NCBI GenBank assembly: GCA_036002485.1
Contig: DASYTI010000001.1
Span: 1-64,000, forward strand
From: Candidatus Methylomirabilota bacterium
Lineage (GTDB): Bacteria > Methylomirabilota > Methylomirabilia > Rokubacteriales > CSP1-6
Direction: 5' to 3'
Length of the DNA: 64,000 nucleotides
Made by a program: the position numbers and the translations under genes. This document shows positions 1 through 64,000 of the stretch, one piece after another; within the stretch, counting starts at the first letter, position 1, and every line of letters begins with the position of its first letter. Under the pieces are notes generated by a model. It made no database searches, was not told where the DNA came from, and saw nothing but the letters and a program-made list of their open reading frames with translations.

Positions 1-141
1 GTCCCGCACCGCCACCCCGCTGTACTTCGTGTGCAGCACCTTCGTGATCGCCGAGGTCAGCGTCGTCTTCCCGTGGTCGATGTGCCCAATCGTCCCAATG
101 TTCACGTGCGGCTTCGACCGATCGAATTTCGCCTTGGCCAT
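1..141 (-). CDS. tuf: Elongation factor Tu, N-terminal fragment (gene continues off the left edge)
   Basis: Delivers aminoacyl-tRNA to the ribosome as a GTPase. The 47 visible codons read [19 protein letters not shown], followed by the P-loop [10 protein letters not shown], which is the start of EF-Tu. The ATG at 141 is preceded by a GGGAGG ribosome site. It is the last gene after four tRNA genes, so it is probably co-transcribed and processed with them. The rest of the gene, and whether a second tuf copy exists in the genome, cannot be seen here. Confidence 0.96.
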
Positions 142-203
142 CCTTGGCTCGCCTCCCTAGTCCTTCCGCCGTTCGGCCCGCCCTGCGTGTTCGTCCCAAG
201 AGA

Positions 204-279
204 TGGAGCCCATGTCCGGGATTGAACCGGAGACCTCGCCCTTACCAAGGGCGTGCTCTGCCAACTGAGCTACATGGGC
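204..279 (-). tRNA. tRNA-Thr (anticodon GGT)
   Basis: A 76-nt cloverleaf with the 3' CCA encoded in the DNA. Acceptor arms GCCCATG and CATGGGC pair, the D-loop and T-arm (GGTTCAATCC) are canonical, and the anticodon loop CTTGGTAAG gives GGT. It is the fourth tRNA of the cluster, 62 bp before tuf. Confidence 0.96.
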
Positions 280-338
280 GTGGATCACATGCCTCGTTGC
301 TTCTCCGGATGTCGGAAGCCCAGAGGCTGGAGCCCAAG

Positions 339-413
339 TGGAGCGGGAAACGGGATTCGAACCCGCGACCCCCAGCTTGGAAGGCTGGCGCTCTACCGCT
401 GAGCTATTCCCGC
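339..413 (-). tRNA. tRNA-Gly (anticodon TCC)
   Basis: A 75-nt cloverleaf with encoded CCA. The acceptor begins GCGGGAA and closes with TTCCCGC. The anticodon loop CTTCCAA carries TCC, between stems CCAGC and GCTGG. The T-arm contains GGTTCGAATCC. It is third in the tRNA cluster. Confidence 0.96.
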
Positions 414-449
414 ACTCCCTCTCGGCGCGAAACCCTTCGCCCCAGAAAA

Positions 450-535
450 TGGTGGGGAGAGGAGGATTCGAACCTCCGAAGGCGTTCGCCAGCAGATTTA
501 CAGTCTGCCCCCTTTGGCCACTTGGGTATCTCCCC
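450..535 (-). tRNA. tRNA-Tyr (anticodon GTA)
   Basis: An 86-nt class II tRNA with encoded CCA and a long variable arm (GGCGAACGCCTTC region), as expected for bacterial tRNA-Tyr. The acceptor begins GGGGAGA. The anticodon loop CTGTAAA carries GTA. It is second in the cluster. Confidence 0.96.
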
Positions 536-569
536 GCTGGTTCTTCAGACTGTAACCCCTTGAAATGTC

Positions 570-644
570 TGGCGCTGGCGGGAGGATTTGAACCCCCGAC
601 CCACTGCTTACAAGGCAGTTGCTCTACCCCTGAGCTACGCCAGC
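570..644 (-). tRNA. tRNA-Thr (anticodon TGT)
   Basis: A 75-nt cloverleaf with encoded CCA. The acceptor GCTGGCG pairs with CGCCAGC. The anticodon loop CTTGTAA carries TGT. It is the first tRNA of the cluster, about 8 nt after the predicted transcription start. Order Thr(TGT)-Tyr(GTA)-Gly(TCC)-Thr(GGT)-tuf matches the E. coli thrU-tyrU-glyT-thrT-tufB operon. Confidence 0.96.
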
Positions 645-658
645 AGTCGCAAAACTTC

Positions 659-687
659 ACTTTAGTTTCGAGGTACCTGGAAGTCAA
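659..687 (-). promoter_or_regulatory. Sigma70-type promoter of the tRNA-tuf operon
   Basis: On the minus strand TTGACT (687-682) and TAAAGT (664-659) are separated by exactly 17 bp, placing the start about 8 nt before the first tRNA. The -35 box contains the TGA stop of rlmB, so promoter and gene end are superimposed. Called from the boxes only. Confidence 0.7.
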
Positions 688-1457
688 GACATTTTTGCCT
701 GTTTAGCCACCCGCTGACGCTGGACTTCGTAGCAGAGGATTGCGGCCGCTGCCGAGACGTTCAGGGAATTGGTCCGGCCCCGCATCGGGATGCTGGCCAG
801 GAAGTCGCAACTCTTGGCCACCAGGGGTCTCAGCCCGGGACCCTCGCCACCGAGAACCAGGCACACGGGGCCGGTCAGGTCTATTTCCCACGGCGCCTGA
901 CCCCCCCGGATCGTCGACCCCACCACCCAGAGGCCCTCTTTCTTCAATATTTCAAGAGATTGCACGAGATTCGTCTCCCGCGCAACAGCCAAATGCTCAA
1001 CAGCCCCCATGGCCGACTTGGCCGCAGCCCCCGTGAGCCCGGCCGCGTGGTGCTTGGGCACGATCGCCCCGTGCGCTCCCGTCGCCTCGGCCGATCTGAG
1101 AATCGCTCCGAGATTTCTCGGATCCTGGACCTGATCGAGAACGAGGAAGAAGGCCGGCTCCCCACGCTGCCCAGGAATGACAAGGAGCTCCTCGAGAGAA
1201 GCGTAGGTTGCCTCGGCGACGCGCGCCACCACGCCTTGATGGTGCGGCGTGCCCGCCATGGCCGTCAGCTGATCGCGCGTGCGGAAAGAGATCTTCACCC
1301 CCCGACCGCGCGCGAGCGTCACGAGATCCTGCAGGGCGGGTCCCCTGCCCTCGGAGAGCACGGCCACTTCCTCGACGCGTCGACTCTGGGCCCGCAGGAG
1401 CTCGAGCACCGGATTGCGCCCGAAGAGCGGCGTCTCCTCGCGGGCGTCGGCGCTCAC
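684..1457 (-). CDS. rlmB: 23S rRNA (guanosine-2'-O-)-methyltransferase RlmB (SpoU family)
   Basis: Predicted to 2'-O-methylate the conserved guanosine (G2251 in E. coli) of the 23S P-loop using SAM. The 257-residue protein has the N-terminal substrate-binding domain (GRNPVLELL, about 13-80) and a C-terminal SPOUT knot with the signatures DQVQDPRNLGAILRSAE, LVLGGEGPGL and MRGRTNSLNVS. Start is GTG at 1457, overlapping the cysS stop by 4 nt (GTGA). The cysS-rlmB pairing is common in bacteria. Trm3/TrmH-type specificity cannot be excluded, but length and the N-terminal domain favour RlmB. Confidence 0.9.
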   Translation of the reverse strand: MSADAREETPLFGRNPVLELLRAQSRRVEEVAVLSEGRGPALQDLVTLARGRGVKISFRTRDQLTAMAGTPHHQGVVARVAEATYASLEELLVIPGQRGEPAFFLVLDQVQDPRNLGAILRSAEATGAHGAIVPKHHAAGLTGAAAKSAMGAVEHLAVARETNLVQSLEILKKEGLWVVGSTIRGGQAPWEIDLTGPVCLVLGGEGPGLRPLVAKSCDFLASIPMRGRTNSLNVSAAAAILCYEVQRQRVAKQAKMS

Positions 1458-2884
1458 GGAGATAGCGTCCAGGTCGTGCCGTCGCGCGTGTCCTTGAGGG
1501 TGACACCGAGCCTCACGAGCTCGTCACGAAGGCGATCGGCCTCGGCGAAGTCACGCTGCTTGCGTGCCTGCTCGCGGAGGTAGACGAGGGATTCCACGCG
1601 CGCCTTGAGCTGCGGATCCACGGGCGCGTGGGCTCGCGCGCCGGTCTCGAGCAGCCCCAGCACGCGCCCGAGGGTGACGAGCTCGCCCACGCCCATGAGA
1701 AGCGGGCCCGCCCCGATTCGGCCCTGCTCGAGCTGCGCCCGCGCGCCCTGAAGGAATCGCGCGAGGTCGAAGAGGACACCGAGGGCCTGCGGCGTGTTGA
1801 AGTCGTCGTCCATGGCCGCCTCGAAGCGCTGGCGATGCGCGGCGACCTCATCGAAGAGGCCGCCGTCGGGGCCGGGCTTCGGCGTGCCCTTGCTGGCGAT
1901 GCGCTCGGCCTCCTCGACGAGAGCCCGCAGGCGGCCCAGGGCCTTGGCGGACTCGCTGACTCGCTCGTCGGCGAACTCGAGCGGGTGACGATAGTGAGTG
2001 CCGAGAAAGTAGAGCCTCAGGGCCTCAGGCGCGTGGCGCTGGACCATGTCCTTGATCCAGAGGGTATTGCCGAGCGACTTGGACATCTTTTCCGACGCGA
2101 GATTCACGAAGCCGTTATGGGCCCAGCAGCGCACAAAAGGCTTGCCCGTCGCGCCTTCGGACTGGGCGATCTCGTTCTCATGGTGAGGGAAGATCAGATC
2201 TTCGCCCCCGCCGTGGAAGTCAAAGCTCTCGCCCAAGTACTGCATGGCCATGGCGGAGCACTCGATGTGCCAGCCCGGCCGCCCGGGACCCCACGGCGAG
2301 GACCACGAGGGCTCGCCAGGTTTCGCGGCCTTCCACAGCGCGAAGTCGAGGGGGTCGCGCTTGCGCTCGTCGACGTCGACGCGGGCGCCCGCCTCCAGCT
2401 CGTCGAGGTTCTTGCCCGAGAGCTTTCCATACGAAGGGAAGCGGCGCACCTCGAAGTACACGTCGCCGTCCAGCCCGTAGGCGGTTCCGCGCTTCAGCAG
2501 CCGCTCGATGAGCTCGACCATCTGCGGGACATGCTCGGTGGCCTTGGGCTCGACATCGGGCGGCCTGATCCCGAGCGAGGCCATGTCCGCCCGGTATTCG
2601 GCAATGTAGCGCTCCGAGATAACCGTGGCCTCCACGCCCTCCTCGTTGGCGCGGCGGATGATCCGGTCGTCCACATCGGTGAAGTTCTTGACGAACGTCA
2701 CCTTGAGCCCCTTGAAGGCGAGATGCCGGCGGATGATGTCGAAGGCCAGCGCGCTGCGCGCATGCCCGATATGCGAGAGATCGTAGACGGTGACCCCGCA
2801 CACGTACATCCGCACCTCGCCGGGGATGAGGGGGACGAAGTCCTCCTTGACACGGGTGAGCGTGTTGAAGATGCGGAGCGCCAT
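1454..2884 (-). CDS. cysS: Cysteine-tRNA ligase
   Basis: Charges tRNA-Cys with cysteine in the cytoplasm. At 476 residues it is of normal length. It shows the class I signatures HIGHARS near residue 36 and KMSKSLGN near 268, and the zinc ligands [18 protein letters not shown] and FPHHENE. A GTG at 2887 lies directly before the ATG at 2884; the ATG is chosen, giving a TGATG overlap with the ispF stop. It lies in a tight ispD-ispF-cysS-rlmB run. Confidence 0.96.
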
Positions 2885-3366
2885 CACGGCACCTCCACGC
2901 TGACCACGGCCATGGCGGCGATGCCCTCGCCGCGGCCGAGGAGGCCCAGGTGCTCGGGGCTCTTGGCCTTGACGCTCATCTGATCAGGCGCCAGGCCCAT
3001 GGTCTTGGCGAGCCGCTCGGCCATGGCGGGCAGGTGGGGACCGAGTCGGGGCGCCTGGCAGATCACCGTGGCGTCGACATTGATAGGGCGCGCGCCCTTC
3101 CGGGTGAGGGCCTCCATCACGCTTTCGAGCAGGACCAGGCTCGACACGCCCTTCCAGCGCGGATCAGTGTCGGGGAACATGCGCCCGAGGTCGCCCAGGG
3201 CCAGCGCGCCCAGGAGGGCCTCGCACACGGCGTGAGTCAGGACATCGGCATCCGAGTGGCCCCCGAGCCCGCGCTCGGCAGGGACGGTGATGCCGCCCAA
3301 CACGAGGGGGCGGCCGTCGACGAGCGGGTGGAGGTCGAAGCCGAGGCCGCTCCGCGAGGTGGTCAT
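2884..3366 (-). CDS. ispF: 2-C-methyl-D-erythritol 2,4-cyclodiphosphate synthase
   Basis: Fifth enzyme of the MEP isoprenoid pathway; cyclises CDP-methylerythritol 2-phosphate with release of CMP. The 160-residue protein carries the metal site GFDLHPLVDGRPLVLGG (Asp-X-His) and GGHSDADVLTHAVCEALLGA, and the C-terminal KAKSPEHLG and GEGIAA. An upstream in-frame extension to 3579 is open but lies inside ispD and resembles no IspF, so the ATG at 3366, overlapping the ispD stop as ATGA, is chosen. Adjacent ispD and ispF are common and sometimes fused. Confidence 0.95.
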   Translation of the reverse strand: MTTSRSGLGFDLHPLVDGRPLVLGGITVPAERGLGGHSDADVLTHAVCEALLGALALGDLGRMFPDTDPRWKGVSSLVLLESVMEALTRKGARPINVDATVICQAPRLGPHLPAMAERLAKTMGLAPDQMSVKAKSPEHLGLLGRGEGIAAMAVVSVEVP

Positions 3367-4049
3367 CGACGGCTCCCGAGAAGCATGCGCACGGTCTTGA
3401 GATCCTCCGGCGTCGTGATCTTGATGTTCCGCGCCAGGCCCTCGACCATGGCCACCCGGCCACCCAGCCGCTCCACCAGCATCGCGTCGTCGGTGCCGCG
3501 GAAGCCTTCCCGCACGGCCTTGTCGTGGGCCTCGCGCAAGAGCTCCCGTCGAAAGGCCTGCGGCGTCTGGGTCAGCCACAGGCCGTCCCGAGGCAGCGTC
3601 TTGGCGACGACGGAGTCCTGGACCATCTTGACCGTCTCGCGCACCGGCCAGCCGCAGGTGGCGGCGCCGGGGATACGCGCGGCCGCAAGCACGCGCTCCA
3701 CGAGGTCGGGCGTGACCATGGGCCGAACGGCGTCGTGGACCACGACCCAGGCCGCCTCGGACGAAATCGTCTCGAGGCCAAGCCGCACCGAATCCTGCCT
3801 TTCCTCTCCACCCGCGACCACGGCCAGCACGCGGGGCACTCGAAAGCGCCGGAGCAGAGCCTGGGTCGCGCCGATCCTGTCCTCAGAAACCGCCACCACC
3901 GCGCCCTCGATGGAGGGGCATCGCGCGAGCGCGCGGATGGTGTGGACGAGAAGGGGGGCGCCGCCCAGCAGGAGGTATTGCTTGGGCTGCCGTCCACCCA
4001 TGCGCGTGCCGGAGCCAGCCGCGGGAACGAGGGCGACGGCTTTCATCAT
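3363..4049 (-). CDS. ispD: 2-C-methyl-D-erythritol 4-phosphate cytidylyltransferase
   Basis: Third MEP-pathway step: joins CTP and methylerythritol 4-phosphate to give CDP-methylerythritol. The 228-residue protein starts with the nucleotide-binding loop VPAAGSGTRMG and PKQYLLLGG, followed by VVHDAVRPMV, the VRETVKMV strand and the C-terminal NIKITTPEDL. Two ATG codons stand in tandem at 4049 and 4046. It overlaps ispF by 4 nt and lies just downstream of a tandem repeat (4062-4130). Confidence 0.95.
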   Translation of the reverse strand: MMKAVALVPAAGSGTRMGGRQPKQYLLLGGAPLLVHTIRALARCPSIEGAVVAVSEDRIGATQALLRRFRVPRVLAVVAGGEERQDSVRLGLETISSEAAWVVVHDAVRPMVTPDLVERVLAAARIPGAATCGWPVRETVKMVQDSVVAKTLPRDGLWLTQTPQAFRRELLREAHDKAVREGFRGTDDAMLVERLGGRVAMVEGLARNIKITTPEDLKTVRMLLGSRR

Positions 4050-4061
4050 TGGGTGCGGGGT

Positions 4062-4130
4062 CCTCGAAATGGCCCCCGCACTCCCCCCGTTTGGAGGCGG
4101 GCCCCTCGAAATGGCCCCCGCACTCCCCCC
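4062..4130. repeat. Two direct copies of a 27-bp C-rich sequence
   Basis: A 27-nt sequence beginning CCTCGAAATGGCCCCCGCAC and ending in a run of Cs occurs at 4062-4088 and, identically, at 4104-4130, with a 42-bp period. It lies between the PIN-TRAM gene end and the ispD start (minus strand), so it forms the ispD leader or intergenic spacer. It is unrelated to the dispersed repeat family elsewhere in the window. Confidence 0.85.
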
Positions 4131-4161
4131 ACTCGCGTGGCGGCTCCGTTCATCGCGCGGG

Positions 4162-5160
4162 TCACCGCGAGCCCTCTTCGTCCTTCAGGCGGGAGAAGAT
4201 CATGCGGCCGGCCGTGGTCTGCAGGACCGAGGTCACCGTCACGCTCACCTGCTGGCCGATGAAGCGCTTGCCGTGATCCACGACCACCATGGTGCCGTCG
4301 TCGAGGTAGGCGACGCCCTGCCCCGCCTCCTTTCCCTCCTTGACCACGTGGACGTGGACGAGCTCGCCCGGCAGCACCACGGGGCGCAGGGCATTGGCCA
4401 GCTCGTTGACGTTGAGCACCGCGACCCCCGAGAGCTCCGCAACCTTGTTGAGGTTGTAGTCGTTGGTCACGACCTTGCCGCCCATGGCCTTGGCGAGCTC
4501 GATGAGCTTGCGGTCGACCTCACGCACCTGCGGGAAATCCTGGTCCTCGATCCGCACGGTGGCGCCGGGCATCCGCTGCAGCCGCTGGAGCACGTCGAAG
4601 CCTCGCTTGCCCCGGTTCCGCTTGAGGGGATCGGGCGAATCGGCGATCTGCTGGAGCTCTCGCAGCACGAACTGGGGGATGACGAGGGTGCCCTCGAGAA
4701 AGCCGACCTCGGAGAGGTCCACGATCCGCCCGTCGATGATCACGGAGGTGTCGAGGATCTTGAAGCCCTGCCGCCGCGCCGCCGTCTTGGGAAAGAGCTT
4801 GGACGACATGTCCTCGAGCTCGTCGCGCTTGGCCAGCGCCACCGATGCGCCCAGATAGGTCAGGAGCAGCCCGAAGAGACCGCGGCCGAGGGGGCCCGCA
4901 TCGGGAGCGACGGCGCCCACGGCCGTGCCGAGGCCGAGCCCGAGACCCAGCCCGACGATGCCGCCCATGGCACCCCAGAAGAGCCGGTCGACCGGGATGC
5001 GTCGCGCCTGCCATTCGAGCAAGACGGCGAGGACGCCGAAGAGAAAGCCGGCGCCGGCCAGCCACCAGTTGGTCGCGGGAATGCCCATGGCGGGGCCGAA
5101 GGCCATTCCGGCTGCCGTCGCCGCCGCCAGCATGACTATGCGCACGATGATGATGGCCAT
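4162..5160 (-). CDS. Membrane-anchored PIN-TRAM domain protein (YacL-like)
   Basis: A 332-residue protein. Residues 1-110 hold about four hydrophobic helices, including a Gly-rich one (GGIVGLGLGLGLG). The PIN nuclease-like domain (about 135-250) shows acidic residues in LDTSVIIDGRI, VTNDYNLN and VAVLNVNELA. A C-terminal TRAM RNA-binding domain follows (about 265-325). This architecture matches Bacillus YacL, often beside radA, ispD and ispF, as here. The family is presumed to be a membrane-tethered RNase; substrate unknown. Start ATG at 5160, 9 nt after the radA stop. Confidence 0.85.
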   Translation of the reverse strand: MAIIIVRIVMLAAATAAGMAFGPAMGIPATNWWLAGAGFLFGVLAVLLEWQARRIPVDRLFWGAMGGIVGLGLGLGLGTAVGAVAPDAGPLGRGLFGLLLTYLGASVALAKRDELEDMSSKLFPKTAARRQGFKILDTSVIIDGRIVDLSEVGFLEGTLVIPQFVLRELQQIADSPDPLKRNRGKRGFDVLQRLQRMPGATVRIEDQDFPQVREVDRKLIELAKAMGGKVVTNDYNLNKVAELSGVAVLNVNELANALRPVVLPGELVHVHVVKEGKEAGQGVAYLDDGTMVVVDHGKRFIGQQVSVTVTSVLQTTAGRMIFSRLKDEEGSR

Positions 5161-5169
5161 GGTCGCCTC

Positions 5170-6549
5170 TCACTCCCCGAGCAGTGTCTTGACCGCCTCG
5201 TCCACCGAGCCCACGCCCTGAACGGTAAGGGGATGCGTGGCTCCCGCCGCCGGATTCTTGCCGCCGAGATTGTTCTGGGGCACCACGGCGGTATCGAAGC
5301 CGAGGGCCGCCGCCTCCTTGAGCCGTGCCGTGAAGCCGGCCACCGCGCGCACCTCGCCGGTCAGCCCCACCTCGCCCATGATCACCACGTCGCCGCGGAC
5401 GGGCCGATCGAGGTAGCTCGAAGCTGCCGCGATGGCGATGCCGAGGTCGGAGGCCGGCTCGGTGACGCGCGCGCCTCCTGCCACGTTGACGAAGACATCC
5501 TGGCTCTGGAGCGGAAATCCCACCCGCTTCTCGAGCACGGCCAGGAGCAGGCAGACGCGATTGTAGTCGGCCCCCAGCACCGTACGTCGCGGCGTCCCGA
5601 AGCTGGCGGGCGTGACGAGGGCCTGTAGCTCGAGCAGGAGCGGCCGGGTGCCCTCGAGGCTCGAGACGATGACCGAGCCCGCGGCCCCACGCGGCCGCTC
5701 GGCGAGGAAGAAGCCGGACGGGTTCGACACCTCGGCCAGCCCCAGCTCACCCATCTCGAACACCCCGATCTCATTGGTCGACCCGAAGCGATTCTTGACG
5801 GCGCGGAGGATACGATAGGCGTGGTGCTGCTCGCCTTCGAAGTAGAGCACGGTGTCGACGAGATGCTCGAGAACGCGCGGTCCCGCGATGGCTCCGTCCT
5901 TGGTGACGTGACCGACGAGAAAGGCGGCCATGCCGCGGCTCTTGGCGAGGAGCATGAGGCGGGCGGCGCACTCGCGCACCTGGCTGACGCTGCCGGGCGC
6001 CGACTCGAGCCCGGGCAGAAAGACCGTCTGTATGGAGTCCACGATGAGCGCGCGCGGCCGGAGCTCAATCGCGTGCGCCTCGATGACCTGGAGATCCGTC
6101 TCCGCGAGGAAGTAGAGTCCCTTCGGCGCGATGCCGAGCCGATCGGCCCGCAGCTTGACCTGCGCCGCCGACTCCTCGCCCGAGACATAGAGCACCGGAC
6201 CCCGCCGCTCGGCGAGGGCCCGGCTAGCCTGGAGCAGGAGGGTGGACTTGCCGATACCGGGGTCACCTCCGATGAGGACCAGCGAGCCCGGCACCACGCC
6301 GCCCCCCAGGACGCGATCGAGCTCGCCGATGCCCGTGAGGATCCGCTCTCCCGCCTCGACGGCGATGTCGCCGATGGGCATGGGCTTGGCGCCCGCGGCC
6401 AGCTTGGGCCGTTCGGAGCGCGAGGCCAGAGGCCGCTCCTCGATCAGGGCGACGAAGCTTCCCATCCGGGCGCAATCAGGGCAGGTGCCGGGCTTCGGCG
6501 CTGCGAAGCCGCAGGTTTGACAGCGATAGATCGATCGCTCTTTTGCCAC
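5170..6549 (-). CDS. radA: DNA repair protein RadA (Sms)
   Basis: RecA-related ATPase that promotes branch migration in recombinational repair. The 459-residue protein has all family parts in order: C4 zinc finger (YRCQTCGFAAPKPGTCPDC), Walker A GGDPGIGKSTL near 94-104, the RadA-specific KNRFGSTNE, and a C-terminal Lon-like domain (VFVNVAGGARVTEPASDLG). The start codon is GTG at 6549, sharing one base with the stop of the preceding MCE gene. Confidence 0.96.
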   Translation of the reverse strand: MAKERSIYRCQTCGFAAPKPGTCPDCARMGSFVALIEERPLASRSERPKLAAGAKPMPIGDIAVEAGERILTGIGELDRVLGGGVVPGSLVLIGGDPGIGKSTLLLQASRALAERRGPVLYVSGEESAAQVKLRADRLGIAPKGLYFLAETDLQVIEAHAIELRPRALIVDSIQTVFLPGLESAPGSVSQVRECAARLMLLAKSRGMAAFLVGHVTKDGAIAGPRVLEHLVDTVLYFEGEQHHAYRILRAVKNRFGSTNEIGVFEMGELGLAEVSNPSGFFLAERPRGAAGSVIVSSLEGTRPLLLELQALVTPASFGTPRRTVLGADYNRVCLLLAVLEKRVGFPLQSQDVFVNVAGGARVTEPASDLGIAIAAASSYLDRPVRGDVVIMGEVGLTGEVRAVAGFTARLKEAAALGFDTAVVPQNNLGGKNPAAGATHPLTVQGVGSVDEAVKTLLGE

Positions 6550-7724
6550 TACTTGTCCTTGGCTCGATCGCCCGTCTTGATCGTGGAGCGTATGAGGGCG
6601 CGCAGGAGAAAGCTCCGCTGCGCGCCCTCGAGAAACGAGACCATGCTCTCGTAGAGCGTGGGGTCGACCACGAGCTTTCCCAGGGTGCCCTCGCCGGAAT
6701 TGAGCTTCTCGGACACCGCGCGGAGATTGGCGAGGGCGGTCCGTACGTCCGCGCCGGCCTGGCTCATGCCGTCCTCGTTCCCTCCCTGTATGAGCCCGCC
6801 GAGCACGCCCTCGCCTCGCGCGAGCTTCTCGGACACGTCACGGAAGTTCCGCGCGAGGATCTGGAGGTCTCGCGCCACCGGCCGGTACTCGGGGTCGAAG
6901 AGGAGGGCCGGGAGGAGGCCGTCGCTGGGCCCCGGCTTCTCCGCAGCCCGCCCCAGCGCGTCGAGGGCAGCCATGAGCGCGCGGCCAGACTTCGCGCTGT
7001 CCTTGGAGAGCAGGACGCCGACGGCGCTGTCCCCGCTCTCCGCCCGAGCCATGAGGGCTTCCGCCGAGATGAGGATGGCATTGAGCCGCCGGAGCGCCTC
7101 CGGCTCCTCGTAGACCAGCACGTGGAGCCACCCTCGCCCCTTCTCGACCTCGTTGGTGATACGGCGCGCGGAGCTGGCCGCCACGCCAAGATCTTCCACG
7201 GCGCCGCTCTTGTCGAGCCGATCGACGGCGGCGCGCAGCGTCGACACCAGCTGGTTGACGGCGGCCAGCGTGCCCGCGCCTTCGGCGAACATCCGGCCCA
7301 TCTCGAACGCCTCGCGGGAGGTCAGCGGCTCCCCCGGCGCGAGGGGCGGGGCATCCGGCGAGCCGCTGGTGATCTCCACGATCTTGTCGCCGAGCAGACC
7401 CTGGGTCGCGATACGCGCCTCGGAGTCGCGGCGGATGCGATCGTGGAAGCGCCGCGCCACCGTCATGGTCACCCGCACCTTGCTGCCGACCTTGGGAGAC
7501 AGCGTCACGTCCGTGACCCGGCCGATCTGGACGCCGGCCAGGCGCACGGTGGCGCCCTCGATGAGCCCCCCGACCTCGGTGAACTCGGCGATGAGCTCGT
7601 ACTTGCTCTCGAAGTAGCGGGCGCGGGCCCCCAGCAGATAGATGATGGCGAGGAAGACGACCAGCGACACGAGGACGAAGCCGCCGATGCGGAGCTGAAG
7701 GGCGAGGGAGCGGCGGTCTGGCAT
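6549..7724 (-). CDS. mlaD: MlaD-family (MCE domain) lipid-transport substrate-binding protein
   Basis: Periplasmic, membrane-anchored partner of an MlaFE-type ABC lipid transporter. In 391 residues there is one N-terminal transmembrane helix (about 13-33, GGFVLVSLVVFLAIIYLLG), one MCE domain (about 40-118, with VRLAGVQIGRVTDVTL and GLLGDKIVEIT), and a long helical C-terminal part (130-390). It is much longer than E. coli MlaD (183 residues), more like PqiB/Mce-type helical extensions. The dispersed repeat at 7728-7855 separates it from mlaF. Confidence 0.88.
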   Translation of the reverse strand: MPDRRSLALQLRIGGFVLVSLVVFLAIIYLLGARARYFESKYELIAEFTEVGGLIEGATVRLAGVQIGRVTDVTLSPKVGSKVRVTMTVARRFHDRIRRDSEARIATQGLLGDKIVEITSGSPDAPPLAPGEPLTSREAFEMGRMFAEGAGTLAAVNQLVSTLRAAVDRLDKSGAVEDLGVAASSARRITNEVEKGRGWLHVLVYEEPEALRRLNAILISAEALMARAESGDSAVGVLLSKDSAKSGRALMAALDALGRAAEKPGPSDGLLPALLFDPEYRPVARDLQILARNFRDVSEKLARGEGVLGGLIQGGNEDGMSQAGADVRTALANLRAVSEKLNSGEGTLGKLVVDPTLYESMVSFLEGAQRSFLLRALIRSTIKTGDRAKDK

Positions 7725-7727
7725 CTT

Positions 7728-7855
7728 ACTCAGCCCTCGCTTCGCCGCGCTCGTCGCCTACGGCTCCTCGGCCGCGTCTCGGCTCGAACCGCAACTCAGC
7801 CCTCGCTTCGCCGCGCTCGTCGCCTACGGCTCCTCGGCCGCGTCTCGGCTCGAAC
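7728..7855. repeat. Dispersed repeat family, two tandem long-form copies
   Basis: A 62-bp sequence (ACTCAGCCCTCGCTTCGCCG through CGTCTCGGCTCGAAC) is present exactly twice, at 7728-7789 and 7794-7855, separated by 4 bp. It fills the junction between mlaF and mlaD. Outer blocks TCAGCCCTCGC and GCTCGAAC are those of the short copies elsewhere; the middle is longer and lacks the simple hairpin. Confidence 0.93.
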
Positions 7856-7856
7856 A

Positions 7857-8621
7857 TCAGTCTTCGCGGAGCTCGCCCGCGAGGAAGCGGCGGACGTCGG
7901 GGTTGGAGGAGGCGCGCATCTCGGCCGGAGTGCCGATGTCCGCGATGCGCCCCTGGTGCAGGATGGCCATCTGGTCGGCAATCATGTTGGCGAACTCGAT
8001 GTCGTGGGTGACCACGATGGCGGTGTCGCAGACCCCCGACCGCAGCGAGACCATCAGCTCGCCGACCAGCCGGGCATTGGTGGGGTCGAGCCCGGCCGTG
8101 GGCTCGTCGAAGAAGACGACCTCGGGCTCCAGCACGAGGGCGCGGGCGATGCCCACCCGCTTGCGCATGCCCCCGGAGAGCTCCGCGGGCAGGAGGTCGT
8201 CGACGCCGGGCAATCCCACCAGAGACAGGAATCGATGGACGCGGTCCGTGATCTCCCCGAGCGACATGCTGGTGTGCTCGCGCAGCGGGAAGGCGACGTT
8301 TTCGAAGACGGAGAGCGAGTCGAAGAGGGCGGCGCCCTGGAAGACGAACCCCGCCCGCCTCCGGAGCGGGAGCATGGCCTCTTCGCGCATGCGCTCGATG
8401 CGCGTGCCGAAGAGCGACACCTGTCCGGCATCGGGCCGGATCAGCCCGTCCGTGATGCGCAGGAGCACGGTCTTGCCCGCGCCGCTCCCGCCCATGACGG
8501 CCAGCGTGGTGCCCTTGCCAAGGGCCAGGCTCACGCCCCGGAGCACGGGCTTGTCCTCGAAGGACTTTCGCACCTCTCGGAGCTCGACGGGAATCTCGGG
8601 AGCCGGCGCCACGGGATCCAT
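7857..8621 (-). CDS. mlaF: MlaF-type ABC transporter ATPase
   Basis: ATP-hydrolysing subunit of a phospholipid transporter of the outer-membrane asymmetry/MCE type. The 254-residue protein shows Walker A GGSGAGKTVLL, signature LSGGMRKRVGIARAL, Walker B VVFFDEPTAGLDP and the H-loop VVTHDIEFA. GTG at 8624 and ATG at 8621 adjoin; the ATG is used and overlaps the mlaE stop as TGATG. Order mlaE-mlaF-mlaD is the usual one; mlaC and mlaB are not present. Confidence 0.93.
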   Translation of the reverse strand: MDPVAPAPEIPVELREVRKSFEDKPVLRGVSLALGKGTTLAVMGGSGAGKTVLLRITDGLIRPDAGQVSLFGTRIERMREEAMLPLRRRAGFVFQGAALFDSLSVFENVAFPLREHTSMSLGEITDRVHRFLSLVGLPGVDDLLPAELSGGMRKRVGIARALVLEPEVVFFDEPTAGLDPTNARLVGELMVSLRSGVCDTAIVVTHDIEFANMIADQMAILHQGRIADIGTPAEMRASSNPDVRRFLAGELRED

Positions 8622-9400
8622 CACCAGAACAGGATGAAAAAGAGCTTGGTGAGGAAGAAGTCCGAGATGATCACGGCCATGGCGACCTGGACCACCGTGT
8701 CGGTGGTGGAGCGACCCAGCCCCTCGGTGCCGCCCTCGGTGCCGAGCCCGTTGTAGCAGCCGATGAGGGTGACGAGGGCGCCGAAGACCACGCTCTTGGC
8801 GATGCCCGTCAGGAAATCGCGCATGACCACCCAGTACGAGATGGTGTTCCAGTAGAGATAGCCATCGACGCCACGGTCGAAGACCACGACGAGCATGCCA
8901 CCGAAGAGCCCGATGGCATCGGCCAGGATGGTCACGAGCGGGAACACCACGAGGGCGGCGAGGAGACGCGGCACGATCAGACGCTTGACGTAGTTGACGC
9001 CGAGGGCGCGGAGCGCGTCGATCTGCTCCGTCACCTTCATGGAGCCCAGCTCCGCCGTGATGCCGGAGGCGACCTTGCCGCCCACCAGGATGGCCGTGAG
9101 CACGGGCCCGAGCTCGCGCAGCATGGAGAGGGCCACGATGGGCCCGACGTAGTTCTCCGCCCCGAACCGCGCCATGTTCACGGCGCTCTGGAGGGCCAGG
9201 ACCATGCCCGTGAAGAGCCCGGCCGTGAGGGCGACGAGGAGCGAACGCACCCCGATCAAGTCGATCTGCTGGGCCACGATGACCAGATAGGAGGGCGGGA
9301 GCCTGACGTTACGCGCGGCCTCGATGGCGAGGAGGCCGAGCCCGCCGTACCACGCCACGGATTCCTGCCCCTGGCGCCGCGCGTACGCCCACACGCTCAT
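8621..9400 (-). CDS. mlaE: MlaE-type ABC transporter permease
   Basis: Inner-membrane permease of the lipid transporter. From the ATG at 9400 (MSVWAYARRQG, with an upstream GGGAG) it is 259 residues, equal to E. coli MlaE. Family motifs are LVALTAGLFTGMVLALQ, RELGPVLTAILVGGKVASG, AELGSMKVTEQIDALRALG and VVFGALVTLIGCYNGL. The reading frame is open to a TTG at 9454, but that extension is encoded partly by a 23-bp repeat shared with nuoL, so the shorter form is preferred. Confidence 0.92.
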   Translation of the reverse strand: MSVWAYARRQGQESVAWYGGLGLLAIEAARNVRLPPSYLVIVAQQIDLIGVRSLLVALTAGLFTGMVLALQSAVNMARFGAENYVGPIVALSMLRELGPVLTAILVGGKVASGITAELGSMKVTEQIDALRALGVNYVKRLIVPRLLAALVVFPLVTILADAIGLFGGMLVVVFDRGVDGYLYWNTISYWVVMRDFLTGIAKSVVFGALVTLIGCYNGLGTEGGTEGLGRSTTDTVVQVAMAVIISDFFLTKLFFILFW

Positions 9401-9442
9401 CGGAATGGTCTCCCGGTGGAGGAGGAGGCGCGAGTTGGGGGC

Positions 9443-9465
9443 CTCTTCGCGCAAGCGCTCATCGG
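9443..9465. repeat. 23-bp repeat, copy 1 (spans a stop codon)
   Basis: Identical to 43223-43245. It reads CTCTTCGCGCAAGCGCTCAT plus CGG on the plus strand and contains a short GCGC-AA-GCGC palindrome. On the minus strand it encodes the final Arg and TGA stop of the upstream lipoprotein gene, exactly as the other copy does for nuoL. Confidence 0.9.
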
Positions 9466-9968
9466 ACGCTCCCGTTCACGCTCTCCACGAAAGCGCGGAA
9501 AGCCTCGCGGCCGGACGCGAAGGCCTCGGGGGGCGCCACGTACAGAAAATCGTAGACACACTGGTCGCCCTTGACCACGATCGCCTCGACCTCCACCGGC
9601 GTGCCGTCCAGGCTACCCCGGAGCACCGCACGCTGGGCCGGCCGGCCGCCCACGGTGAGGGGGCCGCTCTCCTCGACCACGCGCTCCTTGAGGCCAAAGG
9701 TCAGATGGCGTGTCAGGACGTCGAGCGGACGCCGAACCGCTTTGTCCTCGCACGTGGCATCCACGAGCATGCCGCCCGGCGGCGTCGCCCGCTGGAGCTC
9801 GAGGTCGGCGGCGCCGCCCCGCTTCACGGACCAGCCCGGTGACGGCAGGCTCACGTGATAGCCCTTGGGCGAATGGTAGACGCCGCTCTCGATTCGGCCG
9901 ACGCTGCAGCCGGCCGCCACGATGGCGAGGAGCTGGAGAGTCATCGACCTGAGCGCCGGTGACCTCAT
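9459..9968 (-). CDS. Predicted lipoprotein of unknown function, between hisIE and mlaE
   Basis: A 169-residue protein with an N-terminal hydrophobic segment and a lipobox-like AAGC ([14 protein letters not shown]), so probably an exported lipoprotein. The rest is a small mixed alpha/beta domain ([37 protein letters not shown], and a C-terminal [16 protein letters not shown]) resembling the surface domains of PsbP/DUF-type lipoproteins in general pattern only. Start 9968 overlaps the hisIE stop as ATGA; Met at 9944 is an alternative. Position before mlaE suggests, but does not show, an envelope role. Confidence 0.7.
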
Positions 9969-10603
9969 GCCGGGCTCTTCTCTCCGTGGCGCCGCGCGAG
10001 CTCTTCGAAGACGCGGCGCAACGGGATGCCGCGAGAGGCGAGCAGCACCATGCTGTGGAACCAGAGATCGGCCACTTCCGACACCACGCGCCCGTCGCCC
10101 TCGCCGCCGAGGGCCGCCGTCACCACCTCGGTCGCCTCCTCGCCGATCTTCCGGCAGATCTGCGCCTCCCCGCGCTCGAAGAGCCCGGCCGTGTAGGAGC
10201 CGGCGGGCCGCTCCACCTTGCGCGACTGGAGCACGCGCTCCACCACCTCGAGCACCGCGGGACCCGCCCCCCCCGGCGCGGGGGAGGCGAGTCCCGCGAG
10301 GCGAGTGAAGAAGCAGGTCCGCGCGCCCGTGTGGCAGGCGACACCGTCCTGGTGCACCTGGACGAGGAGGGTGTCGCGATCGCAGTCCGCATAGACGCCG
10401 TCGACGTGCTGCCCGTGGCCGGAGGTCTCTCCTTTGCGCCAGAGGGCTCGTCGCTCGCGCGACCAGTAATGGGCCAGCCCCGTTCCGAGAGTCTTGGCGA
10501 GAGCGCCGCGGTCCATCCAGGCGACCATGAGCACTTCGCCCGTCTCCGTCTCCTGCGCCACGGCGGGGATGAGTCCCTGGGCGTCCCATTTGAGCTCGGT
10601 CAC
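9965..10603 (-). CDS. hisIE: Bifunctional phosphoribosyl-AMP cyclohydrolase / phosphoribosyl-ATP pyrophosphohydrolase
   Basis: Catalyses histidine steps 2 and 3. In 212 residues, HisI (about 1-108) shows the zinc/magnesium residues [19 protein letters not shown] and [14 protein letters not shown]. HisE (about 118-205) shows [23 protein letters not shown] and [13 protein letters not shown]. Start is GTG at 10603, overlapping the hisF stop as GTGA. It is the last his gene of the run. Confidence 0.95.
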
Positions 10604-11430
10604 GGCTCGAGCCTCACGGCCACGCCGCGATCGCGAAGATAGGCCTTGGCCTCGCCGATGGTGTGCCGGCCGAAGTGAAACATGGAGGCCACGAGCACGG
10701 CGTCGGCCTTGCCCTCGACCACGCCCGTGCGAAGATCCTCGAGGCTCCCCGCCCCTCCCGAGGCGATGACGGGGACGCTGACCGCCTCCGACACCGCGCG
10801 CGTCAGCTCGAGGTCATAGCCGTCGCCCGTGCCGTCTCGGTCCATGCTCGTGAGGAGGATCTCCCCCGCTCCGAGCGCCTCGACCTCGCGCGCCCAGGCG
10901 ACCGCGTCGCGACCCGTCGACCGGCGGCCGCCATGGGTGAAGACGCTCCACCGCAGGGGCGGGCTCGGCTCACGCTTCGCGGTGATTCGATTCGCAGTGA
11001 TTCGCTTGGCAGTGATTCGCTTGGCAGTGATTCGCTTGGCATCAATGGCCACCACGATGCACTGGCTGCCGAAGCGCTGGGCCGCCTCGCGGATCAGCTC
11101 GGGGCGCTCGAGGGCCGCGGTATTGACCGAGACCTTGTCGGCGCCGGCGCGGAGCAGGGTCCGGATGTCCTCGATGCTCCGCACGCCGCCCCCCACGGTG
11201 AGCGGCATGTAGATGCCCTCGGCCGTCCGGCGCACGACGTCGAGCATGATCTCGCGCTCCTCGTGGGAGGCGGTGATGTCGAGGAAGACCAGCTCGTCGG
11301 CGCCCTGGGCGTCATACGCTCGCGCGGCCTCGGCGGGATCGCCCGCGTCGCGGAGATCCACGAAGCGCACCCCCTTGACGACACGGCCGCCGTGGACATC
11401 GAGGCATGGGATGAGGCGCTTGCAGAGCAT
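10600..11430 (-). CDS. hisF: Imidazole glycerol phosphate synthase cyclase subunit, with a repeat-encoded loop insertion
   Basis: Cyclase half of IGP synthase; uses ammonia from HisH to make imidazole glycerol phosphate and AICAR. The (beta/alpha)8 barrel keeps both catalytic aspartates, Asp11 (IPCLDV) and Asp130 (VVAID), and the phosphate loops VGGGVRS and ASGGAGSL. Length 276 exceeds the usual 252-258 because about 20 extra residues (repeated K-R-I-T-A) follow Asp130 immediately, encoded by four 15-bp tandem units. The frame is intact and the rest is well conserved, so it is probably functional. ATG start at 11430. Confidence 0.95.
10982..11041. repeat. Four 15-bp tandem units inside hisF
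   Basis: Units begin at 10982, 10997, 11012 and 11027, each starting GTGATTCG; the consensus is GTGATTCGCTTGGCA with the first unit diverged. Being a multiple of three, they keep the hisF frame and encode the Lys/Asn-Arg-Ile-Thr-Ala repeats on the minus strand. Confidence 0.93.
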
Positions 11431-11435
11431 GACGG

Positions 11436-12152
11436 CTAGCGGGCCTCCGCCACGGCGGCGCGGAGATCGACGGCGCCGCTGTAGAGCGCGCGGCCGACGA
11501 TGACGCCGTCGACGCCCGGGATGGTGGCGAGCTGGCGGATGTCGTCGAGGGACCCGACCCCCCCGGACGCGAAGAGCGGGATGGTGGCGGCGCGGGCCAC
11601 CGCCTCCGTGCTCCAGAGGTTCGGGCCGCCCTGGGTGCCGTCCCTGGTGATGTCCGTATAGACGATGGCCGCCGCGCCGGCCGCCGCGGCATCACGCCCC
11701 AGAGCCACCGCCTCCAGCTCCAAGACGCGGGTCCAGCCATCCACGGCCACGTGGCCGTCCGCGGCGTCGACACCCACCATGATTCGATCGGGGAAGCGGC
11801 GGCAGATGTCGGCGAGGAAATCGGGGTCAAGAGCCGCGCGGGTGCCCACGATGGCCCAGCGCGCCCCCGAGTCGAGCACGGCCTGCACGTGCTCTACCGC
11901 CCGGAGTCCCCCGCCCACCTCCACGGGTATGTTCACGGCACGGACGATGTCGCGGATGAGGACAGCCTGGGCCGGCCCGGCGTCGAAGGCGCCGTCGAGA
12001 TCCACGACGTGAAGCCGCGGGGCGCCCTCCGCCTCCCAGCGGCGGGCCATGGCCACGGGATCGTCGGAGAACACGGTCTCGGCCTCCGCGCGTCCCTGAA
12101 GCAGCCGCACACATCGGCCGTTCCGGAGATCGATGGCGGGAATGACCAGCAT
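11436..12152 (-). CDS. hisA: ProFAR isomerase (1-(5-phosphoribosyl)-5-[(5-phosphoribosylamino)methylideneamino]imidazole-4-carboxamide isomerase)
   Basis: Amadori rearrangement, histidine step 4. The 238-residue (beta/alpha)8 barrel has catalytic Asp8 ([10 protein letters not shown]), Asp near 127 ([15 protein letters not shown]) and phosphate-binding loops EVGGGLRA and [10 protein letters not shown]. It lies between hisH (1-nt TGATG overlap) and hisF (5-nt gap). A dual HisA/TrpF (PriA) activity is not indicated, but trp genes cannot be checked here. Confidence 0.94.
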
Positions 12153-12769
12153 CAGGTCCGTCCGTCGCGCACGAAGGCCGCGAAGTTCTCGAGCAGCTTC
12201 AAGCCCCAGCGCTGGCTCTTCTCGGGGTGAAACTGCGTGGCGAAGAGCGTGCCCCGCCCCACGGCCGCCGGAAAGGTCAGCCCGTAGGTGCAGGTCGCCA
12301 TGGGCAGCGAGGGATCCGCCGCGCTCGGATAGTAGGAGTGCACGAAGTAGAAATGGGCCCCGGACGGGATGCCCTCGAAGATGCGCAAGTCCCCCCGATG
12401 CTCGACGGTATTCCAGCCCATGTGCGGCACCTTGAGCCCGCCCGGGAAGCGCCGGACCGTCCCGGGAATCACGTCGAGCCCCTTGCCCTGACCGAACTCC
12501 TCGCTCTCCGTGAAGAGGAGCTGATAGCCCAGGCAGATGCCGAGAAAGGGGCGGCCCTCGTCGAGGGCGGCCTTGAGAGGGTCGAGGAGGCCGAGGGATT
12601 GGAGACCGCTCATGGCGTCGTGGAAAGCGCCGTCGCCGGGCAGGACGAGAGCGCGCGCGCCCTCGATGACGCGCGGGTCCTGAGTCACGACGGCCCGCAT
12701 TCCCAGACGGCCGAGCGCGTTCTCGACGCTGCCCAGATTCCCTCGGCCGTAGTCGATGACGGCGATCAC
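12152..12769 (-). CDS. hisH: Imidazole glycerol phosphate synthase glutaminase subunit
   Basis: Class I glutamine amidotransferase that supplies ammonia to HisF. The 205-residue protein shows the nucleophile elbow GICLGYQLLF (Cys79) and catalytic His181/Glu183 in ATQFHPEKS. Start GTG at 12769, one base after the hisB stop. The three IGP-synthase-related genes hisH, hisA and hisF are contiguous. Confidence 0.95.
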   Translation of the reverse strand: MIAVIDYGRGNLGSVENALGRLGMRAVVTQDPRVIEGARALVLPGDGAFHDAMSGLQSLGLLDPLKAALDEGRPFLGICLGYQLLFTESEEFGQGKGLDVIPGTVRRFPGGLKVPHMGWNTVEHRGDLRIFEGIPSGAHFYFVHSYYPSAADPSLPMATCTYGLTFPAAVGRGTLFATQFHPEKSQRWGLKLLENFAAFVRDGRT

Positions 12770-12770
12770 G

Positions 12771-13391
12771 TCAGAGGGTTCCCTTGGTGCTGAGGACTCC
12801 GGCGATGCGCGGGTTCAGCCGCGTCGCCTCCGCGAGGGCGCGACCCACCGCCTTGAAGGCGGCCTCGGCGATGTGGTGGAGGTTCTGCCCGTAGTGCATG
12901 TTGACGTGCAGGGTGATCTCGGCGTTGAAGGCGAAGGCGCGGAAGAAGTCCTCGAGGAGCTCCAGGTCGAAGTTGCTGATCCGCGCGCGCCGCAGCGGCA
13001 CGTTGAAGACGAGATAGGGCCGGCCCGAGATGTCGACGGCGGCGTGCAGGAGGGCCTCATCCATGGGAAGGAAAGACGCGCCGTAGCGGACGATCCCCGC
13101 CTTGTCGCCCAGCGCCTCGCGAAATGCCTTGCCCAGGCAGATCCCCACATCCTCCACCGTGTGGTGAAGGTCCACCTCGAGGTCCCCGCGAGCATCCACG
13201 GTCAGGTCCATCAGGCCGTGCTTGGCCCAGGCCTCGAGCATGTGGGAGAAGAAGGGGATGCCCGTCTCCACCTTGGAGGCGCCCGTGCCGTCGAGGCCGA
13301 GCTGGAGCACGATCTGCGTCTCCTTGGTCCGGCGCTCGACGCGGCCCTGGCGGGGAATCTCGGGAGTTGCCTGGTCGCCCGAAGGCTTCAT
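12771..13391 (-). CDS. hisB: Imidazoleglycerol-phosphate dehydratase
   Basis: Manganese enzyme of histidine step 6. The 206-residue monofunctional form has the metal-binding repeats FFSHMLEAWAKHG and LHHTVEDVG and the later LHVNMHYGQNLHHIAEAAFKA. No HAD phosphatase domain is fused, so histidinol-phosphatase must be elsewhere. ATG 13391 overlaps the hisD stop as ATGA. Confidence 0.95.
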   Translation of the reverse strand: MKPSGDQATPEIPRQGRVERRTKETQIVLQLGLDGTGASKVETGIPFFSHMLEAWAKHGLMDLTVDARGDLEVDLHHTVEDVGICLGKAFREALGDKAGIVRYGASFLPMDEALLHAAVDISGRPYLVFNVPLRRARISNFDLELLEDFFRAFAFNAEITLHVNMHYGQNLHHIAEAAFKAVGRALAEATRLNPRIAGVLSTKGTL

Positions 13392-14719
13392 GTCCGACCT
13401 CCAGTCTTCTCGATGCGCGCCGCGGCCGCGGCGCCATGGCCATCCAGCCCCTCGACGCGGGCGAGCTCCGCCACGTGCGGCCCCGCCTCAACGAGCCCGG
13501 CCTTGACGTACTCGATGACGCTCAGGCGCTTGACGAAGTCCTCCGTGGACAGGGCCGAGGCGAAGCGCGCCGTTCCCCCCGTGGGCAGGACGTGATTCGG
13601 GCCGGCCACGTAGTCGCCGATCACCTCGGGCGTGTAGGGGCCGAGGAAGACCGCGCCGGCATTCCGCACGCGCGTGAGCCAGGCCTCGGGATCGGAGACC
13701 TGAAGCTCGAGATGCTCTGGGGCCAGGAGGTTGGCGACCTCGACGGCCTCCTCCAGGCTCCGGGTCAGGACGAGCGCCCCGTGAGATCTCAAGGCGGCGC
13801 CCGCGATCTCCTTTCGCGGCAGGAGCGCCAGCTGGCGCTCCACCTCCACGGCCACGCGCTCGATGAGGGCGGTCGAGGGCGTGAGGAGGACGGCCCGAGC
13901 CATGGGATCGTGCTCGGCCTGCGCGAGGAGGTCGGCGGCCACCCACGAGGGATCGGCGGCCGCCTCGGCCACCACCACGACCTCGCTGGGACCCGCCACC
14001 ATGTCGATGCCGACATCGCCGAAGACCCGGCTCTTGGCGAGCGCGACATAGATATTGCCCGGGCCGACGATCTTGTCCACCCGACGGATGGTCTCGGTGC
14101 CATAGGCCAGGGCGGCCACCGCCTGGGCCCCGCCCACGCGATAGGCCTCGGTGATACCGGCCACGCGGGCCGCGGCCAGGACGGCGGGAGCGAGGGACTT
14201 GTCGGCCCCGGGCGGCGAGACGAGCACGATCTCGCGCACGCCCGCCACCCGCGCGGGTATCACGGTCATCAGCACGGTGGACGGGTAGGCGGCGCGGCCG
14301 CCCGGAACATACACGGCCACCCGGTCCAGCGGGCGCACCTCCTGGCCCAGCCGCGAGCCCAGGGCGTCCGTCATGCGCCACGAGCGCGGAGCGCACTCGC
14401 GGTGGAAGCGCTCGATGCGCTCCGCCGCATAGCGCAGCGCCCGCATGGTCGCCTCGCCCACCGTGCCCATGGCCGCGTCGATCTCGGCCGGCGTCACCGC
14501 GAGCTCGGTCGCGGTCAGGCGCACGCGATCGAAGCGCTCGGTGAAGTCGAGGAGCGCGGCGTCGCCCTTCTCGCGCACGGCGGCCACGATTTCCTCGACG
14601 CGCCGGTGGACCTCCGCGTCCACGGCCGCGGGCGGCCGGTCGAGCGCCTTGGCCACTCCGGCGGCGCCGAGCGTCGCGGTGTCCAGACGCTTGATGATGG
14701 ACTCAGACGTGCTGATCAT
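13388..14719 (-). CDS. hisD: Histidinol dehydrogenase
   Basis: Zinc, NAD-dependent oxidation of L-histidinol to histidine, the last two steps. Motifs include YVPGGRAAYPSTVLM, IVGPGNIYVALAK, AGPSEVVVVA, LLAQAEHDPMA, LAPEHLELQV and the C-terminal SVIEYVKAGL. The frame is open to an ATG at 14743 (451 residues), but those first eight codons lie in a dispersed-repeat unit; the Met at 14719 (MISTSESIIKR, 443 residues) is more likely native. hisC, usually near hisD, is absent. Confidence 0.94.
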   Translation of the reverse strand: MISTSESIIKRLDTATLGAAGVAKALDRPPAAVDAEVHRRVEEIVAAVREKGDAALLDFTERFDRVRLTATELAVTPAEIDAAMGTVGEATMRALRYAAERIERFHRECAPRSWRMTDALGSRLGQEVRPLDRVAVYVPGGRAAYPSTVLMTVIPARVAGVREIVLVSPPGADKSLAPAVLAAARVAGITEAYRVGGAQAVAALAYGTETIRRVDKIVGPGNIYVALAKSRVFGDVGIDMVAGPSEVVVVAEAAADPSWVAADLLAQAEHDPMARAVLLTPSTALIERVAVEVERQLALLPRKEIAGAALRSHGALVLTRSLEEAVEVANLLAPEHLELQVSDPEAWLTRVRNAGAVFLGPYTPEVIGDYVAGPNHVLPTGGTARFASALSTEDFVKRLSVIEYVKAGLVEAGPHVAELARVEGLDGHGAAAAARIEKTGGRT

Positions 14720-14933
14720 CTCAGCCCTCGCCTCATCGCTCATCTACTCAGCCCTCGCCTCAGGGCCTCGCCCTTCAGCTCGAACTGCCACGCCTGCGGG
14801 ATCATCTGAGCCCTCGCCTCGCGGCTCCGCCGCTCAGCTCGAACATCGGGCCGCGCTTCGACTCGAACGATCTATTCAGCCCTCGCCTCATCGTGTTCCT
14901 CGCCATTGGCTCGTCACACGCTTCGGCTCGAAC
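14720..14933. repeat. Dispersed repeat family, cluster of about five units between hisG and hisD
   Basis: Contains a truncated unit at 14720-14740, short units at 14748-14785 (hairpin AGGGC-CTC-GCCCT) and 14807-14844 (GCGGC-TCC-GCCGC), a fragment at about 14846-14868 and a long-form unit at 14876-14933. Each short unit has the form TCAGCCCTCGCCTC, hairpin, TCAGCTCGAAC. The block 14720-14800, reverse complemented, resembles 57110-57180 and 25335-25410. Confidence 0.93.
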
Positions 14934-14934
14934 A

Positions 14935-15576
14935 TCATCTCGCGACCTCTTGGCGCATGGCGGCGATGAGGGCGCTGACCCGGGCATGGGCCGTCTTGAG
15001 CGACGCTCGGTTTACGATGAGCCGCGCCGTCGAGGTCATGATCTCCGCGACCTCTACGAGGCCGTTGACCCGCAGCGTCTCGCCCGACTGGACGAGATCC
15101 ACGATGCGCTCGGCCAGCCCCACCAGCGGGGCCAGCTCGATGGAGCCGTCGAGACGGATCATCTCGACCTGGATGCCGCGCTCGGAGAAATAGCGCTCGG
15201 TCAAGGTCGGATACTTGGTGGCCACGCGAACCCACGACCACTTGGCCGGGTCGTCCCGCTCCCACAGCTCGCGGGGCTCGGCCACCACGAGCCGACAGAA
15301 GCCGAAGCCCAGGTCCACCGGCTCGTAGACGTCGGGCTGCTGCTCGGCCAGGATGTCCTTGCCCACGATACCGAGGTCGGCCGCGCCGTACTGGACATAG
15401 GTCGGAATGTCGGCGGGCTTGAGGAAGATGAAGCGCAGGTCCCTCTCCGCGTCCGCGAGCAGCAGCTTGCGCGTGTCGGCCTCGAGGCCCCGGATGCCCA
15501 TGGCGGAGAGCAGCTGGAGGGCGGGATCGAGCAGGCGTCCCTTGGGCAGCGCGAAGGTGAGAGCAGGCAGGGTCAT
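14935..15576 (-). CDS. hisG: ATP phosphoribosyltransferase, short form
   Basis: First and committed step of histidine synthesis (ATP + PRPP). At 213 residues it is the short HisG(S) type: LTFALPKGRLL, the acidic GAADLGIVGKDIL, ATKYPTLTERYF and the PRPP loop EIMTSTARLIVN are present, but the C-terminal regulatory domain of the long form is missing. Short forms normally need HisZ as regulatory subunit; none is visible here. First gene of the his run, flanked on both sides by dispersed repeats. ATG at 15576. Confidence 0.94.
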   Translation of the reverse strand: MTLPALTFALPKGRLLDPALQLLSAMGIRGLEADTRKLLLADAERDLRFIFLKPADIPTYVQYGAADLGIVGKDILAEQQPDVYEPVDLGFGFCRLVVAEPRELWERDDPAKWSWVRVATKYPTLTERYFSERGIQVEMIRLDGSIELAPLVGLAERIVDLVQSGETLRVNGLVEVAEIMTSTARLIVNRASLKTAHARVSALIAAMRQEVAR

Positions 15577-15580
15577 CTAT

Positions 15581-15626
15581 TCAGCCCTCGCCTCGCGACG
15601 GCCAGAGACCGCCGCTCAGCTCGAAG
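15581..15626. repeat. Dispersed repeat family, single unit between murA and hisG
   Basis: Starts TCAGCCCTCGCCTCGCG and ends CCGCCGCTCAGCTCGAAG, with an enlarged, imperfect central hairpin. It fills the whole space between the murA stop (15628) and the hisG start (15576). Confidence 0.9.
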
Positions 15627-15627
15627 A

Positions 15628-16884
15628 TCATTTCACCCTCTCGATCCGCGCCCCGAGGGCCTGGAGTTTCCTCTCGAGCCCCTCGTAGCCGCGATCCAGA
15701 TGGTAGACGCGCGAGACCTCCGTGGTGCCCCGCGCGGCCAGCCCGGCCAGGACCAGGGAGGCGGAGGCGCGGAGATCGGTGGCCATGACCGGAGCGCCCT
15801 GATACGCCTCGACCCCTCGGATCACCGCGAACGGTCCGTCGGTCTCGATGAGAGCGCCCATCCGGCAGAGCTCCGCGGCGTGCATGAAGCGGTTCTCGAA
15901 GATGGTTTCAGTGATCTTGCTCAGCCCCTCGGCCCGACCGAGCAGCGCCATCATCTGCGCCTGCATGTCAGTGGGAAAGCCCGGGAAGGGGCTCGTAATC
16001 ACATCCGCGGGCCGAGGGCGCAGGGGCCCGACGCAACGCACGCGATCGCCGTCGACGGTGATGCTCACACCGCACTCCTCGAGCTTGGCGAGGGTGGCCG
16101 AGAGATGGCGCGGAGTCACACCCGTCAGCGTGACGTCACCGCCCGTGATGGCCCCGGCCACGAGCAGCGTGCCCGCCTCGATGCGGTCGGGAATGACGCG
16201 GTGCCGCGCGCCCCCGAGCTCGGACACGCCTTCGATCTCGATGCGCTCGGTGCCCGCGCCCTCGATGCGCGCGCCCATCGCGGTGAGGAGGCGCGCCAGG
16301 TCGGCGACCTCGGGCTCGCGGGCGGCATTCTCCAGCACCGTGACACCCTCGGCGAGGGCGGCGGCCATCATGAGATTCTCCGTGCCCGTGACGGTGACGA
16401 GGTCGGTCGTGATGCGCGCGCCCTTGAGTCGGCTGGCCCGCGCTTCGATATAGCCGTTCTGGATGACGATATCGGCGCCGAGCTTGGCCAGGCCCTTCAG
16501 GTGCTGATCTATCGGACGCGCGCCGATGGCGCAGCCGCCCGGCAGCGCGACCCGGGCCATGCCCGTGCGGGCCAGGAGCGGCCCCAGCACGACCACGGAG
16601 GCGCGCATGGTCGAGACCAGCTCGTACGGCGCCTCGGGAGTGGTCACCCGCGGGACGCGGAAGCGCGTGGCGCCGTCCGCCTCGGGCGCGATCTCCGCGC
16701 CCAGGCGCTCGAGGAGCGAGCGCATGGTCACGACATCGGCCAGCTGCGGCACGTTGTCGAGGACGACCGGCTGGGCCGTGAGCAGGCTCGCAGCCATGGC
16801 GGGCAGCGCCGCGTTCTTGGCCGCGCTGGCCTCGACCACGCCGCGCAGTGGCACACCTCCTTCGATCACGAGCCGCGTCGGCAT
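15628..16884 (-). CDS. murA: UDP-N-acetylglucosamine 1-carboxyvinyltransferase
   Basis: First committed step of peptidoglycan synthesis: transfers enolpyruvate from PEP to UDP-GlcNAc. The 418-residue protein has the substrate pair Lys-Asn in [11 protein letters not shown] and the catalytic loop [16 protein letters not shown] with Cys (the fosfomycin target), so classic fosfomycin-sensitive chemistry is expected. [12 protein letters not shown] and the C-terminal [18 protein letters not shown] are also seen. ATG at 16884. The prmC-murA spacer holds a 15-bp tandem repeat. Confidence 0.96.
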
Positions 16885-16903
16885 CAGTCGCCCCTCCGCA
16901 TTT

Positions 16904-16992
16904 GCCCCTTCCCCATCAGTCCCTTCCTCATCAGTCCCTTCCCCATCAGTCCCTTCCCCATCGGCCCCTTCCCCATCGGCCCCTTCCCAGCA
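16904..16992. repeat. 15-bp tandem repeat, about six units, between prmC and murA
   Basis: Units start at 16904, 16919, 16934, 16949, 16964 and 16979; the consensus is GTCCCTTCCCCATCA, with alternating GCCCC or GTCCC at the front and CATCA or CATCG at the end. It is intergenic, C/T-rich on the plus strand, and stops at the prmC stop codon (16993). Too short in period and with no spacers, so not CRISPR. Confidence 0.9.
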
Positions 16993-17913
16993 TCAGCAGC
17001 TCATCCTTTGTGTGGCCAGGCCCGTGAGCGGCGCCAATGTCTTGCCCTCGGCCCAGCAGCCCTCGATATAGCGTTCGATGCCCCGGAGATCGCGCCGCGC
17101 GCCGATGGCCGAGAAGCCCTCCGCCGCCATCAGCGAGGCCAGCGCCCCCGCCTGTTCCTCGCCGATCTCCATGACGAGCCAGCCGCCCGGCCGCAGAAAG
17201 GCCGGGGCTTCCGCGATGAGGCGCCGCAGGACGCGCATGCCATCCGGACCGCCGTCGAGGGCCAGGCGCGGCTCAAAGCGCGCCACCTCGGCGGGCAGCG
17301 AGGCGAGCGTCATGGCGGGCAGATAGGGCGGGTTGGCCACGACCATGTCCAGGCTGCCTCCGAGCCAGGCCAGCGGCCCGAAGAGATCGCCCGCGACAAG
17401 CCTCACGCGCGCTGCGAGCCCGAGCGTGCGCACATTGTCCGAGGCGACGGCGAGGGCGCCCAGGGACTGGTCCACGGCCAGGAGCTCGAGATCGGGACGT
17501 GCCGACGCCAGCGCGCAGGCGATGGCGCCACTGCCCGTCCCGACATCGGCCACGACCGCGCCGTGGTGACCGGTCAGCAGCTCGAGGGCCCGCTCCACGA
17601 GCCCTTCCGTCTCCGGACGCGGGATCAGCACGTCGGGCGTCACGGTCAGCCGCAGGCCCCGGAATTCCTCCCAGCCCAGGATGTACTGGATGGGCTCGTG
17701 CCTGGCGCGGCGGTCGAGCAGCTCACGGTAGCGGGCGACCGCCTCCGCGTCGACCGGCCGCCGCGGCTCGACATAGAGGGCGAGGCGGTCCGTGCCCATG
17801 ACGGCGGCCAGGAGCTCCTCCGCGTCGTGCCGCGCGCCGTCGAGGCCAGCCTCGCCTAGGCGCGCGGCGCCGAGGGCGAGAAGCGAGGCGATCGGGCTCG
17901 TGGCGCGGCTCAT
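16993..17913 (-). CDS. prmC: Peptide chain release factor N5-glutamine methyltransferase
   Basis: Methylates the glutamine of the GGQ motif of release factors with SAM. The 306-residue protein has an N-terminal helical domain (1-80), SAM loop [16 protein letters not shown] and the catalytic NPPYLP near residue 194. ATG 17913 overlaps the stop of prfA, its substrate gene, by 4 nt; the prfA-prmC pair is the standard arrangement. Confidence 0.95.
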
Positions 17914-18977
17914 GACGGCTCGTGCAGCTTCTTACGCTGCTCCTCGGCGGCGAGGGCGTCGACGATCTCGTCGAGATCGCCCTCGAGGATCGCGGGCAGA
18001 CGATACAGGGTGAGGTTGATCCGATGGTCGGAGACCCGGCCCTGAGGGAAATTGTAGGTACGGATGCGCTCGCTGCGCTCCCCGGTTCCCACCTGGCTCC
18101 GGCGGTCGGCGGCGATGGCCGCGGCCTGCTCCTCCTGGGCGCGCTCGAGCAGCCGAGCCTTCAGCACCCGCATGGCCTTGGCTCGGTTCTTGATCTGAGA
18201 GCGCTCGTCCTGGCAAGTGACCACGAGTCCCGTGGGGATATGGGTGATCCGCACGGCGGAGTCGGTGGTGTTCACGCCTTGGCCGCCGGGCCCGGACGAA
18301 CGGTACACGTCGACGCGGATGTCCTTCTCTTCCACCTTGATGTCCACGTCCTCGGCTTCGGGGAGCACGGCCACCGTCACCGTGGAGGTATGGGTGCGCC
18401 CGCTCGACTCCGTCTCGGGCACCCGTTGCACGCGATGGACGCCTCGCTCGAACTTGAGCCGGCTCCACGCGCCCCGGCCCTGGATGAAGAGCACGATCTC
18501 CTTGAAGCCGCCCACCCCCGTTTCATGCTTGTCCATGAGCTCGACCTTCCACTTCTGACGCTCGGCGTACTTCGTGTACATCCGGGCCAGGTCGGCCGCG
18601 AAGAGACCGGCCTCGTCTCCGCCCGCTCCGGCACGGATCTCCACGAAGACGTTCCTGTCGTCGTTGGGATCCCTGGGAATGAGGAGGGCGCGAAGCTCCT
18701 CCTCGAGCTTGCCCTGGCGGGCCTCGAGGTCGCGCACCTCGGCCTGGGCGAGCTCACGCATCTCCCGGTCGGGCTCCTCGGCGGACATGCGGCGAGCCGA
18801 CTCGAGACCGCCCAGGAGCTGCTTGTAGTCCTCGAACGTCTGCACGACTAGGCTGAGCTCGGAGGCCGCCTTGGCGGTCTTGGCATACAGCGCGGGCTGG
18901 CCGAGCACCGCGGGGTCGGAGAGCGAGCCGTTCAGCTCGCGATACCGATCCTCGATCTGGCGGAGCTTGTCAAACAT
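17910..18977 (-). CDS. prfA: Peptide chain release factor 1
   Basis: Terminates translation at UAA and UAG. The 355-residue protein shows the GGQ hydrolysis motif in [16 protein letters not shown] near residue 230 and a P-X-T type codon-recognition tripeptide ([10 protein letters not shown]), which marks RF1 rather than RF2 (SPF). Sequence [20 protein letters not shown] is also RF1-like. No frameshift site, as expected. ATG at 18977. Confidence 0.95.
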
Positions 18978-19090
18978 CGCGGCCCCTTGCGGGGGAGTAG
19001 GCGGACGGCGAGGCCACCGCGCGCAGAGACGGAGACCGACGGCACTTCAGGACGGTGACAGGGTGGCGCGGCGCTCTGCCGAGCCGGTCC

Positions 19091-19306
19091 CTACCCCTCC
19101 GCGATCGGCTTCCTCTTGTACTTCCGCTGGAAGCGTTCGACGCGTCCGGCCGTGTCCAGGAACTTCTGCTTGCCCGTGAAGAAGGGATGGCACTTGGAGC
19201 ATACTTCCACCCGGATATGGGGCTGGGTGGAGCGGGTGTGAATGACCTCCCCGCAATTGCAGGTGATCGTGGTGTCCACGTATTCCGGATGAATGCCAGC
19301 CTTCAC
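19091..19306 (-). CDS. rpmE: 50S ribosomal protein L31, zinc-binding type
   Basis: Small protein of the ribosomal large subunit. The 71 residues carry four zinc-ligand cysteines (ITCNCGEVI and [14 protein letters not shown]), so this is the C+ form, and the family tail [11 protein letters not shown]. The start is GTG at 19306 with an ideal AGGAGG 6 nt upstream, which decides it. It stands between rho and prfA, a common order. Confidence 0.95.
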
Positions 19307-19412
19307 GGCGCACCTCCTGATGATTGCGAATGAAGGCTAGATGTTACCAGCAGCCTACCAATACCGCAACAAATTGGGGATTTGGGTACTGGGCCGGGAT
19401 AGGGGGTGACCC

Positions 19413-20666
<1,254 letters not shown>

Positions 20667-20895
20667 CCTGTTGCCTCCTGCTCCACCGGAATCGGACGCG
20701 GCCGTTTCGGTGGCGTCAGACTTCTGCGGCGAGGGCCGTTTGGGACTACGCTGCGAGATGGCGATCTCCGGGGGGTTGAATGTGTACGGGGAACTTGGTT
20801 CGACTACGACCCTCAATCTCCCACAGGGCCGGCGATGATGTCAAACTTAAAAACTCCGCGCCATCGGCAAGCCCCGTGTCCGGCCGGACCCTCGC

Positions 20896-21981
20896 TCAGA
20901 GGCGCATCTCGATGATGGCCTTGCCGCGGATCTCCGTCAGCCATTCCTGGAGCCTCGTCTCGTACTTCTGCTTGTAGAGGATGTCGCGGATCTGGCTCCG
21001 GGCCTGGGCGAGCTGCTCGCCCGCGAGCGTCTCCTTCGAATCGAGCTCGAAGAGGTGATAGCCGACCTGGGACCGGAAGGGCGGCGAGTGCTCACCGGGC
21101 GAGAGCCTCAGGATGGCCGCCTCGATGTCCGCGGCCAGCTCGCCGCGCTTGAGCACGCCGAGCCGGCCGCCGTTCAGGGCCGTGCCCGTGTCCTCCGAGT
21201 ACTCGCGCGCGAGGTCGCCGAAGTCCTCCCCCCCGAGCACGCGGCTGTAGATCTCGTCGGCCCGACGCCGGGCCACCGTCCAGCCGTCCTCCCCCGAGCC
21301 CGCCCGGGGCACGAAGAGGATGTGCCGGGCCTCGAAGGACAGGCCCGTCTCGAGCTTCTCTCGATTGGTGATCAGGTAGCGGTCGATCTCCTCCTCGGTG
21401 ACGGACACGCGGAGGCCGACCTTGCGCCGGATCATGCGCTCGACGAGCAGCTGCTCGCGAACACGCTTCTTGATGGTGTCCATGTTCAGACCCTGGGCCT
21501 TGATCATCTCGTCGAGTTCCGCCTGGGTCTTGGCCCCGAGCCGCTTCTGGATCTCTCCGAGCCGCTCCGTCATCTCGGCGTCTTCGACGGTGATCTTCTC
21601 CCGCTCGGCCTGCTGGATCTGGAGCCGCTTCTCGATGATGCCGGAGAGGAGTCGCTCGCGAAGCTTCCCCCGCTCCTCGCCCTCGGGCGGTCGCGGCTGC
21701 TTGTTCTCATAGAGGTAGTAGGCCTCCGCCTCATCGAGCTCGTACAGGGTGACGGCGTCGCTGTTCACGACGCAGATGACCCGGTCCATGACCGCTTCGG
21801 CGTCCGGGGGCAGGGCCGGGCGCGAGAGGATGGGGGCCCGGACCTCGCTGGGAGGCGGGGAGGGCGGGATCGGCTCCGGCCCTTTGGACTTGCCGATGAG
21901 CGGCACCCACGACGGGACGGAGCAGCCCGCGAGGGCGGCGGCCACGCACCCGGCCAGGACGAGGCGGGACACCTGCCTCAC
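20896..21981 (-). CDS. SurA/PrsA-like peptidyl-prolyl isomerase lipoprotein
   Basis: Predicted envelope chaperone. The 361-residue protein begins with a lipoprotein signal; two lipobox candidates exist, VLAGC and ALAGC (Cys about 12 and 20), the second fitting better. A SurA-type N-terminal chaperone domain (about 65-205) is followed by a parvulin/PpiC domain (about 215-320: FEARHILFVP, FGDLAREYSEDTGTALNGG, GYHLFELD). It overlaps the mfd stop as ATGA, so it follows mfd in the same transcript. Outer-membrane protein folding is inference from the family. Confidence 0.85.
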   Translation of the reverse strand: MRQVSRLVLAGCVAAALAGCSVPSWVPLIGKSKGPEPIPPSPPPSEVRAPILSRPALPPDAEAVMDRVICVVNSDAVTLYELDEAEAYYLYENKQPRPPEGEERGKLRERLLSGIIEKRLQIQQAEREKITVEDAEMTERLGEIQKRLGAKTQAELDEMIKAQGLNMDTIKKRVREQLLVERMIRRKVGLRVSVTEEEIDRYLITNREKLETGLSFEARHILFVPRAGSGEDGWTVARRRADEIYSRVLGGEDFGDLAREYSEDTGTALNGGRLGVLKRGELAADIEAAILRLSPGEHSPPFRSQVGYHLFELDSKETLAGEQLAQARSQIRDILYKQKYETRLQEWLTEIRGKAIIEMRL

Positions 21982-24900
21982 GCGAGAGACTCCAGCAGCG
22001 AGCGCAGAGCATCCCGTACGGCGTCCCAGGGGCCCGGGGGAACGACCGCCTCGAGCATGAACTCCTTCCGCATGGTCACTCCGCTGCCGCGTCGCTCGAG
22101 CACGGTCAGGATACGCTCCGGAGCGACGGGAGTCGACGGGGCGAAGGTCAGGAGCGCCCGGCCGCCACCGGCTTCGAGGCGCTCGACGCCGAACCGCCGG
22201 CTGAGCACCCGCAACCCAACCACGTCGAGTAGCGCGACCACGGCGGGAGGCGGCGGGCCGAAGCGGTCCGCGAGCTCGGCCCGCAACTGGGCGATCTCGT
22301 CATCGCCTTCCACGTCCGCAAGTCGCTGGTAGATGGCGAGCCGCTGGTTGACTTCGGGAACGTAGCCGTCGGGCAGCAGCGCCTCCACCTCCACCGTGAT
22401 CACCGGGTCTACCGAGGCGGGGGCCGGCTCGCCTTTCAATTCTCTCACGGCTTCGGCCAGGAGCTTGGTGTAAAGATCGAACCCCACGGCCGCGATGTGT
22501 CCGTGCTGCTCGGCGCCGAGCAGATTGCCGGCGCCGCGGATCTCGAGATCGCGCATGGCGAGCTGGAAGCCCGCTCCGAGCTCCGTCATCTCCTCGATCA
22601 CGCGCAGGCGCCGCTGCGCGGTCTCGTCCAGGCTGCCCGCGGCGGGCACGAGGAGATAGGCAAAGGCCTGCTGGCGCTCTCGCCCCACGCGGCCCCGCAA
22701 CTGGTAGAGCTGAGCGAGACCGAAGCGGTCGGCGCGATTGATGATGATGGTGTTGGAGGCCGGGATATCGAGCCCCGACTCGACGATGGCGGTGGAGACG
22801 AGCACGTCGGCCTCACCGTCGACGAACTTGACCATGACCGCCTCGAGCTCGCGCTCTCCCATCTGACCGTGGCCCATGACCACCCTCGCCTGCGGGCAGA
22901 GCTGGCGCACGAAGGTGGTCATGGACGGCAGCGACTGGATCCGGTTGTGAACGAAGAAGACCTGGCCCCCGCGCTGCAGCTCGCGCTCGATGGCCTCCTT
23001 GATGACCTTCCGATCGAAACCGGTCACGATCGTTTCCACGGGCAGCCGGTCGAGCGGCGGGGTCTCGATCACCGAGAGATCGCGCGCTCCGGCCAGCGAC
23101 ATGTACAGGGTGCGCGGGATGGGGGTGGCGGTCAGGGTCAGCACGTCCACCGAGGTCCGGAGCTGCTTGATCCGCTCCTTGTGGGTGACCCCGAAGCGAT
23201 GCTCCTCGTCCACCACGAGGAGGCCGAGGTCGCGGAAGGCCACGTCCTTGGACAGAAGCCGATGCGTCCCGATGACGACGTCCACGGCGCCCGTCTTGAG
23301 CCCCGCCACCACCGCCTTCTGCTCCCTGGGGCTGCGGAAGCGGGAGAGCAGCTCCACGCGGGTCGGGAAGGGCGAGAAGCGATCGCTGAAGGTGTGGAAG
23401 TGCTGCTGGGCCAGCACCGTGGTCGGCACGAGGACGGCGACCTGCCGTCCGTCCGCCACCGCCTTGAAGGCCGCGCGCAGGGCCACTTCCGTCTTTCCGT
23501 AGCCGACATCTCCCGCCACCAGGCGGTCCATGGGACGCGGGCCTTCCATGTCCCGCTTGGTGTCCTCGATGGCCCGCAGCTGATCGCGCGTCTCCTCGAA
23601 TCGGAAGGCCGCCTCGAACTCCCGCTGCCAGGGCGTGTCTCCCGAGAAGATCCGCCGCTCGGCCACGGAGCGCGCGGCGTAGAGGCGGAGGAGCTGCTCG
23701 GCCATCTGGCGCACGGCGGCCCGCACGGACTCCTTGACGCGCTGCCAGGCCCCGCCGCCCATGCGGTCGAGCCGCGCGGCCACCGATGGCGCGCCCATGT
23801 ACTTGGAGATGAGGTCGAGGCGCTCGACGGGAAGATAGAGGCGACCGCCCTCGGCGTACTCGAGGAGAAGAAAATCCGCGTCACGGCCGTCCACGGACAT
23901 GGTGCGCAGGCCGTGGTAGCGGCCGATGCCGTGGGCCTCGTGGACCACCAGATCGCCCGGGTTGAGGTCGGTGAAGGCGGCGATGGCCGCCCCGCGCTGG
24001 AAGACCGGACGGCGCAGCCGGCGCCGGCGCGCGCCGAAGATGTCTTCCTCGGCGAGAAGCACGAGCCCGAGCGCGGGCAGATGGAAGCCCCCCGCGACGT
24101 CGCCCGTGATGACGCCGAGGCCCTCGCCGCTCCAGAGGGTGGCGCCGGGCCACGGCTCGAGATCGTGCTCCTGGAGGATGCCGCGACAGCGCGCCGCCTG
24201 GGCCTCGTCGTCCACGACCAGGCGCACGGCGAATCCCTCGGCGCGCCAGCTCCGGATCTCGGCCGCGAGGTCTTTGAAGCGGCCCTGGAAGCCGCCGACC
24301 GAGCGAGTGCCCATGGCCACCCGCGGCACCAGTCCCGCGCCCCGCTGAAGCAGCGGTAGCTCCAACCGCGAGAAGCCGGCGAGTGCCTGGGCCAGGGGCA
24401 CGGCCGAAGGCGCGTCCTCGGGCGGAGCCTCGAGGAGCGCGGGGTCGTCGAGGACGATGAGGGTCTCGCTCGGCAGCCAGGCCGGCAGGGTGTGATCGGC
24501 CCCCGCCAGGGGCAGCACCGTCACCTCGCCGAGCGTCTCCACGGACCGCTGCGTCGTCGGATCGAAGAGCCGCAGCGATTCGATCTCGTCGCCGAAGAAT
24601 TCGGCGCGCGCGGGCCGCTCATGGGCGGGCGAGAAGATGTCGACGATCCCGCCCCGGAGGCTCCACTGTCCAACCTCGACCACGGTGTCCACGCGCTCAT
24701 AGCCGCCCGTCTCGAGCGCGCGGAGAAGGCGGTCGCGCTCGAAGGTCGCCCCCACGGTCAGCGTGAAAGTCCGGGCGCGGAAAGTCTCCGGGGAAAGAAT
24801 CGGTGCTCCGAGGGCGGCCGGAGTGGTGACTACCACGGCGGCGCCCCCGGTCACGAGCGCGTGGCAGACCAGAGCGCGCTCGGCGACATGGTCGCGATGG

Positions 24901-25199
24901 CGGCCATGCCAGGCGCTGGGCTCGGCCGGCGGAAACTCCAGAACGGGGACGCTCGAGGAGTCGAGCGTGTCCCGGAAGAAGCGGACGTCCTCGGCGGCGC
25001 GGTGACGCTCGGCGGTGCCCGGCGAGAGGTACAGAAGGGGTCGCCCCGTGTCGCGCACGAGGGCCGCGACCACGAGGGCGCGGGAGGACCCCCACAGACC
25101 CTGGGCCTCGAGACGGACTACTCCCTGGGCGAGGGCCGTGGAGAGCTCTCCAAGCGCGGCCCACCGGAACAGTGTCGACTCCGACGCGGTCAGGCTCAT
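21978..25199 (-). CDS. mfd: Transcription-repair coupling factor
   Basis: Removes RNA polymerase stalled at DNA lesions and recruits UvrA. The 1073-residue protein has an N-terminal UvrB-like region, the CarD-like RNA-polymerase interaction domain (DLNPGDLVVHEAHGIGRYHG), a RecG-like helicase core with Walker A GDVGYGKTEVAL, VVDEEHRFGVTHKERIK and the QLRGRVGRERQQAFAYL motif, and the C-terminal TRCF domain (PDGYVPEVNQRLAIYQRLA). Length and order are normal. ATG at 25199. Confidence 0.96.
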   Translation of the reverse strand: MSLTASESTLFRWAALGELSTALAQGVVRLEAQGLWGSSRALVVAALVRDTGRPLLYLSPGTAERHRAAEDVRFFRDTLDSSSVPVLEFPPAEPSAWHGRHRDHVAERALVCHALVTGGAAVVVTTPAALGAPILSPETFRARTFTLTVGATFERDRLLRALETGGYERVDTVVEVGQWSLRGGIVDIFSPAHERPARAEFFGDEIESLRLFDPTTQRSVETLGEVTVLPLAGADHTLPAWLPSETLIVLDDPALLEAPPEDAPSAVPLAQALAGFSRLELPLLQRGAGLVPRVAMGTRSVGGFQGRFKDLAAEIRSWRAEGFAVRLVVDDEAQAARCRGILQEHDLEPWPGATLWSGEGLGVITGDVAGGFHLPALGLVLLAEEDIFGARRRRLRRPVFQRGAAIAAFTDLNPGDLVVHEAHGIGRYHGLRTMSVDGRDADFLLLEYAEGGRLYLPVERLDLISKYMGAPSVAARLDRMGGGAWQRVKESVRAAVRQMAEQLLRLYAARSVAERRIFSGDTPWQREFEAAFRFEETRDQLRAIEDTKRDMEGPRPMDRLVAGDVGYGKTEVALRAAFKAVADGRQVAVLVPTTVLAQQHFHTFSDRFSPFPTRVELLSRFRSPREQKAVVAGLKTGAVDVVIGTHRLLSKDVAFRDLGLLVVDEEHRFGVTHKERIKQLRTSVDVLTLTATPIPRTLYMSLAGARDLSVIETPPLDRLPVETIVTGFDRKVIKEAIERELQRGGQVFFVHNRIQSLPSMTTFVRQLCPQARVVMGHGQMGERELEAVMVKFVDGEADVLVSTAIVESGLDIPASNTIIINRADRFGLAQLYQLRGRVGRERQQAFAYLLVPAAGSLDETAQRRLRVIEEMTELGAGFQLAMRDLEIRGAGNLLGAEQHGHIAAVGFDLYTKLLAEAVRELKGEPAPASVDPVITVEVEALLPDGYVPEVNQRLAIYQRLADVEGDDEIAQLRAELADRFGPPPPAVVALLDVVGLRVLSRRFGVERLEAGGGRALLTFAPSTPVAPERILTVLERRGSGVTMRKEFMLEAVVPPGPWDAVRDALRSLLESLA

Positions 25200-25261
25200 G
25201 AACGAATGCTGCGTGACGCCACCCGGCAGCTTAGCACCCGCCCCCAGCCACGGGTGCAGTA

Positions 25262-25411
25262 GTTCGAGCTGAGACGGGGCCCGCAGTTCGAGCTGAGGGC
25301 TGAAGGCCCGAGCCGAGAGCTGAGTAAGTTCCGCAGGCGTGGCAGTTCGAGCTGAAGGGCGTAGCCCTGAGGCGAGGGCTGTGTGGGTCAGCGGCGAGGC
25401 GAGTGCTGAAT
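25262..25411. repeat. Dispersed repeat family, reverse-oriented cluster between rex and mfd
   Basis: Contains a fragment (25262-25284), a diverged unit (25286-25324), a clean short unit at 25345-25381 (GAGCTGA, hairpin AGGGC-GTA-GCCCT, GAGGCGAGGGCTG) and a final arm at 25389-25410. The last 75 bp match 57110-57183 at most positions. Confidence 0.92.
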
Positions 25412-25420
25412 TAAGTTCAC

Positions 25421-26074
25421 TTACGACTTGGGACCTTGCGACAGATAGAAGCTCAGGGTCTCGAGCTCGATGGACAGATCCACGCTCTTGAAACGTACGT
25501 CTTTGGGAGCCCGAATGCGCCCCGGGGCGAAGTTGAGGATGGCCTTGATCCCGGCGGCCACGAGCTTCTCGGTCACCGGCTGCGCCGACTCGGCGGGCAC
25601 GGCCACGATGGCGATCTGGAGATTGCGGCCCTTGACCTCGCGGGCGAGGTCACGCATGGGCAGGATGGGCACGCCGTCGGCCGACTTGCCGCTCTTGGCC
25701 GGATCATCGTCGAAGATGGCCGAGATGCGGAAGCCCTGGCGGGCAAAGCCCTTGTAGTGGAAAAGCGCCGAGCCCAGGTTGCCGAAGCCGACCAGGGCCA
25801 CCTTCCACTCGCGGTCCAGGCCCAGGATGCGCTGGAGCTCGGCCTTGAGCCCCGAGACGTAGTAGCCGATCCCGCGCACGCCGAACTCGCCGAAGTAGGC
25901 GAGGTCCTTCCGGACCTGCGCGGAGTTCAGGCTGAAGCGCTCGGCCAGCTCCTGAGACGAGATGGTCTTGACTCCGTCCTCTTCGAGCTGCAGGAGACAG
26001 CGCGTGTACACGGACAGGCGCCGGACCGTCATCTCCGGGATGCGGGGGATCTTGAACTGAGACCGTCGAGCCAT
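25421..26074 (-). CDS. rex: Redox-sensing transcriptional repressor Rex
   Basis: Senses the NADH/NAD+ ratio and represses respiratory and fermentative genes when NADH is low. The 217-residue protein has an N-terminal winged helix (about 10-80: IPEMTVRRLSVYTRCLLQL, ISSQELAERFSLNSAQVRKDLAYFGEFG in two parts) and a Rossmann domain with VGFGNLGSALFHY. It follows atpE at a 62-bp gap, so it is probably in the atp operon; a possible site lies at the atpZ start. Confidence 0.94.
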   Translation of the reverse strand: MARRSQFKIPRIPEMTVRRLSVYTRCLLQLEEDGVKTISSQELAERFSLNSAQVRKDLAYFGEFGVRGIGYYVSGLKAELQRILGLDREWKVALVGFGNLGSALFHYKGFARQGFRISAIFDDDPAKSGKSADGVPILPMRDLAREVKGRNLQIAIVAVPAESAQPVTEKLVAAGIKAILNFAPGRIRAPKDVRFKSVDLSIELETLSFYLSQGPKS

Positions 26075-26136
26075 CGCCGCGCGGCTTCGGGCGTCCCGGG
26101 GCGGCGCCCCGGGACGCTCCTAGACTCCGGCTGTCG

Positions 26137-26451
26137 TTACGACTTCACGAACAGCAAGATGACCGCGATGACGAACACGAACAGGACCAGCGACTCGATG
26201 AAGGCCAGGCCGAGCAGCATGGCGGTCTGGATGCGCACGATGGCACCGGGCTGACGCGCCATGGCGTCGACGGCCGAGCCCGCGGTGCGGCCCTGGGCCA
26301 GGCCGCAGAGGCCGGCGGCCAGGCCGAAGCCGATGCCCGCGGCCAGGACGGCGAAGGCCTTCGGGAGGTCGCCGGCGCCGGCCTCGGCCGCCCAGGCCAT
26401 CCCGGGCGCGGCGAGAAGCGCCATCAGAGTCAGAGTGACAGTGCGTCGCAC
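26137..26451 (-). CDS. atpE: ATP synthase F0 subunit c
   Basis: Forms the rotating membrane ring of F-ATP synthase. In 104 residues there is an N-terminal signal-like stretch (MRRTVTLTLMALLAAPGMAW) ahead of the two helices (about 31-58 and 75-101). Helix 1 has the GIGFGLAAG glycine motif and Gln53; the polar loop is ARQP; the ion carboxylate is Glu86 followed by Ser87. GTG start with AGGAG just upstream. The leader makes it longer than the usual 75-90 residues. Confidence 0.94.
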   Translation of the reverse strand: MRRTVTLTLMALLAAPGMAWAAEAGAGDLPKAFAVLAAGIGFGLAAGLCGLAQGRTAGSAVDAMARQPGAIVRIQTAMLLGLAFIESLVLFVFVIAVILLFVKS

Positions 26452-26481
26452 GGATCTCCTCCTTGTAGTGGTGGTTACCGC

Positions 26482-27237
26482 CTAGTGGTGTTCGGCTTCC
26501 TCGACGGCCGCGGCGATGTAGAGCATGGCCAGCTTGCAGAAGATGAAGGTCTGGATCAGGGCCACCAGGATCTTGAGGGGGAGCAGGAAGCCGACCACGA
26601 AGACGATCATGATCAGGGTGGCCGGCGCTCCGATCAGGATCCCCCCCAGGGAGCCGGACAGGGCCCAGCCAAGCATCCCGTCCAGGCCCATCATGAAGAA
26701 GAAGATCGCGAGAAGGATGTGGCCCGCCATCATGTTGCCGAAGAGGCGAAGGGACAGCGACAGCGGCCGCGCGCAGTGGCTGATGATCTCGATGACGAAC
26801 ATCAGCGGCTTGAGCAAGGTGGGCACGGGGCCCGCGAAGTGCTTGAGGTACGGGATGACCCCCTGCTTCCTCGCGCCGATCCAGTGATAGGTGAAGAACA
26901 CGATGAGCGCGCAGGCCGCGGTGGTATTGAGATTGGCGGTGGGCGCGACCAGCCCCGGCACCAGCCCCATCAGGTTCGAGGTCAGGATGAACAGACCCAG
27001 GGTGGCGATGAGGGGCAGATAGCGCCGGCCATCATGCCCGATCGTCTCGTCCAGCTCCTTGACGAACTGCTCGAGGATGACCTCCATCACGTTCTGCGTG
27101 CCGCTCGGCACCAGCTGGAGACGGCGCGTGGCTACCACCGCCACCACGACCAGCACCGCCATGACGATCCACATGTAGAGGACCTGGTCCGGAATGTGCG
27201 GGACGCGAAGGATGGGCGGATGCTCGATGAGCTCCAT
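26482..27237 (-). CDS. atpB: ATP synthase F0 subunit a
   Basis: Stator channel subunit for ion entry and exit. The 251-residue protein has five to six membrane helices and the essential Arg in LSLSLRLFGNMMAGH, followed by PATLIMIVFVVGFLLPLKILVALIQTFIF split over two segments. The remaining F0/F1 genes (b, delta, alpha, gamma, beta, epsilon) are not in this window, so the ATP synthase locus is split. Confidence 0.95.
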   Translation of the reverse strand: MELIEHPPILRVPHIPDQVLYMWIVMAVLVVVAVVATRRLQLVPSGTQNVMEVILEQFVKELDETIGHDGRRYLPLIATLGLFILTSNLMGLVPGLVAPTANLNTTAACALIVFFTYHWIGARKQGVIPYLKHFAGPVPTLLKPLMFVIEIISHCARPLSLSLRLFGNMMAGHILLAIFFFMMGLDGMLGWALSGSLGGILIGAPATLIMIVFVVGFLLPLKILVALIQTFIFCKLAMLYIAAAVEEAEHH

Positions 27238-27241
27238 GGTC

Positions 27242-27622
27242 CTAGCCGTCCTCGCGGGCGCTCAGCAGTCCCTGGGCCAGCAGCACGGGGGGCAGGGCGG
27301 CCAACCCGACACCCACGGCGACGGGATGAGCCCAGCCCTGCGCCACGAGGGCACCCAGGGCGCCGAAGGTGAAGAGCTGGCGCAGGCCGATGCGGCCGAC
27401 CCGGGCCAGACCAGCCTGCCCGTCGGCGACCAGGGCCACGGCCCGCCGAAGATCGCGGGCGAGCCAGCGAAAATTGATGATGCCGATGACGCCGCCTCCC
27501 GTCACGCCGGCCGCCGCCGGCATGCCGGCCAGCCACCAGGCGCCGGCGCTCAGGGCCGCCACCGTCCAGGCGCCCGCCCAGGTCACGCGAGTGGTGAGAT
27601 CAGGCATTGTCCCCGGAGTCAT
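27242..27622 (-). CDS. atpI: AtpI-like small membrane protein (ATP synthase subunit I family)
   Basis: A 126-residue hydrophobic protein with four predicted membrane helices (about 14-32, 36-53, 79-96, 101-119) and the basic motif NFRWLARDLRRAV, characteristic of the subunit I family that helps assemble the c-ring. Called by family pattern and by its place directly before atpB. Met at 27622 or 27607 may start; both overlap the atpZ end. Confidence 0.72.
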   Translation of the reverse strand: MTPGTMPDLTTRVTWAGAWTVAALSAGAWWLAGMPAAAGVTGGGVIGIINFRWLARDLRRAVALVADGQAGLARVGRIGLRQLFTFGALGALVAQGWAHPVAVGVGLAALPPVLLAQGLLSAREDG

Positions 27623-27842
27623 CCATTCGGCTCAGCTTCTTGATCGTGCGATAGAAGTTCACACCCGCTGCCGCGATGCCGAAACCCAGCCCGATCAACA
27701 CGAGCCATGGCTGCGTCCCCAGCCACCGGTCCGCGAAGTATCCGACGCCGAGCCCCACGGCGACACACGCGAACAGCATGGTCCCGAGATTGACGAGCTG
27801 CGCGGCTTGGCCACGTGGCGGCCGGTCACTTCCCGGAGCCAT
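27600..27842 (-). CDS. atpZ: AtpZ/AtpI-type small membrane protein
   Basis: An 80-residue protein with two membrane helices (about 18-37 and 45-63) and the family pattern GLGVGYFADRWLGTQPWLVLI and FYRTIKKL. Members of this group lie at the front of atp operons and have been proposed as Mg/Ca transporters or assembly factors with AtpI. It is the first gene of atpZ-atpI-atpB-atpE. The start ATG overlaps a possible Rex-like operator. Confidence 0.8.
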   Translation of the reverse strand: MAPGSDRPPRGQAAQLVNLGTMLFACVAVGLGVGYFADRWLGTQPWLVLIGLGFGIAAAGVNFYRTIKKLSRMDDSGDNA

Positions 27843-27858
27843 GTGAACAGGAACACTA
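27841..27858. promoter_or_regulatory. Possible Rex-type operator at the atpZ start
   Basis: On the minus strand TAGTGTTCCTGTTCACAT ends in the atpZ ATG. Its right half GTTCACA is perfect against the Rex consensus TTGTGAAC-n-GTTCACAA; the left half is weak (12 of 18 positions match overall). A TTGTGC box lies upstream at about the -35 distance. Weight comes from rex being in the same gene run. Confidence 0.35.
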
Positions 27859-27966
27859 TCACACCGCTATCGGCTGCACAAGCACACCCAAATGATTGAT
27901 ATCACGGGGGAAAGCGCCTAGCGAAACCTGTCGGTCACGCACAAAAACCCTCGCGGCGGCGGACGA

Positions 27967-27987
27967 TCGAGCTGAGACGCTGCCCGC
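27967..27987. repeat. Degenerate fragment of the dispersed repeat family
   Basis: TCGAGCTGAGACGCTGCCCG (plus one C) matches 57031-57051 with one difference and 49707 onward with two. It lies in the 205-bp gap between the ABC permease end (28048) and atpZ (27842), which otherwise shows nothing recognisable. Confidence 0.7.
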
Positions 27988-28047
27988 AATCCGAGCTGAC
28001 CCGCGGCGGTTGGCCGTCGCAAGGTGAGAACTCGATTGAATAGATTG

Positions 28048-29736
28048 CTAGCCGAAGACGCCGCCCATCCGGCCCGCGGCAAGTCTGTTGATGACGAGGA
28101 CGCTCAGGGCGGCCACGGCGATGAGAATGGCGCCCAGCGCGGCCGCCTCGCTCGAGCTGCCCGCGATGTAGAAGGTGAAGATTCCGTTCGTGATCATCTC
28201 CCAGCCGCCGAGCGCCAGGAAGAGCACGGCGGAGGCCTCCTGGAGCGAGGTCATGAAGGAGAAGAGGCTGCCCACGACGATGCCCTTCCAGATCAGGGGC
28301 AGGCTGATGTCGCGGATGGTCCGCAGCCCGGTGGCCCCCACGTTCTGGGCGGCCTCTTCCATGGAGCGATGGACGAGCAGGAGAGAGGAGTGGGCCGCCC
28401 GCACCGTGTAGGGCAGGCGTCGCACGGCCAGCACGAGCGGCATGACGATCCAGAAGGAGGTCAGGCCGCGATCGAAGCCGGGCAGGTCGAAGTGGAAGGC
28501 GCGGATGTAGGCGATGCCGATGGCCGTGCCGGGCACGGCCAGGATGAGCGTATTGATCGAGTCGAGGGCTCCGCGCCCCGGCAGCCGGGATCGCGCGAGC
28601 ACCCAGGCGATGGGCACGCCCACGGCGATGCAGAGGGCCACGGCCAGCCCCGAGTACAGAAAGCTGTTGAGGATGTACTTCGGGGTCTCGACGATCACCC
28701 GCTCGTAGTGCTGGAGCGTGTAGGAGAGCGGCAGCGGGGTCAGGGACCAGCCCTTGCTGAACGAGGCAAGGGCCACTCCCACGTACGGAATGAACGAGAG
28801 CAGCATGAGGGCGGAGAGGAACCCGACGGCCCCCGCCCGCTTCCACGGGGTCAAGCGGCGGCGCTCCACGGTCGCGTAGGACAGCGAGGCGTAGTCCTTG
28901 AGGCCCACCCAGCGACGGGCGACCATGAGGAAGACCACGGCCAGGATCACCATCAAGGCCGAGATCACGATCCCCATGCGGAAGATGCGGCGATCCACGA
29001 ACTGCACGATGTTGAGATAGGCCTGGGGCGCCAGCAAATCCTGGACGCCCAGGATGAGCGGGGTGGCGAAATCCGAGAAAGTCCAGATGAAGACCAGGAG
29101 GGCCCCCGCGACATAGCCGGGCGTCATGAGGGGCAGGGTCACCGTCCAGAACTTTCTCCATCCCCGCGCGCCCATGCTCTCCGCCGCCTCCTCGAGCGAG
29201 GGGTCGATCTTGCCGAGGGCGTCCACCACGTTGAGGGTGATCATGGGAAAGAGGTGGAGCGTCTCCACGAGCACGACCCCGTGGAGGCCGTAGAGGAAGT
29301 TGATGGGCTTGAGGAGATCGAAGACGTCCTGGAGCAGCACGTTGACGGAGCCGGCCCGGCCAAGGATGAAAGTGAAGCCGAGGGTGCCCACGAGGGGCGG
29401 CGAGATGATGGGGATCATGGTCAGGTAGCCGAAGAGCGCGCGCGCGGGAAAGTCGAAGCGCACGAGCAGGAAGGCCACGGCGATGCCGATCACGGAGGAG
29501 GCGGCCACGGTCGCCACGCCCAGGGCCAGAGACTTCCAGAGGGCCCGCAGGTAGAAGGCGTCGGTGAAGAAGGCCGTGAAGTTCGCGAGGGTGAGCCGGC
29601 CCGCCTCGTCGGTGACCGCGTCGTAGAAGATCCGGAGGAGCGGGTAAACGAGGAAGAGGACGAGGAAGAGCCAGAGGAGCCCGATGCCGAGCGCGGGCAG
29701 CGCCCGCCGTCTAGACACCTGCCGTCTCGACATCAT
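28048..29736 (-). CDS. ABC transporter permease, double-length (FbpB/AfuB type)
   Basis: A 562-residue inner-membrane protein with two homologous permease halves, about 12 helices. Each half has an EAA-type loop (EEAAESMGARGWRKFWTVTLP near 190 and EEAAQNVGATGLRTIRDISLP near 450), the hallmark of the Fe3+/sugar-phosphate/thiamine importer permeases. It follows its ATPase with a 26-nt overlap. Substrate not decided: iron is the default label, but a phosphorylated substrate suits the locus. Confidence 0.88.
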   Translation of the reverse strand: MMSRRQVSRRRALPALGIGLLWLFLVLFLVYPLLRIFYDAVTDEAGRLTLANFTAFFTDAFYLRALWKSLALGVATVAASSVIGIAVAFLLVRFDFPARALFGYLTMIPIISPPLVGTLGFTFILGRAGSVNVLLQDVFDLLKPINFLYGLHGVVLVETLHLFPMITLNVVDALGKIDPSLEEAAESMGARGWRKFWTVTLPLMTPGYVAGALLVFIWTFSDFATPLILGVQDLLAPQAYLNIVQFVDRRIFRMGIVISALMVILAVVFLMVARRWVGLKDYASLSYATVERRRLTPWKRAGAVGFLSALMLLSFIPYVGVALASFSKGWSLTPLPLSYTLQHYERVIVETPKYILNSFLYSGLAVALCIAVGVPIAWVLARSRLPGRGALDSINTLILAVPGTAIGIAYIRAFHFDLPGFDRGLTSFWIVMPLVLAVRRLPYTVRAAHSSLLLVHRSMEEAAQNVGATGLRTIRDISLPLIWKGIVVGSLFSFMTSLQEASAVLFLALGGWEMITNGIFTFYIAGSSSEAAALGAILIAVAALSVLVINRLAAGRMGGVFG

Positions 29737-30793
29737 CGGCCAGGGCCAGGGTCACCGAGGCGGGAAAGCTGACGGCGACCTCCCGGCCGATGGGGAGCGG
29801 CTCGTGGTGCCAGGCGTCGCGCACGTCGGCCCGGATGACCTGACCGCCGGCCGTCTCGACATCGTAGCGCACCGTGCTCCCGAGATAGGAAACGAAGGCC
29901 ACGCGGCCGCGCACCACGTTGCCGGCCGGCGACGGCCCGGAGTCCAGGGCGACGTTCTCCGGGCGGATGGCGAGCACGCAGCGCTCGCCGACCACGGCCT
30001 CCTCGATGGCCCGCAACGGGCCCAGCGGGGTCTCGACCATGAGTTGCCCGGGCGCGCGCGCACTCACCCGGCCGGGGACGAGGTTGTTGGTGCCCACGAA
30101 GTCTGCGACGAAGCGTGTCCGCGGCCGCTCGTAGAGCTCCTTGGGCGCCCCCACCTGCAGCACGCGACCGTCTCTCATGACGGCCACGCGGTCGGACAGC
30201 GAGAGGGCTTCTTCCTGGTCGTGGGTGACGTAGATGGTCGTGATGCGCAGCTCCTGCTGGAGTCTCCGGATCTCCGCGCGCACCTGGACCCGGATCTTGG
30301 CGTCGAGGTTCGAGAGCGGCTCGTCGAGGAGCAGGATGTCGGGGTTCAGCACGAGGGCGCGGGCCAGGGCCACCCGCTGCTGCTGCCCGCCCGAGAGCTG
30401 GCCGGGGTAGCGAGCCTCGAAGCCCGCGAGATTGACCTTGGCGAGGCCCTCGCGCAGGCGGCGCTCCACTTCTGCTCGGCTGAGCTTTCTCAGCTTGAGC
30501 CCGTACGCGACATTGCCCGCCACCGTCATGTGGGGCCAGAGCGCGTAGTTCTGGAACACCATGCCGATATTCCGCTCGTAGGGGGCGAGGCCGCTGACCA
30601 CCCGGTCCCCGAAGCGGATCTCCCCGGCGTCGGGCTGGTAGAAGCCGGCGAGGAGCCGCAGCAAGGTCGTCTTGCCGCAGCCCGACGGGCCCAGGAGCGT
30701 GAAGAGCTCGCCGTCACGCACGGTGAGATCCGCCCGGTCCACCGCGGTGACGGCGCCGAACCGCTTGACGACCTCGCTGATGCGAATGTCCAC
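29711..30793 (-). CDS. ABC transporter ATPase (FbpC/PotA/UgpC-like, with TOBE domain)
   Basis: A 360-residue ATPase: Walker A GPSGCGKTTLL, Q-loop MVFQNYALWP, signature LSGGQQQRVALARAL, Walker B ILLLDEPLSNLD, H-loop YVTHDQEEAL, and a TOBE C-terminal domain (about 280-355). The start is best placed at GTG 30793 (VDIRISEVVKRFGAV), 23 nt after the binding-protein stop. It energises the adjoining permease; since ugpC is missing, it could also serve UgpAE, which is a hypothesis. Confidence 0.88.
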   Translation of the reverse strand: MDIRISEVVKRFGAVTAVDRADLTVRDGELFTLLGPSGCGKTTLLRLLAGFYQPDAGEIRFGDRVVSGLAPYERNIGMVFQNYALWPHMTVAGNVAYGLKLRKLSRAEVERRLREGLAKVNLAGFEARYPGQLSGGQQQRVALARALVLNPDILLLDEPLSNLDAKIRVQVRAEIRRLQQELRITTIYVTHDQEEALSLSDRVAVMRDGRVLQVGAPKELYERPRTRFVADFVGTNNLVPGRVSARAPGQLMVETPLGPLRAIEEAVVGERCVLAIRPENVALDSGPSPAGNVVRGRVAFVSYLGSTVRYDVETAGGQVIRADVRDAWHHEPLPIGREVAVSFPASVTLALADDVETAGV

Positions 30794-30816
30794 GTGGTCG
30801 AGACCTTGGCCGGGGC

Positions 30817-31971
30817 CTACTTCTTCTTGAGGTCCTCCCACTTGACCTCGATGTCGCTGCGGAAGCGCGTCTTGAGGGCGTCGGAGCGCTTGGTCGCCAC
30901 CGTCTCGTCGTAGACGTTGGAGACATCGCGATCGAAATACGAGCGCACGCCGCCCGTGAACTCCACGGCCAGCTCCGCCGTCGAGCCCGGCGCGCCCTGG
31001 ACCTTGAACTTCGGCGTGATGGGAAAGAGGCCGCGCTCCATGAAGACCTTCTGCCCGCGCTCGGTCAGGAGGAACTCCACGAAGGCGCGCGCGGCCTTGG
31101 GATTGCGGGCGCCGGCCAGGATGGCCATGGGCTCCGGGGTGACGAAGGCGTTCTTCGGGGCCACGTACTTGATGTCGAAGCCCGCCAGCTTCTCCTCGAA
31201 GGCCATGTACGAGGGCACCGCGAAGCCCGCGGCGAACTCGCCCTTGGCGACCACGGTGGGCACGTCGCGGCTGCGCGCGGTGAAGTGCCCGGTCTGGGAG
31301 GCCAAGCGTGTCAGCCACTCCCAGCCCTTCTCCTCGCCGAGCATGGAGAGGATGACCTCGTACGTCGCGTTCGAGGAAGACGAGCGCGTGGGCGCGCACT
31401 GCGCCACCTCGCCCTTGAGCTTCGGATTCAGCAGGTCGTCCCATTCTTTCAGCTCGGGGACGCCGAGCCGCTGGAGCCGACGCGGATGGTACACGAGCCC
31501 ATAGGGCTCCAGCGCCGTGCCCACCCAGTAGCCGTCCTTGTCCTTGAGAGGAATGGGCCTGGGCTTCCCGATCGAGGCCGGGATGGAATCCCAGGCCGCG
31601 CGGGAGATCTCGACCTTCTGGAGCAGCTTCTGCTCGGCCAGCTTCTCGAAGAGGGCCGACTCGCCGCCCCAGAAGATGTCCGCCTCCGGCTTGCCCTTCC
31701 ACTCCACGATGCGCCCGTACGCGACGGGGGTGCCGGCGGGGATGGCATTCACCTTCACCGCGATGTTCCACTTCTCCTTCGCATAGTCGGCAAAGGCCTT
31801 GAGGGAGGCGTCGTGGATGAACTTCGAGATCGGGGTGATCAGGTTGAGCTCGCCTTCTATCTGAGCCTGGGGGGGCGCCCCCGCGGGCGCCTGGGCCCGG
31901 GCCGGCACAACGAATCCGGGGACAGCGAGCGGCAGAGCCAGCGCCGCCACCGCGGCGATCAGTCTCGTCAT
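30817..31971 (-). CDS. ABC transporter periplasmic substrate-binding protein (FbpA/AfuA-like)
   Basis: A 384-residue protein with a signal peptide (MTRLIAAVAALALPLAVPG, cleavage near ARAQA). It belongs to the class of extracellular solute-binding proteins that binds ferric ion, thiamine or phosphorylated compounds (ADIFWGGESALFEKLAEQKLL, NPKAARAFVEFLLTERGQK). The ferric-binding C-terminal Tyr-Tyr pair is not obvious. ATG at 31971 with GGAGG upstream decides the start. It begins 20 bp after glpK. Confidence 0.82.
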   Translation of the reverse strand: MTRLIAAVAALALPLAVPGFVVPARAQAPAGAPPQAQIEGELNLITPISKFIHDASLKAFADYAKEKWNIAVKVNAIPAGTPVAYGRIVEWKGKPEADIFWGGESALFEKLAEQKLLQKVEISRAAWDSIPASIGKPRPIPLKDKDGYWVGTALEPYGLVYHPRRLQRLGVPELKEWDDLLNPKLKGEVAQCAPTRSSSSNATYEVILSMLGEEKGWEWLTRLASQTGHFTARSRDVPTVVAKGEFAAGFAVPSYMAFEEKLAGFDIKYVAPKNAFVTPEPMAILAGARNPKAARAFVEFLLTERGQKVFMERGLFPITPKFKVQGAPGSTAELAVEFTGGVRSYFDRDVSNVYDETVATKRSDALKTRFRSDIEVKWEDLKKK

Positions 31972-31991
31972 GAATGCCTCCTTGAGGTTGC

Positions 31992-33488
31992 TCAGTGGTC
32001 CGCCCAGTCGCGGGCGTGCTCGACGGCCCGGCGCCACCGCGCATAGGCCGCCTCGCGGGCTTCCGGCTTCGCCGCCGGCACGAAGCGGCGCTCGAGACGC
32101 CAGCGCCGGGCGAGGTCCGCGGTCTTCCATATCCCCGCGCCCACTCCGGACAGCGCGGCGGCCCCCAGCCCCGTCGTCTCCGTCATGGCGGGGCGAAGGA
32201 CTTCAACGTCTAGCACGTCGGCCTGAACCTGGCAGAGAAAATCATTGGCGGCGGCGCCGCCGTCGACGCGGAGGGTGCGGATGGGAACGCCCGCCTCGAG
32301 GGCCATGGTGTCGAGAACGTCGCGGCTCTGGAAGGCGATGGCCTCGAGGGCCGCGCGCGCGATGTGAGCGCGGCGGGTGCCGCGCGTGATGCCGATGAGG
32401 ACGCCGCGCGCATACGGGTCCCAGTACGGCGCGCCGAGCCCGGTGAAGGCCGGCACGAGGTAGAGGCCGCCCGTGTCGGGCACGGACTCCGCGAGCGCCT
32501 GGGACTCGTCGGCCCGCGAGATGATGCCCAGCCCGTCGCGCAGCCACTGCACGACGGCCCCCGCGACGAATACGCTGCCTTCGAGCGCATAGGTCGTGGC
32601 GCCGTCGAGCTGCCAGGCGACCGTGGTCAGGAGGCCGCGCTCGGAGGCGACGGGGCGCTCGCCCGTATTGAGGAGGACGAAGCAGCCGGTGCCGTACGTG
32701 TTCTTGGCCATGCCAGGCTCGAAGCAGGCCTGGCCGAAGAGCGCGGCCTGCTGATCCCCGGCCATGCCCGTGACGGGAATGCCCGCGGGCAGATCGCCGC
32801 CCGCCGTCTCGCCGAACAGGCCTGCCGAAGGCTTGACCTCGGGCAGCATCGCCATGGGCACGCCCAGCTGCCCGCACAAGCTCTGGTTCCACTGCAATGT
32901 CCGGATATCGAAGCAGAGCGTCCGCGACGCGTTGGAGACATCCGTGGCGTGCACGCGGCCGTCGGTGAGCCGCCAGAGGAGCCACGAATCCACCGTCCCG
33001 AAGGCGAGCTCTCCCCGCTCCGCCCGCCCGCGCGCTCCCGGTATCTCGTCGAGCAGCCAGCGGATCTTGGTTCCCGAGAAGTATGGATCGAGCACGAGGC
33101 CCGTCCGGTTCCGGAACTCCGCCTCGAGCCCGTCGGCGCGCAGCCGCTCGCAGAATGGCGCCGTGCGGCGGCACTGCCAGACGATGGCATGGTGGATCGG
33201 GCGGCCCGACCGGCGATCCCAGACGACCGCCGTCTCCCGCTGGTTGGTGATGCCGATGGCCGCGATGTCAGAGACCGCGATGCGCGCCCGCGCGATGGCT
33301 CGCGCCACGGCTTCGATCGTGGTGATCCAGATCTGCTCGGGATCGTGCTCGACCCAGCCGGGCTGGGGGTAGTGTTGCGCCAGCTCCACGTAACCGCTGC
33401 CCCGCACGAGGCCGTCGGGATCGACCACGAGCGCTCGTGAGCCGGTGGTGCCCTGGTCGAGGGCGAGGATGTAACGGCGGGCCGTCAT
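31992..33488 (-). CDS. glpK: Glycerol kinase
   Basis: Phosphorylates glycerol to sn-glycerol 3-phosphate with ATP. The 498-residue FGGY kinase begins [16 protein letters not shown] and contains [44 protein letters not shown] and [14 protein letters not shown]. Length is normal. ATG at 33488 overlaps the upstream phosphodiesterase stop as ATGA; longer in-frame extensions are not GlpK-like. Confidence 0.95.
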
Positions 33489-34309
33489 CGGCCGAGGAGC
33501 GTCTTGGCCACGTCCGGCTGATCGGTGATGAGGACGGCGACGCCGGCGCCGATGAGGCGCTTCATGGCCGCCGCGTCGTTGACCGTCCACGCGCCGACCT
33601 GGATCCCCGCCTGCCGCGCCTGGGCCAGCGCGGCCGTGTCCACCACCGTATGCTCCAGGCCGACGAAGCCGACGCCCGACGCCCTCAGCGCCTCGAGCTC
33701 GGCCGTGAGCGTGGTGCGCCCGAGCATCCTGGCCGAGTAGAGGGCGCAGATGGCGAGATCGCGACGCAGCTCCCTCATGCGCTTCCAGGTGGCGGGCTCG
33801 AAGGCCATCGCCACCGTCGAGCCCACCATGCGGTGACGGTCGAGGATAACCAGGACTTTCTCCTCGATGCCCGGATAGCGGGCGCGGCCGGCGTCGAGCT
33901 TGATCTCGAGCAGCATCCGGCGCCCGCCCTGGGACGCGACGGCCGTCACCTCGTCGAGCGTGGGCACGGTCTCGCCGGTGACGGCGCCGGCTCTGTCCTT
34001 GAGACGGAGGGCCTTGAGCTCGGCCACGGTCCGGTCCTTCACCGCTCCCTGGCCGTTCGTCGTCCGGTCGAGCGTCGGATCGTGAATGACCACCACCTCG
34101 CCGTCCCGGGAGAGGTGAACGTCGAACTCGATGAAATCGGCGCCGAGGGCGACGGCGTTCCGGAAGGCGAGGAGGCTGTTCTCGGGCCAGAGGAGGGCGC
34201 CGCCCCGGTGTGCGGCGAGCAGGGTGGCGGGCTTCCCCTGCCCTCCCACCGATCCGGCGACCACGGCGAGACCAACCAGCGCCCAGCCGGCCAGCGAGAC
34301 CAGGCGCAA
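33485..34309 (-). CDS. ugpQ: Glycerophosphodiester phosphodiesterase, exported
   Basis: Hydrolyses glycerophosphodiesters (deacylated phospholipids) to glycerol 3-phosphate and an alcohol. The 274-residue protein has an N-terminal hydrophobic segment (about 5-21), suggesting a periplasmic enzyme unlike cytoplasmic E. coli UgpQ. The GDPD domain shows [36 protein letters not shown] and LLEIKLDAG, covering the catalytic His pair and metal ligands. Start appears to be TTG at 34309, 1 nt after the ugpE stop. Confidence 0.9.
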
Positions 34310-34310
34310 G

Positions 34311-35201
34311 TTATTTCTCGCTCTCGATGAGGCCCTTCACGAACCAGCGCTGCATGAAGATGATGATGGCCACGGGAGGCAGGAGGGCCATCATGGCGCC
34401 GGCCATGATGAGGTTCCAGGTGGGCAGCTCGGTGCCGCTGCGCGGGATCAGCCCCTCGAGCCCGATGACCACCGTTCGCATCGCCTCGGTATTGGTGATG
34501 AGGAGCGGCCACAGGTATTGGTTCCAGCCGAAGATGAAGAGCACCACGAAGAGCGCGGCGATGTTCGCCCAGGACAGGGGCAGGAGGAACTGGAAGAGGA
34601 AGCGGATGGGCCCGGCGCCGTCGAGCTGCGCGGCCTCGGCCAGCTCGTTGGGAATGGTCAGGTAGAACTGGCGGAAGAGGAAGGTGGCGGTGGCCGAGGC
34701 CACGAGAGGGATGGTGAGCCCCTGATAGGTATTGAGCCAGCCGAGGGTGCCCACCACCTCGTAGGTGGACATGAGGCGCACGGGCACGGGCAGCATGAGG
34801 GTGACGAAGATCATCCAGAAGCAGAGTATGCGCCCGCGGAAATCGAAGTAGACGATGGCGAAGGCCGAGAGCATGGAGATGATGATCTTGCCCACGGCCA
34901 CGGCCACCGCCATCACCAGGCTGTTCATGAGCATGCGGCCCATGTGGACCTTGCGCCATGCCTCTGCGTAGTTCTCCAGGAGATGCGAAGACGGGATGAG
35001 CCGCGGCGGTCGCTGGACGACTTCCTGGATATCCTGGGTGGAGATGACGAAGGCGTAGTAGAGGGGGAAGGTGACCACGGCGATGCAGGCGATGAGCAGC
35101 GCGTGCACGATGGCCGCATTCCACGGGAATGGTTTCTTTCGAGGCGCCGCCACCACGCCGACGCGCACACGCTCGAGCTGCCCCGCGCCGACCGCGCTCA
35201 T
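34311..35201 (-). CDS. ugpE: Glycerol-3-phosphate ABC transporter permease UgpE
   Basis: One of two membrane subunits of the G3P/glycerophosphodiester importer. The 296-residue protein has six helices and the EAA loop ELAEAAQLDGAGPIRFLF. The motifs ISTQDIQEV and TLGWLNTYQGLTIPLVASAT are typical of UgpE. ATG at 35201 overlaps the ugpA stop as ATGA. Confidence 0.92.
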   Translation of the reverse strand: MSAVGAGQLERVRVGVVAAPRKKPFPWNAAIVHALLIACIAVVTFPLYYAFVISTQDIQEVVQRPPRLIPSSHLLENYAEAWRKVHMGRMLMNSLVMAVAVAVGKIIISMLSAFAIVYFDFRGRILCFWMIFVTLMLPVPVRLMSTYEVVGTLGWLNTYQGLTIPLVASATATFLFRQFYLTIPNELAEAAQLDGAGPIRFLFQFLLPLSWANIAALFVVLFIFGWNQYLWPLLITNTEAMRTVVIGLEGLIPRSGTELPTWNLIMAGAMMALLPPVAIIIFMQRWFVKGLIESEK

Positions 35202-36082
35202 CGGTAAGTAACCTTCTTCTCGGCGAAGCGGAACTGGAGCATGGTCAGGCCGATGACGAGGGCCATCAGGATCACGGACTGGGCGCCCGAGGAGCCGAGG
35301 TTCAAGCCGATGAAACCGTCCTTGTAGAGCTTGTAGACCATGATGGTCGTGGCATCTCCGGGTCCGCCCTTGGTGACGGCGTCGATGACGCCGAAGGACT
35401 CGAAGAAGGCGAACACCATGTTGAGGACCACGAGATAGAACGTGATGGGCGAGACGAGGGGAAAGACGATGGAGCGGAAGCGGCGCACCGGTCCTGCCCC
35501 GTCCACGTCCGCCGCCTCCATCACGGCGCCGGGGATGGCGAGGAGCCCCGCGATGTAGAAGGCGATGTTGTAGCCGAGGTGCGTCCACGCCGTGGCCGCG
35601 ATGACCAGCGTCATGGCCACCCAGCCCTTGAGGAGCCAGTTGAACTCGTAGGCCGTCACGAAGGAGAGGAAGTACGGCAGCACACCGTAGGTGGGATGGA
35701 AGATGAAAAGGAAGATGATGCCCGACACCGCGGGCGCGATGCCGTAGGGCCAGAGGAGGAGCGTCCGGTAGGCGGCCAGGCCCCGGATCTTCTGGGTGGC
35801 GAGGGCGGCAAGCACGAGCGCCCCCGCCACCGCCAGCACCGTCACCCCCGCCGCGAAGACGAGGGAGTTGGCCACGCTCCGGTAGTACTCGGGGTCGGCG
35901 AGCAGCTTGGTGAAGTTCTCCAGGCCGATGAAGGTCATGGTGTCGCCGAAGGGCGAGACGCGGTACAGGGAAAGCTGAAGCGACTTGAGGGCGGGCCAGA
36001 AGAAGAAGACCACGGTCACCGCCATCTGGGGAAAGACCAGCACGTATGGCAGCCACCAACTCCGGAAGACCGTCCGTTGCAT
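35198..36082 (-). CDS. ugpA: Glycerol-3-phosphate ABC transporter permease UgpA
   Basis: Second membrane subunit, 294 residues, six helices. The EAA loop reads VMEAADVDGAGPVRRFRSIVF; the N-terminal FFFWPALKSLQLSLYRV and FIGLENFTKLLADPEY are typical. It starts 23 nt after the ugpB stop. Confidence 0.93.
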   Translation of the reverse strand: MQRTVFRSWWLPYVLVFPQMAVTVVFFFWPALKSLQLSLYRVSPFGDTMTFIGLENFTKLLADPEYYRSVANSLVFAAGVTVLAVAGALVLAALATQKIRGLAAYRTLLLWPYGIAPAVSGIIFLFIFHPTYGVLPYFLSFVTAYEFNWLLKGWVAMTLVIAATAWTHLGYNIAFYIAGLLAIPGAVMEAADVDGAGPVRRFRSIVFPLVSPITFYLVVLNMVFAFFESFGVIDAVTKGGPGDATTIMVYKLYKDGFIGLNLGSSGAQSVILMALVIGLTMLQFRFAEKKVTYR

Positions 36083-36105
36083 GACGCCGCCCGCCCGTCC
36101 GCGAC

Positions 36106-37437
36106 CTATTGCTTGTTGGCGGCCGCGAACTCCTTGAGGAGGTCGTTGGACTTGGCCGCGGCGTCGTCCAGTCCCTGCTTGGCCGTCTTCTTGCCCGCGA
36201 AGATGTTCTCGAGCTCGCTCTCGATGACGTCCCGGATCTGGACGAAATTGCCCAGGCGCAGCCCCTGGCTATTGGGAGTGGCCTTGCCCTTGGTCAGCTG
36301 GGCGAAGGCCGTCCACTGGTCTGGGTTCTTCTTGAAATGGTAGCCCGCCTCGAGATTCTTCACCGCGCTGTTCGAGATGGCGAGATAACCGGTGGTCACG
36401 TGCCACCACATCTGCTGGTTCGTCTCGGAGACGAACTTGAGGAACCGCGCCGTCCCGCGGTTCTCGTTCGCTGGTTTGCCCTTCATGACCCAGAGGGTGG
36501 CGCCCCCGATGATGGAGGTGGCCTTGGGGTAGGGCGGGCCCCAGTGCGGCAGCTGACCCGTGCCCCACGCGAACTTGACGCCGCGGGTGAAGCCGCCGAT
36601 GAGCGCCGAGGACTGGATGTACATGGCGCACTCGCCGTTGATGAACTTCGGGTCGGCCGTGCCTGCCCGCCCGCCGTAGGAGTAGACGTTGTCCTTCTGC
36701 CAGGCGGCAAGCTGGCCGATGTGCTTGACGCCGAACTCCTTGTTGATGAGGAGCTGCACGTCCAGGCCGTCGAACCCGTTCCGCCTGGTCGCGAAGGGCT
36801 GGTCGTGCCAGGCGTGCATGTTCTCCACCATCGTCCAGGACGGCCAGCCCGTGGAGAAGCCGCACTTGGCCGCTCCCGAGGCGATGATCTTCTTCGCGTA
36901 CTCCTCGACCTGCTTCCAGGTCTGCGGCGGCTTGGCGGGATCCAGCCCGGCCTTCTGGAAGACGTCCTTGTTGTAGTAGAAGATCGGCGTGGAGGAGTTG
37001 AACGGCATTGAGTAGAGGTTGCCGTCCTTCGTGTAGTAGCCCACCACGGGCGCGATGAAGTCCTTCCAGTCCACGGCGATCTCCTGCTCCTTGAAGAGCT
37101 GGTAGACCGGATGCACGGCGCCCGAGAGCAACATGGTCTGGGTGCCGACCTCGAAGACCTGCACGATATTCGGGGCCTGGCGCTGCCGGTAGGCGGCGAT
37201 GGCCGCGGTCAGGGTCTCCGGATACGTGCCCTTGCGGAGCGCCTTGACCTCGTACTCGGACTGGCTCTCGTTGAACTGCTTGACCAGCTCGTTGGTCGCG
37301 TCACCGAGCTGGCCCGGCATGGCATGCCAGAACTGGATCTCCGTCTTGGCCGAGGCGGGTGACGGCGCGAGGGCGACCAGGGCCGAGAGGGCGACGGCGC
37401 CGGTGATCGACCGCCAGACAGTCGTGGTGCGAGGCAT
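36106..37437 (-). CDS. ugpB: Glycerol-3-phosphate-binding periplasmic protein UgpB
   Basis: Captures sn-glycerol 3-phosphate or glycerophosphocholine for UgpAE. The 443-residue protein has a signal peptide ending PASAKTEI, then IQFWHAMPGQLG, FNSSTPIFYYNKDVF and FSTGWPSWTMVENMHAWHD, which are diagnostic UgpB segments lining the substrate site. ATG at 37437 has GAGGAGG upstream and is preferred over the in-frame extension to 37530. Confidence 0.95.
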   Translation of the reverse strand: MPRTTTVWRSITGAVALSALVALAPSPASAKTEIQFWHAMPGQLGDATNELVKQFNESQSEYEVKALRKGTYPETLTAAIAAYRQRQAPNIVQVFEVGTQTMLLSGAVHPVYQLFKEQEIAVDWKDFIAPVVGYYTKDGNLYSMPFNSSTPIFYYNKDVFQKAGLDPAKPPQTWKQVEEYAKKIIASGAAKCGFSTGWPSWTMVENMHAWHDQPFATRRNGFDGLDVQLLINKEFGVKHIGQLAAWQKDNVYSYGGRAGTADPKFINGECAMYIQSSALIGGFTRGVKFAWGTGQLPHWGPPYPKATSIIGGATLWVMKGKPANENRGTARFLKFVSETNQQMWWHVTTGYLAISNSAVKNLEAGYHFKKNPDQWTAFAQLTKGKATPNSQGLRLGNFVQIRDVIESELENIFAGKKTAKQGLDDAAAKSNDLLKEFAAANKQ

Positions 37438-37550
37438 GGCCGTCCTCCTCGTGGGAAATGGGTCCGAGACGCCGGTCATGCTACCGGAGCTGTGTCTCGC
37501 CGGGGTTGCGGGCTCGTGACGTTTGCGCATCGCCGCGCCAAGCGGGTCGG

Positions 37551-37559
37551 ACTATAGCA
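37551..37559 (-). promoter_or_regulatory. Candidate extended -10 promoter before ugpB
   Basis: TGCTATAGT on the minus strand is an extended -10 element (TGn plus TATAGT) in the 126-bp gap between glpD and ugpB; no good -35 accompanies it. It would give a leader of about 105 nt and allow ugpBAE to be driven separately from glpD. Confidence 0.4.
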
Positions 37560-37563
37560 CGAA

Positions 37564-39189
37564 TCAGACGTGCCGGAACTTGAGGCTGCGCTCGACCTGG
37601 GCCTGATAGGCCTCGAGCTCGGCCTGGAGACGCCGGGGTGACCAGCCGGCGAGCTCGCCCATGCGGCGGCCCACGGACTCGAAGCAGTCGAGACCCAGGC
37701 ACGGGCTCTGGCCGATGCCCGTGCGGCGCAGGAGAAAATCCTGGAGGGAGACGGCCATCTCCTCGCGGACGGCGTGGTGGAGCTGGGCCACGATCTCCGG
37801 GTTCCGCGGGCAGAGCCGCTCGGCGCCGTCGGGCAGCTTGCGCAGGAGGGCGAGCACGCGCGTGTAGCCGCGTCCATAGGTCTCCACGAGGATCTCGAGC
37901 GTCTCCCGCGACAGGCCGGTGGCCGCCATCTCCTCGGAGACGTCCATCCACGCCCGCGCCTCGATCTTGCCCGCCTCGTTGTCGAGCCCGTCGAGGGTCA
38001 GCTCCGCGGTGCGCGAGGGGACGTGCCGTCCGAGGGCGCGCATGACGCGGTCGCCGACTTCCTCGGCCAGGCTGCGGAAGCAGGTGAGCTTCGTGCCCGT
38101 GATGGAGAGAAACCGGCCCCCGGGGCCCTCGACCACCACCTTGTGATCGCGCGAGACCTTCGAAGCTGATGCGCCTTCCTCGAAGGCCAGCGGCCGCACC
38201 CCCGCATACGTGTAGACGACCCGGTCGATGGCCACTCGCGGATCCGGCAGGGCCGGGCGCACGGCGCCGAGCAGGTAGTCGACTTCCTCGCGCGTGGCCC
38301 AGAGCCGGTCGGGATCGCCGTCGAAGTCGGTGTCCGTGGTGCCGACCATCGAGAACTGGCGCCACGGGATCACGAAGATCATCCGGTTGTCAGTCGTGGA
38401 GACATAGACGGCACGCTCGGTCATGCGCGGGAGCAGGCAGTGAATGCCCTTGGTGGTGCGGAGCACGCGCCGGCCCGCCTCCCGCATGCCCGCCAGCTCG
38501 CGCAGGCGATCGACCCACGGGCCGGCGCAATTGACAAGGACGGGAGCGCGTACCGCGTGCACCTGCCCGGTCAGGAGGTCACGCACCCGCACGCCGTCGA
38601 GCCCGCTCGCCCCGCGCGTCACCTCCTCGACCTCACAGTAGTTGTGCACGCGGGCCCCGTGGCGCGCCGCGGCCAGCGCGTTCTCGAGGCAGAGCCGCTC
38701 CGGGAAGAGCAAGAGGTCGTCGAAGTAGTAGCCGGCGCCCCGAAGGTCCGCGGCCTGGATGGAGGGCTCGAGGGCGAGAGCTTCCACCGGGGGGATGACG
38801 CGGAAGCGCTCCGTCTGCTTGCCCGGGGTGAGGAGATTGTAGAGCCACATCCCGATGCGCACCGTGATGAGCCCGCGCTTGGAGCCGCGATAGACGGGCA
38901 CGAGGAAGGGAAGGGGGCGGACCAGATGCGGGGCCAGCCGCTCGAGGGTCTTCTTCTCGCGCAGCGACTCGCGCACGAGCCTGAAGTCGGCGAGCTCGAG
39001 GTAACGCAGGCCTCCGTGGATGAGCTTGGAGGATTTGGAGGAGGTGCCGGAGGCGAAGTCGCCCTTCTCGAAGAGGGCCACCGAGGCGCCGCGCAGGGCG
39101 AGGTCACGAGCGACGCCGGCTCCCGCCATCCCGCCGCCGATGACGACGGCGTCGAAGGTGGCTTCACCGATCCCGGACAGCCTGGTCAC
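37564..39189 (-). CDS. glpD: Glycerol-3-phosphate dehydrogenase, FAD-dependent
   Basis: Membrane-associated quinone-reducing enzyme converting G3P to dihydroxyacetone phosphate. The 541-residue protein has FAD loop VVIGGGMAGAGVARDLALRG, the GlpD signature SGTSSKSSKLIHGGLRYLE, PWRQFSMVGTTDTDFDGDP, and the C-terminal DAO_C helical domain with ARAWMDVSEEMAATGLSRE. GTG start at 39189 overlaps the HAD phosphatase stop as GTGA. First catabolic gene of the locus. Confidence 0.94.
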   Translation of the reverse strand: MTRLSGIGEATFDAVVIGGGMAGAGVARDLALRGASVALFEKGDFASGTSSKSSKLIHGGLRYLELADFRLVRESLREKKTLERLAPHLVRPLPFLVPVYRGSKRGLITVRIGMWLYNLLTPGKQTERFRVIPPVEALALEPSIQAADLRGAGYYFDDLLLFPERLCLENALAAARHGARVHNYCEVEEVTRGASGLDGVRVRDLLTGQVHAVRAPVLVNCAGPWVDRLRELAGMREAGRRVLRTTKGIHCLLPRMTERAVYVSTTDNRMIFVIPWRQFSMVGTTDTDFDGDPDRLWATREEVDYLLGAVRPALPDPRVAIDRVVYTYAGVRPLAFEEGASASKVSRDHKVVVEGPGGRFLSITGTKLTCFRSLAEEVGDRVMRALGRHVPSRTAELTLDGLDNEAGKIEARAWMDVSEEMAATGLSRETLEILVETYGRGYTRVLALLRKLPDGAERLCPRNPEIVAQLHHAVREEMAVSLQDFLLRRTGIGQSPCLGLDCFESVGRRMGELAGWSPRRLQAELEAYQAQVERSLKFRHV

Positions 39190-39965
39190 TCCACGAGCTC
39201 CCGGATGGATCGTAGCACGTGGTCCGGAGCCGTCGCGGCGATTCGGGGGTCGCCGGGACGCGTCACCCCCGAGAGCACCAGGATGGTCGCGAGCCCGAGG
39301 CGGCGGCCCATGAGCATGTCCGTCTCCAGGCGGTCACCCACGATCACGGACTCGCCCGGTGCGCAGCCGAGGGCGGCCAGGGCGACCTCGAGGATGATGG
39401 GCGAGGGCTTGCCCACGATGAGCTCCACGGTGTGATCGGTCACGGCCTCCACGGCGGCGATCATGCCCGCGCAGTCCGGGATCTCGCCGCCCTCCACCGG
39501 ACACGTGCGGTCCGGATTGGTCGCGATGAGCCGGGCGCCGCCCCGCACGGCCTGCAGCGCGATGTTCAGCTTGGCGTACGTGAAGGTGCGGTCGAAGGCG
39601 ATCACGACCCACCGTACCCTTTCGTCGTCCCGCACCTCGAAGCCATGGGCGCGCATCTCGGCCTGCATGGGCGGCTCGCCGATCACGAAGACGGGGGCGC
39701 CGGGGTCGAGGGTCCGCAGGTGGCGGGCGAGCACGAGGGACGAGTTGATCACGTCGTCGGCCGAGGCGGGAATGCCCAGCCGCGTCAGCTTGGCCGCGTA
39801 CTCCTCGCGCGTCTGGAGCGGCTTGTTCGACAGGAAGGCGATGCGTCGGCCCTCGGCCCGGAGGGCGGCCATGGCCTCCGCCGCGCCGTCGATGAGCTGC
39901 TCGCCGAGGTAGACGGTGCCGTCGAGATCCACGAGCCAGCCGCGATACGGGAATCGAACGGACAC
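39186..39965 (-). CDS. HAD-IIA family phosphatase (NagD/PGP-like)
   Basis: A 259-residue HAD hydrolase with motif I VDLDGTVYLG (Asp13/Asp15), motif II FLSNKP, motif III Lys in GKPSPII and motif IV VGDRLETDM. The large cap between motifs II and III marks subclass IIA, whose members act on p-nitrophenyl phosphate, phosphoglycolate or glycerol 3-phosphate. Translational coupling to glpD suggests a G3P or overflow sugar-phosphate phosphatase; this is inference. GTG start at 39965. Confidence 0.85.
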   Translation of the reverse strand: MSVRFPYRGWLVDLDGTVYLGEQLIDGAAEAMAALRAEGRRIAFLSNKPLQTREEYAAKLTRLGIPASADDVINSSLVLARHLRTLDPGAPVFVIGEPPMQAEMRAHGFEVRDDERVRWVVIAFDRTFTYAKLNIALQAVRGGARLIATNPDRTCPVEGGEIPDCAGMIAAVEAVTDHTVELIVGKPSPIILEVALAALGCAPGESVIVGDRLETDMLMGRRLGLATILVLSGVTRPGDPRIAATAPDHVLRSIRELVE

Positions 39966-40018
39966 TACCGCACTAACGCGTTGACCGCATGCCGGGCCGA
40001 GATGCGAGCCAGATCGAT

Positions 40019-40172
40019 TCGGCCCTCGCCTCGGGGCGGCGCCCCTCAGCTCGAAATGCCACGCCCGAGGGAGAAGCCAGCCCGAGGCGTATCCATCTAT
40101 ACGTTGAGGGCTGGCGACGACAGAGAACGTGGCCCTTCGAGCTGAGCGGCCCCGCCGCGAGGCGAGGGCTGA
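40019..40172. repeat. Dispersed repeat family, composite inverted element with empty loop
   Basis: Left unit 40019-40056 (hairpin GGGGC-GGC-GCCCC) and right unit 40135-40172 (GCGGC-CCC-GCCGC) face each other. Inside them are the inverted pairs GCCACG/CGTGGC (40058-40063 and 40129-40134) and GCCAGCCC/GGGCTGGC (40076-40083 and 40108-40115). The centre is GAGGCGTA, TCCATCTA, TACGTTGAG. It lies between nuoN and the HAD phosphatase. Confidence 0.93.
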
Positions 40173-40208
40173 GTCGAATTGGCGAAGTAGATCGGCCCGG
40201 CACGGTTG

Positions 40209-41660
40209 CTAGCGGAGCAAGGGTAACACCGCGGACTGAGCGAGATCGAACAGCGGAGCCGGCATGAGACCCAGCTGCACCACGCCCCACAAGGCGACCA
40301 CGAGAGCGAGGGCGCCCGCGAAAGATGGGACGACGGTGGTGGGCGTCCCCTCGGGGTCGCGCATGTACATGCTCACGATGACGCGGAGATAGTAGTAGGC
40401 CGCGATGGCCGAGTTGAGGACGGCGATGACGGCCAGCCAGATATAGCCGGAGCGCACGGCGGCGCCGAACAGATAGAACTTGCCGACGAATCCCGCCGTG
40501 GGGGGGATCCCGATCAGGGAGAGCAGGAAGATCGTGAGCGTCAGTCCCAGCAGGGGGTGGCGGACGGCCAGCCCCGCGGTGTCCTCGATGCGCACGGCCT
40601 CCTCCCCGCCCCGCTCGAGAAGCAGGATGACCCCGAAGGCCCCGGCCGTGGTGAAGGTGTAGACGAGCAGGTAGAAGAGCACGCTGCCGTTGCCGAGGGC
40701 CCCGCCCGCCACGATCCCCACCAGCATGTAGCCGCCGTGCGCGATGGACGAGAAGGCGAGCATGCGCTTGAGGTTCTGCTGGGCCAGGGCAACGACATTG
40801 CCGACCGTCATGCTCAGCACGGCCATGCCCCAGAGGAGGAGCGCCCAGTCGGCCTGCACGGGGCGGAGGGAGGCGAGGAGCACGCGCAAGAACGCCGCGA
40901 AGGCCGCGGCCTTGGAACCGGTGGCGATGAGCGCCGTCACGGAGGTGGGCGCGCCCTCGTACACGTCGGCCGTCCACATGTGGAAAGGCACCGAGGAGAT
41001 CTTGAAGCCGAAGCCGACGATGAGGAGGCCGAAGCCGATGAGGAGCAGGGGGTCGCGGGACGCCCCCGCGGCCACGGCCGCCCCGAGCTTGTCCAGATTG
41101 GTCGTGCCCGTCGAGCCGAAGATCAGCGCGATGCCGTAGACGAAGAAGCCCGAGGCGAAGGCGCCCAGCAAGAAGTACTTCATGGACGCCTCGCCCGCCT
41201 CGATGCGCGAGCGGAAGAAACCCGCGAGGACGTAGAGCGATAGGGACATCGTCTCGAGGCCCAGGAAGATCACGATCAAGTCATTGGCGCTCGCCATGAT
41301 GACCATGCCCACGGCGGCGAAGAGCACGAGGATGTAGAACTCCCCTGACTCCTGGCCGCGCCGACGGAGGTAGTCCATGGACACCAGGAGCACGAGCCCC
41401 GTGGCGTAGCCGATGACGAGGTTGAAGAAGAGGGCGAAGTTGTCGAGCACCACCATACCCCGGAAGGCCGAGACGTCCGAGCCCCAGAGCAGCAGAGTGG
41501 TCACGAGGGCGGCCACCACGCCGGCCAGGCCCACAAAAGCCAGATGCCCGCGCCGGCCTCGCGGGGGCAGGAGGTCGAGCACCATGAGCACGAAGGCCGT
41601 CAGGGTCAGCACGATGGCCGGCGCGATCGCGAGCAGCGCCCCTCCGAGCGCTTCGGTCAT
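40209..41660 (-). CDS. nuoN: NADH-quinone oxidoreductase subunit N
   Basis: Antiporter-like proton-pumping subunit of complex I. The 483-residue protein has about 14 helices; key residues are Glu in GLETMSLSLYVLAGF, Lys in FGFKISSVPFHMWTADVYEGAPTSVTA (two segments) and Lys in NLKRMLAFSSIAHGGYML. ATG at 41660 overlaps the nuoM stop as ATGA. Confidence 0.95.
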   Translation of the reverse strand: MTEALGGALLAIAPAIVLTLTAFVLMVLDLLPPRGRRGHLAFVGLAGVVAALVTTLLLWGSDVSAFRGMVVLDNFALFFNLVIGYATGLVLLVSMDYLRRRGQESGEFYILVLFAAVGMVIMASANDLIVIFLGLETMSLSLYVLAGFFRSRIEAGEASMKYFLLGAFASGFFVYGIALIFGSTGTTNLDKLGAAVAAGASRDPLLLIGFGLLIVGFGFKISSVPFHMWTADVYEGAPTSVTALIATGSKAAAFAAFLRVLLASLRPVQADWALLLWGMAVLSMTVGNVVALAQQNLKRMLAFSSIAHGGYMLVGIVAGGALGNGSVLFYLLVYTFTTAGAFGVILLLERGGEEAVRIEDTAGLAVRHPLLGLTLTIFLLSLIGIPPTAGFVGKFYLFGAAVRSGYIWLAVIAVLNSAIAAYYYLRVIVSMYMRDPEGTPTTVVPSFAGALALVVALWGVVQLGLMPAPLFDLAQSAVLPLLR

Positions 41661-43180
41661 GGAGTGCGAGGGGCCAGGGCGGCGGGGGCGGCGGCCTTGG
41701 TCTGCACCTGGGTGATGAGGGCCTGCACGCTCGCCTCGGTCTTGCTCGTGAAGGGCACCGGGTACACGCCGATCCAGATGATCAGGGCCAGCACCGGCCC
41801 CAGGATGACCCACTCGCGAGCCGACAGGTCCGCGAGCCGCCGGTTCTCCTCGCGAGTCACGGGACCGAAGACCACCCGCTGGTACATCCACAGAAGATAG
41901 ACGGCGGCGAAGATGATGCCGGCCGTGGCCAGCACGGCGGCCAGTCGGTTGACCTGGAACGTACCGACCAGGATCAGGAACTCCCCGACGAAGCCATTGA
42001 GTCCGGGCAGGCCGAGCGAAGAGAGACACACGATGAGGAAGAGCACGGACATGGCGGGCATGACCGTCCACAGGCCGCCGAAATCCGCGATGAGGCGCGT
42101 GTGTCGGCGCTCGTAGAGCATGCCCACGATCAGGAAGAGGGCGCCCGTGGACAGGCCATGGTTGACCATCTGGATGATGCCGCCCACCAGGCCTTGCGGA
42201 TTGAGGGTGAAGAGGCCGAGGACCACGAAGCCCAGATGGCTCACGCTCGAGTAGGCGACGAGCTTCTTGATGTCGGCCTGAACGGTGGAGACCCAGGCCC
42301 CGTACAGGATACCGATGACGGCGAGGGTGAACATCCACGGCGCGAAGGCGAGGCTGGCCTGCGGAAAGAGGGGTAGGCAGAAGCGTAGGAAGCCGTATGT
42401 GCCCATCTTCAGGAGCACCCCGGCCAGGATGACGCTGCCCGAGGTGGGGGCTTCCACGTGGGCGTCGGGCAGCCACGTATGGAACGGCCACATGGGCACC
42501 TTGACGGCGAAGGCGAGGGCGAACGCCAGGAAGAGGAGATCCTGGACCCGTCCGGCCGGCAAGACAAAGCGGGCGATCACGGGCAGGTCGAACGTGTAGA
42601 TACCCGTGGCCGTCCCGTGCAGGAAGTAGAGGGCGAGGATGGCCACCAGCATGAGGAGCGAGCCCGTCAGCGTGTAGAGGATGAACTTGATGGCCGCGTA
42701 GACGCGGTTCGGTCCGCCCCAGATCCCGATGATGAGGTACATCGGGATGAGCATGGCCTCCCAGAAGACGTAGAAGAGGAAGAGATCGAGGGCGAGGAAG
42801 ACGCCGAGCATCCCCGTCTCGAGCAGGAGCATGGTGATGGAGAATTCCTTCCAGCGCCGCTCGATCGAATCCCACGAGGCCAAGAGCGTCAGCGGCATGA
42901 GGAAGGTCGTGAGCAGCACGAGGAGGAGGCTGATCCCGTCCACGCCCAGGTGGTAGGAGACACCGAGGGTCGGCATCCACGGCGCCTGCTCGACGAACTG
43001 GTAGTCGGCCGCCGTGGGGTCGAAGCGCGCGTAGAGGGGCACGGACAGCGCGAAGGTCACGAGCGTGGTGACGAGGGCCGTGATCTTGACCAGCGCGTCG
43101 CTCCGGCGCGGGAGCAAGAAGATGAGGGCCGCCCCGAGCGTGGGGACGAAGGTGACCAGCGAGAGCACGTAGCTGGTCAT
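41657..43180 (-). CDS. nuoM: NADH-quinone oxidoreductase subunit M
   Basis: Antiporter-like subunit, 507 residues. Typical segments are YVFWEAMLIPMYLIIGIWGG (pumping Glu), AFAVKVPMWPFHTWLPDAHV (Lys), and DIKKLVAYSSVSHLGFVVLG. Starts with ATG at 43180, 58 bp after nuoL; the gap holds the second copy of a 23-bp repeat. Confidence 0.95.
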   Translation of the reverse strand: MTSYVLSLVTFVPTLGAALIFLLPRRSDALVKITALVTTLVTFALSVPLYARFDPTAADYQFVEQAPWMPTLGVSYHLGVDGISLLLVLLTTFLMPLTLLASWDSIERRWKEFSITMLLLETGMLGVFLALDLFLFYVFWEAMLIPMYLIIGIWGGPNRVYAAIKFILYTLTGSLLMLVAILALYFLHGTATGIYTFDLPVIARFVLPAGRVQDLLFLAFALAFAVKVPMWPFHTWLPDAHVEAPTSGSVILAGVLLKMGTYGFLRFCLPLFPQASLAFAPWMFTLAVIGILYGAWVSTVQADIKKLVAYSSVSHLGFVVLGLFTLNPQGLVGGIIQMVNHGLSTGALFLIVGMLYERRHTRLIADFGGLWTVMPAMSVLFLIVCLSSLGLPGLNGFVGEFLILVGTFQVNRLAAVLATAGIIFAAVYLLWMYQRVVFGPVTREENRRLADLSAREWVILGPVLALIIWIGVYPVPFTSKTEASVQALITQVQTKAAAPAALAPRTP

Positions 43181-43222
43181 TGTGAACGCCCTGGAATGGA
43201 GGACCCCGCGATGCGGTCAGGG

Positions 43223-43245
43223 CTCTTCGCGCAAGCGCTCATCGG
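43223..43245. repeat. 23-bp repeat, copy 2 (spans the nuoL stop codon)
   Basis: Identical to 9443-9465. Its minus strand encodes the final Arg and TGA of nuoL at 43239-43241. The two copies are 34 kb apart in unrelated genes. Confidence 0.9.
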
Positions 43246-45122
43246 GGGTGGGCGAAGAGCAGGAACGCGATCACGGCCACGGCGCCCACGAGCATGGTCA
43301 GCGCGTAGTTCATGACGAAGCCCGTCTGGAGCTGTCGCAGGCCGCGCGCCCAGCCGATGATGATCTGGGCCACGCCGTTGACGAGGCCGTCGATCACCCG
43401 GGGGTCGAAGACGCGCGCGAGCCAGAGGGAGAGCCGATAGAGGGGCTGGACGATGAGGGCGTCGTAGATCTCGTCGACATAGTATTTGTTCAGGAGCAGA
43501 CGGTGCACGGGGGTCCGCGCCACGCCGATCGTCGCCGGGTCGATGGGCCGGCGCCCGTACATGAGCCAGGCGAGGAAGGCGCCCCCCGCGGCCACGACCA
43601 CGGCCAGGGCCGCGAGGGCAAGCGCCGTCACGCCGCCATGCTCGGCCTCTTTGAGGGGCAGCACGGGCGAGAGGAAACGCGCGAACGCCGTCCCGTGAGC
43701 CGACGGCACGCCCAGCACGCCCGCCACCGCCGTCAGCAAGGCCAGCACGCCGAGGGGCAGCGCCATGATGGTGGGCGACTCATGGACGTGGTGCGCCTGC
43801 TCCCTGGACATCCGGGGCGCGCCCATGAAGGCGAGCAGGAAAAGTCGGCCCGTGTAGAAGGCCGTCAGGAGCGCGCCGAGGAGCAGGATGAGCCAGAGCG
43901 CGATGTGGCCTTCATGGAAGGTCGAGGCCAGGATCTCATCCTTGGAGAAGAAGCCCGCGAATGGCGGGAGACCGGCCAGCCCCCACGCGCCCACGAAGAC
44001 GGTGACCGTGGTCACCAGCATGCGGGGCGCGAGCCCGCCCATCTTGCGCAAGTCCTGCTCGCCATTCATCCCGTGGATGACGCTGCCCGCGCCCAGGAAG
44101 AGCAGGGCCTTGAAGAAGGCGTGCGTCACGAGATGGAAGACGCCGGCGGCATAGGCGCCCACGCCCACGCCCACGAACATGTAGCCGAGCTGGCTGATGG
44201 TCGAGTAGGCGAGCACGCGCTTGATGTCGGTCTGGACGAGGCCGATGGTGGCGGCGAAGAGCGCGGTGAGCCCGCCCACCCAGGCCACGATCTCGAGCGA
44301 GAACGGGGCCATCTCGAAGAGCTTGTGACAGCGCGCCACCATGTAGACGCCCGCCGTCACCATGGTCGCGGCATGGATCAGGGCCGACACGGGCGTCGGG
44401 CCCTCCATGGCGTCGGGCAGCCAGGTGTGGAGCGGCAGCTGCGCCGACTTGCCGCAGGCCCCCGCGAAGAGCAGGAGCGCGATGGCGAGATAGGTGCCGT
44501 GGCTGACCGCGTCGGTGGCATTGGCGAAGACGGCGCCGTAGTCGAGGGTGCCGAAGGTCGTCCAGATCAGCATGATGGCCAGGCCGAAGCCGAAGTCGCC
44601 CACGCGGTTGACGATGAAGGCCTTCTTGCCCGCGTCCGAGGCCGACGGCTTTTCGTACCAGAAGCCGATCAGGAGGTAAGAGCAGAGTCCCACCGCCTCC
44701 CACCCGACGTAGAGGAGGAGGAAGTTGCCCGCGAGCACGAGCATGGCCATGGAGAAGACGAAGAGATTGAGATAGGTGAAATAGCGGGCATAGCCCGGAT
44801 CGTCGTGCATGTAACCGGCGGAGTAGACATGGATGAGGAAGCCGACGCCGGTGACCACGAGCACCATCACCGCCGAGAGCTGATCCACCTGCACGGTGAT
44901 GGCCGCCTTGAAGGCGCCCGCGGCGATCCACGGGAAGAGCTCGCCCACATACGTCTCGCCGTGGAGCACGCGGAGGAAGACCGCGCACGACACGAGGAAG
45001 GAAAGGCCCAGCGCGGGCACCGCCACCCAGTGCGCGCGGTGGCCGATCGCCCGGCCGAAGAGGGCATTGACGAGCGTGCCCACGAGCGGAAAGAACGGGA
45101 TCAGCCAGACGAGTCGTGACAT
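43239..45122 (-). CDS. nuoL: NADH-quinone oxidoreductase subunit L
   Basis: Largest antiporter-like subunit of complex I, 627 residues, with the lateral helix at the C-terminal end. Motifs are LLYVGWEAVGLCSYLLIGFW (Glu), CGKSAQLPLHTWLPDAMEGP (Lys), DIKRVLAYSTISQLGYMFVG and FSKDEILAS. It is the first gene of nuoL-nuoM-nuoN. The nuoA-K genes are absent from the window, so complex I genes are split. Confidence 0.95.
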   Translation of the reverse strand: MSRLVWLIPFFPLVGTLVNALFGRAIGHRAHWVAVPALGLSFLVSCAVFLRVLHGETYVGELFPWIAAGAFKAAITVQVDQLSAVMVLVVTGVGFLIHVYSAGYMHDDPGYARYFTYLNLFVFSMAMLVLAGNFLLLYVGWEAVGLCSYLLIGFWYEKPSASDAGKKAFIVNRVGDFGFGLAIMLIWTTFGTLDYGAVFANATDAVSHGTYLAIALLLFAGACGKSAQLPLHTWLPDAMEGPTPVSALIHAATMVTAGVYMVARCHKLFEMAPFSLEIVAWVGGLTALFAATIGLVQTDIKRVLAYSTISQLGYMFVGVGVGAYAAGVFHLVTHAFFKALLFLGAGSVIHGMNGEQDLRKMGGLAPRMLVTTVTVFVGAWGLAGLPPFAGFFSKDEILASTFHEGHIALWLILLLGALLTAFYTGRLFLLAFMGAPRMSREQAHHVHESPTIMALPLGVLALLTAVAGVLGVPSAHGTAFARFLSPVLPLKEAEHGGVTALALAALAVVVAAGGAFLAWLMYGRRPIDPATIGVARTPVHRLLLNKYYVDEIYDALIVQPLYRLSLWLARVFDPRVIDGLVNGVAQIIIGWARGLRQLQTGFVMNYALTMLVGAVAVIAFLLFAHPR

Positions 45123-45148
45123 TGTGCTTTTCTGTACAAACCCGCCAC

Positions 45149-45177
45149 ACTCTAGCGGATGGGTCCAGGGGTGTCAA
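45149..45177 (-). promoter_or_regulatory. Sigma70-type promoter of nuoLMN
   Basis: TTGACA (45177-45172), a 17-bp spacer and TAGAGT (45154-45149) stand on the minus strand, with a start expected about 20 nt before the nuoL ATG (45122). A consensus -35 at the optimal spacing just ahead of an operon makes this one of the best promoters in the window. Confidence 0.72.
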
Positions 45178-45199
45178 GGACGCGACGGGTTCGAACGGC

Positions 45200-45649
45200 T
45201 CATGATGCGTCTCCGCCGCCTCCTTCGGCGTTCCGCGCCGGCTCGACCAAGCCGAAGAACACGAGGGGAACGAGATAGAAGAAGAGAAGGTGCCCCGTGG
45301 CCATGCGCAGCGTTATCGCCGCGGCCGCGTCGGGGCCTGGCTCGACCATGAGGCAGAGGACGAAGTTCATCCAGGCGTAGAGCGCGGCGCCGATGACGAC
45401 GAAGCGCGAGCCCGGCGGCACCGCGGCCACGACACCCCGCCAGTCGTGAACGGCCACCCGTCCCCATTGCCGCCGGATGGCCGCGGTTCGCCGGAGCCGC
45501 GCGATCATCCAGAGGGCGAGGAGGAACACGCCCGCCCCGAGCGTCCAGATGGTCCCCTCGCCGAGGAACCGCGCCCACGGCGTGAACGAGAGGAGATGCG
45601 CGGCGGCGCTCGCGAGAAACCCCAGCGCGGCCAGCCTCATCGCGATCAT
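45200..45649 (-). CDS. Small membrane protein of unknown function
   Basis: A 149-residue protein with four predicted helices (about 6-22, 35-53, 83-105, 118-138); no motif I recognise. Charged loops include ARLRRTAAIRRQWGRVAVHDWRG between helices 2 and 3 (two stretches). The frame is open upstream to 45799, but those residues come from dispersed-repeat sequence; the ATG at 45649 (MIAMRLAALG), after a GACGAGAG, is taken as the start. It lies upstream of the nuoL promoter. Confidence 0.6.
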   Translation of the reverse strand: MIAMRLAALGFLASAAAHLLSFTPWARFLGEGTIWTLGAGVFLLALWMIARLRRTAAIRRQWGRVAVHDWRGVVAAVPPGSRFVVIGAALYAWMNFVLCLMVEPGPDAAAAITLRMATGHLLFFYLVPLVFFGLVEPARNAEGGGGDAS

Positions 45650-45666
45650 GACTCTCGTCTCCTGAC

Positions 45667-45799
45667 TCAGCCCTCGGCTCGCGTCGCCGAGGGGCCGCCT
45701 CTCAGCTCGAAGAGCGGGCAGCGTCTCGGCTCGCACGACCCAGCCCTCGCCTCGCCGCTCTCCTCGCCTACGGCTCGTCGGCAGCGTCTTGGCTCGCAC
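45667..45799. repeat. Dispersed repeat family, cluster upstream of the small membrane protein gene
   Basis: A unit at 45667-45712 (TCAGCCCTCGGCTCGCG to CTCAGCTCGAAG), a fragment at about 45715-45736 (GCGTCTCGGCTCGCAC end) and a long-form unit at 45741-45799 resembling the 62-bp copies at 7728-7855. It separates the minus-strand block from the plus-strand peptidase gene. Confidence 0.9.
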
Positions 45800-45849
45800 T
45801 ACAGCACATTCGTGCGGGCGGGGCGAGAAGAGCTTGATATCCTCTCCGC

Positions 45850-47313
45850 ATGGTCCGCTCCACCTTCCGGTTCTGGTTCAGCATCATCGTCATTCCGACC
45901 TTCCTCGTCATCGCCGTCCTCAGCTATTTCGCCTGGCGGCAGTCCGTTCCGGGGGTCCGCGCGGTGCTCGAGCCAGTCCCCCGCTGGATCGGCGTCAAGA
46001 CGCCGCTCGCCGTGGATCTCTTCGCGGTGCGCGGCGGAGTCCGCTCCGTCGAGATCCGCCTGAAGCAGGGTCCCGCGCGTGTGGTCCTCGTCAAGCAGGA
46101 GTTCACGGGCGCGCCGTCGAATACCCAGCGCGTGGCCCTCCAGATCACGGGCGGCACCCTGGGCCTGCGCGAGGGGGGCGCCCTGCTCGAGGTGCGCGCC
46201 CGCGACGGCTTCTGGCGGCCCATCCGCGTGGACGACAAGCCCGTCGCCTCCGTACCCGTTACCCTGGATTTCACGCCGCCCTCGCTCGAAGTGGTCTCGG
46301 CGACGCGCTACTGGGCCAAGGGCGGCGGGGGGCTCGTGGTCATCCGCTCCCGAGGCGCCTCTCGCGTGGCGGTGAGCGTCGGCGCCCTGTCCTTCCGCGC
46401 GTATCCGGCGGGACCGGCGGACTCCAATCTCCACGTGGCCATCGTCGGCCTGCCCTGGAACTACGAGGTGGGGACGCCCATCGCCGCCACCGCCCAGGAC
46501 GAGGCCGGGAACACGACCACGCGCAATGTCGCCGTCGAGGTCAAGGGCCGGCGCTTCAAGACGGACGTGATCGACGTGAAGGACGACTTCCTGGAGCGCA
46601 AGCTCCCCGAGCTCCTGCCCGAGCGCGGCGGGGCGATCCCGCGCGATCAGCTCCTCGAGGCCTTTCTCACCGTCAACCGGGACCGTCGCAAGCAGGCCGA
46701 GGAGACCAAGCGCACGCTGGCCTCCCGGACGCAGCCGCGGCCGCTCTGGGACGGCGTCTTCCTGCAGCCCCGCAATACCAAGGTCTTCTCCAACTTCGCG
46801 GAGACGCGCACCTACCGCTACCACGGGCGAGAGGTCGACACTCAGATCCACTTCGGCTATGACCTGGCCGCCGTGCGCCACGGGCCGGTGCCCGCGGCGA
46901 ACGCGGGCGTGGTCGTCTTCGCGGGCCCGCTATCGATCTACGGCAATACGGTCATCGTGGATCACGGGCTGGGCCTGCAGACGCTCTACGCGCATCTCTC
47001 GACCATCGAGGTCAAGGAAGGCGATCAGGTGCGACAGGAGCAGGAGCTGGGGCGCACCGGCGATACGGGATTCGCCATGGGCGACCACCTGCACTTCGAG
47101 GTGCTCATCCAGGGGGTATCGGTGACGCCCGTCGAGTGGTGGGATGCCCGGTGGATCCGCGATCATATCGGCCGGCCGCTGCGTGAGGCGAGCCTGCTCC
47201 TCATCGAGTCGATCATGCCCGAGCTGGCGAAGGAGCAAGCCCCGCCCCCGCCCCGACGCCGTCGCGCGGCCGTGCCGCCGCGGGAGCAACCTCCGAAAGT
47301 CGAGAGCCCCTAG
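45850..47313 (+). CDS. Membrane-anchored M23 (LytM) family metallopeptidase
   Basis: Predicted cell-wall endopeptidase or its activator. The 487-residue protein has an N-terminal signal anchor (about 8-30), a beta-rich central region (35-230), a charged helix (about 250-300) and a C-terminal LytM domain (about 325-455). Metal-site motifs are HFGYDLAA (H-X3-D) and GDHLHFEVLIQG (HxH), with TLYAHLS also present, so all zinc ligands appear intact. The tail is Pro/Arg-rich. It is convergent with the caspase gene; the two stop codons share one CTAG. Confidence 0.87.
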   Translation: MVRSTFRFWFSIIVIPTFLVIAVLSYFAWRQSVPGVRAVLEPVPRWIGVKTPLAVDLFAVRGGVRSVEIRLKQGPARVVLVKQEFTGAPSNTQRVALQITGGTLGLREGGALLEVRARDGFWRPIRVDDKPVASVPVTLDFTPPSLEVVSATRYWAKGGGGLVVIRSRGASRVAVSVGALSFRAYPAGPADSNLHVAIVGLPWNYEVGTPIAATAQDEAGNTTTRNVAVEVKGRRFKTDVIDVKDDFLERKLPELLPERGGAIPRDQLLEAFLTVNRDRRKQAEETKRTLASRTQPRPLWDGVFLQPRNTKVFSNFAETRTYRYHGREVDTQIHFGYDLAAVRHGPVPAANAGVVVFAGPLSIYGNTVIVDHGLGLQTLYAHLSTIEVKEGDQVRQEQELGRTGDTGFAMGDHLHFEVLIQGVSVTPVEWWDARWIRDHIGRPLREASLLLIESIMPELAKEQAPPPPRRRRAAVPPREQPPKVESP

Positions 47314-49844
47314 CGGGTCACCTTCACCAACGGAAGCGCGCCTTCCATCTCGCCCTTCATGACGGGATGCTGGTTGCCCCCGACCGAGCGCGATTTCTGT
47401 GCCACCTGCTGCTCGAGGTACTCGTAGAGCTCCTGGACGGTGACGATGCCGTCCTTGTTGAGGTCGGCCGCGCCTTTGAGCCCCTGCACGAGGTAGTAGG
47501 TGAAGATGCCGTGCCCGAGCTCGGCCAGCTCGATCGACACTTCGGAGGTACGCGAGGCCGTGATGATGGCGCGTCCCTTCGAGCGGGTCAGCCGCTCGAG
47601 GAACTGGTCGTCCAGGTTGGTGGCGCGCGTGCGCTTCGCGCTGAAGGTCCGCCCGCCCGCCGCGCCGCTATAGCAGGCGTCGAGGAAGACCACCATGCGC
47701 TCGGCCTCGACCCGGCTGAAGATGGTCTGCATCTCGTCCATGGGCAGCGCCGTCGAGTACAGATCGTCCGGGTCGGCGTCGGCCGGGATCAGATACTTGG
47801 CGAGCCCGTCGCGCTCGACGCCTCGCTGGTCCACCTCGGGAGCCCCGTGGCCCGCGAAGAAGATCACCACCGTGTCGTCCTTCTTGGCCGAGCGCGCGAG
47901 GAAGGTGCCGAGGGCCCACTTGATGTTGCGAAGAGTCGGCGGCTTCTCGCTCTTGTCGCTCAGCAGGAGCACGTGATCCTTCCGGAAGCCCCCGGGTCCG
48001 ACCAGGACCTGATAGAGCGCCTCGGCGTCTGCCACGCTGTAGCGGAGCGAGGGGATGTCCGTGCTCTGGTAGCGCCCCACCCCGATGACGACGGCCCATC
48101 GGTCGCTTACGGGCTTGACGGGCGGCGATGGCGGGGGGGCAGGCGCGGACGCCACCGGCTTCGGCTTGTCATAGATGACCGTGCGAAGCTCCTGCTTGAT
48201 GGTGCCGTCGGGCTCCGTGGCCGTCAGCACGATGGCATTGGCGCCCTCGCGGAAGGTGACGGGCGCGCTGACCGCGACGGAGCGCGGCGGCGTCTTGTCG
48301 CTCTGCTGGTGCACCTGGGTGCCGTTGAGGGCCACCGTGACCTTGGCCACGCCCTTGCTCGACGTCACCAATGCCGCCACCACGCTCGACTCCTCGCTCA
48401 CGCGGGAGCGATCCTCGGGGTACCGGAACGACACGGTCAGCGGCGCGGCTTTCTCGTAATAGACGGTCCGCACCTCTTGCTGGGTGACGCCGTCGGCGTC
48501 CGTGGCGGTGATGACCACGGTGTTCTGGCCCTCGCGGAGCTTGAGGGGCAGGTTCACGGCCGCCGAGGTCGTGCCGGGCTCCTGGCGCGCGACCTCGACC
48601 CCATTGAGGGAGACGGCCACGCGGCGGACGTTCTTGCCGCCCGACGCGAGCCCGGCGAGCGCCACCGTCTCGTTGTCGAAGCGCGCCTGATCAGCCGGCG
48701 AGGAAAGCGTCACCTGGAGCGGGACGGCCCTCGGAGCGGGCGCGGGCGCGGCGACTTGAGGCGGCGGCGGGGGCTGGGGAAGTGGCGGGGCGCCGATCGG
48801 CGGAACGGGGCCGGGCGGCGCGCCCGGCACGGCCGGCCCTCGAGGCGGCAGATAGAAGAGGCCGCGGGCCTCTTGCCGGGTGGTGCCCTCGCCATCCACG
48901 GCGGTCACGATGACGACGTTCTTGCCCTCACGGAGCTTGATCGGCACATCCAGGGCTATCTCCGGCTTGGGCGCGCGCCGCTCGTTCTTGCTCGCCACCT
49001 CGGCGCCGTTCACGGTGACCACCACCGAGGCCAGGCCTTTGCCCGCGGTGACCTTTCCGCCCAGCGTGATGCTATCGATACCGACGCGGTCCTTCTCGGG
49101 CATGCCCTCGAGGGCGAACTGTATCGGACCGGTGGTGGGATGATCGAGACCGACGAGCTGGAATCGGAGAGTGCCTTGGGGCCCGTCCGCCTTGATGTAC
49201 TGGCGTGCCTCGGGTGAGTACCAGAGATGGTTCTCGAAGCTCCGGCCGCCCTGATTGGTGAAGGTGAGGACGATGTGGAAGGCCTTGAAGGTTCCCGCGA
49301 AGACCTGCACGTCTTCGTAGGCCACCACCCTCCAGCTGATGGAGACGGGGAACGAGCGCCCCGAGGTTCCCGGAGTCTCCCAGAGGCTGTTCTGAAAACC
49401 GGACTTGCCGACCTCGAGCGGCCACTTCAGCTCGATGGGCGGGCTGAAATCGAGGACGGCGTCGCCCCGCTGCGCGCGGGCGATCCCGAGGTCCTTGGTC
49501 AGGTGGATCTCCCAGCGCGGCCTCGTGGAGAAGACGTAGATGTCCTTCTCGATACGGATCAGCTCGTAGAGGCCGTCATTGCGCACCCACTTCTCGCCGA
49601 GCGTATACGTCGGCCGCTCGGCCCGCGGCTTGGCCTGCGCGTGGGCGAGCGCGGGCGAGAGCACGAGGGCCAGCACGATCGCCGAGGCGAAGAGGGCAAG
49701 AGACGTTCGAGCTGAGACGCGGCCCGCAGTTCGAGGCGAGGGGCGGCGCCTCGCCGACGCGAGCCGAGGGCGGAGTTGATCCCGCAGGAGAGGAGCGCGG
49801 CGAGGCGCGAGCTGAGACAATCGCTTCAGGCCTGAACGAACCAT
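47310..49844 (-). CDS. Secreted caspase-like (C14/orthocaspase) protein with Ig-like repeats and an EF-hand
   Basis: An 844-residue protein. After an Ala/Leu-rich signal helix (about 49-68, cleavage near AHAQA) comes a beta domain (75-235), then three Ig-like repeats (about 240-520), each ending LREGxNxVVxTAxDxxG. A C14 domain follows (about 555-780) with His666 in VIFFAGHGAP and Cys724 in FLDACYSG. A C-terminal EF-hand loop DLNKDGIVTVQEL starts at 794 with all ligand positions. Catalysis and Ca2+ activation are inferred. Residues about 12-47 come from a dispersed repeat, so the start is uncertain. Confidence 0.85.
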   Translation of the reverse strand: MVRSGLKRLSQLAPRRAPLLRDQLRPRLASARRRPSPRTAGRVSARTSLALFASAIVLALVLSPALAHAQAKPRAERPTYTLGEKWVRNDGLYELIRIEKDIYVFSTRPRWEIHLTKDLGIARAQRGDAVLDFSPPIELKWPLEVGKSGFQNSLWETPGTSGRSFPVSISWRVVAYEDVQVFAGTFKAFHIVLTFTNQGGRSFENHLWYSPEARQYIKADGPQGTLRFQLVGLDHPTTGPIQFALEGMPEKDRVGIDSITLGGKVTAGKGLASVVVTVNGAEVASKNERRAPKPEIALDVPIKLREGKNVVIVTAVDGEGTTRQEARGLFYLPPRGPAVPGAPPGPVPPIGAPPLPQPPPPPQVAAPAPAPRAVPLQVTLSSPADQARFDNETVALAGLASGGKNVRRVAVSLNGVEVARQEPGTTSAAVNLPLKLREGQNTVVITATDADGVTQQEVRTVYYEKAAPLTVSFRYPEDRSRVSEESSVVAALVTSSKGVAKVTVALNGTQVHQQSDKTPPRSVAVSAPVTFREGANAIVLTATEPDGTIKQELRTVIYDKPKPVASAPAPPPSPPVKPVSDRWAVVIGVGRYQSTDIPSLRYSVADAEALYQVLVGPGGFRKDHVLLLSDKSEKPPTLRNIKWALGTFLARSAKKDDTVVIFFAGHGAPEVDQRGVERDGLAKYLIPADADPDDLYSTALPMDEMQTIFSRVEAERMVVFLDACYSGAAGGRTFSAKRTRATNLDDQFLERLTRSKGRAIITASRTSEVSIELAELGHGIFTYYLVQGLKGAADLNKDGIVTVQELYEYLEQQVAQKSRSVGGNQHPVMKGEMEGALPLVKVTR
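49705..49817. repeat. Dispersed repeat family, copy inside the caspase reading frame
   Basis: Starts GTTCGAGCTGAGACGCGGCC and includes a 43-bp stretch (49729-49771) identical to 57053-57095; with the next 17 bp, 59 of 60 positions agree. It is in frame with the caspase gene on the minus strand and adds a Pro/Arg-rich segment before the signal helix. Confidence 0.93.
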
Positions 49845-49850
49845 GTGATG

Positions 49851-49880
49851 ACCCTATCCGCCTGGGCGGGGCCGTGTCAA
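49851..49880 (-). promoter_or_regulatory. Candidate sigma70-type promoter of the caspase gene
   Basis: TTGACA (49880-49875), an 18-bp spacer and TAGGGT (49856-49851). The expected start falls at or within a few bases of the ATG at 49844, so the message would be nearly leaderless, or translation starts further in. Confidence 0.5.
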
Positions 49881-49943
49881 ACTTGGCGGGAGAGGCCTGC
49901 TTCCTCGGTTCGCGAGCGGGAACTCGCCTGGAAGCTCGGGTAC

Positions 49944-50906
49944 TTACCGCCGCGCCGCCGAGAGGTCGCGGGATTCCACGTACTCCCGCTGGGCGAGCTC
50001 GGTCAGCCCTATCGTCTCGTAGACCTGTCCGAGCAGCAGATGCAGGGTCGGCTCGTCGGGGTCTTTGGCCACCGCGGCCAGGAGCTCGCGCCGGGCCTCG
50101 GCATAGAGCCCCTCGCGGAGGAGATAGCCGGCCCGCATGATGGCCACGCTGGAGGCGGGATAGCCGGGCATCGAGGCAGGGACGAGGATGCCGAGCGATT
50201 CCTGCACCCGCGCGGCGTCTCCGGCGGCCAGGATCTCGAACTCGGTCTGCTGAACCGGCTGACCCGCCGTCTCGAGCTGCCAGAGATAGCGCACGCCGGG
50301 CTGGAGCGCGGGCGCGGAGGCAGGATACGCCACGGGCCGCCGCGGAAGATCCGCCTGCTCCCAGAGGGGACCCTTGGCCGAGAGCACGCGCACGCGGTAG
50401 CGCAAGGTGTCCGAGCCGTTCCACTCGAATGCCACGGTGCCGGGCAGGATCTTCGTGTCGCGGGGGGCGAGCTGGAGCACGCGCGGCGGGCGCACGTTGC
50501 GCACCGAGAGCGGGAGATAGGCCAGGTCCTTCTGCTTGCCGGAGAGAAAGTCCGTGACCCCGCCCACGAGACCACGCAGCTTGTCGCCGGAGGCGGCCGC
50601 GGCGGGCGGCTGCACGGTGAAGGGCGAGTTGGCCGCGGAGACCGATTGCGCTCCCCGCCCGCCCGTGAAGACGACGGCCGCGCGCGCCGAGCCGCCGGCG
50701 CGGATCTGGTCGCCCGCGCGGAGCGCCTGCAGAGGCTGGGCCGCGCCCCACGCGGACTCCCCCGCCCGCTTCACCTCGATCTGGCCGCCCTCCGCGCGGA
50801 TCTCGGTGACCACGGCCACGGGATCCGCGGCCATCGCCACTGACGGGAGGATCAGCGTCCATTCGAGCAGACCCGCCCCAAGCAGTACCGCCAGAGTCTT
50901 GGCCAC
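49944..50906 (-). CDS. FecR-domain protein with C-terminal TPR-like helices, exported
   Basis: A 320-residue protein with a signal peptide (VAKTLAVLLGAGLLEWTLI, cleavage near AMAADP). The FecR-like domain (about 35-105) shows VKRAGESAWGAAQPLQALRAGDQIRAG in two stretches and SARAAVVFTGG. Then a fibronectin-like region (125-215, FEWNGSDTLRYRVRV) and a helical TPR-like end (about 250-310, ARRELLAAVAKDPDEPTLHL). Start GTG 50906, 2 nt after the cyclase stop, so the pair is translationally linked. CHASE2 cyclases are often paired with FecR proteins; role as periplasmic sensor partner is inference. Confidence 0.78.
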   Translation of the reverse strand: MAKTLAVLLGAGLLEWTLILPSVAMAADPVAVVTEIRAEGGQIEVKRAGESAWGAAQPLQALRAGDQIRAGGSARAAVVFTGGRGAQSVSAANSPFTVQPPAAAASGDKLRGLVGGVTDFLSGKQKDLAYLPLSVRNVRPPRVLQLAPRDTKILPGTVAFEWNGSDTLRYRVRVLSAKGPLWEQADLPRRPVAYPASAPALQPGVRYLWQLETAGQPVQQTEFEILAAGDAARVQESLGILVPASMPGYPASSVAIMRAGYLLREGLYAEARRELLAAVAKDPDEPTLHLLLGQVYETIGLTELAQREYVESRDLSAARR

Positions 50907-50908
50907 GC

Positions 50909-52642
50909 TCAGCGCTCTCTTTCGTCGGGCTCCGGCGGCGCGACCTCGTAGATCCGCACGGGCTCCTGCCGTCCCTTGACCTGCACCAGTCCGCGGTCGG
51001 TCATCCCCACGTCCAGGGCCGCATTTCGATAGGCCGACTCGGTCACCAGCATGATGGTGCCGAGCTCCTTGTTCAAGCCCTCGACGCGGGAAGCCAGATT
51101 GACCGTGTCTCCCACCACAGCGTACTTGACCTTGCCCTCCCGGCCGACGTTTCCCGCGAACACCTCGCCGGTGTGCACGCCCAGCCCCATACGCAGCGGC
51201 GGCAGCCCCTCGGACTCCCAGCGCCGGTTGAGGCCGGCGAGCGCCCGCTGCATGGCCAGCGCGCTCTGCACCGCGTGGCGCGCGTGATCCGGATCGTCGA
51301 GGGGAGCGCCGAACACGGCCATGATCGCGTCCCCGATGAAATCGTTCACCATGCCCCGATGGACGAAGATGGCCGCCGTCATGGCGTCGAAGTACTCGGT
51401 CAGCCGCGCGGCCATCTGTTCGGGCGCCATGCGCTCGGAGAGCGTGGTGAAGCCGCGCAGGTCCGAAAAGAGAATGGAGACCTCGCGTCGCTCGCCGGCC
51501 AGCTCCTCGGGGCGGCGCTCCACGCGCGCGGCCACCTCGGGACTGACATAGCGGCCGAGAGCCTCGCGGAGCCGCCGCCTCGCCAGGACGTCGGCGCCCA
51601 GCCCGAGAAGGGCCACGGCGAGGACGGGGAGAAGAAAATCCACGAGGTAGCCGCGTTTGAGAGCGGCCAGGCTCGCGGGAATGCCCAGGATGGCCGCGGC
51701 CGCGAGACAGACCACGGTGCCCCAGAGCGGCCGCAGCGCGGTCATGACGAGACCGGCGAGGAGCACCGCCCCGAGCTGGACTCCGAGCGCCGCGATCCAT
51801 CCCGCCGGCCGGACGAAGCTCTGGGTCAGCAGCATCTGGGCGATATTCGCCTGGATCTCCACGCCCGACATCCGGCCAAAGGGCGTCATGTGGAAATCGC
51901 GGCCGTCCTGGAAGGTACCCCCCACGAGCACGATGCGTCCGCGCAGGGGATTGTCGCCGGCGATGTCGGCCCCCGCGTCGCCGATGGCGGCCACCGCGTC
52001 GGACGGAATGGTCAGGAAGCTTCCGGGGGGACCGATGAAGTTGATGGGGAGAACCGTCCCCGGCTCCGAGGTCTGGGACTGGCTGACCGCGGCCCCGAAG
52101 GCGACATCGCGGCCGACTCTCACCACCACGCGCCGGACGATGGCGTCCCCGTCCACCGGGACCTCCGGGGCGCTCAGCACGACCAGCTTGGCGAGCGCGG
52201 GATCGGCGAGCGGACCGCGATCGGGCAGGGCCGCGCTCGCCACCACGAGCCGGCGCGCTCCGCGCTCCGCGAACTCCGCCATGGCCTGGGCGAGGGCGGC
52301 GTCCTCCGGCGCGGGTCCGGCGGTGCGAAACGAGATGTCGAAGCCCACGGTGACGCCCCCCGCGCGCTGGATCCCCCGCAGCACCCGCGCCAGGTAATCG
52401 CGCGGAATGGGCTGGCGCCGACCGAGAGCATCGAAGGCGCCATCGTCGACGGCCACGATGACGATGGTCCCGGGCTGGCGCGGGCTCTGCAGATACATCA
52501 AGAGGTCGAGCGCTCGGACCTGGAGCGACTCGAAATAGCCCATGGCCGAGCCCGCCGTCACCGCGCAGGCGGCGATCGCGCCCACCACCCAGAGCTGGCG
52601 GAGGCGGGCCCGCCTCGCGCGCCACCATCCCAAAACACTCAT
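50909..52642 (-). CDS. Class III adenylate/guanylate cyclase with CHASE2 sensor domain
   Basis: Makes cyclic nucleotide in response to an extracytoplasmic signal. In 577 residues: one N-terminal helix (about 18-36), a periplasmic CHASE2 domain (about 40-290, with PGTIVIVAVDDGAFDALGRR and GRIVLVGGTFQDGRDFHMTP), three helices (about 300-375), then the cyclase domain (about 395-560). The catalytic core shows metal Asp in SILFSDLRGFTTLSERM and NDFIGDAIMAVFGAP, and VKYAVVGDTVNLASRVEGL. The family purine-selecting residues suggest cAMP, but this is not tested. Confidence 0.92.
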   Translation of the reverse strand: MSVLGWWRARRARLRQLWVVGAIAACAVTAGSAMGYFESLQVRALDLLMYLQSPRQPGTIVIVAVDDGAFDALGRRQPIPRDYLARVLRGIQRAGGVTVGFDISFRTAGPAPEDAALAQAMAEFAERGARRLVVASAALPDRGPLADPALAKLVVLSAPEVPVDGDAIVRRVVVRVGRDVAFGAAVSQSQTSEPGTVLPINFIGPPGSFLTIPSDAVAAIGDAGADIAGDNPLRGRIVLVGGTFQDGRDFHMTPFGRMSGVEIQANIAQMLLTQSFVRPAGWIAALGVQLGAVLLAGLVMTALRPLWGTVVCLAAAAILGIPASLAALKRGYLVDFLLPVLAVALLGLGADVLARRRLREALGRYVSPEVAARVERRPEELAGERREVSILFSDLRGFTTLSERMAPEQMAARLTEYFDAMTAAIFVHRGMVNDFIGDAIMAVFGAPLDDPDHARHAVQSALAMQRALAGLNRRWESEGLPPLRMGLGVHTGEVFAGNVGREGKVKYAVVGDTVNLASRVEGLNKELGTIMLVTESAYRNAALDVGMTDRGLVQVKGRQEPVRIYEVAPPEPDERER

Positions 52643-52704
52643 GGGCCAATGATGCTCATGGACCGGGGGGGCTCATCCGGCGGTCGCTCATCCAGTCCCC
52701 GAGT

Positions 52705-54024
52705 CTAGCGCCGACCGGGCATCATCTGAGCGGGCAGCCACAGCGCCAGCTCCGGCACGAAGAAGAGGATGATGACGAGCACGACCATGAGGATCACGTA
52801 CGGCGTGGTGCCGATGGTGATCTCGCGCGCGCCTGAGCCGGGCATGAGGTTCTGGATGACGAAGAGATTGAGCCCGACGGGGGGCGTGATGAAGCCGATC
52901 TCGAGCCAGACGACCATGATGATGCCGAACCACACCGGATCGAAGCCCAGGCCCGTGATGAGGGGAAAGAGGATGGGGAGCAGGATGATCATCACCGACA
53001 GCTCCTCGAGCGCATAGGCGATGACGAGCAGCACCGAGAAGATCGCCGCGAAGAGAGCCCACTTGGGAAGCCCCAGGGTCAGCACGGCGTTCAGGAGCGC
53101 CTTGGGGGCGCCCAGGAGCGCGATCACGTGCGAGAAGATAGCGGCAAAGAGGATGATGAGCATGACCATGGACGTGGTGCGCACCGTCGCCTGAAAGGTC
53201 TGGTTCAGGGCCCGCCAGGAGAGATTGCCGTAACAGAAGGCCAGGAGCATGCTCACCACGGATCCGAGGGCCGCCGCCTCCGTCGGGGTGACGATGCCGA
53301 GGTACATGGAGCCGAGGACGACGAAGATCAAGATGGCCACGGGCGCCACCTCGCCGAAGGAGCGGAGTTTGTCCCGGAACGACCCGCGGTCCTCGGCCAC
53401 GCGCGGGGCCTTCTCGGGCCAGATGAGCGCGTAGACGACCACGTAGATCGCGAACATGACGGCGAGCACGATGCCGGGAATGATCCCGGCCATGTAGAGA
53501 TGGCCGACCGAGGTCTCCGTCATCACGCCGTAGATGATCATGGGCACGGAGGGCGGGATGAGGATGCCCAGGGTGCCGCCCGCCGCGATGGAGCCGATGA
53601 TGAGCGGCCGCCCATAGCCGCGACGCTCCATCTCGGGAATGGCGATCATCCCGATGGTGGCCGCGGTGGCCACGCTGGAGCCGGACACCGCGGCGAAGAT
53701 GGCGCAGGAGAAGATGCTCGCCACCGCGAGGCCGCCCGGAAGAAAGCCCACCCAGCGCGCGACGGCGGTGAAGAGCCCCTTGCCGATGCCCGAATGGAGC
53801 AGGATGCCGCTCATGAAGATGAAGAGGGGGACGGCGATGAAGGAAAAGCTCGTGGCGTTGGTCCAGGCGATGGATCCGACCACCCCCATGCCCACCTTCC
53901 AGCCCTTCAGGTAGAGGAGGCCGACCACGCCGGCCAGCCCGAGCGAGATCGAGATCTCGAGTCCGAGGGCGAAGAGGAGGAACAGGAGCGCGATGAGGAG
54001 GGTGCCGAAGAGGGCTTCGCTCAC
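52705..54024 (-). CDS. dctM: TRAP transporter large permease (DctM)
   Basis: Sodium-coupled transport subunit for organic acids. The 439-residue protein has 12-13 helices with family segments SGSSVATAATIGMIAIPEM, GGTLGILIPPSVPMIIYGV, IVTPTEAAALGSVVSM and GFITPPVGLNLFVIQ. GTG start at 54024 overlaps the DctQ stop as GTGA. No DctP binding protein is in the window. Confidence 0.93.
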   Translation of the reverse strand: MSEALFGTLLIALLFLLFALGLEISISLGLAGVVGLLYLKGWKVGMGVVGSIAWTNATSFSFIAVPLFIFMSGILLHSGIGKGLFTAVARWVGFLPGGLAVASIFSCAIFAAVSGSSVATAATIGMIAIPEMERRGYGRPLIIGSIAAGGTLGILIPPSVPMIIYGVMTETSVGHLYMAGIIPGIVLAVMFAIYVVVYALIWPEKAPRVAEDRGSFRDKLRSFGEVAPVAILIFVVLGSMYLGIVTPTEAAALGSVVSMLLAFCYGNLSWRALNQTFQATVRTTSMVMLIILFAAIFSHVIALLGAPKALLNAVLTLGLPKWALFAAIFSVLLVIAYALEELSVMIILLPILFPLITGLGFDPVWFGIIMVVWLEIGFITPPVGLNLFVIQNLMPGSGAREITIGTTPYVILMVVLVIILFFVPELALWLPAQMMPGRR

Positions 54025-54533
54025 CGCGCCTCCGGCGAGGGAGGCACCTCGTCGCGGCCGGCGTGGGGCCCGAGGGCCGCGCGGAGCTGACGACGCAGCG
54101 CGATCATCATGGCGCCCGCCGTGAGGGCCAGGCCCGCGGGAATCAGAAACATGGGCAGCCAGAGCGGGTAGAGCATGACGGCGGAGACGCGACCGTAGTG
54201 GAAGGCGGTGAAGGCGGACTGGGTGGTGACCCAGATGACGGCGAGCAGAAAGACGATGCCGATGACCAGGTTGAAGACGCGCAGCCACGCGCGTACCGCG
54301 GGGGGCAGGTGGGTCGTGATGAGATCGACGCGGACATGGCCGCCCACGCGAAACGTCTGGGCGGCTCCGCCGAAGACCACGAGGAGGAGGAGGAAGGGCC
54401 CGATCTCGTCGACGAAGAGCTGGGGCCGGTCGAGGAAGTACCGCATGAGGACGTCGAAGGAGATGAGTACGGCGAGGACGAGCACGGCCACTCCGGCGAG
54501 CAGACCGGCCGCCCTCGACGTCTTCGCGATCAC
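54021..54533 (-). CDS. dctQ: TRAP transporter small permease (DctQ)
   Basis: Four-helix partner of DctM. The 170-residue protein shows the family patterns VLISFDVLMRYFLDRPQLFVDEI in two stretches and GGHVRVDLI, with helices about 8-26, 45-63, 86-104 and 126-146. GTG start at 54533. Located between an IclR regulator and dctM. Confidence 0.9.
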   Translation of the reverse strand: MIAKTSRAAGLLAGVAVLVLAVLISFDVLMRYFLDRPQLFVDEIGPFLLLLVVFGGAAQTFRVGGHVRVDLITTHLPPAVRAWLRVFNLVIGIVFLLAVIWVTTQSAFTAFHYGRVSAVMLYPLWLPMFLIPAGLALTAGAMMIALRRQLRAALGPHAGRDEVPPSPEAR

Positions 54534-54654
54534 GCGGCGGGCCGGATCAGCAGACGAGGGCCGCCGCGGCGGGCGTCATCATGGACGTCTCCCCTCTAGA
54601 GCGCGGGGACCAGCCCGCTGATGATCTCGAGGGACAGGGAGTGAAAAACGAGCC

Positions 54655-55485
54655 TCACGAGGCCGGCTCTGCTCCAAAGCCCATGACGCGCGACAGCTCG
54701 CGCGCGCGCTCCATCACCAGGGCGCCCAGACGCTCCTGGTCAGCGGCCAGGCGCTTGCTCGGGCCGCCCACCACGAGCCCGGCGAGAAGCTCGCCGTGCC
54801 GGTCGAAGACGGGAGCGGCGATGCCGGCGGCGCCCTCGGCGATCTCATCCACGGAGATCGAGAGTCCCGCGGCGCGAATCTCCTCGATGGCGCGCCGCAG
54901 AGCGGTGCGCGTGACGGGTGTCTGGGGCGTGAAGGCCCGGAGCTTGGTCGTGCGCAGGTACTCGTGACGGCGGGTGGGCGGGAGGTGGGCGAGCAAGAGC
55001 TTGCCGATGGCCGAGCAATAGAGCGGACGGCGAAGGCCGAGAGGCGGCGTGTAGCGGATGGGATCCCGGCCATCCACCTTGTCGATGTAGACGGCCACGG
55101 GCTCATCGCTGGCCATGGTGGCGAGGAGCGCCGTCTCCCCGCTCTGCTCGGCGAGGTCTTCCAGGAAGGGACGCGCCAGCTGCGGGAGCTCGCGGTTGGA
55201 CAGGGCCGCCATGGCCAGCGTGAAGGCGGCGGGGCCCAGCTGATAGCGCCCATCGGAGCTTCTCACGAGGTAACCCAGCCGGGCCATGGGGCGAAGCAGG
55301 TAGAGCAGGCTGCTCTTCGGTGAGCCCAGCCGCTGGGAGAGCCCCGAGAGCGTCGCGCCATCCCGGCGCCTCGCCAGGGCTTCCAGCACCTCGAGGGCCC
55401 GGCCGAGGGCGCGGGGCCCCGCGTCCCGGCTGCGCGGACGCGGCGGCCCTGGGGTCGGTTCCCTCGTGATGGCGGCTATTCGCAT
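54655..55485 (-). CDS. IclR-family transcriptional regulator
   Basis: Probable regulator of the adjoining TRAP genes. The 276-residue protein has an N-terminal winged helix (about 28-90: ALEVLEALARRRDGATLSGL, SPKSSLLYLLRPM) and a C-terminal ligand-binding domain (about 105-270: YSAIGKLLLAHLP in the form CSAIGKLLLA, and VDEIAEGAAGIAAPVF). Ligand likely a carboxylic acid by family. It sits 121 bp upstream of dctQ in the same direction, and a palindrome just before its start may be its own operator. Confidence 0.9.
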   Translation of the reverse strand: MRIAAITREPTPGPPRPRSRDAGPRALGRALEVLEALARRRDGATLSGLSQRLGSPKSSLLYLLRPMARLGYLVRSSDGRYQLGPAAFTLAMAALSNRELPQLARPFLEDLAEQSGETALLATMASDEPVAVYIDKVDGRDPIRYTPPLGLRRPLYCSAIGKLLLAHLPPTRRHEYLRTTKLRAFTPQTPVTRTALRRAIEEIRAAGLSISVDEIAEGAAGIAAPVFDRHGELLAGLVVGGPSKRLAADQERLGALVMERARELSRVMGFGAEPAS

Positions 55486-55497
55486 TTGTGAACCTCT

Positions 55498-55513
55498 GTT
55501 CGAAAGACCGAAC
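55498..55513. promoter_or_regulatory. Candidate IclR-family operator
   Basis: GTTCG-AAAGAC-CGAAC, a perfect 5-bp inverted repeat 12 bp before the IclR start codon. It resembles the GTTCG-centred sites bound by PcaR/PcaU-type IclR regulators, and its position downstream of a TTGACA box fits autorepression. Confidence 0.5.
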
Positions 55514-55589
55514 GGCAGAGTGCCATGCCGGCTCCGGCTGTGTCAACCCGGCCGGTATTCTACTGGGTCAAGTTGCGAGCCAATTTTAC

Positions 55590-55786
55590 TCAGCCCTCCC
55601 CTCGGGGCTGCGCCCCTCAGCTCGAACCGCCATGCCCGAGGGAGCCAGCAACGCGAGGCGTACGTGGCCCTTCGAGCTGAGGGCGAAGCCCGAGGCGAGG
55701 GCTGAGTGGATCGTACGTTGAGCGTTGCTGGCGACCGAGAACGTGGCATTTCGAGCTGAGCGGCCCGGCCGCGAGGTGAGGGCTGA
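55590..55786. repeat. Dispersed repeat family, composite element with a third unit nested in the loop
   Basis: Left unit 55590-55627 (hairpin GGGGC-TGC-GCCCC), right unit 55749-55786 (GCGGC-CCG-GCCGC), and a middle unit 55670-55705 (GGGC-GAA-GCCC). Inverted arms GCCAGCAACGC (55644-55654) and GCGTTGCTGGC (55722-55732) enclose the middle unit. Flanks GAGGCGTA and TACGTTGAG equal those of 40019-40172, where only 8 bp lie between them. Confidence 0.94.
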
Positions 55787-55822
55787 GTTGATGTGGCGAA
55801 GCAAATTGGCCCAGGAGCGTGC

Positions 55823-57019
55823 CTAGCGGAAGCCTTTGCTGAAGAGAGCGGCCGGGGGCACGAAATCCCCGAGAACGCCCATGAGCAGATCAAGGAGGGC
55901 GGGGCGACGCAGAAGCGCGTGCGCCGCGGCATTGGCGAGCCGGCGCCGCGCGATCACGAACTGGAGCGCGCGGGTGAGCCGCGCCTTGCCGCGGAAGTGC
56001 TCGCGGCGTGCCTCCGCATAGGGCCTGAGCGCGGATGCCTCGAGGGTGCCGCGCTCGATGGCGGCATGCGCCACCTCGGCCAGGAGCTCGGCGGATCGGA
56101 GCGCGGTGAAGATCCCCTCGCCCGTGAACGGGTCGTAGAAGCCCGTCGCGTCTCCGGCGAGCATGACGCCGCCCGCGCGCGGCTCCTTGACTCGATAGGC
56201 CAGCGGACCCATGGCCTGCAAGGCCCCCACCGGCTTCATCCCCTCGAGCCGCGCGGAGAGCCGCGGCAATTGCCGGAGGCGCGCATGGAAGAAAGTCTCG
56301 AGCCGGCCCGCGAAGGGCCTGGCATGCGCCAGGGGAACGACCAGGCCCAGGTTGACGAGACCGGGAGCCACGGGATTGAGAATGGCGTAGTCGGGCGGAT
56401 CGACGAAGATCTCTCCGCGCTCGTCGAAGCCGTCGAGCCCGGCCACGTGCTGGATGAGGGCCATGCGCCGGAGGCGGTGCGGGCGCAGGAGCCCCAGCGC
56501 CGCCGCCACGGCGGAAGCGCGGCCGTCGGCACCAATCACGAGCCGCGCGCGCAACTCGAGCGCCCGGCCCTCGGCATCCTGAGCCTGGACGCCCTTCACG
56601 TTGCTCCCCTCCCTCAGAAGGCCGGTGACGCGATGACGCTCTCGCACGTCCACGGGCAGGCTTCGCGCACGATCGACGAGGATCTGGTCCAGCCTCTCGC
56701 GGACAATGGCCAGCGCATGGTCCCGGTGACTGGGCCAGGGACCGGTGGTGGGATACGATCCCATGATGACCGTGCCGTCAGGCGCCACGATCTTCATGCC
56801 GCGCAGGGGCTGGGCGCCCGCCTCGTCGATCGCCTTGAGCACGCCCAGCCGGTCGAGAATGCGCGCGGACTCCGGCGAGAGGTACTCGCCGCAGATCTTG
56901 GGACGCGGGAAGGCGGCCTTGTCGAGCAGGGTCACGCTCCAGCCGCGCTCGGCCAGGAGAATCGCGGAGGCGGCCCCCGCGGGACCCGCGCCCACCACGA
57001 TCACGTCGCGCGCGCTCAT
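55823..57019 (-). CDS. FAD-dependent oxidoreductase (geranylgeranyl-reductase / aromatic hydroxylase type)
   Basis: A 398-residue flavoprotein: FAD loop VIVVGAGPAGAASAILLAERG, FPRPKICGEYLSPESARIL, second FAD motif LVIGADGRASAVAAALGL and GVMLAGDATGFYDPFTGEGIFTA. This group includes geranylgeranyl reductases and FAD monooxygenases. It is the last gene after a type III PKS and a methyltransferase, so a tailoring oxidation or reduction of the polyketide is likely. Start ATG 57019 overlaps the methyltransferase stop by 4 nt. Confidence 0.85.
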   Translation of the reverse strand: MSARDVIVVGAGPAGAASAILLAERGWSVTLLDKAAFPRPKICGEYLSPESARILDRLGVLKAIDEAGAQPLRGMKIVAPDGTVIMGSYPTTGPWPSHRDHALAIVRERLDQILVDRARSLPVDVRERHRVTGLLREGSNVKGVQAQDAEGRALELRARLVIGADGRASAVAAALGLLRPHRLRRMALIQHVAGLDGFDERGEIFVDPPDYAILNPVAPGLVNLGLVVPLAHARPFAGRLETFFHARLRQLPRLSARLEGMKPVGALQAMGPLAYRVKEPRAGGVMLAGDATGFYDPFTGEGIFTALRSAELLAEVAHAAIERGTLEASALRPYAEARREHFRGKARLTRALQFVIARRRLANAAAHALLRRPALLDLLMGVLGDFVPPAALFSKGFR

Positions 57020-57882
57020 GGCCGGGAAGTTCGAGCCGAGACGCTGCCCGCTGTTCGAGGCGAGGGGCGGCGCCTCGCCGACGCGAGCCGAGGGCTGAGT
57101 TGATCCCGCAGGCGTGGCAGTTCGAGCTGAAGGGCGAAGCCCTGAGGCGAGGGCTGAGTAGATGAGCGGCGAGGCGAGTGCTGGGTCGTGGTCCTGACGG
57201 CGCAGAGACGCAAGGCCCAGGCGTGGCGATGCACGCGCACGTCGGCGAGATCGGCGCGCCGGGCGAGGGACTCGACCTCGCCGAGGGTATAGGCGCGCCG
57301 GACGGACATGGGCCCGTCGTGGCGGGACATGCGGTTCCTGGCCAGGAGCCGCGTGGTCAGCCAGACCACGGCATGGGCCAGGCGGCTCCGGAAGAGATCA
57401 TTGGCCACGAGACCCCGCCGGGCGGCGCGATCCATCTCGGCGAGGGAGACCGCGGCCTCGGCGGGCGGCAGGTGATGGAGCACGAGGGCGGAGATGGCCA
57501 CGTCCACCGAGCACGGCCGCACGGGGAGGGCGAGGGCGTCGCCGCGGACCAGCGTGACCTCGGGATAGCCGGCCATCCGAAGGGCGGCCGCGCGGAGCGT
57601 CTCGCCATCGCGATCCAGCGCGAAGATCCGGATGGAGCGACCCGCGCGGCGCGCCCACCGCACGAGCGCGCGCGGGATATCGCCGCCCCCGGTGCCCACG
57701 TCGAGGACGGTCACGCGGCGATCACGCGGCAGGTCCGCGACGAGGCGTTTCACGTGACGCATGGTCAGCCGGGCTCCGCCGAAGAAGGCATTGAAGCGCG
57801 CGATGTCGTCCAGGTTCTGGGAGAGGTCGGCGAAGGGCGCAGGCCGGTCGAGCATCTCGACGGCGTCGTGCGCGCGCTCCAT
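57016..57882 (-). CDS. SAM-dependent methyltransferase with a repeat-encoded C-terminal tail
   Basis: A 288-residue protein from the Met at 57882 (MERAHDAVEM). The class I fold shows SAM loop VLDVGTGGGDIPRALVRW, FALDRDGETLRAAA and VDVAISALVLHHLPP. Probably O- or C-methylates the product of the adjoining type III PKS. Homology appears to end near residue 234 (CAVRTTTQ); the last 54 residues (HSPRRSSTQPS onward) are translated from the dispersed repeat 57030-57183. Upstream Met at 57924 would overlap the PKS gene by 32 nt and is less likely. Confidence 0.83.
   Translation of the reverse strand: MERAHDAVEMLDRPAPFADLSQNLDDIARFNAFFGGARLTMRHVKRLVADLPRDRRVTVLDVGTGGGDIPRALVRWARRAGRSIRIFALDRDGETLRAAALRMAGYPEVTLVRGDALALPVRPCSVDVAISALVLHHLPPAEAAVSLAEMDRAARRGLVANDLFRSRLAHAVVWLTTRLLARNRMSRHDGPMSVRRAYTLGEVESLARRADLADVRVHRHAWALRLCAVRTTTQHSPRRSSTQPSPQGFALQLELPRLRDQLSPRLASARRRPSPRTAGSVSARTSRP
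57030..57183. repeat. Dispersed repeat family, long composite copy inside the methyltransferase 3' end
   Basis: From GTTCGAGCCGAGACGCTGCC through a 43-bp block shared exactly with 49729-49771 to a short unit at 57120-57157 (hairpin AGGGC-GAA-GCCCT) and a terminal arm GAGCGGCGAGGCGAGTGCTG. It contains no stop in the methyltransferase frame over its whole length. Confidence 0.94.
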
Positions 57883-57892
57883 GGGCAGCCCG

Positions 57893-58918
57893 CTACCAGC
57901 GAAGTAGCGCGCCTTCGGCGGCAAACCCCGGGCCGAGGGCGATCATGAGCCCCCAGTCGCCGGGCACGGGCTGGCCCGAGCGCAGAGTCTCTTCGAGCAC
58001 GAAGACCACGGTGGCCGAGGACATGTTGCCGAGATGGCGCAAGACGTGGCGCGAGTGGGCGATCTGCGACTCGTCGAGGTCGAGGAGCCGGCGCGCCTGC
58101 TCGATCACGCGGCGGCCCGCCGAGTGGAGGACGAAGTGACGCACGTCCTCCTTCTTGAGCCCCTGCGAGTCCATGAGGAGATCGGCCATCTCTTTCATCA
58201 TGGCGGCGCCGATGCGCCGCACGTCCTTGGAGAGGACGACCCGCGGCCGGCCGCCGGGAAACTCGAAGCCCATGGCCCCGAGGTGCTCGGAGCGAAAGAG
58301 GCTCTGATGGCAGACGATGACGGGGCCATCGCCCTCCCCGGCGATGGCCATGGCCCCCGCCCCATCGGCGAAGATGGCATGGGCCACCGCGCTCTCGAGC
58401 CGGTCGTCGAGGAAGTACGCCGTCGAGCAGATCTCCACGGCCACCACCACCGCGCGGTGCCGCGGAAAGGCCTGCACGTGATTGTGGGCCTGCTCGAGGG
58501 CGACCATGGCGCTGGCGCAGCCCGTGTCGCCCACGTGGACGCGCTGGGTCCCGGCTTTGAGGCCGAGGGTGGCGATGAGGTGCGCGTCGAGGCTCGGGCA
58601 CAACCGGCCCGTGCACGTCGTGGTGGCGAGGAAGTCCACCTCGGCGAGATCCCATCCCGCCCGCTCCACCACGCGCCGGACGGCCTCCGCTCCTAGTTCA
58701 ATAGCGCCACGGCGGAAGCGCTCGCCGAGCTCGTCCACGCTCTCGCCCGGCGTGAACGTCTCGGGATCGAGGTAGAGATAGCGCCCGTCGATCTCGCTGT
58801 TGGCGAAGAAACCGGCGCGGCGCGGATCCTCGTAGCCGGCCATGCGGAGGAGCGTCGTCTGGTCGAAGCGGTGGCGGGGCGTGGCCGTCGACACCGCGAC
58901 GATTCTCGGCGTCCCCAT
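57893..58918 (-). CDS. Type III polyketide synthase (chalcone/stilbene synthase family)
   Basis: Condenses an acyl-CoA starter with malonyl-CoA units using a single Cys active site. The 341-residue protein has the full triad: Cys134 in GDTGCASAM, His265 in FVLHSAGRR and Asn298 in RHLGNMSSAT. The C-terminal GPGFAAEGALLRW matches the family GFGPG loop as LGPGFAAE. It is shorter than plant enzymes (about 390). Followed by methyltransferase and FAD oxidoreductase genes, a grouping like the srsABC-type alkylresorcinol/quinone operons. Starter and product unknown. Confidence 0.92.
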   Translation of the reverse strand: MGTPRIVAVSTATPRHRFDQTTLLRMAGYEDPRRAGFFANSEIDGRYLYLDPETFTPGESVDELGERFRRGAIELGAEAVRRVVERAGWDLAEVDFLATTTCTGRLCPSLDAHLIATLGLKAGTQRVHVGDTGCASAMVALEQAHNHVQAFPRHRAVVVAVEICSTAYFLDDRLESAVAHAIFADGAGAMAIAGEGDGPVIVCHQSLFRSEHLGAMGFEFPGGRPRVVLSKDVRRIGAAMMKEMADLLMDSQGLKKEDVRHFVLHSAGRRVIEQARRLLDLDESQIAHSRHVLRHLGNMSSATVVFVLEETLRSGQPVPGDWGLMIALGPGFAAEGALLRW

Positions 58919-59000
58919 GGGGCGAGGCTACACCCGCCCCCTTGCCCTGTCCATCGATGCTGGGTGTAATGGAGCACGGAACGACACGAAAGGAGACCCT

Positions 59001-59525
59001 ATGCCGCTCTTCGCCTTCGAAGGCAAGTCACCGCGCGTGCATCCGACCGCGTTCATCGCCCCCACCGCCGTCCTCATCGGGGACGTCATCGTCGAGGAGA
59101 ATGCCTCGGTGTGGTACAACGCCGTCGTCCGTGCCGACTTCTCGCCCATCATCATCCGCCGCGGCGCCAACGTCCAGGACTGCGCGGTCATCCACGTCAC
59201 CCCGGCCGGCGGCACCGATGTCGGCGCGGGGGCGACCGTCGGTCATCTCTGTCTGGTCCACCAGGCCACCCTCGGAGAGGAATGCCTGGTCGGCAATGGC
59301 TCGACGGTGCTCGACGGCGTGAAGATCGGCGTGCGCGCCATGATCGGCGCGGGCTCGCTCGTCACGCCCGGCACCGAGATCCCCGACGGCGTGCTCGCCC
59401 TGGGCTCCCCCTGCAAGGTCAGGGGCCCGCTCGCGGGGACGCCCGCCGAGCGCTGGGTGGCCATGAACCCGAAGGGCTACCAGGCGCTTGCCCAGCGGCA
59501 TCGCGTCGGCGTCTCGCCGGCCTGA
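59001..59525 (+). CDS. Gamma-class carbonic anhydrase-like hexapeptide protein (YrdA/PaaY type)
   Basis: A 174-residue left-handed beta-helix with repeating [IV]GxG hexapeptides. Zinc ligands of the gamma class are present: His65 (CAVIHVT), His82 and His87 (TVGHLCLVHQ). The Cam proton-shuttle glutamate loop is absent, as in most YrdA-type members, so carbonic anhydrase activity is uncertain. ATG at 59001 has AGGAG 6-7 nt upstream. Divergent from the PKS gene with an 82-bp shared region. Confidence 0.87.
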   Translation: MPLFAFEGKSPRVHPTAFIAPTAVLIGDVIVEENASVWYNAVVRADFSPIIIRRGANVQDCAVIHVTPAGGTDVGAGATVGHLCLVHQATLGEECLVGNGSTVLDGVKIGVRAMIGAGSLVTPGTEIPDGVLALGSPCKVRGPLAGTPAERWVAMNPKGYQALAQRHRVGVSPA

Positions 59526-59527
59526 AG

Positions 59528-60256
59528 GTGGCCCGGCGCTCCCTTCTCGGGAGGCTCTGGCGCCGCTTCTTACTGCTGGGCGTCCTCGCGCTCGGAGCGT
59601 TGCTGGCATGGGAGGCCGTGACGTGGCCCGACGTCAAGGCGCTCGCCACCCGGGCGCCCGCGACCACCGCCTTCATCGAGCGCTACAAGGAGCGCGAGCG
59701 CCAGGCGGGACGACCGCCGCGCGTCGCCTATCGCTTCACGCCCTATGCGGCGCTCTCCCCTCACGTCAAGCGCGCGGTCCTCGTCGCCGAGGACATCAAC
59801 TTCTTCTCCCATGGCGGCTTCGACTGGGGCGAGATCCGAAGCGCCGTCGAGGAGGCCCTCGACGACAAGAAGGAGGCGGCGCGCGGGGCCTCCACCATCA
59901 CCCAGCAGCTCGCCAAGAATCTGTGGCTGTCGCCGAGCCGCCACCCGCTCCGCAAGGTGAAGGAGGCGATCCTTACTTGGCAGCTCGAGCGCTCGCTGTC
60001 CAAGCGGCGCATCTTGGAGCTTTATCTGAACGTGGTGGAGTTCGGGCCGGGCATCTACGGCGTGGGTCCTGCCGCCGAGAGGTATTTCGGAAAGCCCGCG
60101 GCCGATCTCGACGAGGACGAGGCGGCACTGCTCGCCGCCTCGCTTCCCCGACCCTCGCAATGGCATCCCGGGATCACGAGCCGCGCCTATCAGCGCTATG
60201 TGGTGTCCATCCGCTCGCGCATGGGCAAGGCCGAGTTCCTCTGGAAGCAGATCTAG
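59528..60256 (+). CDS. mtgA: Monofunctional peptidoglycan glycosyltransferase
   Basis: Polymerises lipid II into glycan strands at the membrane. From the GTG at 59528, two bases after the preceding stop, it is 242 residues. A signal anchor (about 13-31) is followed by the GT51 domain with catalytic Glu88 in VAEDINFFSHGGFDW, GASTITQQLAKNLWLSPSR and RILELYLNVVEFGPGIYGVG. No transpeptidase domain, hence the monofunctional type. Confidence 0.94.
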   Translation: MARRSLLGRLWRRFLLLGVLALGALLAWEAVTWPDVKALATRAPATTAFIERYKERERQAGRPPRVAYRFTPYAALSPHVKRAVLVAEDINFFSHGGFDWGEIRSAVEEALDDKKEAARGASTITQQLAKNLWLSPSRHPLRKVKEAILTWQLERSLSKRRILELYLNVVEFGPGIYGVGPAAERYFGKPAADLDEDEAALLAASLPRPSQWHPGITSRAYQRYVVSIRSRMGKAEFLWKQI

Positions 60257-60818
60257 AGAGCTCATGAGGGATGGAACTTCCTGAGATCCTCTAGACGAGT
60301 CTCGTGAGTCTGATCGTTTCGCTCACCACCGAGGGGCCGCGCGCGAAATGTTGGATTGTGAGACCTGACCCCGATCACATCATCGGTGACATGGACCACT
60401 GACTCCCCTCGCCGCGGGCCTTCGCACGCGATTGTCCGCAGCGGCGCGGATCCCACGCTTTTCCGCTTGACAGCCCTGGCCGGGTGACTCGGTCATGCGG
60501 CGGCAGCCCTCGGAAAGAGCCGGCCCAGCGGCCCGCACACGGCCGCCGCTGCGCAAACGGGCGGGACCGGATCAAAAACCATTGCTCGTCGGAAAATCAC
60601 TCGTCCCTGACGACGCGCAGGGCCTTCGTGTCACCGCGCGGACGGGGTGTGCTACCTGGCTCGGGGAGCGCCTGAATGTGGTTTGGGCGATCGACGTGTT
60701 GCATCCTCTGGCGGTGAGCGCGAGACCTTGCCTAGCTGAGACACCAACCCAAAGCTCCGTCGGGGTGTCCGCTCCAACAGGCGGCAGCCCGAAGGCGCCA
60801 TCATAGAGATTCACGAGA
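60257..60818. other. 562-bp non-coding block between convergent mtgA and CoA-transferase genes
   Basis: No convincing gene. It is bounded by near-perfect 14-bp inverted repeats, AGTCTCGTGAGTCT at 60298-60311 and AGATTCACGAGACT at 60807-60820 (13 of 14 pair). Inside, 60346-60373 carries GTTGGATTGTGAGACCTGAC plus CCCG, a sequence style I associate with ends of REP/Y1-transposase elements. The composition is less GC-rich and less codon-like than its neighbours. Probably the remnant of a mobile element. Confidence 0.5.
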
Positions 60819-62027
60819 CTAGCCGCCGATGATGCCGCGCTCGCGCAGGGCCTGGATCGCCGCGTCGTCGTGGCCGAGCGAGCGCAGCACCTCGTCCGTG
60901 TGCTCGCCCAGTCGCGGCGCGCGCCTCGGCGTGGCCTTGGTCTCTCCCGTCATGGCGATGGGGCTCGACACGGTGCGGAGCCCCGGCACGCCCGCGTCGT
61001 CGAACGGCACGATCACCCCGGCCGCCGTCATCTGCTGATCGCGGGTGGCATCAGCCACGGTCGCGATCGCCCCGAAGGTCAGGCCCTGGGCGTCCAGGCG
61101 CGCGCGCCATTCTTCCCAGTCCCGCTCGGCGAAGACCGCATCCAGGATGGCGATGAGCGCTTGAGAATTGGCCCGACGGTCGCTCTGCCGCTTGAAGCGA
61201 GGATCCTCGCGGAGGTCCGGACGCTCGATGGCCCGAGAGAACGGCTCCCACGCCTTGTCCTCGGCGAGCAAGGACAGCACGAACCAGCGACCGTCGCGAC
61301 AGCGGTACATGCTGGTCAGCGCGTTCAAGCCGCGCTCGCGCGGCAGCGGCTCGGCGAAGGCGGCCCCGCACAGGGCCGCCTGGATGAGGAAGCTGTTGGT
61401 CCAGGCGCCATTGGCCATGAGGGAGGTCGAGACCTTGGAGCCGCGGCCCATGCGCTCCCGCTGATAGAGCGCCATCATGATGGCGCCGAAGACAGCCATG
61501 GCGGTCGGATAGTCGCCCATGCCCGGCATCGACCGGGCGGGGGCGGCGCCCACGGCGCGCACGCGATCCATGAGCCCGGTGCGGGCCCACCACGCGTTGA
61601 GATCGAAGCCCGTCTTGCTCGCCTCCGCCCCCGCCTCGCCGTAGGCGGTGAGCGAGGCGAAGACGAGACGCGGATTCTCGGCGCTGACGTCCTCCCAGGT
61701 GAGCTTGAGCCGGGCCAGCCGGTCCGGCACGAAGTTCGTGACGAGGACGTCGGAGCGCCGCACGAGAGCGAGCAGGATGTCGCGCCCCTCGCGGGTGGTC
61801 AGGTCGAGGGCGACGCTGCGCTTGTTCCTCGAGGCGAGGAGCCACGCGTACTCGATGTCACTCCGGGGAATGCCGGGCAGGTCCTGGAGCTTGCGGTACG
61901 TGTCGCCACCCTCGGGCGCCTCGATCTTGATGACGTCGGCGCCGAAATCGGACATGACGGTGGCCGCCGCGGGCCCCGCCAGCCAGGTGCCGACGTCGAG
62001 GACCTTGAGGCCGCCGAGGACGGACAC
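60819..62027 (-). CDS. CaiB/BaiF family CoA-transferase
   Basis: Class III CoA-transferase moving CoA between carboxylic acids. The 402-residue protein shows LKVLDVGTWLAGPAAATVM, DFGADVIKIEAPEGGD, RNKRSVALDL and the catalytic Asp in SMPGMGDYPTAM. Start chosen as GTG 62027, 2 nt after the LLM oxidoreductase stop. The right inverted repeat of the adjoining non-coding block overlaps its stop codon. Substrate unknown. Confidence 0.9.
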   Translation of the reverse strand: MSVLGGLKVLDVGTWLAGPAAATVMSDFGADVIKIEAPEGGDTYRKLQDLPGIPRSDIEYAWLLASRNKRSVALDLTTREGRDILLALVRRSDVLVTNFVPDRLARLKLTWEDVSAENPRLVFASLTAYGEAGAEASKTGFDLNAWWARTGLMDRVRAVGAAPARSMPGMGDYPTAMAVFGAIMMALYQRERMGRGSKVSTSLMANGAWTNSFLIQAALCGAAFAEPLPRERGLNALTSMYRCRDGRWFVLSLLAEDKAWEPFSRAIERPDLREDPRFKRQSDRRANSQALIAILDAVFAERDWEEWRARLDAQGLTFGAIATVADATRDQQMTAAGVIVPFDDAGVPGLRTVSSPIAMTGETKATPRRAPRLGEHTDEVLRSLGHDDAAIQALRERGIIGG

Positions 62028-62029
62028 GA

Positions 62030-63100
62030 TCAGCGCGCGTCGCGCGCGCTCGGCGCCAGGGCCGCGCGCACGCGAGGCAGCACCTCGCGAGCCACCCGCG
62101 CGGTGTAGCCGCGCTCGGGATCTTGCGGCACCGGCGGGTCGGGGATGGGGTGCAGCACCACGTAGTCGAACTCCACCTGCGCTTCGCGAAGCACCTCCAC
62201 GAGCTGATCCGCCACCTCGATCGGCCCGCCGCGCAGGCTGAAGGCGTCGGCGGCGCTCGTCTGCAAGAAATCGACGACGCGCCCGCTCGCCTCGAGATCC
62301 GCCGCGTGATGGAAATCCGGCCAGACCTTGTGCTGATGCTTCAAGGTCTCGGGCTCCGGCCCCGACCACGTGAGCCCGGGCGGGTCGAAGAGCCGGGGCG
62401 AGTACTCGTAGTAGCCGGCCGCCATGGACTTGGCCATGGTCACGGCGCGGCTCGGCTCATCGAGGAGCACGGTGTGAAAGATGGCGGCCAGCCCGACGCG
62501 GGCCGGATCGCGACCGGCTTCCGCCGCGCCCGCCCGGATGGCGTCGACGGCCGCGCGGATGTTCGCCGGGTGAGTCCCCACACGGATGAACACGCCGTCG
62601 GCCACCCGGCCCGCCATGCGCAGGGTGCGCGGGCCACCCGCGGCGATCCAGATGGGCACCGGCCGATGATGCGGGAGCCGCGCGGGCCGGTCGGCGCCGA
62701 CCTCGACCGACTCGCCGTCCAGCAATGCGCGCATGAGGCGCGTGCTCTCCTCCAGATCCTTGACGCGGGCGGGCTTGAGCCCCGCCAGCCTCACGGCCGT
62801 GTCGCCCACGCCCCAGCCGAGGAGAACCCGGCCGGGCGCCAACTCGTCGATGGTGGCGATCGAGGACGCGGTCACCGACGGGTGCCGGTTCACGGGATTG
62901 GCGAGGAGCGGACCCAGCATGATCGTCGTCGTCGCCCGCGCGGCCGCGGCGAGGAGCACGTAGGTGTCGCGCCGGCGGAGCTGGGAGTCGGGCTGGAACG
63001 CCGCGTCCCACCCGAGCATCTCCGCGCGCCGGACATCCGCGGCCAGCGTGTCCACGGAGCGGGAGTCGAAGCGGTTCAGCCCGAAGCGGGGAACCTTCAT
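62030..63100 (-). CDS. LLM-class flavin-dependent oxidoreductase (F420 or FMN)
   Basis: A 356-residue luciferase-like (beta/alpha)8 protein: LGWDAAFQPDSQLRRRD, GPLLANPVNRHPSVTASSIA, GRVLLGWGVGDTAVRLAGL and VPIWIAAGGPRTLRMAGRVADG. The last two segments are typical of F420-dependent methylene-H4MPT-reductase-like members, so F420 is likely but not certain. ATG 63100 overlaps the SDR stop as ATGA. Confidence 0.88.
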   Translation of the reverse strand: MKVPRFGLNRFDSRSVDTLAADVRRAEMLGWDAAFQPDSQLRRRDTYVLLAAAARATTTIMLGPLLANPVNRHPSVTASSIATIDELAPGRVLLGWGVGDTAVRLAGLKPARVKDLEESTRLMRALLDGESVEVGADRPARLPHHRPVPIWIAAGGPRTLRMAGRVADGVFIRVGTHPANIRAAVDAIRAGAAEAGRDPARVGLAAIFHTVLLDEPSRAVTMAKSMAAGYYEYSPRLFDPPGLTWSGPEPETLKHQHKVWPDFHHAADLEASGRVVDFLQTSAADAFSLRGGPIEVADQLVEVLREAQVEFDYVVLHPIPDPPVPQDPERGYTARVAREVLPRVRAALAPSARDAR

Positions 63101-63912
63101 GCCTGGCTCTCCCGCGCGGGCCCGACCAGCGTGGCGCCGCCGTCCACGACCAGGGTATGGCCCGTGATGTAGCTCGCGTAGTCCGAGAGGAGAAAGCGCA
63201 CGGCGTGGCCGATGTTCCAGCCGGTCCCCTCGATGCCCAGGACGGAGGCGCGGCGGCGCTGGTCGCGGGCGGCCGGGGTCATGCCCCGCTCGTAGACCAT
63301 CGGCGTGTAGACCGGTCCCGGGGCCACGCAGTTCACGCGGATGCCGTCCTTGCCGTGATCGACGGCCATGGCGCGCGTGAGCGCGATCACCGCGCCCTTG
63401 GACACGGTGTAGACCGTGAGTCCCCGCGGCCGCAGCGCCGAGATCGACGACACGTTGACGATGGCTCCGCCGCCCCCACGGATCATGGCAGGGATGGCGT
63501 GCTTGGCGGCCAGGAACATGGTCTCGACGTTGACCTGCATGACACGGCGCCAGTTCTCCTGGGTCTCGTCGAGGACGGATCCCCGGCTGCCGATCCCGAC
63601 ATTGTTGTCGAGGAAGTCGAGGCGCCCGAAGCGATCGAGCGCGGTCTTGACCATGCCCGCGCAGTCCTCGGCGCGGGTGACATCCGCCTGGAAGGCGACG
63701 CCCTCGCCCCCCTGCTCCTTGATCATGGCAGCCGTCTGCTCGGCAAGCTCGATCTCGCGATCCACCACGATGACCCGCGCGCCCGCCTTAGCCAGCAGGA
63801 TGGCAGCGGCGCGGCCATTACCGATACCCGTCCGCGCCGCTCCCGCGCCCGTCACGATGGCGACTTTCCCGCTCAGTCCCCAGTCATCCGGCACATCGAA
63901 GCTCGAGGCCAT
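63097..63912 (-). CDS. Short-chain dehydrogenase/reductase
   Basis: A 271-residue classical SDR: cofactor loop VTGAGAARTGIGNGRAAAIL, DNNVGIGSRG, catalytic Ser in NVSSISALRP and Tyr-X3-Lys in YTVSKGAVIA, then CVAPGPVYTPM. The Asp-rich IVVDREIELAE after strand 2 suggests NAD(H). First of an SDR-LLM-CoA-transferase operon, presumably catabolic. The last 88 bp of the window (63913-64000) show no feature I can support. Confidence 0.9.
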   Translation of the reverse strand: MASSFDVPDDWGLSGKVAIVTGAGAARTGIGNGRAAAILLAKAGARVIVVDREIELAEQTAAMIKEQGGEGVAFQADVTRAEDCAGMVKTALDRFGRLDFLDNNVGIGSRGSVLDETQENWRRVMQVNVETMFLAAKHAIPAMIRGGGGAIVNVSSISALRPRGLTVYTVSKGAVIALTRAMAVDHGKDGIRVNCVAPGPVYTPMVYERGMTPAARDQRRRASVLGIEGTGWNIGHAVRFLLSDYASYITGHTLVVDGGATLVGPARESQA

Positions 63913-64000
63913 GGACTCCCTCGCGACTATCTAGAAGTTTCGGCGGTTCGAGTAGCTCTACGACCTGGGTCTCATCTCCGAGGCTCAGGCGGGCCAGGCG

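Follow-up and report, generated by a model that had tools for sequence, protein, structure and literature searches.

No role is known for most caspase homologues of bacteria, and the literature treats them largely as enzymes of cell death. A caspase gene with a predicted export signal beside a CHASE2 receptor cyclase raises the question of whether such genes form a functional set and what an exported protease might do next to an envelope sensor. We addressed this question in a 64,000-nucleotide stretch of Candidatus Methylomirabilota DNA (assembly GCA_036002485.1, contig DASYTI010000001.1, positions 1 to 64,000; hereafter the window) from a Rokubacteria-type MAG that carries two CHASE2 genes and several caspase relatives. 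The original prediction, made from the letters alone, had described a membrane cyclase with a CHASE2 sensor, an exported FecR protein and an exported caspase with an EF-hand loop as an envelope stress or lysis pathway in which calcium gates the protease and the cyclase reports the same signal inside. The set of three minus-strand genes (window 47310-52642) was found with the coordinates and order proposed, and the locus has the following features:

50909-52642, minus strand: CHASE2-domain membrane class III nucleotide cyclase, 577 aa
49944-50906, minus strand: MtxA-like partner, predicted to be exported, 320 aa, GTG start at 50906
47310-49844, minus strand: caspase (C14), predicted to be exported, 844 aa
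47352-48101, minus strand: Peptidase_C14 domain of the caspase, with catalytic His666 (47847-47849) and Cys724 (47673-47675)
47430-47465, minus strand: EF-hand-type loop DLNKDGIVTVQE in the caspase, residues 794-805, between the last two caspase-fold helices
49851-49880, minus strand: promoter-like site TTGACA-N18-TAGGGT, immediately 5′ of the caspase ATG
49702-49788, minus strand: dispersed-repeat copy, in frame in the N-region of the caspase signal peptide
45850-47313, plus strand: LytM gene (Peptidase_M23), convergent neighbour, judged to lie outside the set

The GTG of the partner gene lies 2 nt past the stop codon of the cyclase gene, as had been predicted, and a spacer of 99 nt separates the partner gene from the caspase gene. 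The three genes are collinear, and because this spacer contains the promoter-like site it is not clear that they are transcribed as a single RNA. The first hexamer and the spacing of TTGACA-N18-TAGGGT are kept in four members of the genus (the window and three relatives) while the spacer letters differ, and the ATG follows at an identical 6-nt distance in two of the three relatives and further downstream in the third (L063). A site of this type occurs once in the window against 0.02 expected, a comparison that is not independent proof since the search pattern was derived from the site itself. A sigma-70 promoter scan gave no promoter, as the poor second hexamer hid the site, which was recognised from a comparison of four relatives. 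The arrangement suggests a transcript for the caspase alone, one that would perhaps be leaderless. The LytM gene is convergent and adjoining, its 3′ end overlapping that of the caspase gene by 4 nt, and to this extent the original prediction was accurate; its membership in the set did not stand, since the gene stays with its own neighbours in the genus and in G009, where it flanks the cyclase/partner pair, and is otherwise missing from the clusters of other genera. LytM beside the caspase is thus local synteny. The repeat inside the caspase gene belongs to a GC-rich dispersed family of about 40-100 bp, with window copies at 49702-49788, 57026-57112, 45665-45760, 14793-14884, 25262-25299 and 27962-28023 and more matches elsewhere in the genome; the copy in the caspase is missing from the 90%-identical orthologue in G004.

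In silico analysis of the first gene agreed with a CHASE2 class III cyclase, with Pfam matches to CHASE2 (E=5.9e-35) and Guanylate_cyc (E=1.2e-26). Hydropathy, the only basis for the topology given here, indicated one hydrophobic segment, the CHASE2 ectodomain, a hydrophobic stretch long enough for three segments and then the cyclase domain. The metal-binding Asp motifs (FSDLRGF, 51449-51469, and FIGDAIM) and the transition-state motif NLASR are intact. The purine-specifying Lys (DKxIGD) that marks an adenylate cyclase is replaced by Asp in the window cyclase (NDFIGD, 51320-51346), so its product could be either cAMP or cGMP. Within this bacterial family, every cyclase that has an MtxA-like partner shows the replacement; the purine Lys is kept in the other CHASE2 cyclase of the genome, in the Ignavibacteria cyclases and in a Gemmatimonadota cyclase (L123). 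In the window cyclase and the orthologues with the replacement (L057, L058, L063, L068, L168-L177 and L180) we also observed that a Lys precedes the Tyr of the KY-VGD motif, which looks like a swap of charges.

The second gene encodes a protein with a signal-peptide-like start and TPR, and these parts of the original prediction held together with the start 2 nt after the cyclase gene. The FecR label did not: Pfam FecR (PF04773) gave no match in the window partner or in six orthologues (seven proteins in total), even at E=10, so that by Pfam the partner is not a FecR, and when run against the whole genome the FecR model matched three other places, the partner gene not being among them. The N-terminal domain may still have a FecR-like fold. 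An AlphaFold2 model of the partner (pLDDT 81) consists of a signal helix, a small N-terminal beta domain, an Ig-like domain and TPR helices, and it matched the fold of the C-terminal domain of MtxA (4z29) with E=2.6e-8 and a TM-score of 0.68 on the target. A sequence comparison with the 4z29 chain gave nothing at E≤1, and a plasmid search with the partner gave no match. The 4z29-type order of Ig-like domain and then TPR, the signal peptide and the gene beside a CHASE2 cyclase are thus supported by fold and context, not by sequence, and because the structure match and the gene context agree we regard the partner as an MtxA-like protein. In magnetotactic bacteria a CHASE2 cyclase gene comes after mtxA, whose deletion gave no visible phenotype under standard conditions (PMC4439547).

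The third gene encodes a protein with a long N-region and signal peptide, an N-terminal beta domain, Ig-like domains and a catalytic domain, with Pfam matches to Peptidase_C14 (E=2.1e-18) and Big_7. Its AlphaFold2 model (mean pLDDT 83.6) matched metacaspases, MALT1 and GSU0716 in the PDB, and the closest named records by protein sequence are Rokubacteria MAGs. The caspase fold with both catalytic residues, His666 and Cys724, is therefore present, and the intact His/Cys pair, the Ig-like domains and the EF-type loop (residues 794-805) were all as originally described. Virtually all relatives retain an Asp two residues before the Cys and the Asp of an ADAEA motif; we take these two residues to match the Arg/Lys pocket of metacaspases, and on this sequence basis the enzyme would cleave after Arg or Lys. 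The 12-residue loop has the form DxDxDGxxxxxE, and positions 1, 5, 6 and 12 are invariant among 17 diverse relatives. The structure prediction that had been proposed as a check yielded a proper helix-loop-helix, with a helix at 710-722, the loop at 724-735 and a helix at 733-750 in a block of pLDDT 89-96 (model residue 1 being protein residue 71). Pfam EF-hand models were marginal (E 0.055 for the window caspase and 0.0021 at best among relatives). The combination of EF-hand and caspase had been considered uncommon, a view contradicted by the relaxed EF pattern, which the loop satisfied in 70 of 87 C14 relatives, a set biased towards relatives of the query caspase; the loop is also kept in 6/7 relatives that lack the His/Cys catalytic pair. 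In an alignment to yeast metacaspase, the stretch EEDGMDD, which we presume to be part of the eukaryotic Ca2+ site, corresponds to ERDGLAK in the window caspase. Most likely the EF-type loop is a Ca2+-binding element of the fold itself. That such a helix-loop-helix is common in the p10 part of C14 proteins points to a calcium site other than the one that has been studied in metacaspases of eukaryotes; EF-hand motifs have been noted in 7 archaeal proteins (PMC3501461, PMC6426788).

We surveyed the gene neighbourhood, as the original prediction had recommended, within the class and beyond it. The within-class survey covered 36 genomes with 71 CHASE2 matches and 18 MtxA-like genes. A C14 gene was located within 5 kb of CHASE2 in 11 of the 71 matches against 0.48 expected, as computed from C14 counts and genome sizes. 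The MtxA-like gene directly followed a CHASE2 cyclase gene on the same strand in 16 of 18 cases (of the other two, one was near a contig edge and one unlinked), and a C14 gene or remnant was within 5 kb of it in 10/18; the remaining 8/18 had no C14 gene at this distance, several of them lying at contig ends. The order CHASE2, partner, caspase is found in the window's genus (L057, L063), and the order of three tandem caspases, CHASE2 and MtxA-like partner in two other genera (G020 and G021). Two members of the genus have losses, both read on draft contigs where assembly errors are possible: in G001 one deletion (L055, 8685-10063) joins the CHASE2 start to the caspase C-terminus, the whole set between LytM and a TRAP transporter gene being gone, and in G003 much of the caspase has been removed by an in-frame deletion that leaves the CHASE2/MtxA-like pair intact. 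G013, G018 and G009 have the pair with no caspase close by. As a separate observation, large caspase genes stand in tandem, two to three at a time, in related genera (L058, L068, L069 and L073), with CHASE2 and MtxA-like genes adjoining in L058 and L068.

For other phyla, 80 loci were pulled with a caspase alignment using search patterns that contained neither the EF loop nor CHASE2 sequence, and 40 of these loci were outside Rokubacteria. A CHASE2 gene was present on the examined stretch in 12 of the 40 and within 1 kb of the caspase in 11, where whole-genome CHASE2 counts predict 0.19 linkages within 3 kb, with the reservation that seven of the linked loci come from Ignavibacteria-type relatives and are not independent. 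Linkage was also seen in Desulfobacterota, Troglogloeales and Gemmatimonadota and, among the remaining loci, in a Bacteroidota record (L137). In Ignavibacteria and Desulfobacterota, the caspase, an exported DUF4384 protein and a CHASE2 cyclase form a compact trio (L099, L096, L097, L110); in Troglogloeales, a CHASE2 protein with a sigma-54 activator domain is followed by the caspase; and in Gemmatimonadota (L123) the genes for a caspase-DUF4384 fusion, a CHASE2 cyclase and an MtxA-like protein directly adjoin one another. The caspase of L099 has WD40-type repeats at its N-terminus. When 126 C14 domains were placed on a quick tree, the linked caspases fell into several separate groups and the linked state changed at least 12 times, whether by gain or by loss; many caspase relatives had no CHASE2 neighbour. 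The pairing of an exported caspase with a CHASE2 receptor is well beyond chance, and since the genes recur together far above chance in several phyla, a functional set is likely. Recurrence in such distant phyla suggests an undescribed envelope signalling partnership.

Our tentative reading is that a CHASE2-cyclase/MtxA-like envelope sensor is joined by an optional exported caspase arm, with a putative Ca2+-binding loop, that acts on the input side by cutting envelope proteins. The CHASE2 receptor cyclase in the inner membrane and the exported Ig/TPR protein would form the core sensor, the MtxA-like protein probably binding a signal or presenting it to the CHASE2 ectodomain. The caspase would be a protease arm in the same compartment as the sensor, most likely cutting envelope proteins after Arg/Lys, with the MtxA-like partner and the ectodomain of the receptor as possible substrates, and the cyclase would report the change inside as a cyclic nucleotide. 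The EF-type loop may keep the caspase inactive in the low-Ca2+ cytoplasm and allow activity after export. The linkage itself is silent on the direction of signalling, no cleavage site could be shown on partner or receptor, and beyond the shared compartment we infer the mechanism.

The main competitor, possible if somewhat doubtful, makes the caspase peripheral: an exported protease with its own transcription, sitting near CHASE2 through a shared envelope or lifestyle gene set and having no direct biochemical link to it. The caspase can indeed be separated from the pair, having its own conserved promoter-like site and having been lost alone in G003; the pairs that occur without a nearby caspase and the majority of caspase copies, which have no CHASE2 gene nearby, fit this account as well. 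Mere cohabitation, however, sits poorly with an enrichment of 11 over 0.48 in the class and 11 over 0.19 outside it at gaps mostly below 1 kb, and with a linkage that spans different output domains (cyclase and sigma-54 activator) and different partners. The calcium gate of the original prediction, by which a periplasmic Ca2+ rise under envelope stress turns the protease on, can draw on a canonical EF-type loop with a helix on each side, yet the loop is general in this C14 clade and periplasmic Ca2+ is usually already high. Because the periplasm is usually Ca2+-rich relative to the cytoplasm and catalytically dead relatives keep the loop, a constitutive structural site, or a switch that turns on after export, explains the loop no worse than a stress gate does, and we consider such gating very unlikely; neither it nor a lysis role is supported.

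The promoter-like site also bears on a version in which the caspase is the output, an envelope signal raising a cyclic nucleotide, a CRP-type regulator turning on the caspase, and the caspase remodelling the envelope or killing. Tandem caspase arrays beside one receptor would suit amplified effectors, and action at the cell surface has been proposed for exported caspases (PMC3501461). Inspection by eye of the region near the site, however, revealed no CRP-like palindrome, the site looking like a plain sigma-70-type promoter, and nothing shows toxicity, so that we hold this version to be unlikely. A cell-suicide or anti-phage system akin to EACC1-type caspase systems or Pycsar is the least probable account. 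The NCBIfam model for EACC1-associated caspases (NF047832) does match at 117.9 bits, and PADLOC models for caspase and PycC recognise the domains; the EACC1 model has a curated cut-off of 140, however, which this score does not reach, and the PycC match reflects the shared cyclase domain only, so that membership in either system was rejected. Moreover, no Pycsar-type cyclic-nucleotide-gated effector was recognised among the neighbours, the cyclase is a membrane CHASE2 protein and not a soluble PycC, and a caspase with a signal-peptide-like start would miss cytoplasmic targets. An extension of the sensor with an exported caspase arm, bolder and rather improbable as a whole, would see a widespread and so far undescribed class of receptor-protease modules in which exported caspases and CHASE2 receptors with cyclase or sigma-54 activator output are connected via interchangeable exported partners (MtxA-like, DUF4384), serve periplasmic signalling and not cell death, and use the p10 EF-hand as an export-dependent switch.

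Earlier work already outlines the core CHASE2/MtxA-like pair (PMC4439547, PMC9239204); the link to a caspase appears undescribed. The mtxA-CHASE2 pair (PMC4439547; 4z29) likewise has an exported Ig-like and TPR protein encoded beside a CHASE2 cyclase, but there mtxA precedes the cyclase gene, whereas the partner follows it here, and no caspase was reported. In the Campylobacterota cluster (PMC9239204) a CHASE2 adenylate cyclase is grouped with an exported partner and a TPR protein; that cluster has a phosphodiesterase and no caspase, and its partner is a FecR-domain outer-membrane protein, whereas ours fails the Pfam FecR model. Sinorhizobium CyaD1/Clr (PMC5498481) also involves a CHASE2 cyclase, and the FecR-domain protein SMc02177 was among the sequences studied with Clr targets, but there is no caspase and SMc02177 was not shown there as a cyclase neighbour. 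Our literature search found no paper joining CHASE2, FecR and caspase, and one CHASE2-caspase fusion is known, from Trichodesmium (PMC3501461), in which the caspase is predicted to be cytoplasmic; here it is predicted to be exported and lies beside CHASE2, not fused to it. The repeated pairing gives bacterial caspases a concrete, testable partner and compartment, and it provides a wider context for the orphan MtxA structure.

The caspase itself shares the C14 fold, the His/Cys pair and Ig-like extra domains with bacterial orthocaspases and metacaspases (PMC3501461, PMC6426788). Pseudo-orthocaspases of the YS type have been tied to photosynthetic bacteria (PMC6426788). Three of the Rokubacteria caspases are of this type (L074 7162-9381, L082 8355-10550 and L081 7186-9084): they have Tyr or Leu in place of the His and Ser in place of the Cys, with the EF loop kept.

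Follow-up and report, generated by a model that had tools for sequence, protein, structure and literature searches.

A type III polyketide synthase, methyltransferase and FAD oxidoreductase operon conserved across Methylomirabilota: a candidate pathway for a methylated phenolic lipid

Organization of the locus

In the window, the 64,000-nt stretch of a Candidatus Methylomirabilota genome analysed here, three genes lie on the minus strand between 55823 and 58918 in the order type III polyketide synthase (PKS), class-I SAM methyltransferase (MT) and FAD-dependent oxidoreductase (FAD) (Table 1). The first-pass annotation had described them as tightly spaced, and indeed only 10 nt separate the PKS and MT genes, while MT and FAD overlap by 4 nt.

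Table 1. Position and identification of the features at the PKS locus
Feature	Position	Strand	Product or insert length	Basis or remark
Type III polyketide synthase (PKS)	57893..58918	-	341 aa	Pfam matches, catalytic triad, AlphaFold model
Class-I SAM methyltransferase (MT)	57016..57882	-	288 aa	Pfam, NF004851 profile
FAD-dependent oxidoreductase (FAD)	55823..57019	-	398 aa	FAD_binding_3 above cut-off (Pfam)
Repeat insertion, MT 3' end	57023..57187 (approx.)	-	165 nt	Absent from sister genome G057 (locus L051)
Hexapeptide-repeat gene, divergent from PKS	59001..59525	+		Conserved PKS neighbour in most Rokubacteria loci

The PKS matched the Pfam families Chal_sti_synt_C, Chal_sti_synt_N and ACP_syn_III_C above their cut-offs. 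ACP_syn_III_C scored higher than Chal_sti_synt_C, which counts against a type III PKS fold and in favour of KAS III. However, the Cys134-His265-Asn298 triad was invariant in all 50 aligned rows (some genomes being present twice), bearing out the intact triad seen at first pass, and the LGPGF motif was near invariant among the aligned PKS rows, in keeping with the type III fold. The AlphaFold model (mean pLDDT 92.3) had Pks11 as its best fold match (TM 0.93), and among the matches listed 50 out of 50 were type III PKSs. Pks11, a long-chain acyl enzyme whose PDB entry was deposited as an alpha-pyrone synthase, was the best PDB match by sequence as well. Judged by its sequence and predicted fold, the protein is thus a type III PKS rather than a KAS III.

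The MT protein matched Methyltransf_25 and Methyltransf_11 above the Pfam cut-offs, and the NF004851 (PRK06202) profile aligned to its residues 2-234 with 156.6 bits, below the cut-off of 243. The open reading frame list placed its start at a TTG at 57924, within the PKS gene; conservation favours the ATG at 57882.

Conservation and inheritance of the trio

The distribution of the three genes was determined in 95 Methylomirabilota genomes (Rokubacteria and NC10), 53 of which were classed as good (completeness of at least 90 and contamination of at most 5). Counting only matches of at least 55% identity, a PKS ortholog was present in 76 of the 95 genomes and in 49 of the 53 good ones; two genomes, G010 and G014, were removed from this count (78/95 and 51/53 otherwise), as their matches were merely 30% identical. 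MT was found in 75 genomes (49 good) and FAD likewise in 75 (50 good), taking the best match per genome and excluding as paralogs the FAD matches weaker than E 1e-44 (80/95 otherwise). All three genes were present in 71 genomes (47 good) and colinear in 65 (44 good). PKS and MT shared a contig in 73 genomes, and in 72 of these they lay within 1 kb on the same strand; the exception was G065, where the PKS match was in two pieces and the MT match 2.1 kb further on. Four good genomes lacked the PKS: G088, G010 and G014, all of which retained FAD, and G020. As G010 and G014 kept FAD alone, with neither PKS nor MT ortholog, and G020 had none of the three genes, these absences imply that the pathway is not strictly indispensable. 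As a control, any relative detected by the PKS profile at E<=1e-25 was present in 78 of 195 Planctomycetota genomes; PMC10896814 reports 58 operons among 131 species for that phylum. The first-pass annotation had expected this odd lineage to make an unusual product; the near-universal trio, with a PKS in 76 of the 95 genomes, points instead to a core role.

A genome collection was also scanned with the phylum PKS alignment, using two peptide patterns and thus missing pattern-free relatives; the best 80 of 106 matches gave 79 loci. Of these, 58 belonged to the phylum, at 55-96% identity, and identity then dropped to 36% or less in Planctomycetota, Kiritimatiellota, Spirochaetota and others. In 19 of the 21 other-phylum loci a MT homolog lay within about 1.5 kb of the PKS, and one exception was a 3.9-kb contig. 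In the same set of best matches, the divergent hexapeptide-repeat gene, which is presumably gamma-carbonic-anhydrase-like and which we do not think part of the pathway, lay next to the PKS at 38 of the 58 loci from the phylum (L095, at 31%, being uncounted), and a gene for YceI, which we take to be a lipid-binding family, directly preceded FAD in at least seven of the 58. The PKS was not found in viral contigs; plasmid matches, in 176 records, were all below 60% identity, the best at 33%.

Phylogenetic trees were built for each protein. The PKS tree held 63 rows, 26 of them phylum loci, after the removal of outgroup PKSs no longer than 280 aa; the MT tree included 26 phylum loci, and the FAD tree 19, once FAD rows of up to 300 aa and loci lacking a complete FAD gene had been set aside. 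In each case the phylum loci were a subset of those retrieved. In every tree the phylum rows formed an exclusive clade (support of 100/99 for PKS, 94/87 for MT and 98/97 for FAD), and in the PKS tree eight group labels required seven changes, the least possible, which fits the taxonomy. From these phylum-exclusive clades, the fit to taxonomy and the retained hexapeptide-repeat neighbour, we read the trio as inherited vertically, with its locus fixed in Rokubacteria, rather than as recently transferred. Among open-licence PMC papers, none paired 'Methylomirabilota' with 'type III polyketide' or 'Methylomirabilis' with 'alkylresorcinol'; within that literature we found no prior report of the phylum-wide, vertically kept trio, and it is this distribution that is new here.

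Relation to known trios and placement of the PKS

Operons of this kind are known from Planctomycetota, cyanobacteria (hidABC), mycobacteria and Streptomyces (pkq, srs), Deinococcus and Mesorhizobium. The clustering of three homologous genes in PKS-MT-FAD order agrees with the srs-like character assigned at first pass, the likeness to srs, pkq and hid being drawn from published descriptions. In the cyanobacterial cluster, the order hidC-hidA-hidB given in PMC8086630 corresponds to PKS-MT-FAD, and PMC9927152 describes the same order of PKS, MT and oxidoreductase for pkqABC and srsABC, from Mycobacterium and Streptomyces, which direct synthesis of a polyketide quinone and an alkylquinone. Plasmids of Deinococcus radiodurans, Mesorhizobium sp. 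and Caballeronia sp. are annotated with the trio in this order too, although their PKSs are only about 29-30% identical to that of the window and the Caballeronia and Mesorhizobium MTs fall on a far branch. The genes of the Planctomycetota operon and of hidABC (hierridin) are homologous to those described here: the Planctomycete MT is 31-42% identical, and the Planctomycetota FAD has the GDAxGxxxPxTGEG stretch common to the phylum FAD. In contrast, the Planctomycetota PKS belongs to another clade (27-38% identity) and its distribution is patchy; in Paludisphaera the gene order is MT-FAD-PKS. With respect to products, PMC10896814 states that Planctomycete PKSs of this kind make alkylresorcinols, to which the G. 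maris genes add one methyl group, and a like trio is described as yielding, in M. smegmatis and Streptomyces, polyketide quinones that act as electron carriers in low oxygen (PMC9927152, PMC5916927).

A phylogeny of the PKS against known types had been proposed as a check: the phylum PKSs form their own clade, with Pks11 separate, and are not clearly of an ArsB, SrsA or PKS18 type. The nearest clade was that of DpgA, the 3,5-dihydroxyphenylacetyl-CoA synthase, with moderate support, both in the first tree (96/93) and in a second one (94/87) from which eight long or near-duplicate rows had been dropped (PhlD-like, CylI, L111, L112, L118, L120, L124 and L128). Although the phylum PKSs grouped with neither the Planctomycete trio clade nor the Pks11 clade, among the four arrangements compared for this deep placement the AU test rejected neither forced joining (p 0.097 to the Planctomycete trio clade and 0.203 to the Pks11 clade).

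This proximity raises the alternative that the PKS is DpgA-like and takes malonyl-CoA as a short starter for a small aromatic acid or thioester, which MT and FAD would convert to a small methylated phenol or quinone and not to a lipid. DpgA (NF042429) was in fact the best NCBIfam model for the window PKS, at 228.8 bits (237.9 for L032), whereas five further type III PKSs that are not DpgA reached 107.5-165.8 bits; the HSGG active-site loop of DpgA also resembles the HSAG loop of the phylum. Nevertheless, the score is well short of the cut-off of 425 and of the 643.7 bits of a true DpgA, and the other placements had the AU values given above. Inspection by eye of the listed open reading frames around L032 revealed no dpgB or dpgC; instead of these DpgA partners the neighbours are MT and FAD, which together with YceI suggest lipids. 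We therefore consider a DpgA-like function unlikely.

The residues of the active site bear on the mode of ring closure. According to PMC5916927, Trp230 of Pks11 occupies the position of ArsB Trp281, and PMC6274091 links a Trp at this position to resorcinol closure and describes a pyrone former with Gly there. All 26 phylum PKS rows carry Phe (Phe218) at this position and none the Trp typical of ArsB-like enzymes, whereas all 16 Planctomycete rows and those of DpgA have Trp; the Caballeronia PKS also has Phe. The His loop reads HSAG in the phylum and HPGG in most relatives. At the level of sequence, then, the phylum PKSs are a clade with its own invariant active-site letters (Phe218, HSAG). For HidC-type enzymes, PMC8086630 states a difference at the position of CHS Phe265.

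The replacement of the Trp of resorcinol formers by Phe218, together with Pks11 being the best PDB match by sequence and fold, could be taken to indicate that the PKS makes a long-chain alkyl-alpha-pyrone that is later methylated, as in a Pks11/ArsC-like pathway. We regard this as rather improbable, since the residue at the switch is still aromatic and not Gly as in the pyrone former of PMC6274091, and an adjoining FAD ring oxidase, as we interpret it, would fit a phenol better than a pyrone. Pks11, in spite of being the nearest fold, is 29% identical to the window PKS and stands in a separate clade.

Tailoring enzymes and the proposed product

Comparison with G057 confirmed the view that the tail of the window MT is repeat-derived: its final ~55 residues come from the 165-nt insertion (3 x 55), placed just before the stop codon and after the last conserved MT residues. 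The insertion leaves the reading frame, the stop codon and the overlap with the FAD start intact. Being open in all three frames, it had by frame-keeping alone 1 chance in 3 of doing so, and the intact frame is accordingly no proof of MT function. It contains two copies (57085-57100 and 57144-57159) of a 16-mer present 193 times across the genome of the window, against none for the reversed control; a longer form of the 16-mer was found here as well, but four genus mates all lacked it. A hairpin reading of the repeat was discarded, as the inserted strand folds no better than shuffled sequences (z 0.22).

The first-pass annotation took the repeat-derived tail as a sign that the operon may be under change, and G057 carries its own, different 141-nt insertion, between PKS and MT. 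A decaying operon, in which the repeat would have harmed MT or the link between MT and FAD, is very unlikely and was rejected: besides the retention of frame, stop and overlap and the position beyond the conserved residues, all three genes are under purifying selection, with dN/dS against G057 of 0.09 for PKS, 0.24 for the shared part of MT and 0.15 for FAD, values of constrained genes and not of chance frames. The operon is real and intact, and of a known kind.

The predicted fold of the FAD protein is of the geranylgeranyl-reductase, flavin-halogenase or monooxygenase type; the geranylgeranyl reductase family model TIGR02032 gave 144.2 bits, below its cut-off of 158.8. A halogenase making a halogenated phenol is scarcely credible and was rejected, for although flavin halogenases (ChlB4, Bmp2, PltA and others) were the nearest proteins by fold and sequence, the WxWxIP motif of the five halogenases examined was absent from all 41 trio-neighbour FAD proteins, the site reading YxILNP with I213, N215 and P216 unchanged across all 29 phylum rows. 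Our reading is that the enzyme would oxidise or hydroxylate the phenol ring, in preference to the alternative of a reductase.

Taking the evidence as a whole, we give about an even chance to the reading that this phylum-wide, vertically inherited operon makes a methylated, oxidised phenolic lipid. As to substrates, reaction order, product and role, we infer that Cys134 of the PKS probably takes up a fatty acyl thioester, which the enzyme lengthens with malonyl units before closing an aromatic ring of the resorcinol type; MT would then methylate this ring at carbon or oxygen and the FAD enzyme would hydroxylate or oxidise it, giving a membrane-seated alkyl (hydro)quinone or methylated alkylresorcinol. 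Several observations speak against this proposal: Phe, albeit still an aromatic residue, stands in place of the Trp associated with closing a resorcinol ring; the PKS falls closest to DpgA, which starts from malonyl-CoA and not from a fatty acid; and the genes are absent in part from G010 and G014 and altogether from G020.

Given that nearly every good genome of this menaquinone-making phylum keeps the trio, the product most likely belongs to the core lipids and may serve as an auxiliary redox carrier, by analogy with the mycobacterial polyketide quinone. MqnC, of menaquinone synthesis, scored above its cut-off in 72 of the 95 genomes and ubiA_proteo in none, so that any second quinone would accompany menaquinone, as it does in the actinobacteria that make polyketide quinones. 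In the genome of the window itself no MqnC exceeded the cut-off (best 345 bits of 428), perhaps owing to an assembly gap. A bolder proposal, which we hold to be rather unlikely, is that Methylomirabilota, including the nitrite-dependent methanotroph Methylomirabilis, possess an ancestral, phylum-defining polyketide (hydro)quinone made by a phylum-specific PKS with its own cyclisation pocket, serving as a second respiratory carrier beside menaquinone and as a lipid biomarker of the phylum.

The usual view of type III PKS operons is that they belong to secondary metabolism and occur patchily; vertical inheritance of a trio that is colinear in 44 of the 53 good genomes speaks for a core function. 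With Phe invariant at the Trp switch, the phylum offers a natural clade in which the cyclisation rule of type III PKSs can be tested, and our analysis predicts, for Rokubacteria and Methylomirabilis enrichments, an undescribed lipid that can be searched for directly.

Gene content around the trio

The IclR-type regulator lies near the trio of type III PKS, SAM methyltransferase (MT) and FAD oxidoreductase genes only in genus mates (loci L049, L051 and L052), and it is therefore probably not a member of the operon. In NC10 families (loci L035, L037 and others in the table), a YceI-family gene is placed between the MT and FAD genes; the trio of the window has no YceI-family gene.

Location of features in the window and in related loci and genomes
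Feature	Location	Strand	Remark
Four-tRNA gene cluster (Thr, Gly, Tyr, Thr)	window 204-644	minus	
IclR-type regulator	window 54655-55485	minus	same strand as trio, downstream of it
Copies of 16-mer ACTCAGCCCTCGNCTC	window 14746-14761, 40159-40174, 45665-45680, 55692-55707, 57085-57100, 57144-57159		
YceI-family gene, MT-FAD interval	L037:2315-2968; L035:5026-5661		
YceI-family gene, MT-FAD interval, further loci	L087, L090, L091, L092, L095, L096, L101		
Second type III PKS	G048:C71:48400-49437		37%
Second type III PKS	G079:C6:64927-65970		35%

Retention of the FAD gene alone

Searches with the trio proteins in G010 and G014, two good genomes (completeness >=90, contamination <=5), recovered the FAD gene (40-41% identical) and found neither a PKS nor an MT ortholog, the sole type III PKS match being 30% identical and located elsewhere. 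Separately, two genomes of the phylum, G048 and G079, carry distant second type III PKSs.

Repeats and junction insertions

The 16-mer, with 193 occurrences in the genome of the window (0 for its reversed control), is a dispersed, genome-wide repeat family, a 24-base form of which was not found in the four genus mates searched. In the sister genome G057, PKS and MT are separated by an insertion of its own, 141 nt long and unlike that of the window (L051, about 5926-6066), and insertions at the junctions of the trio operon thus seem to be tolerated.
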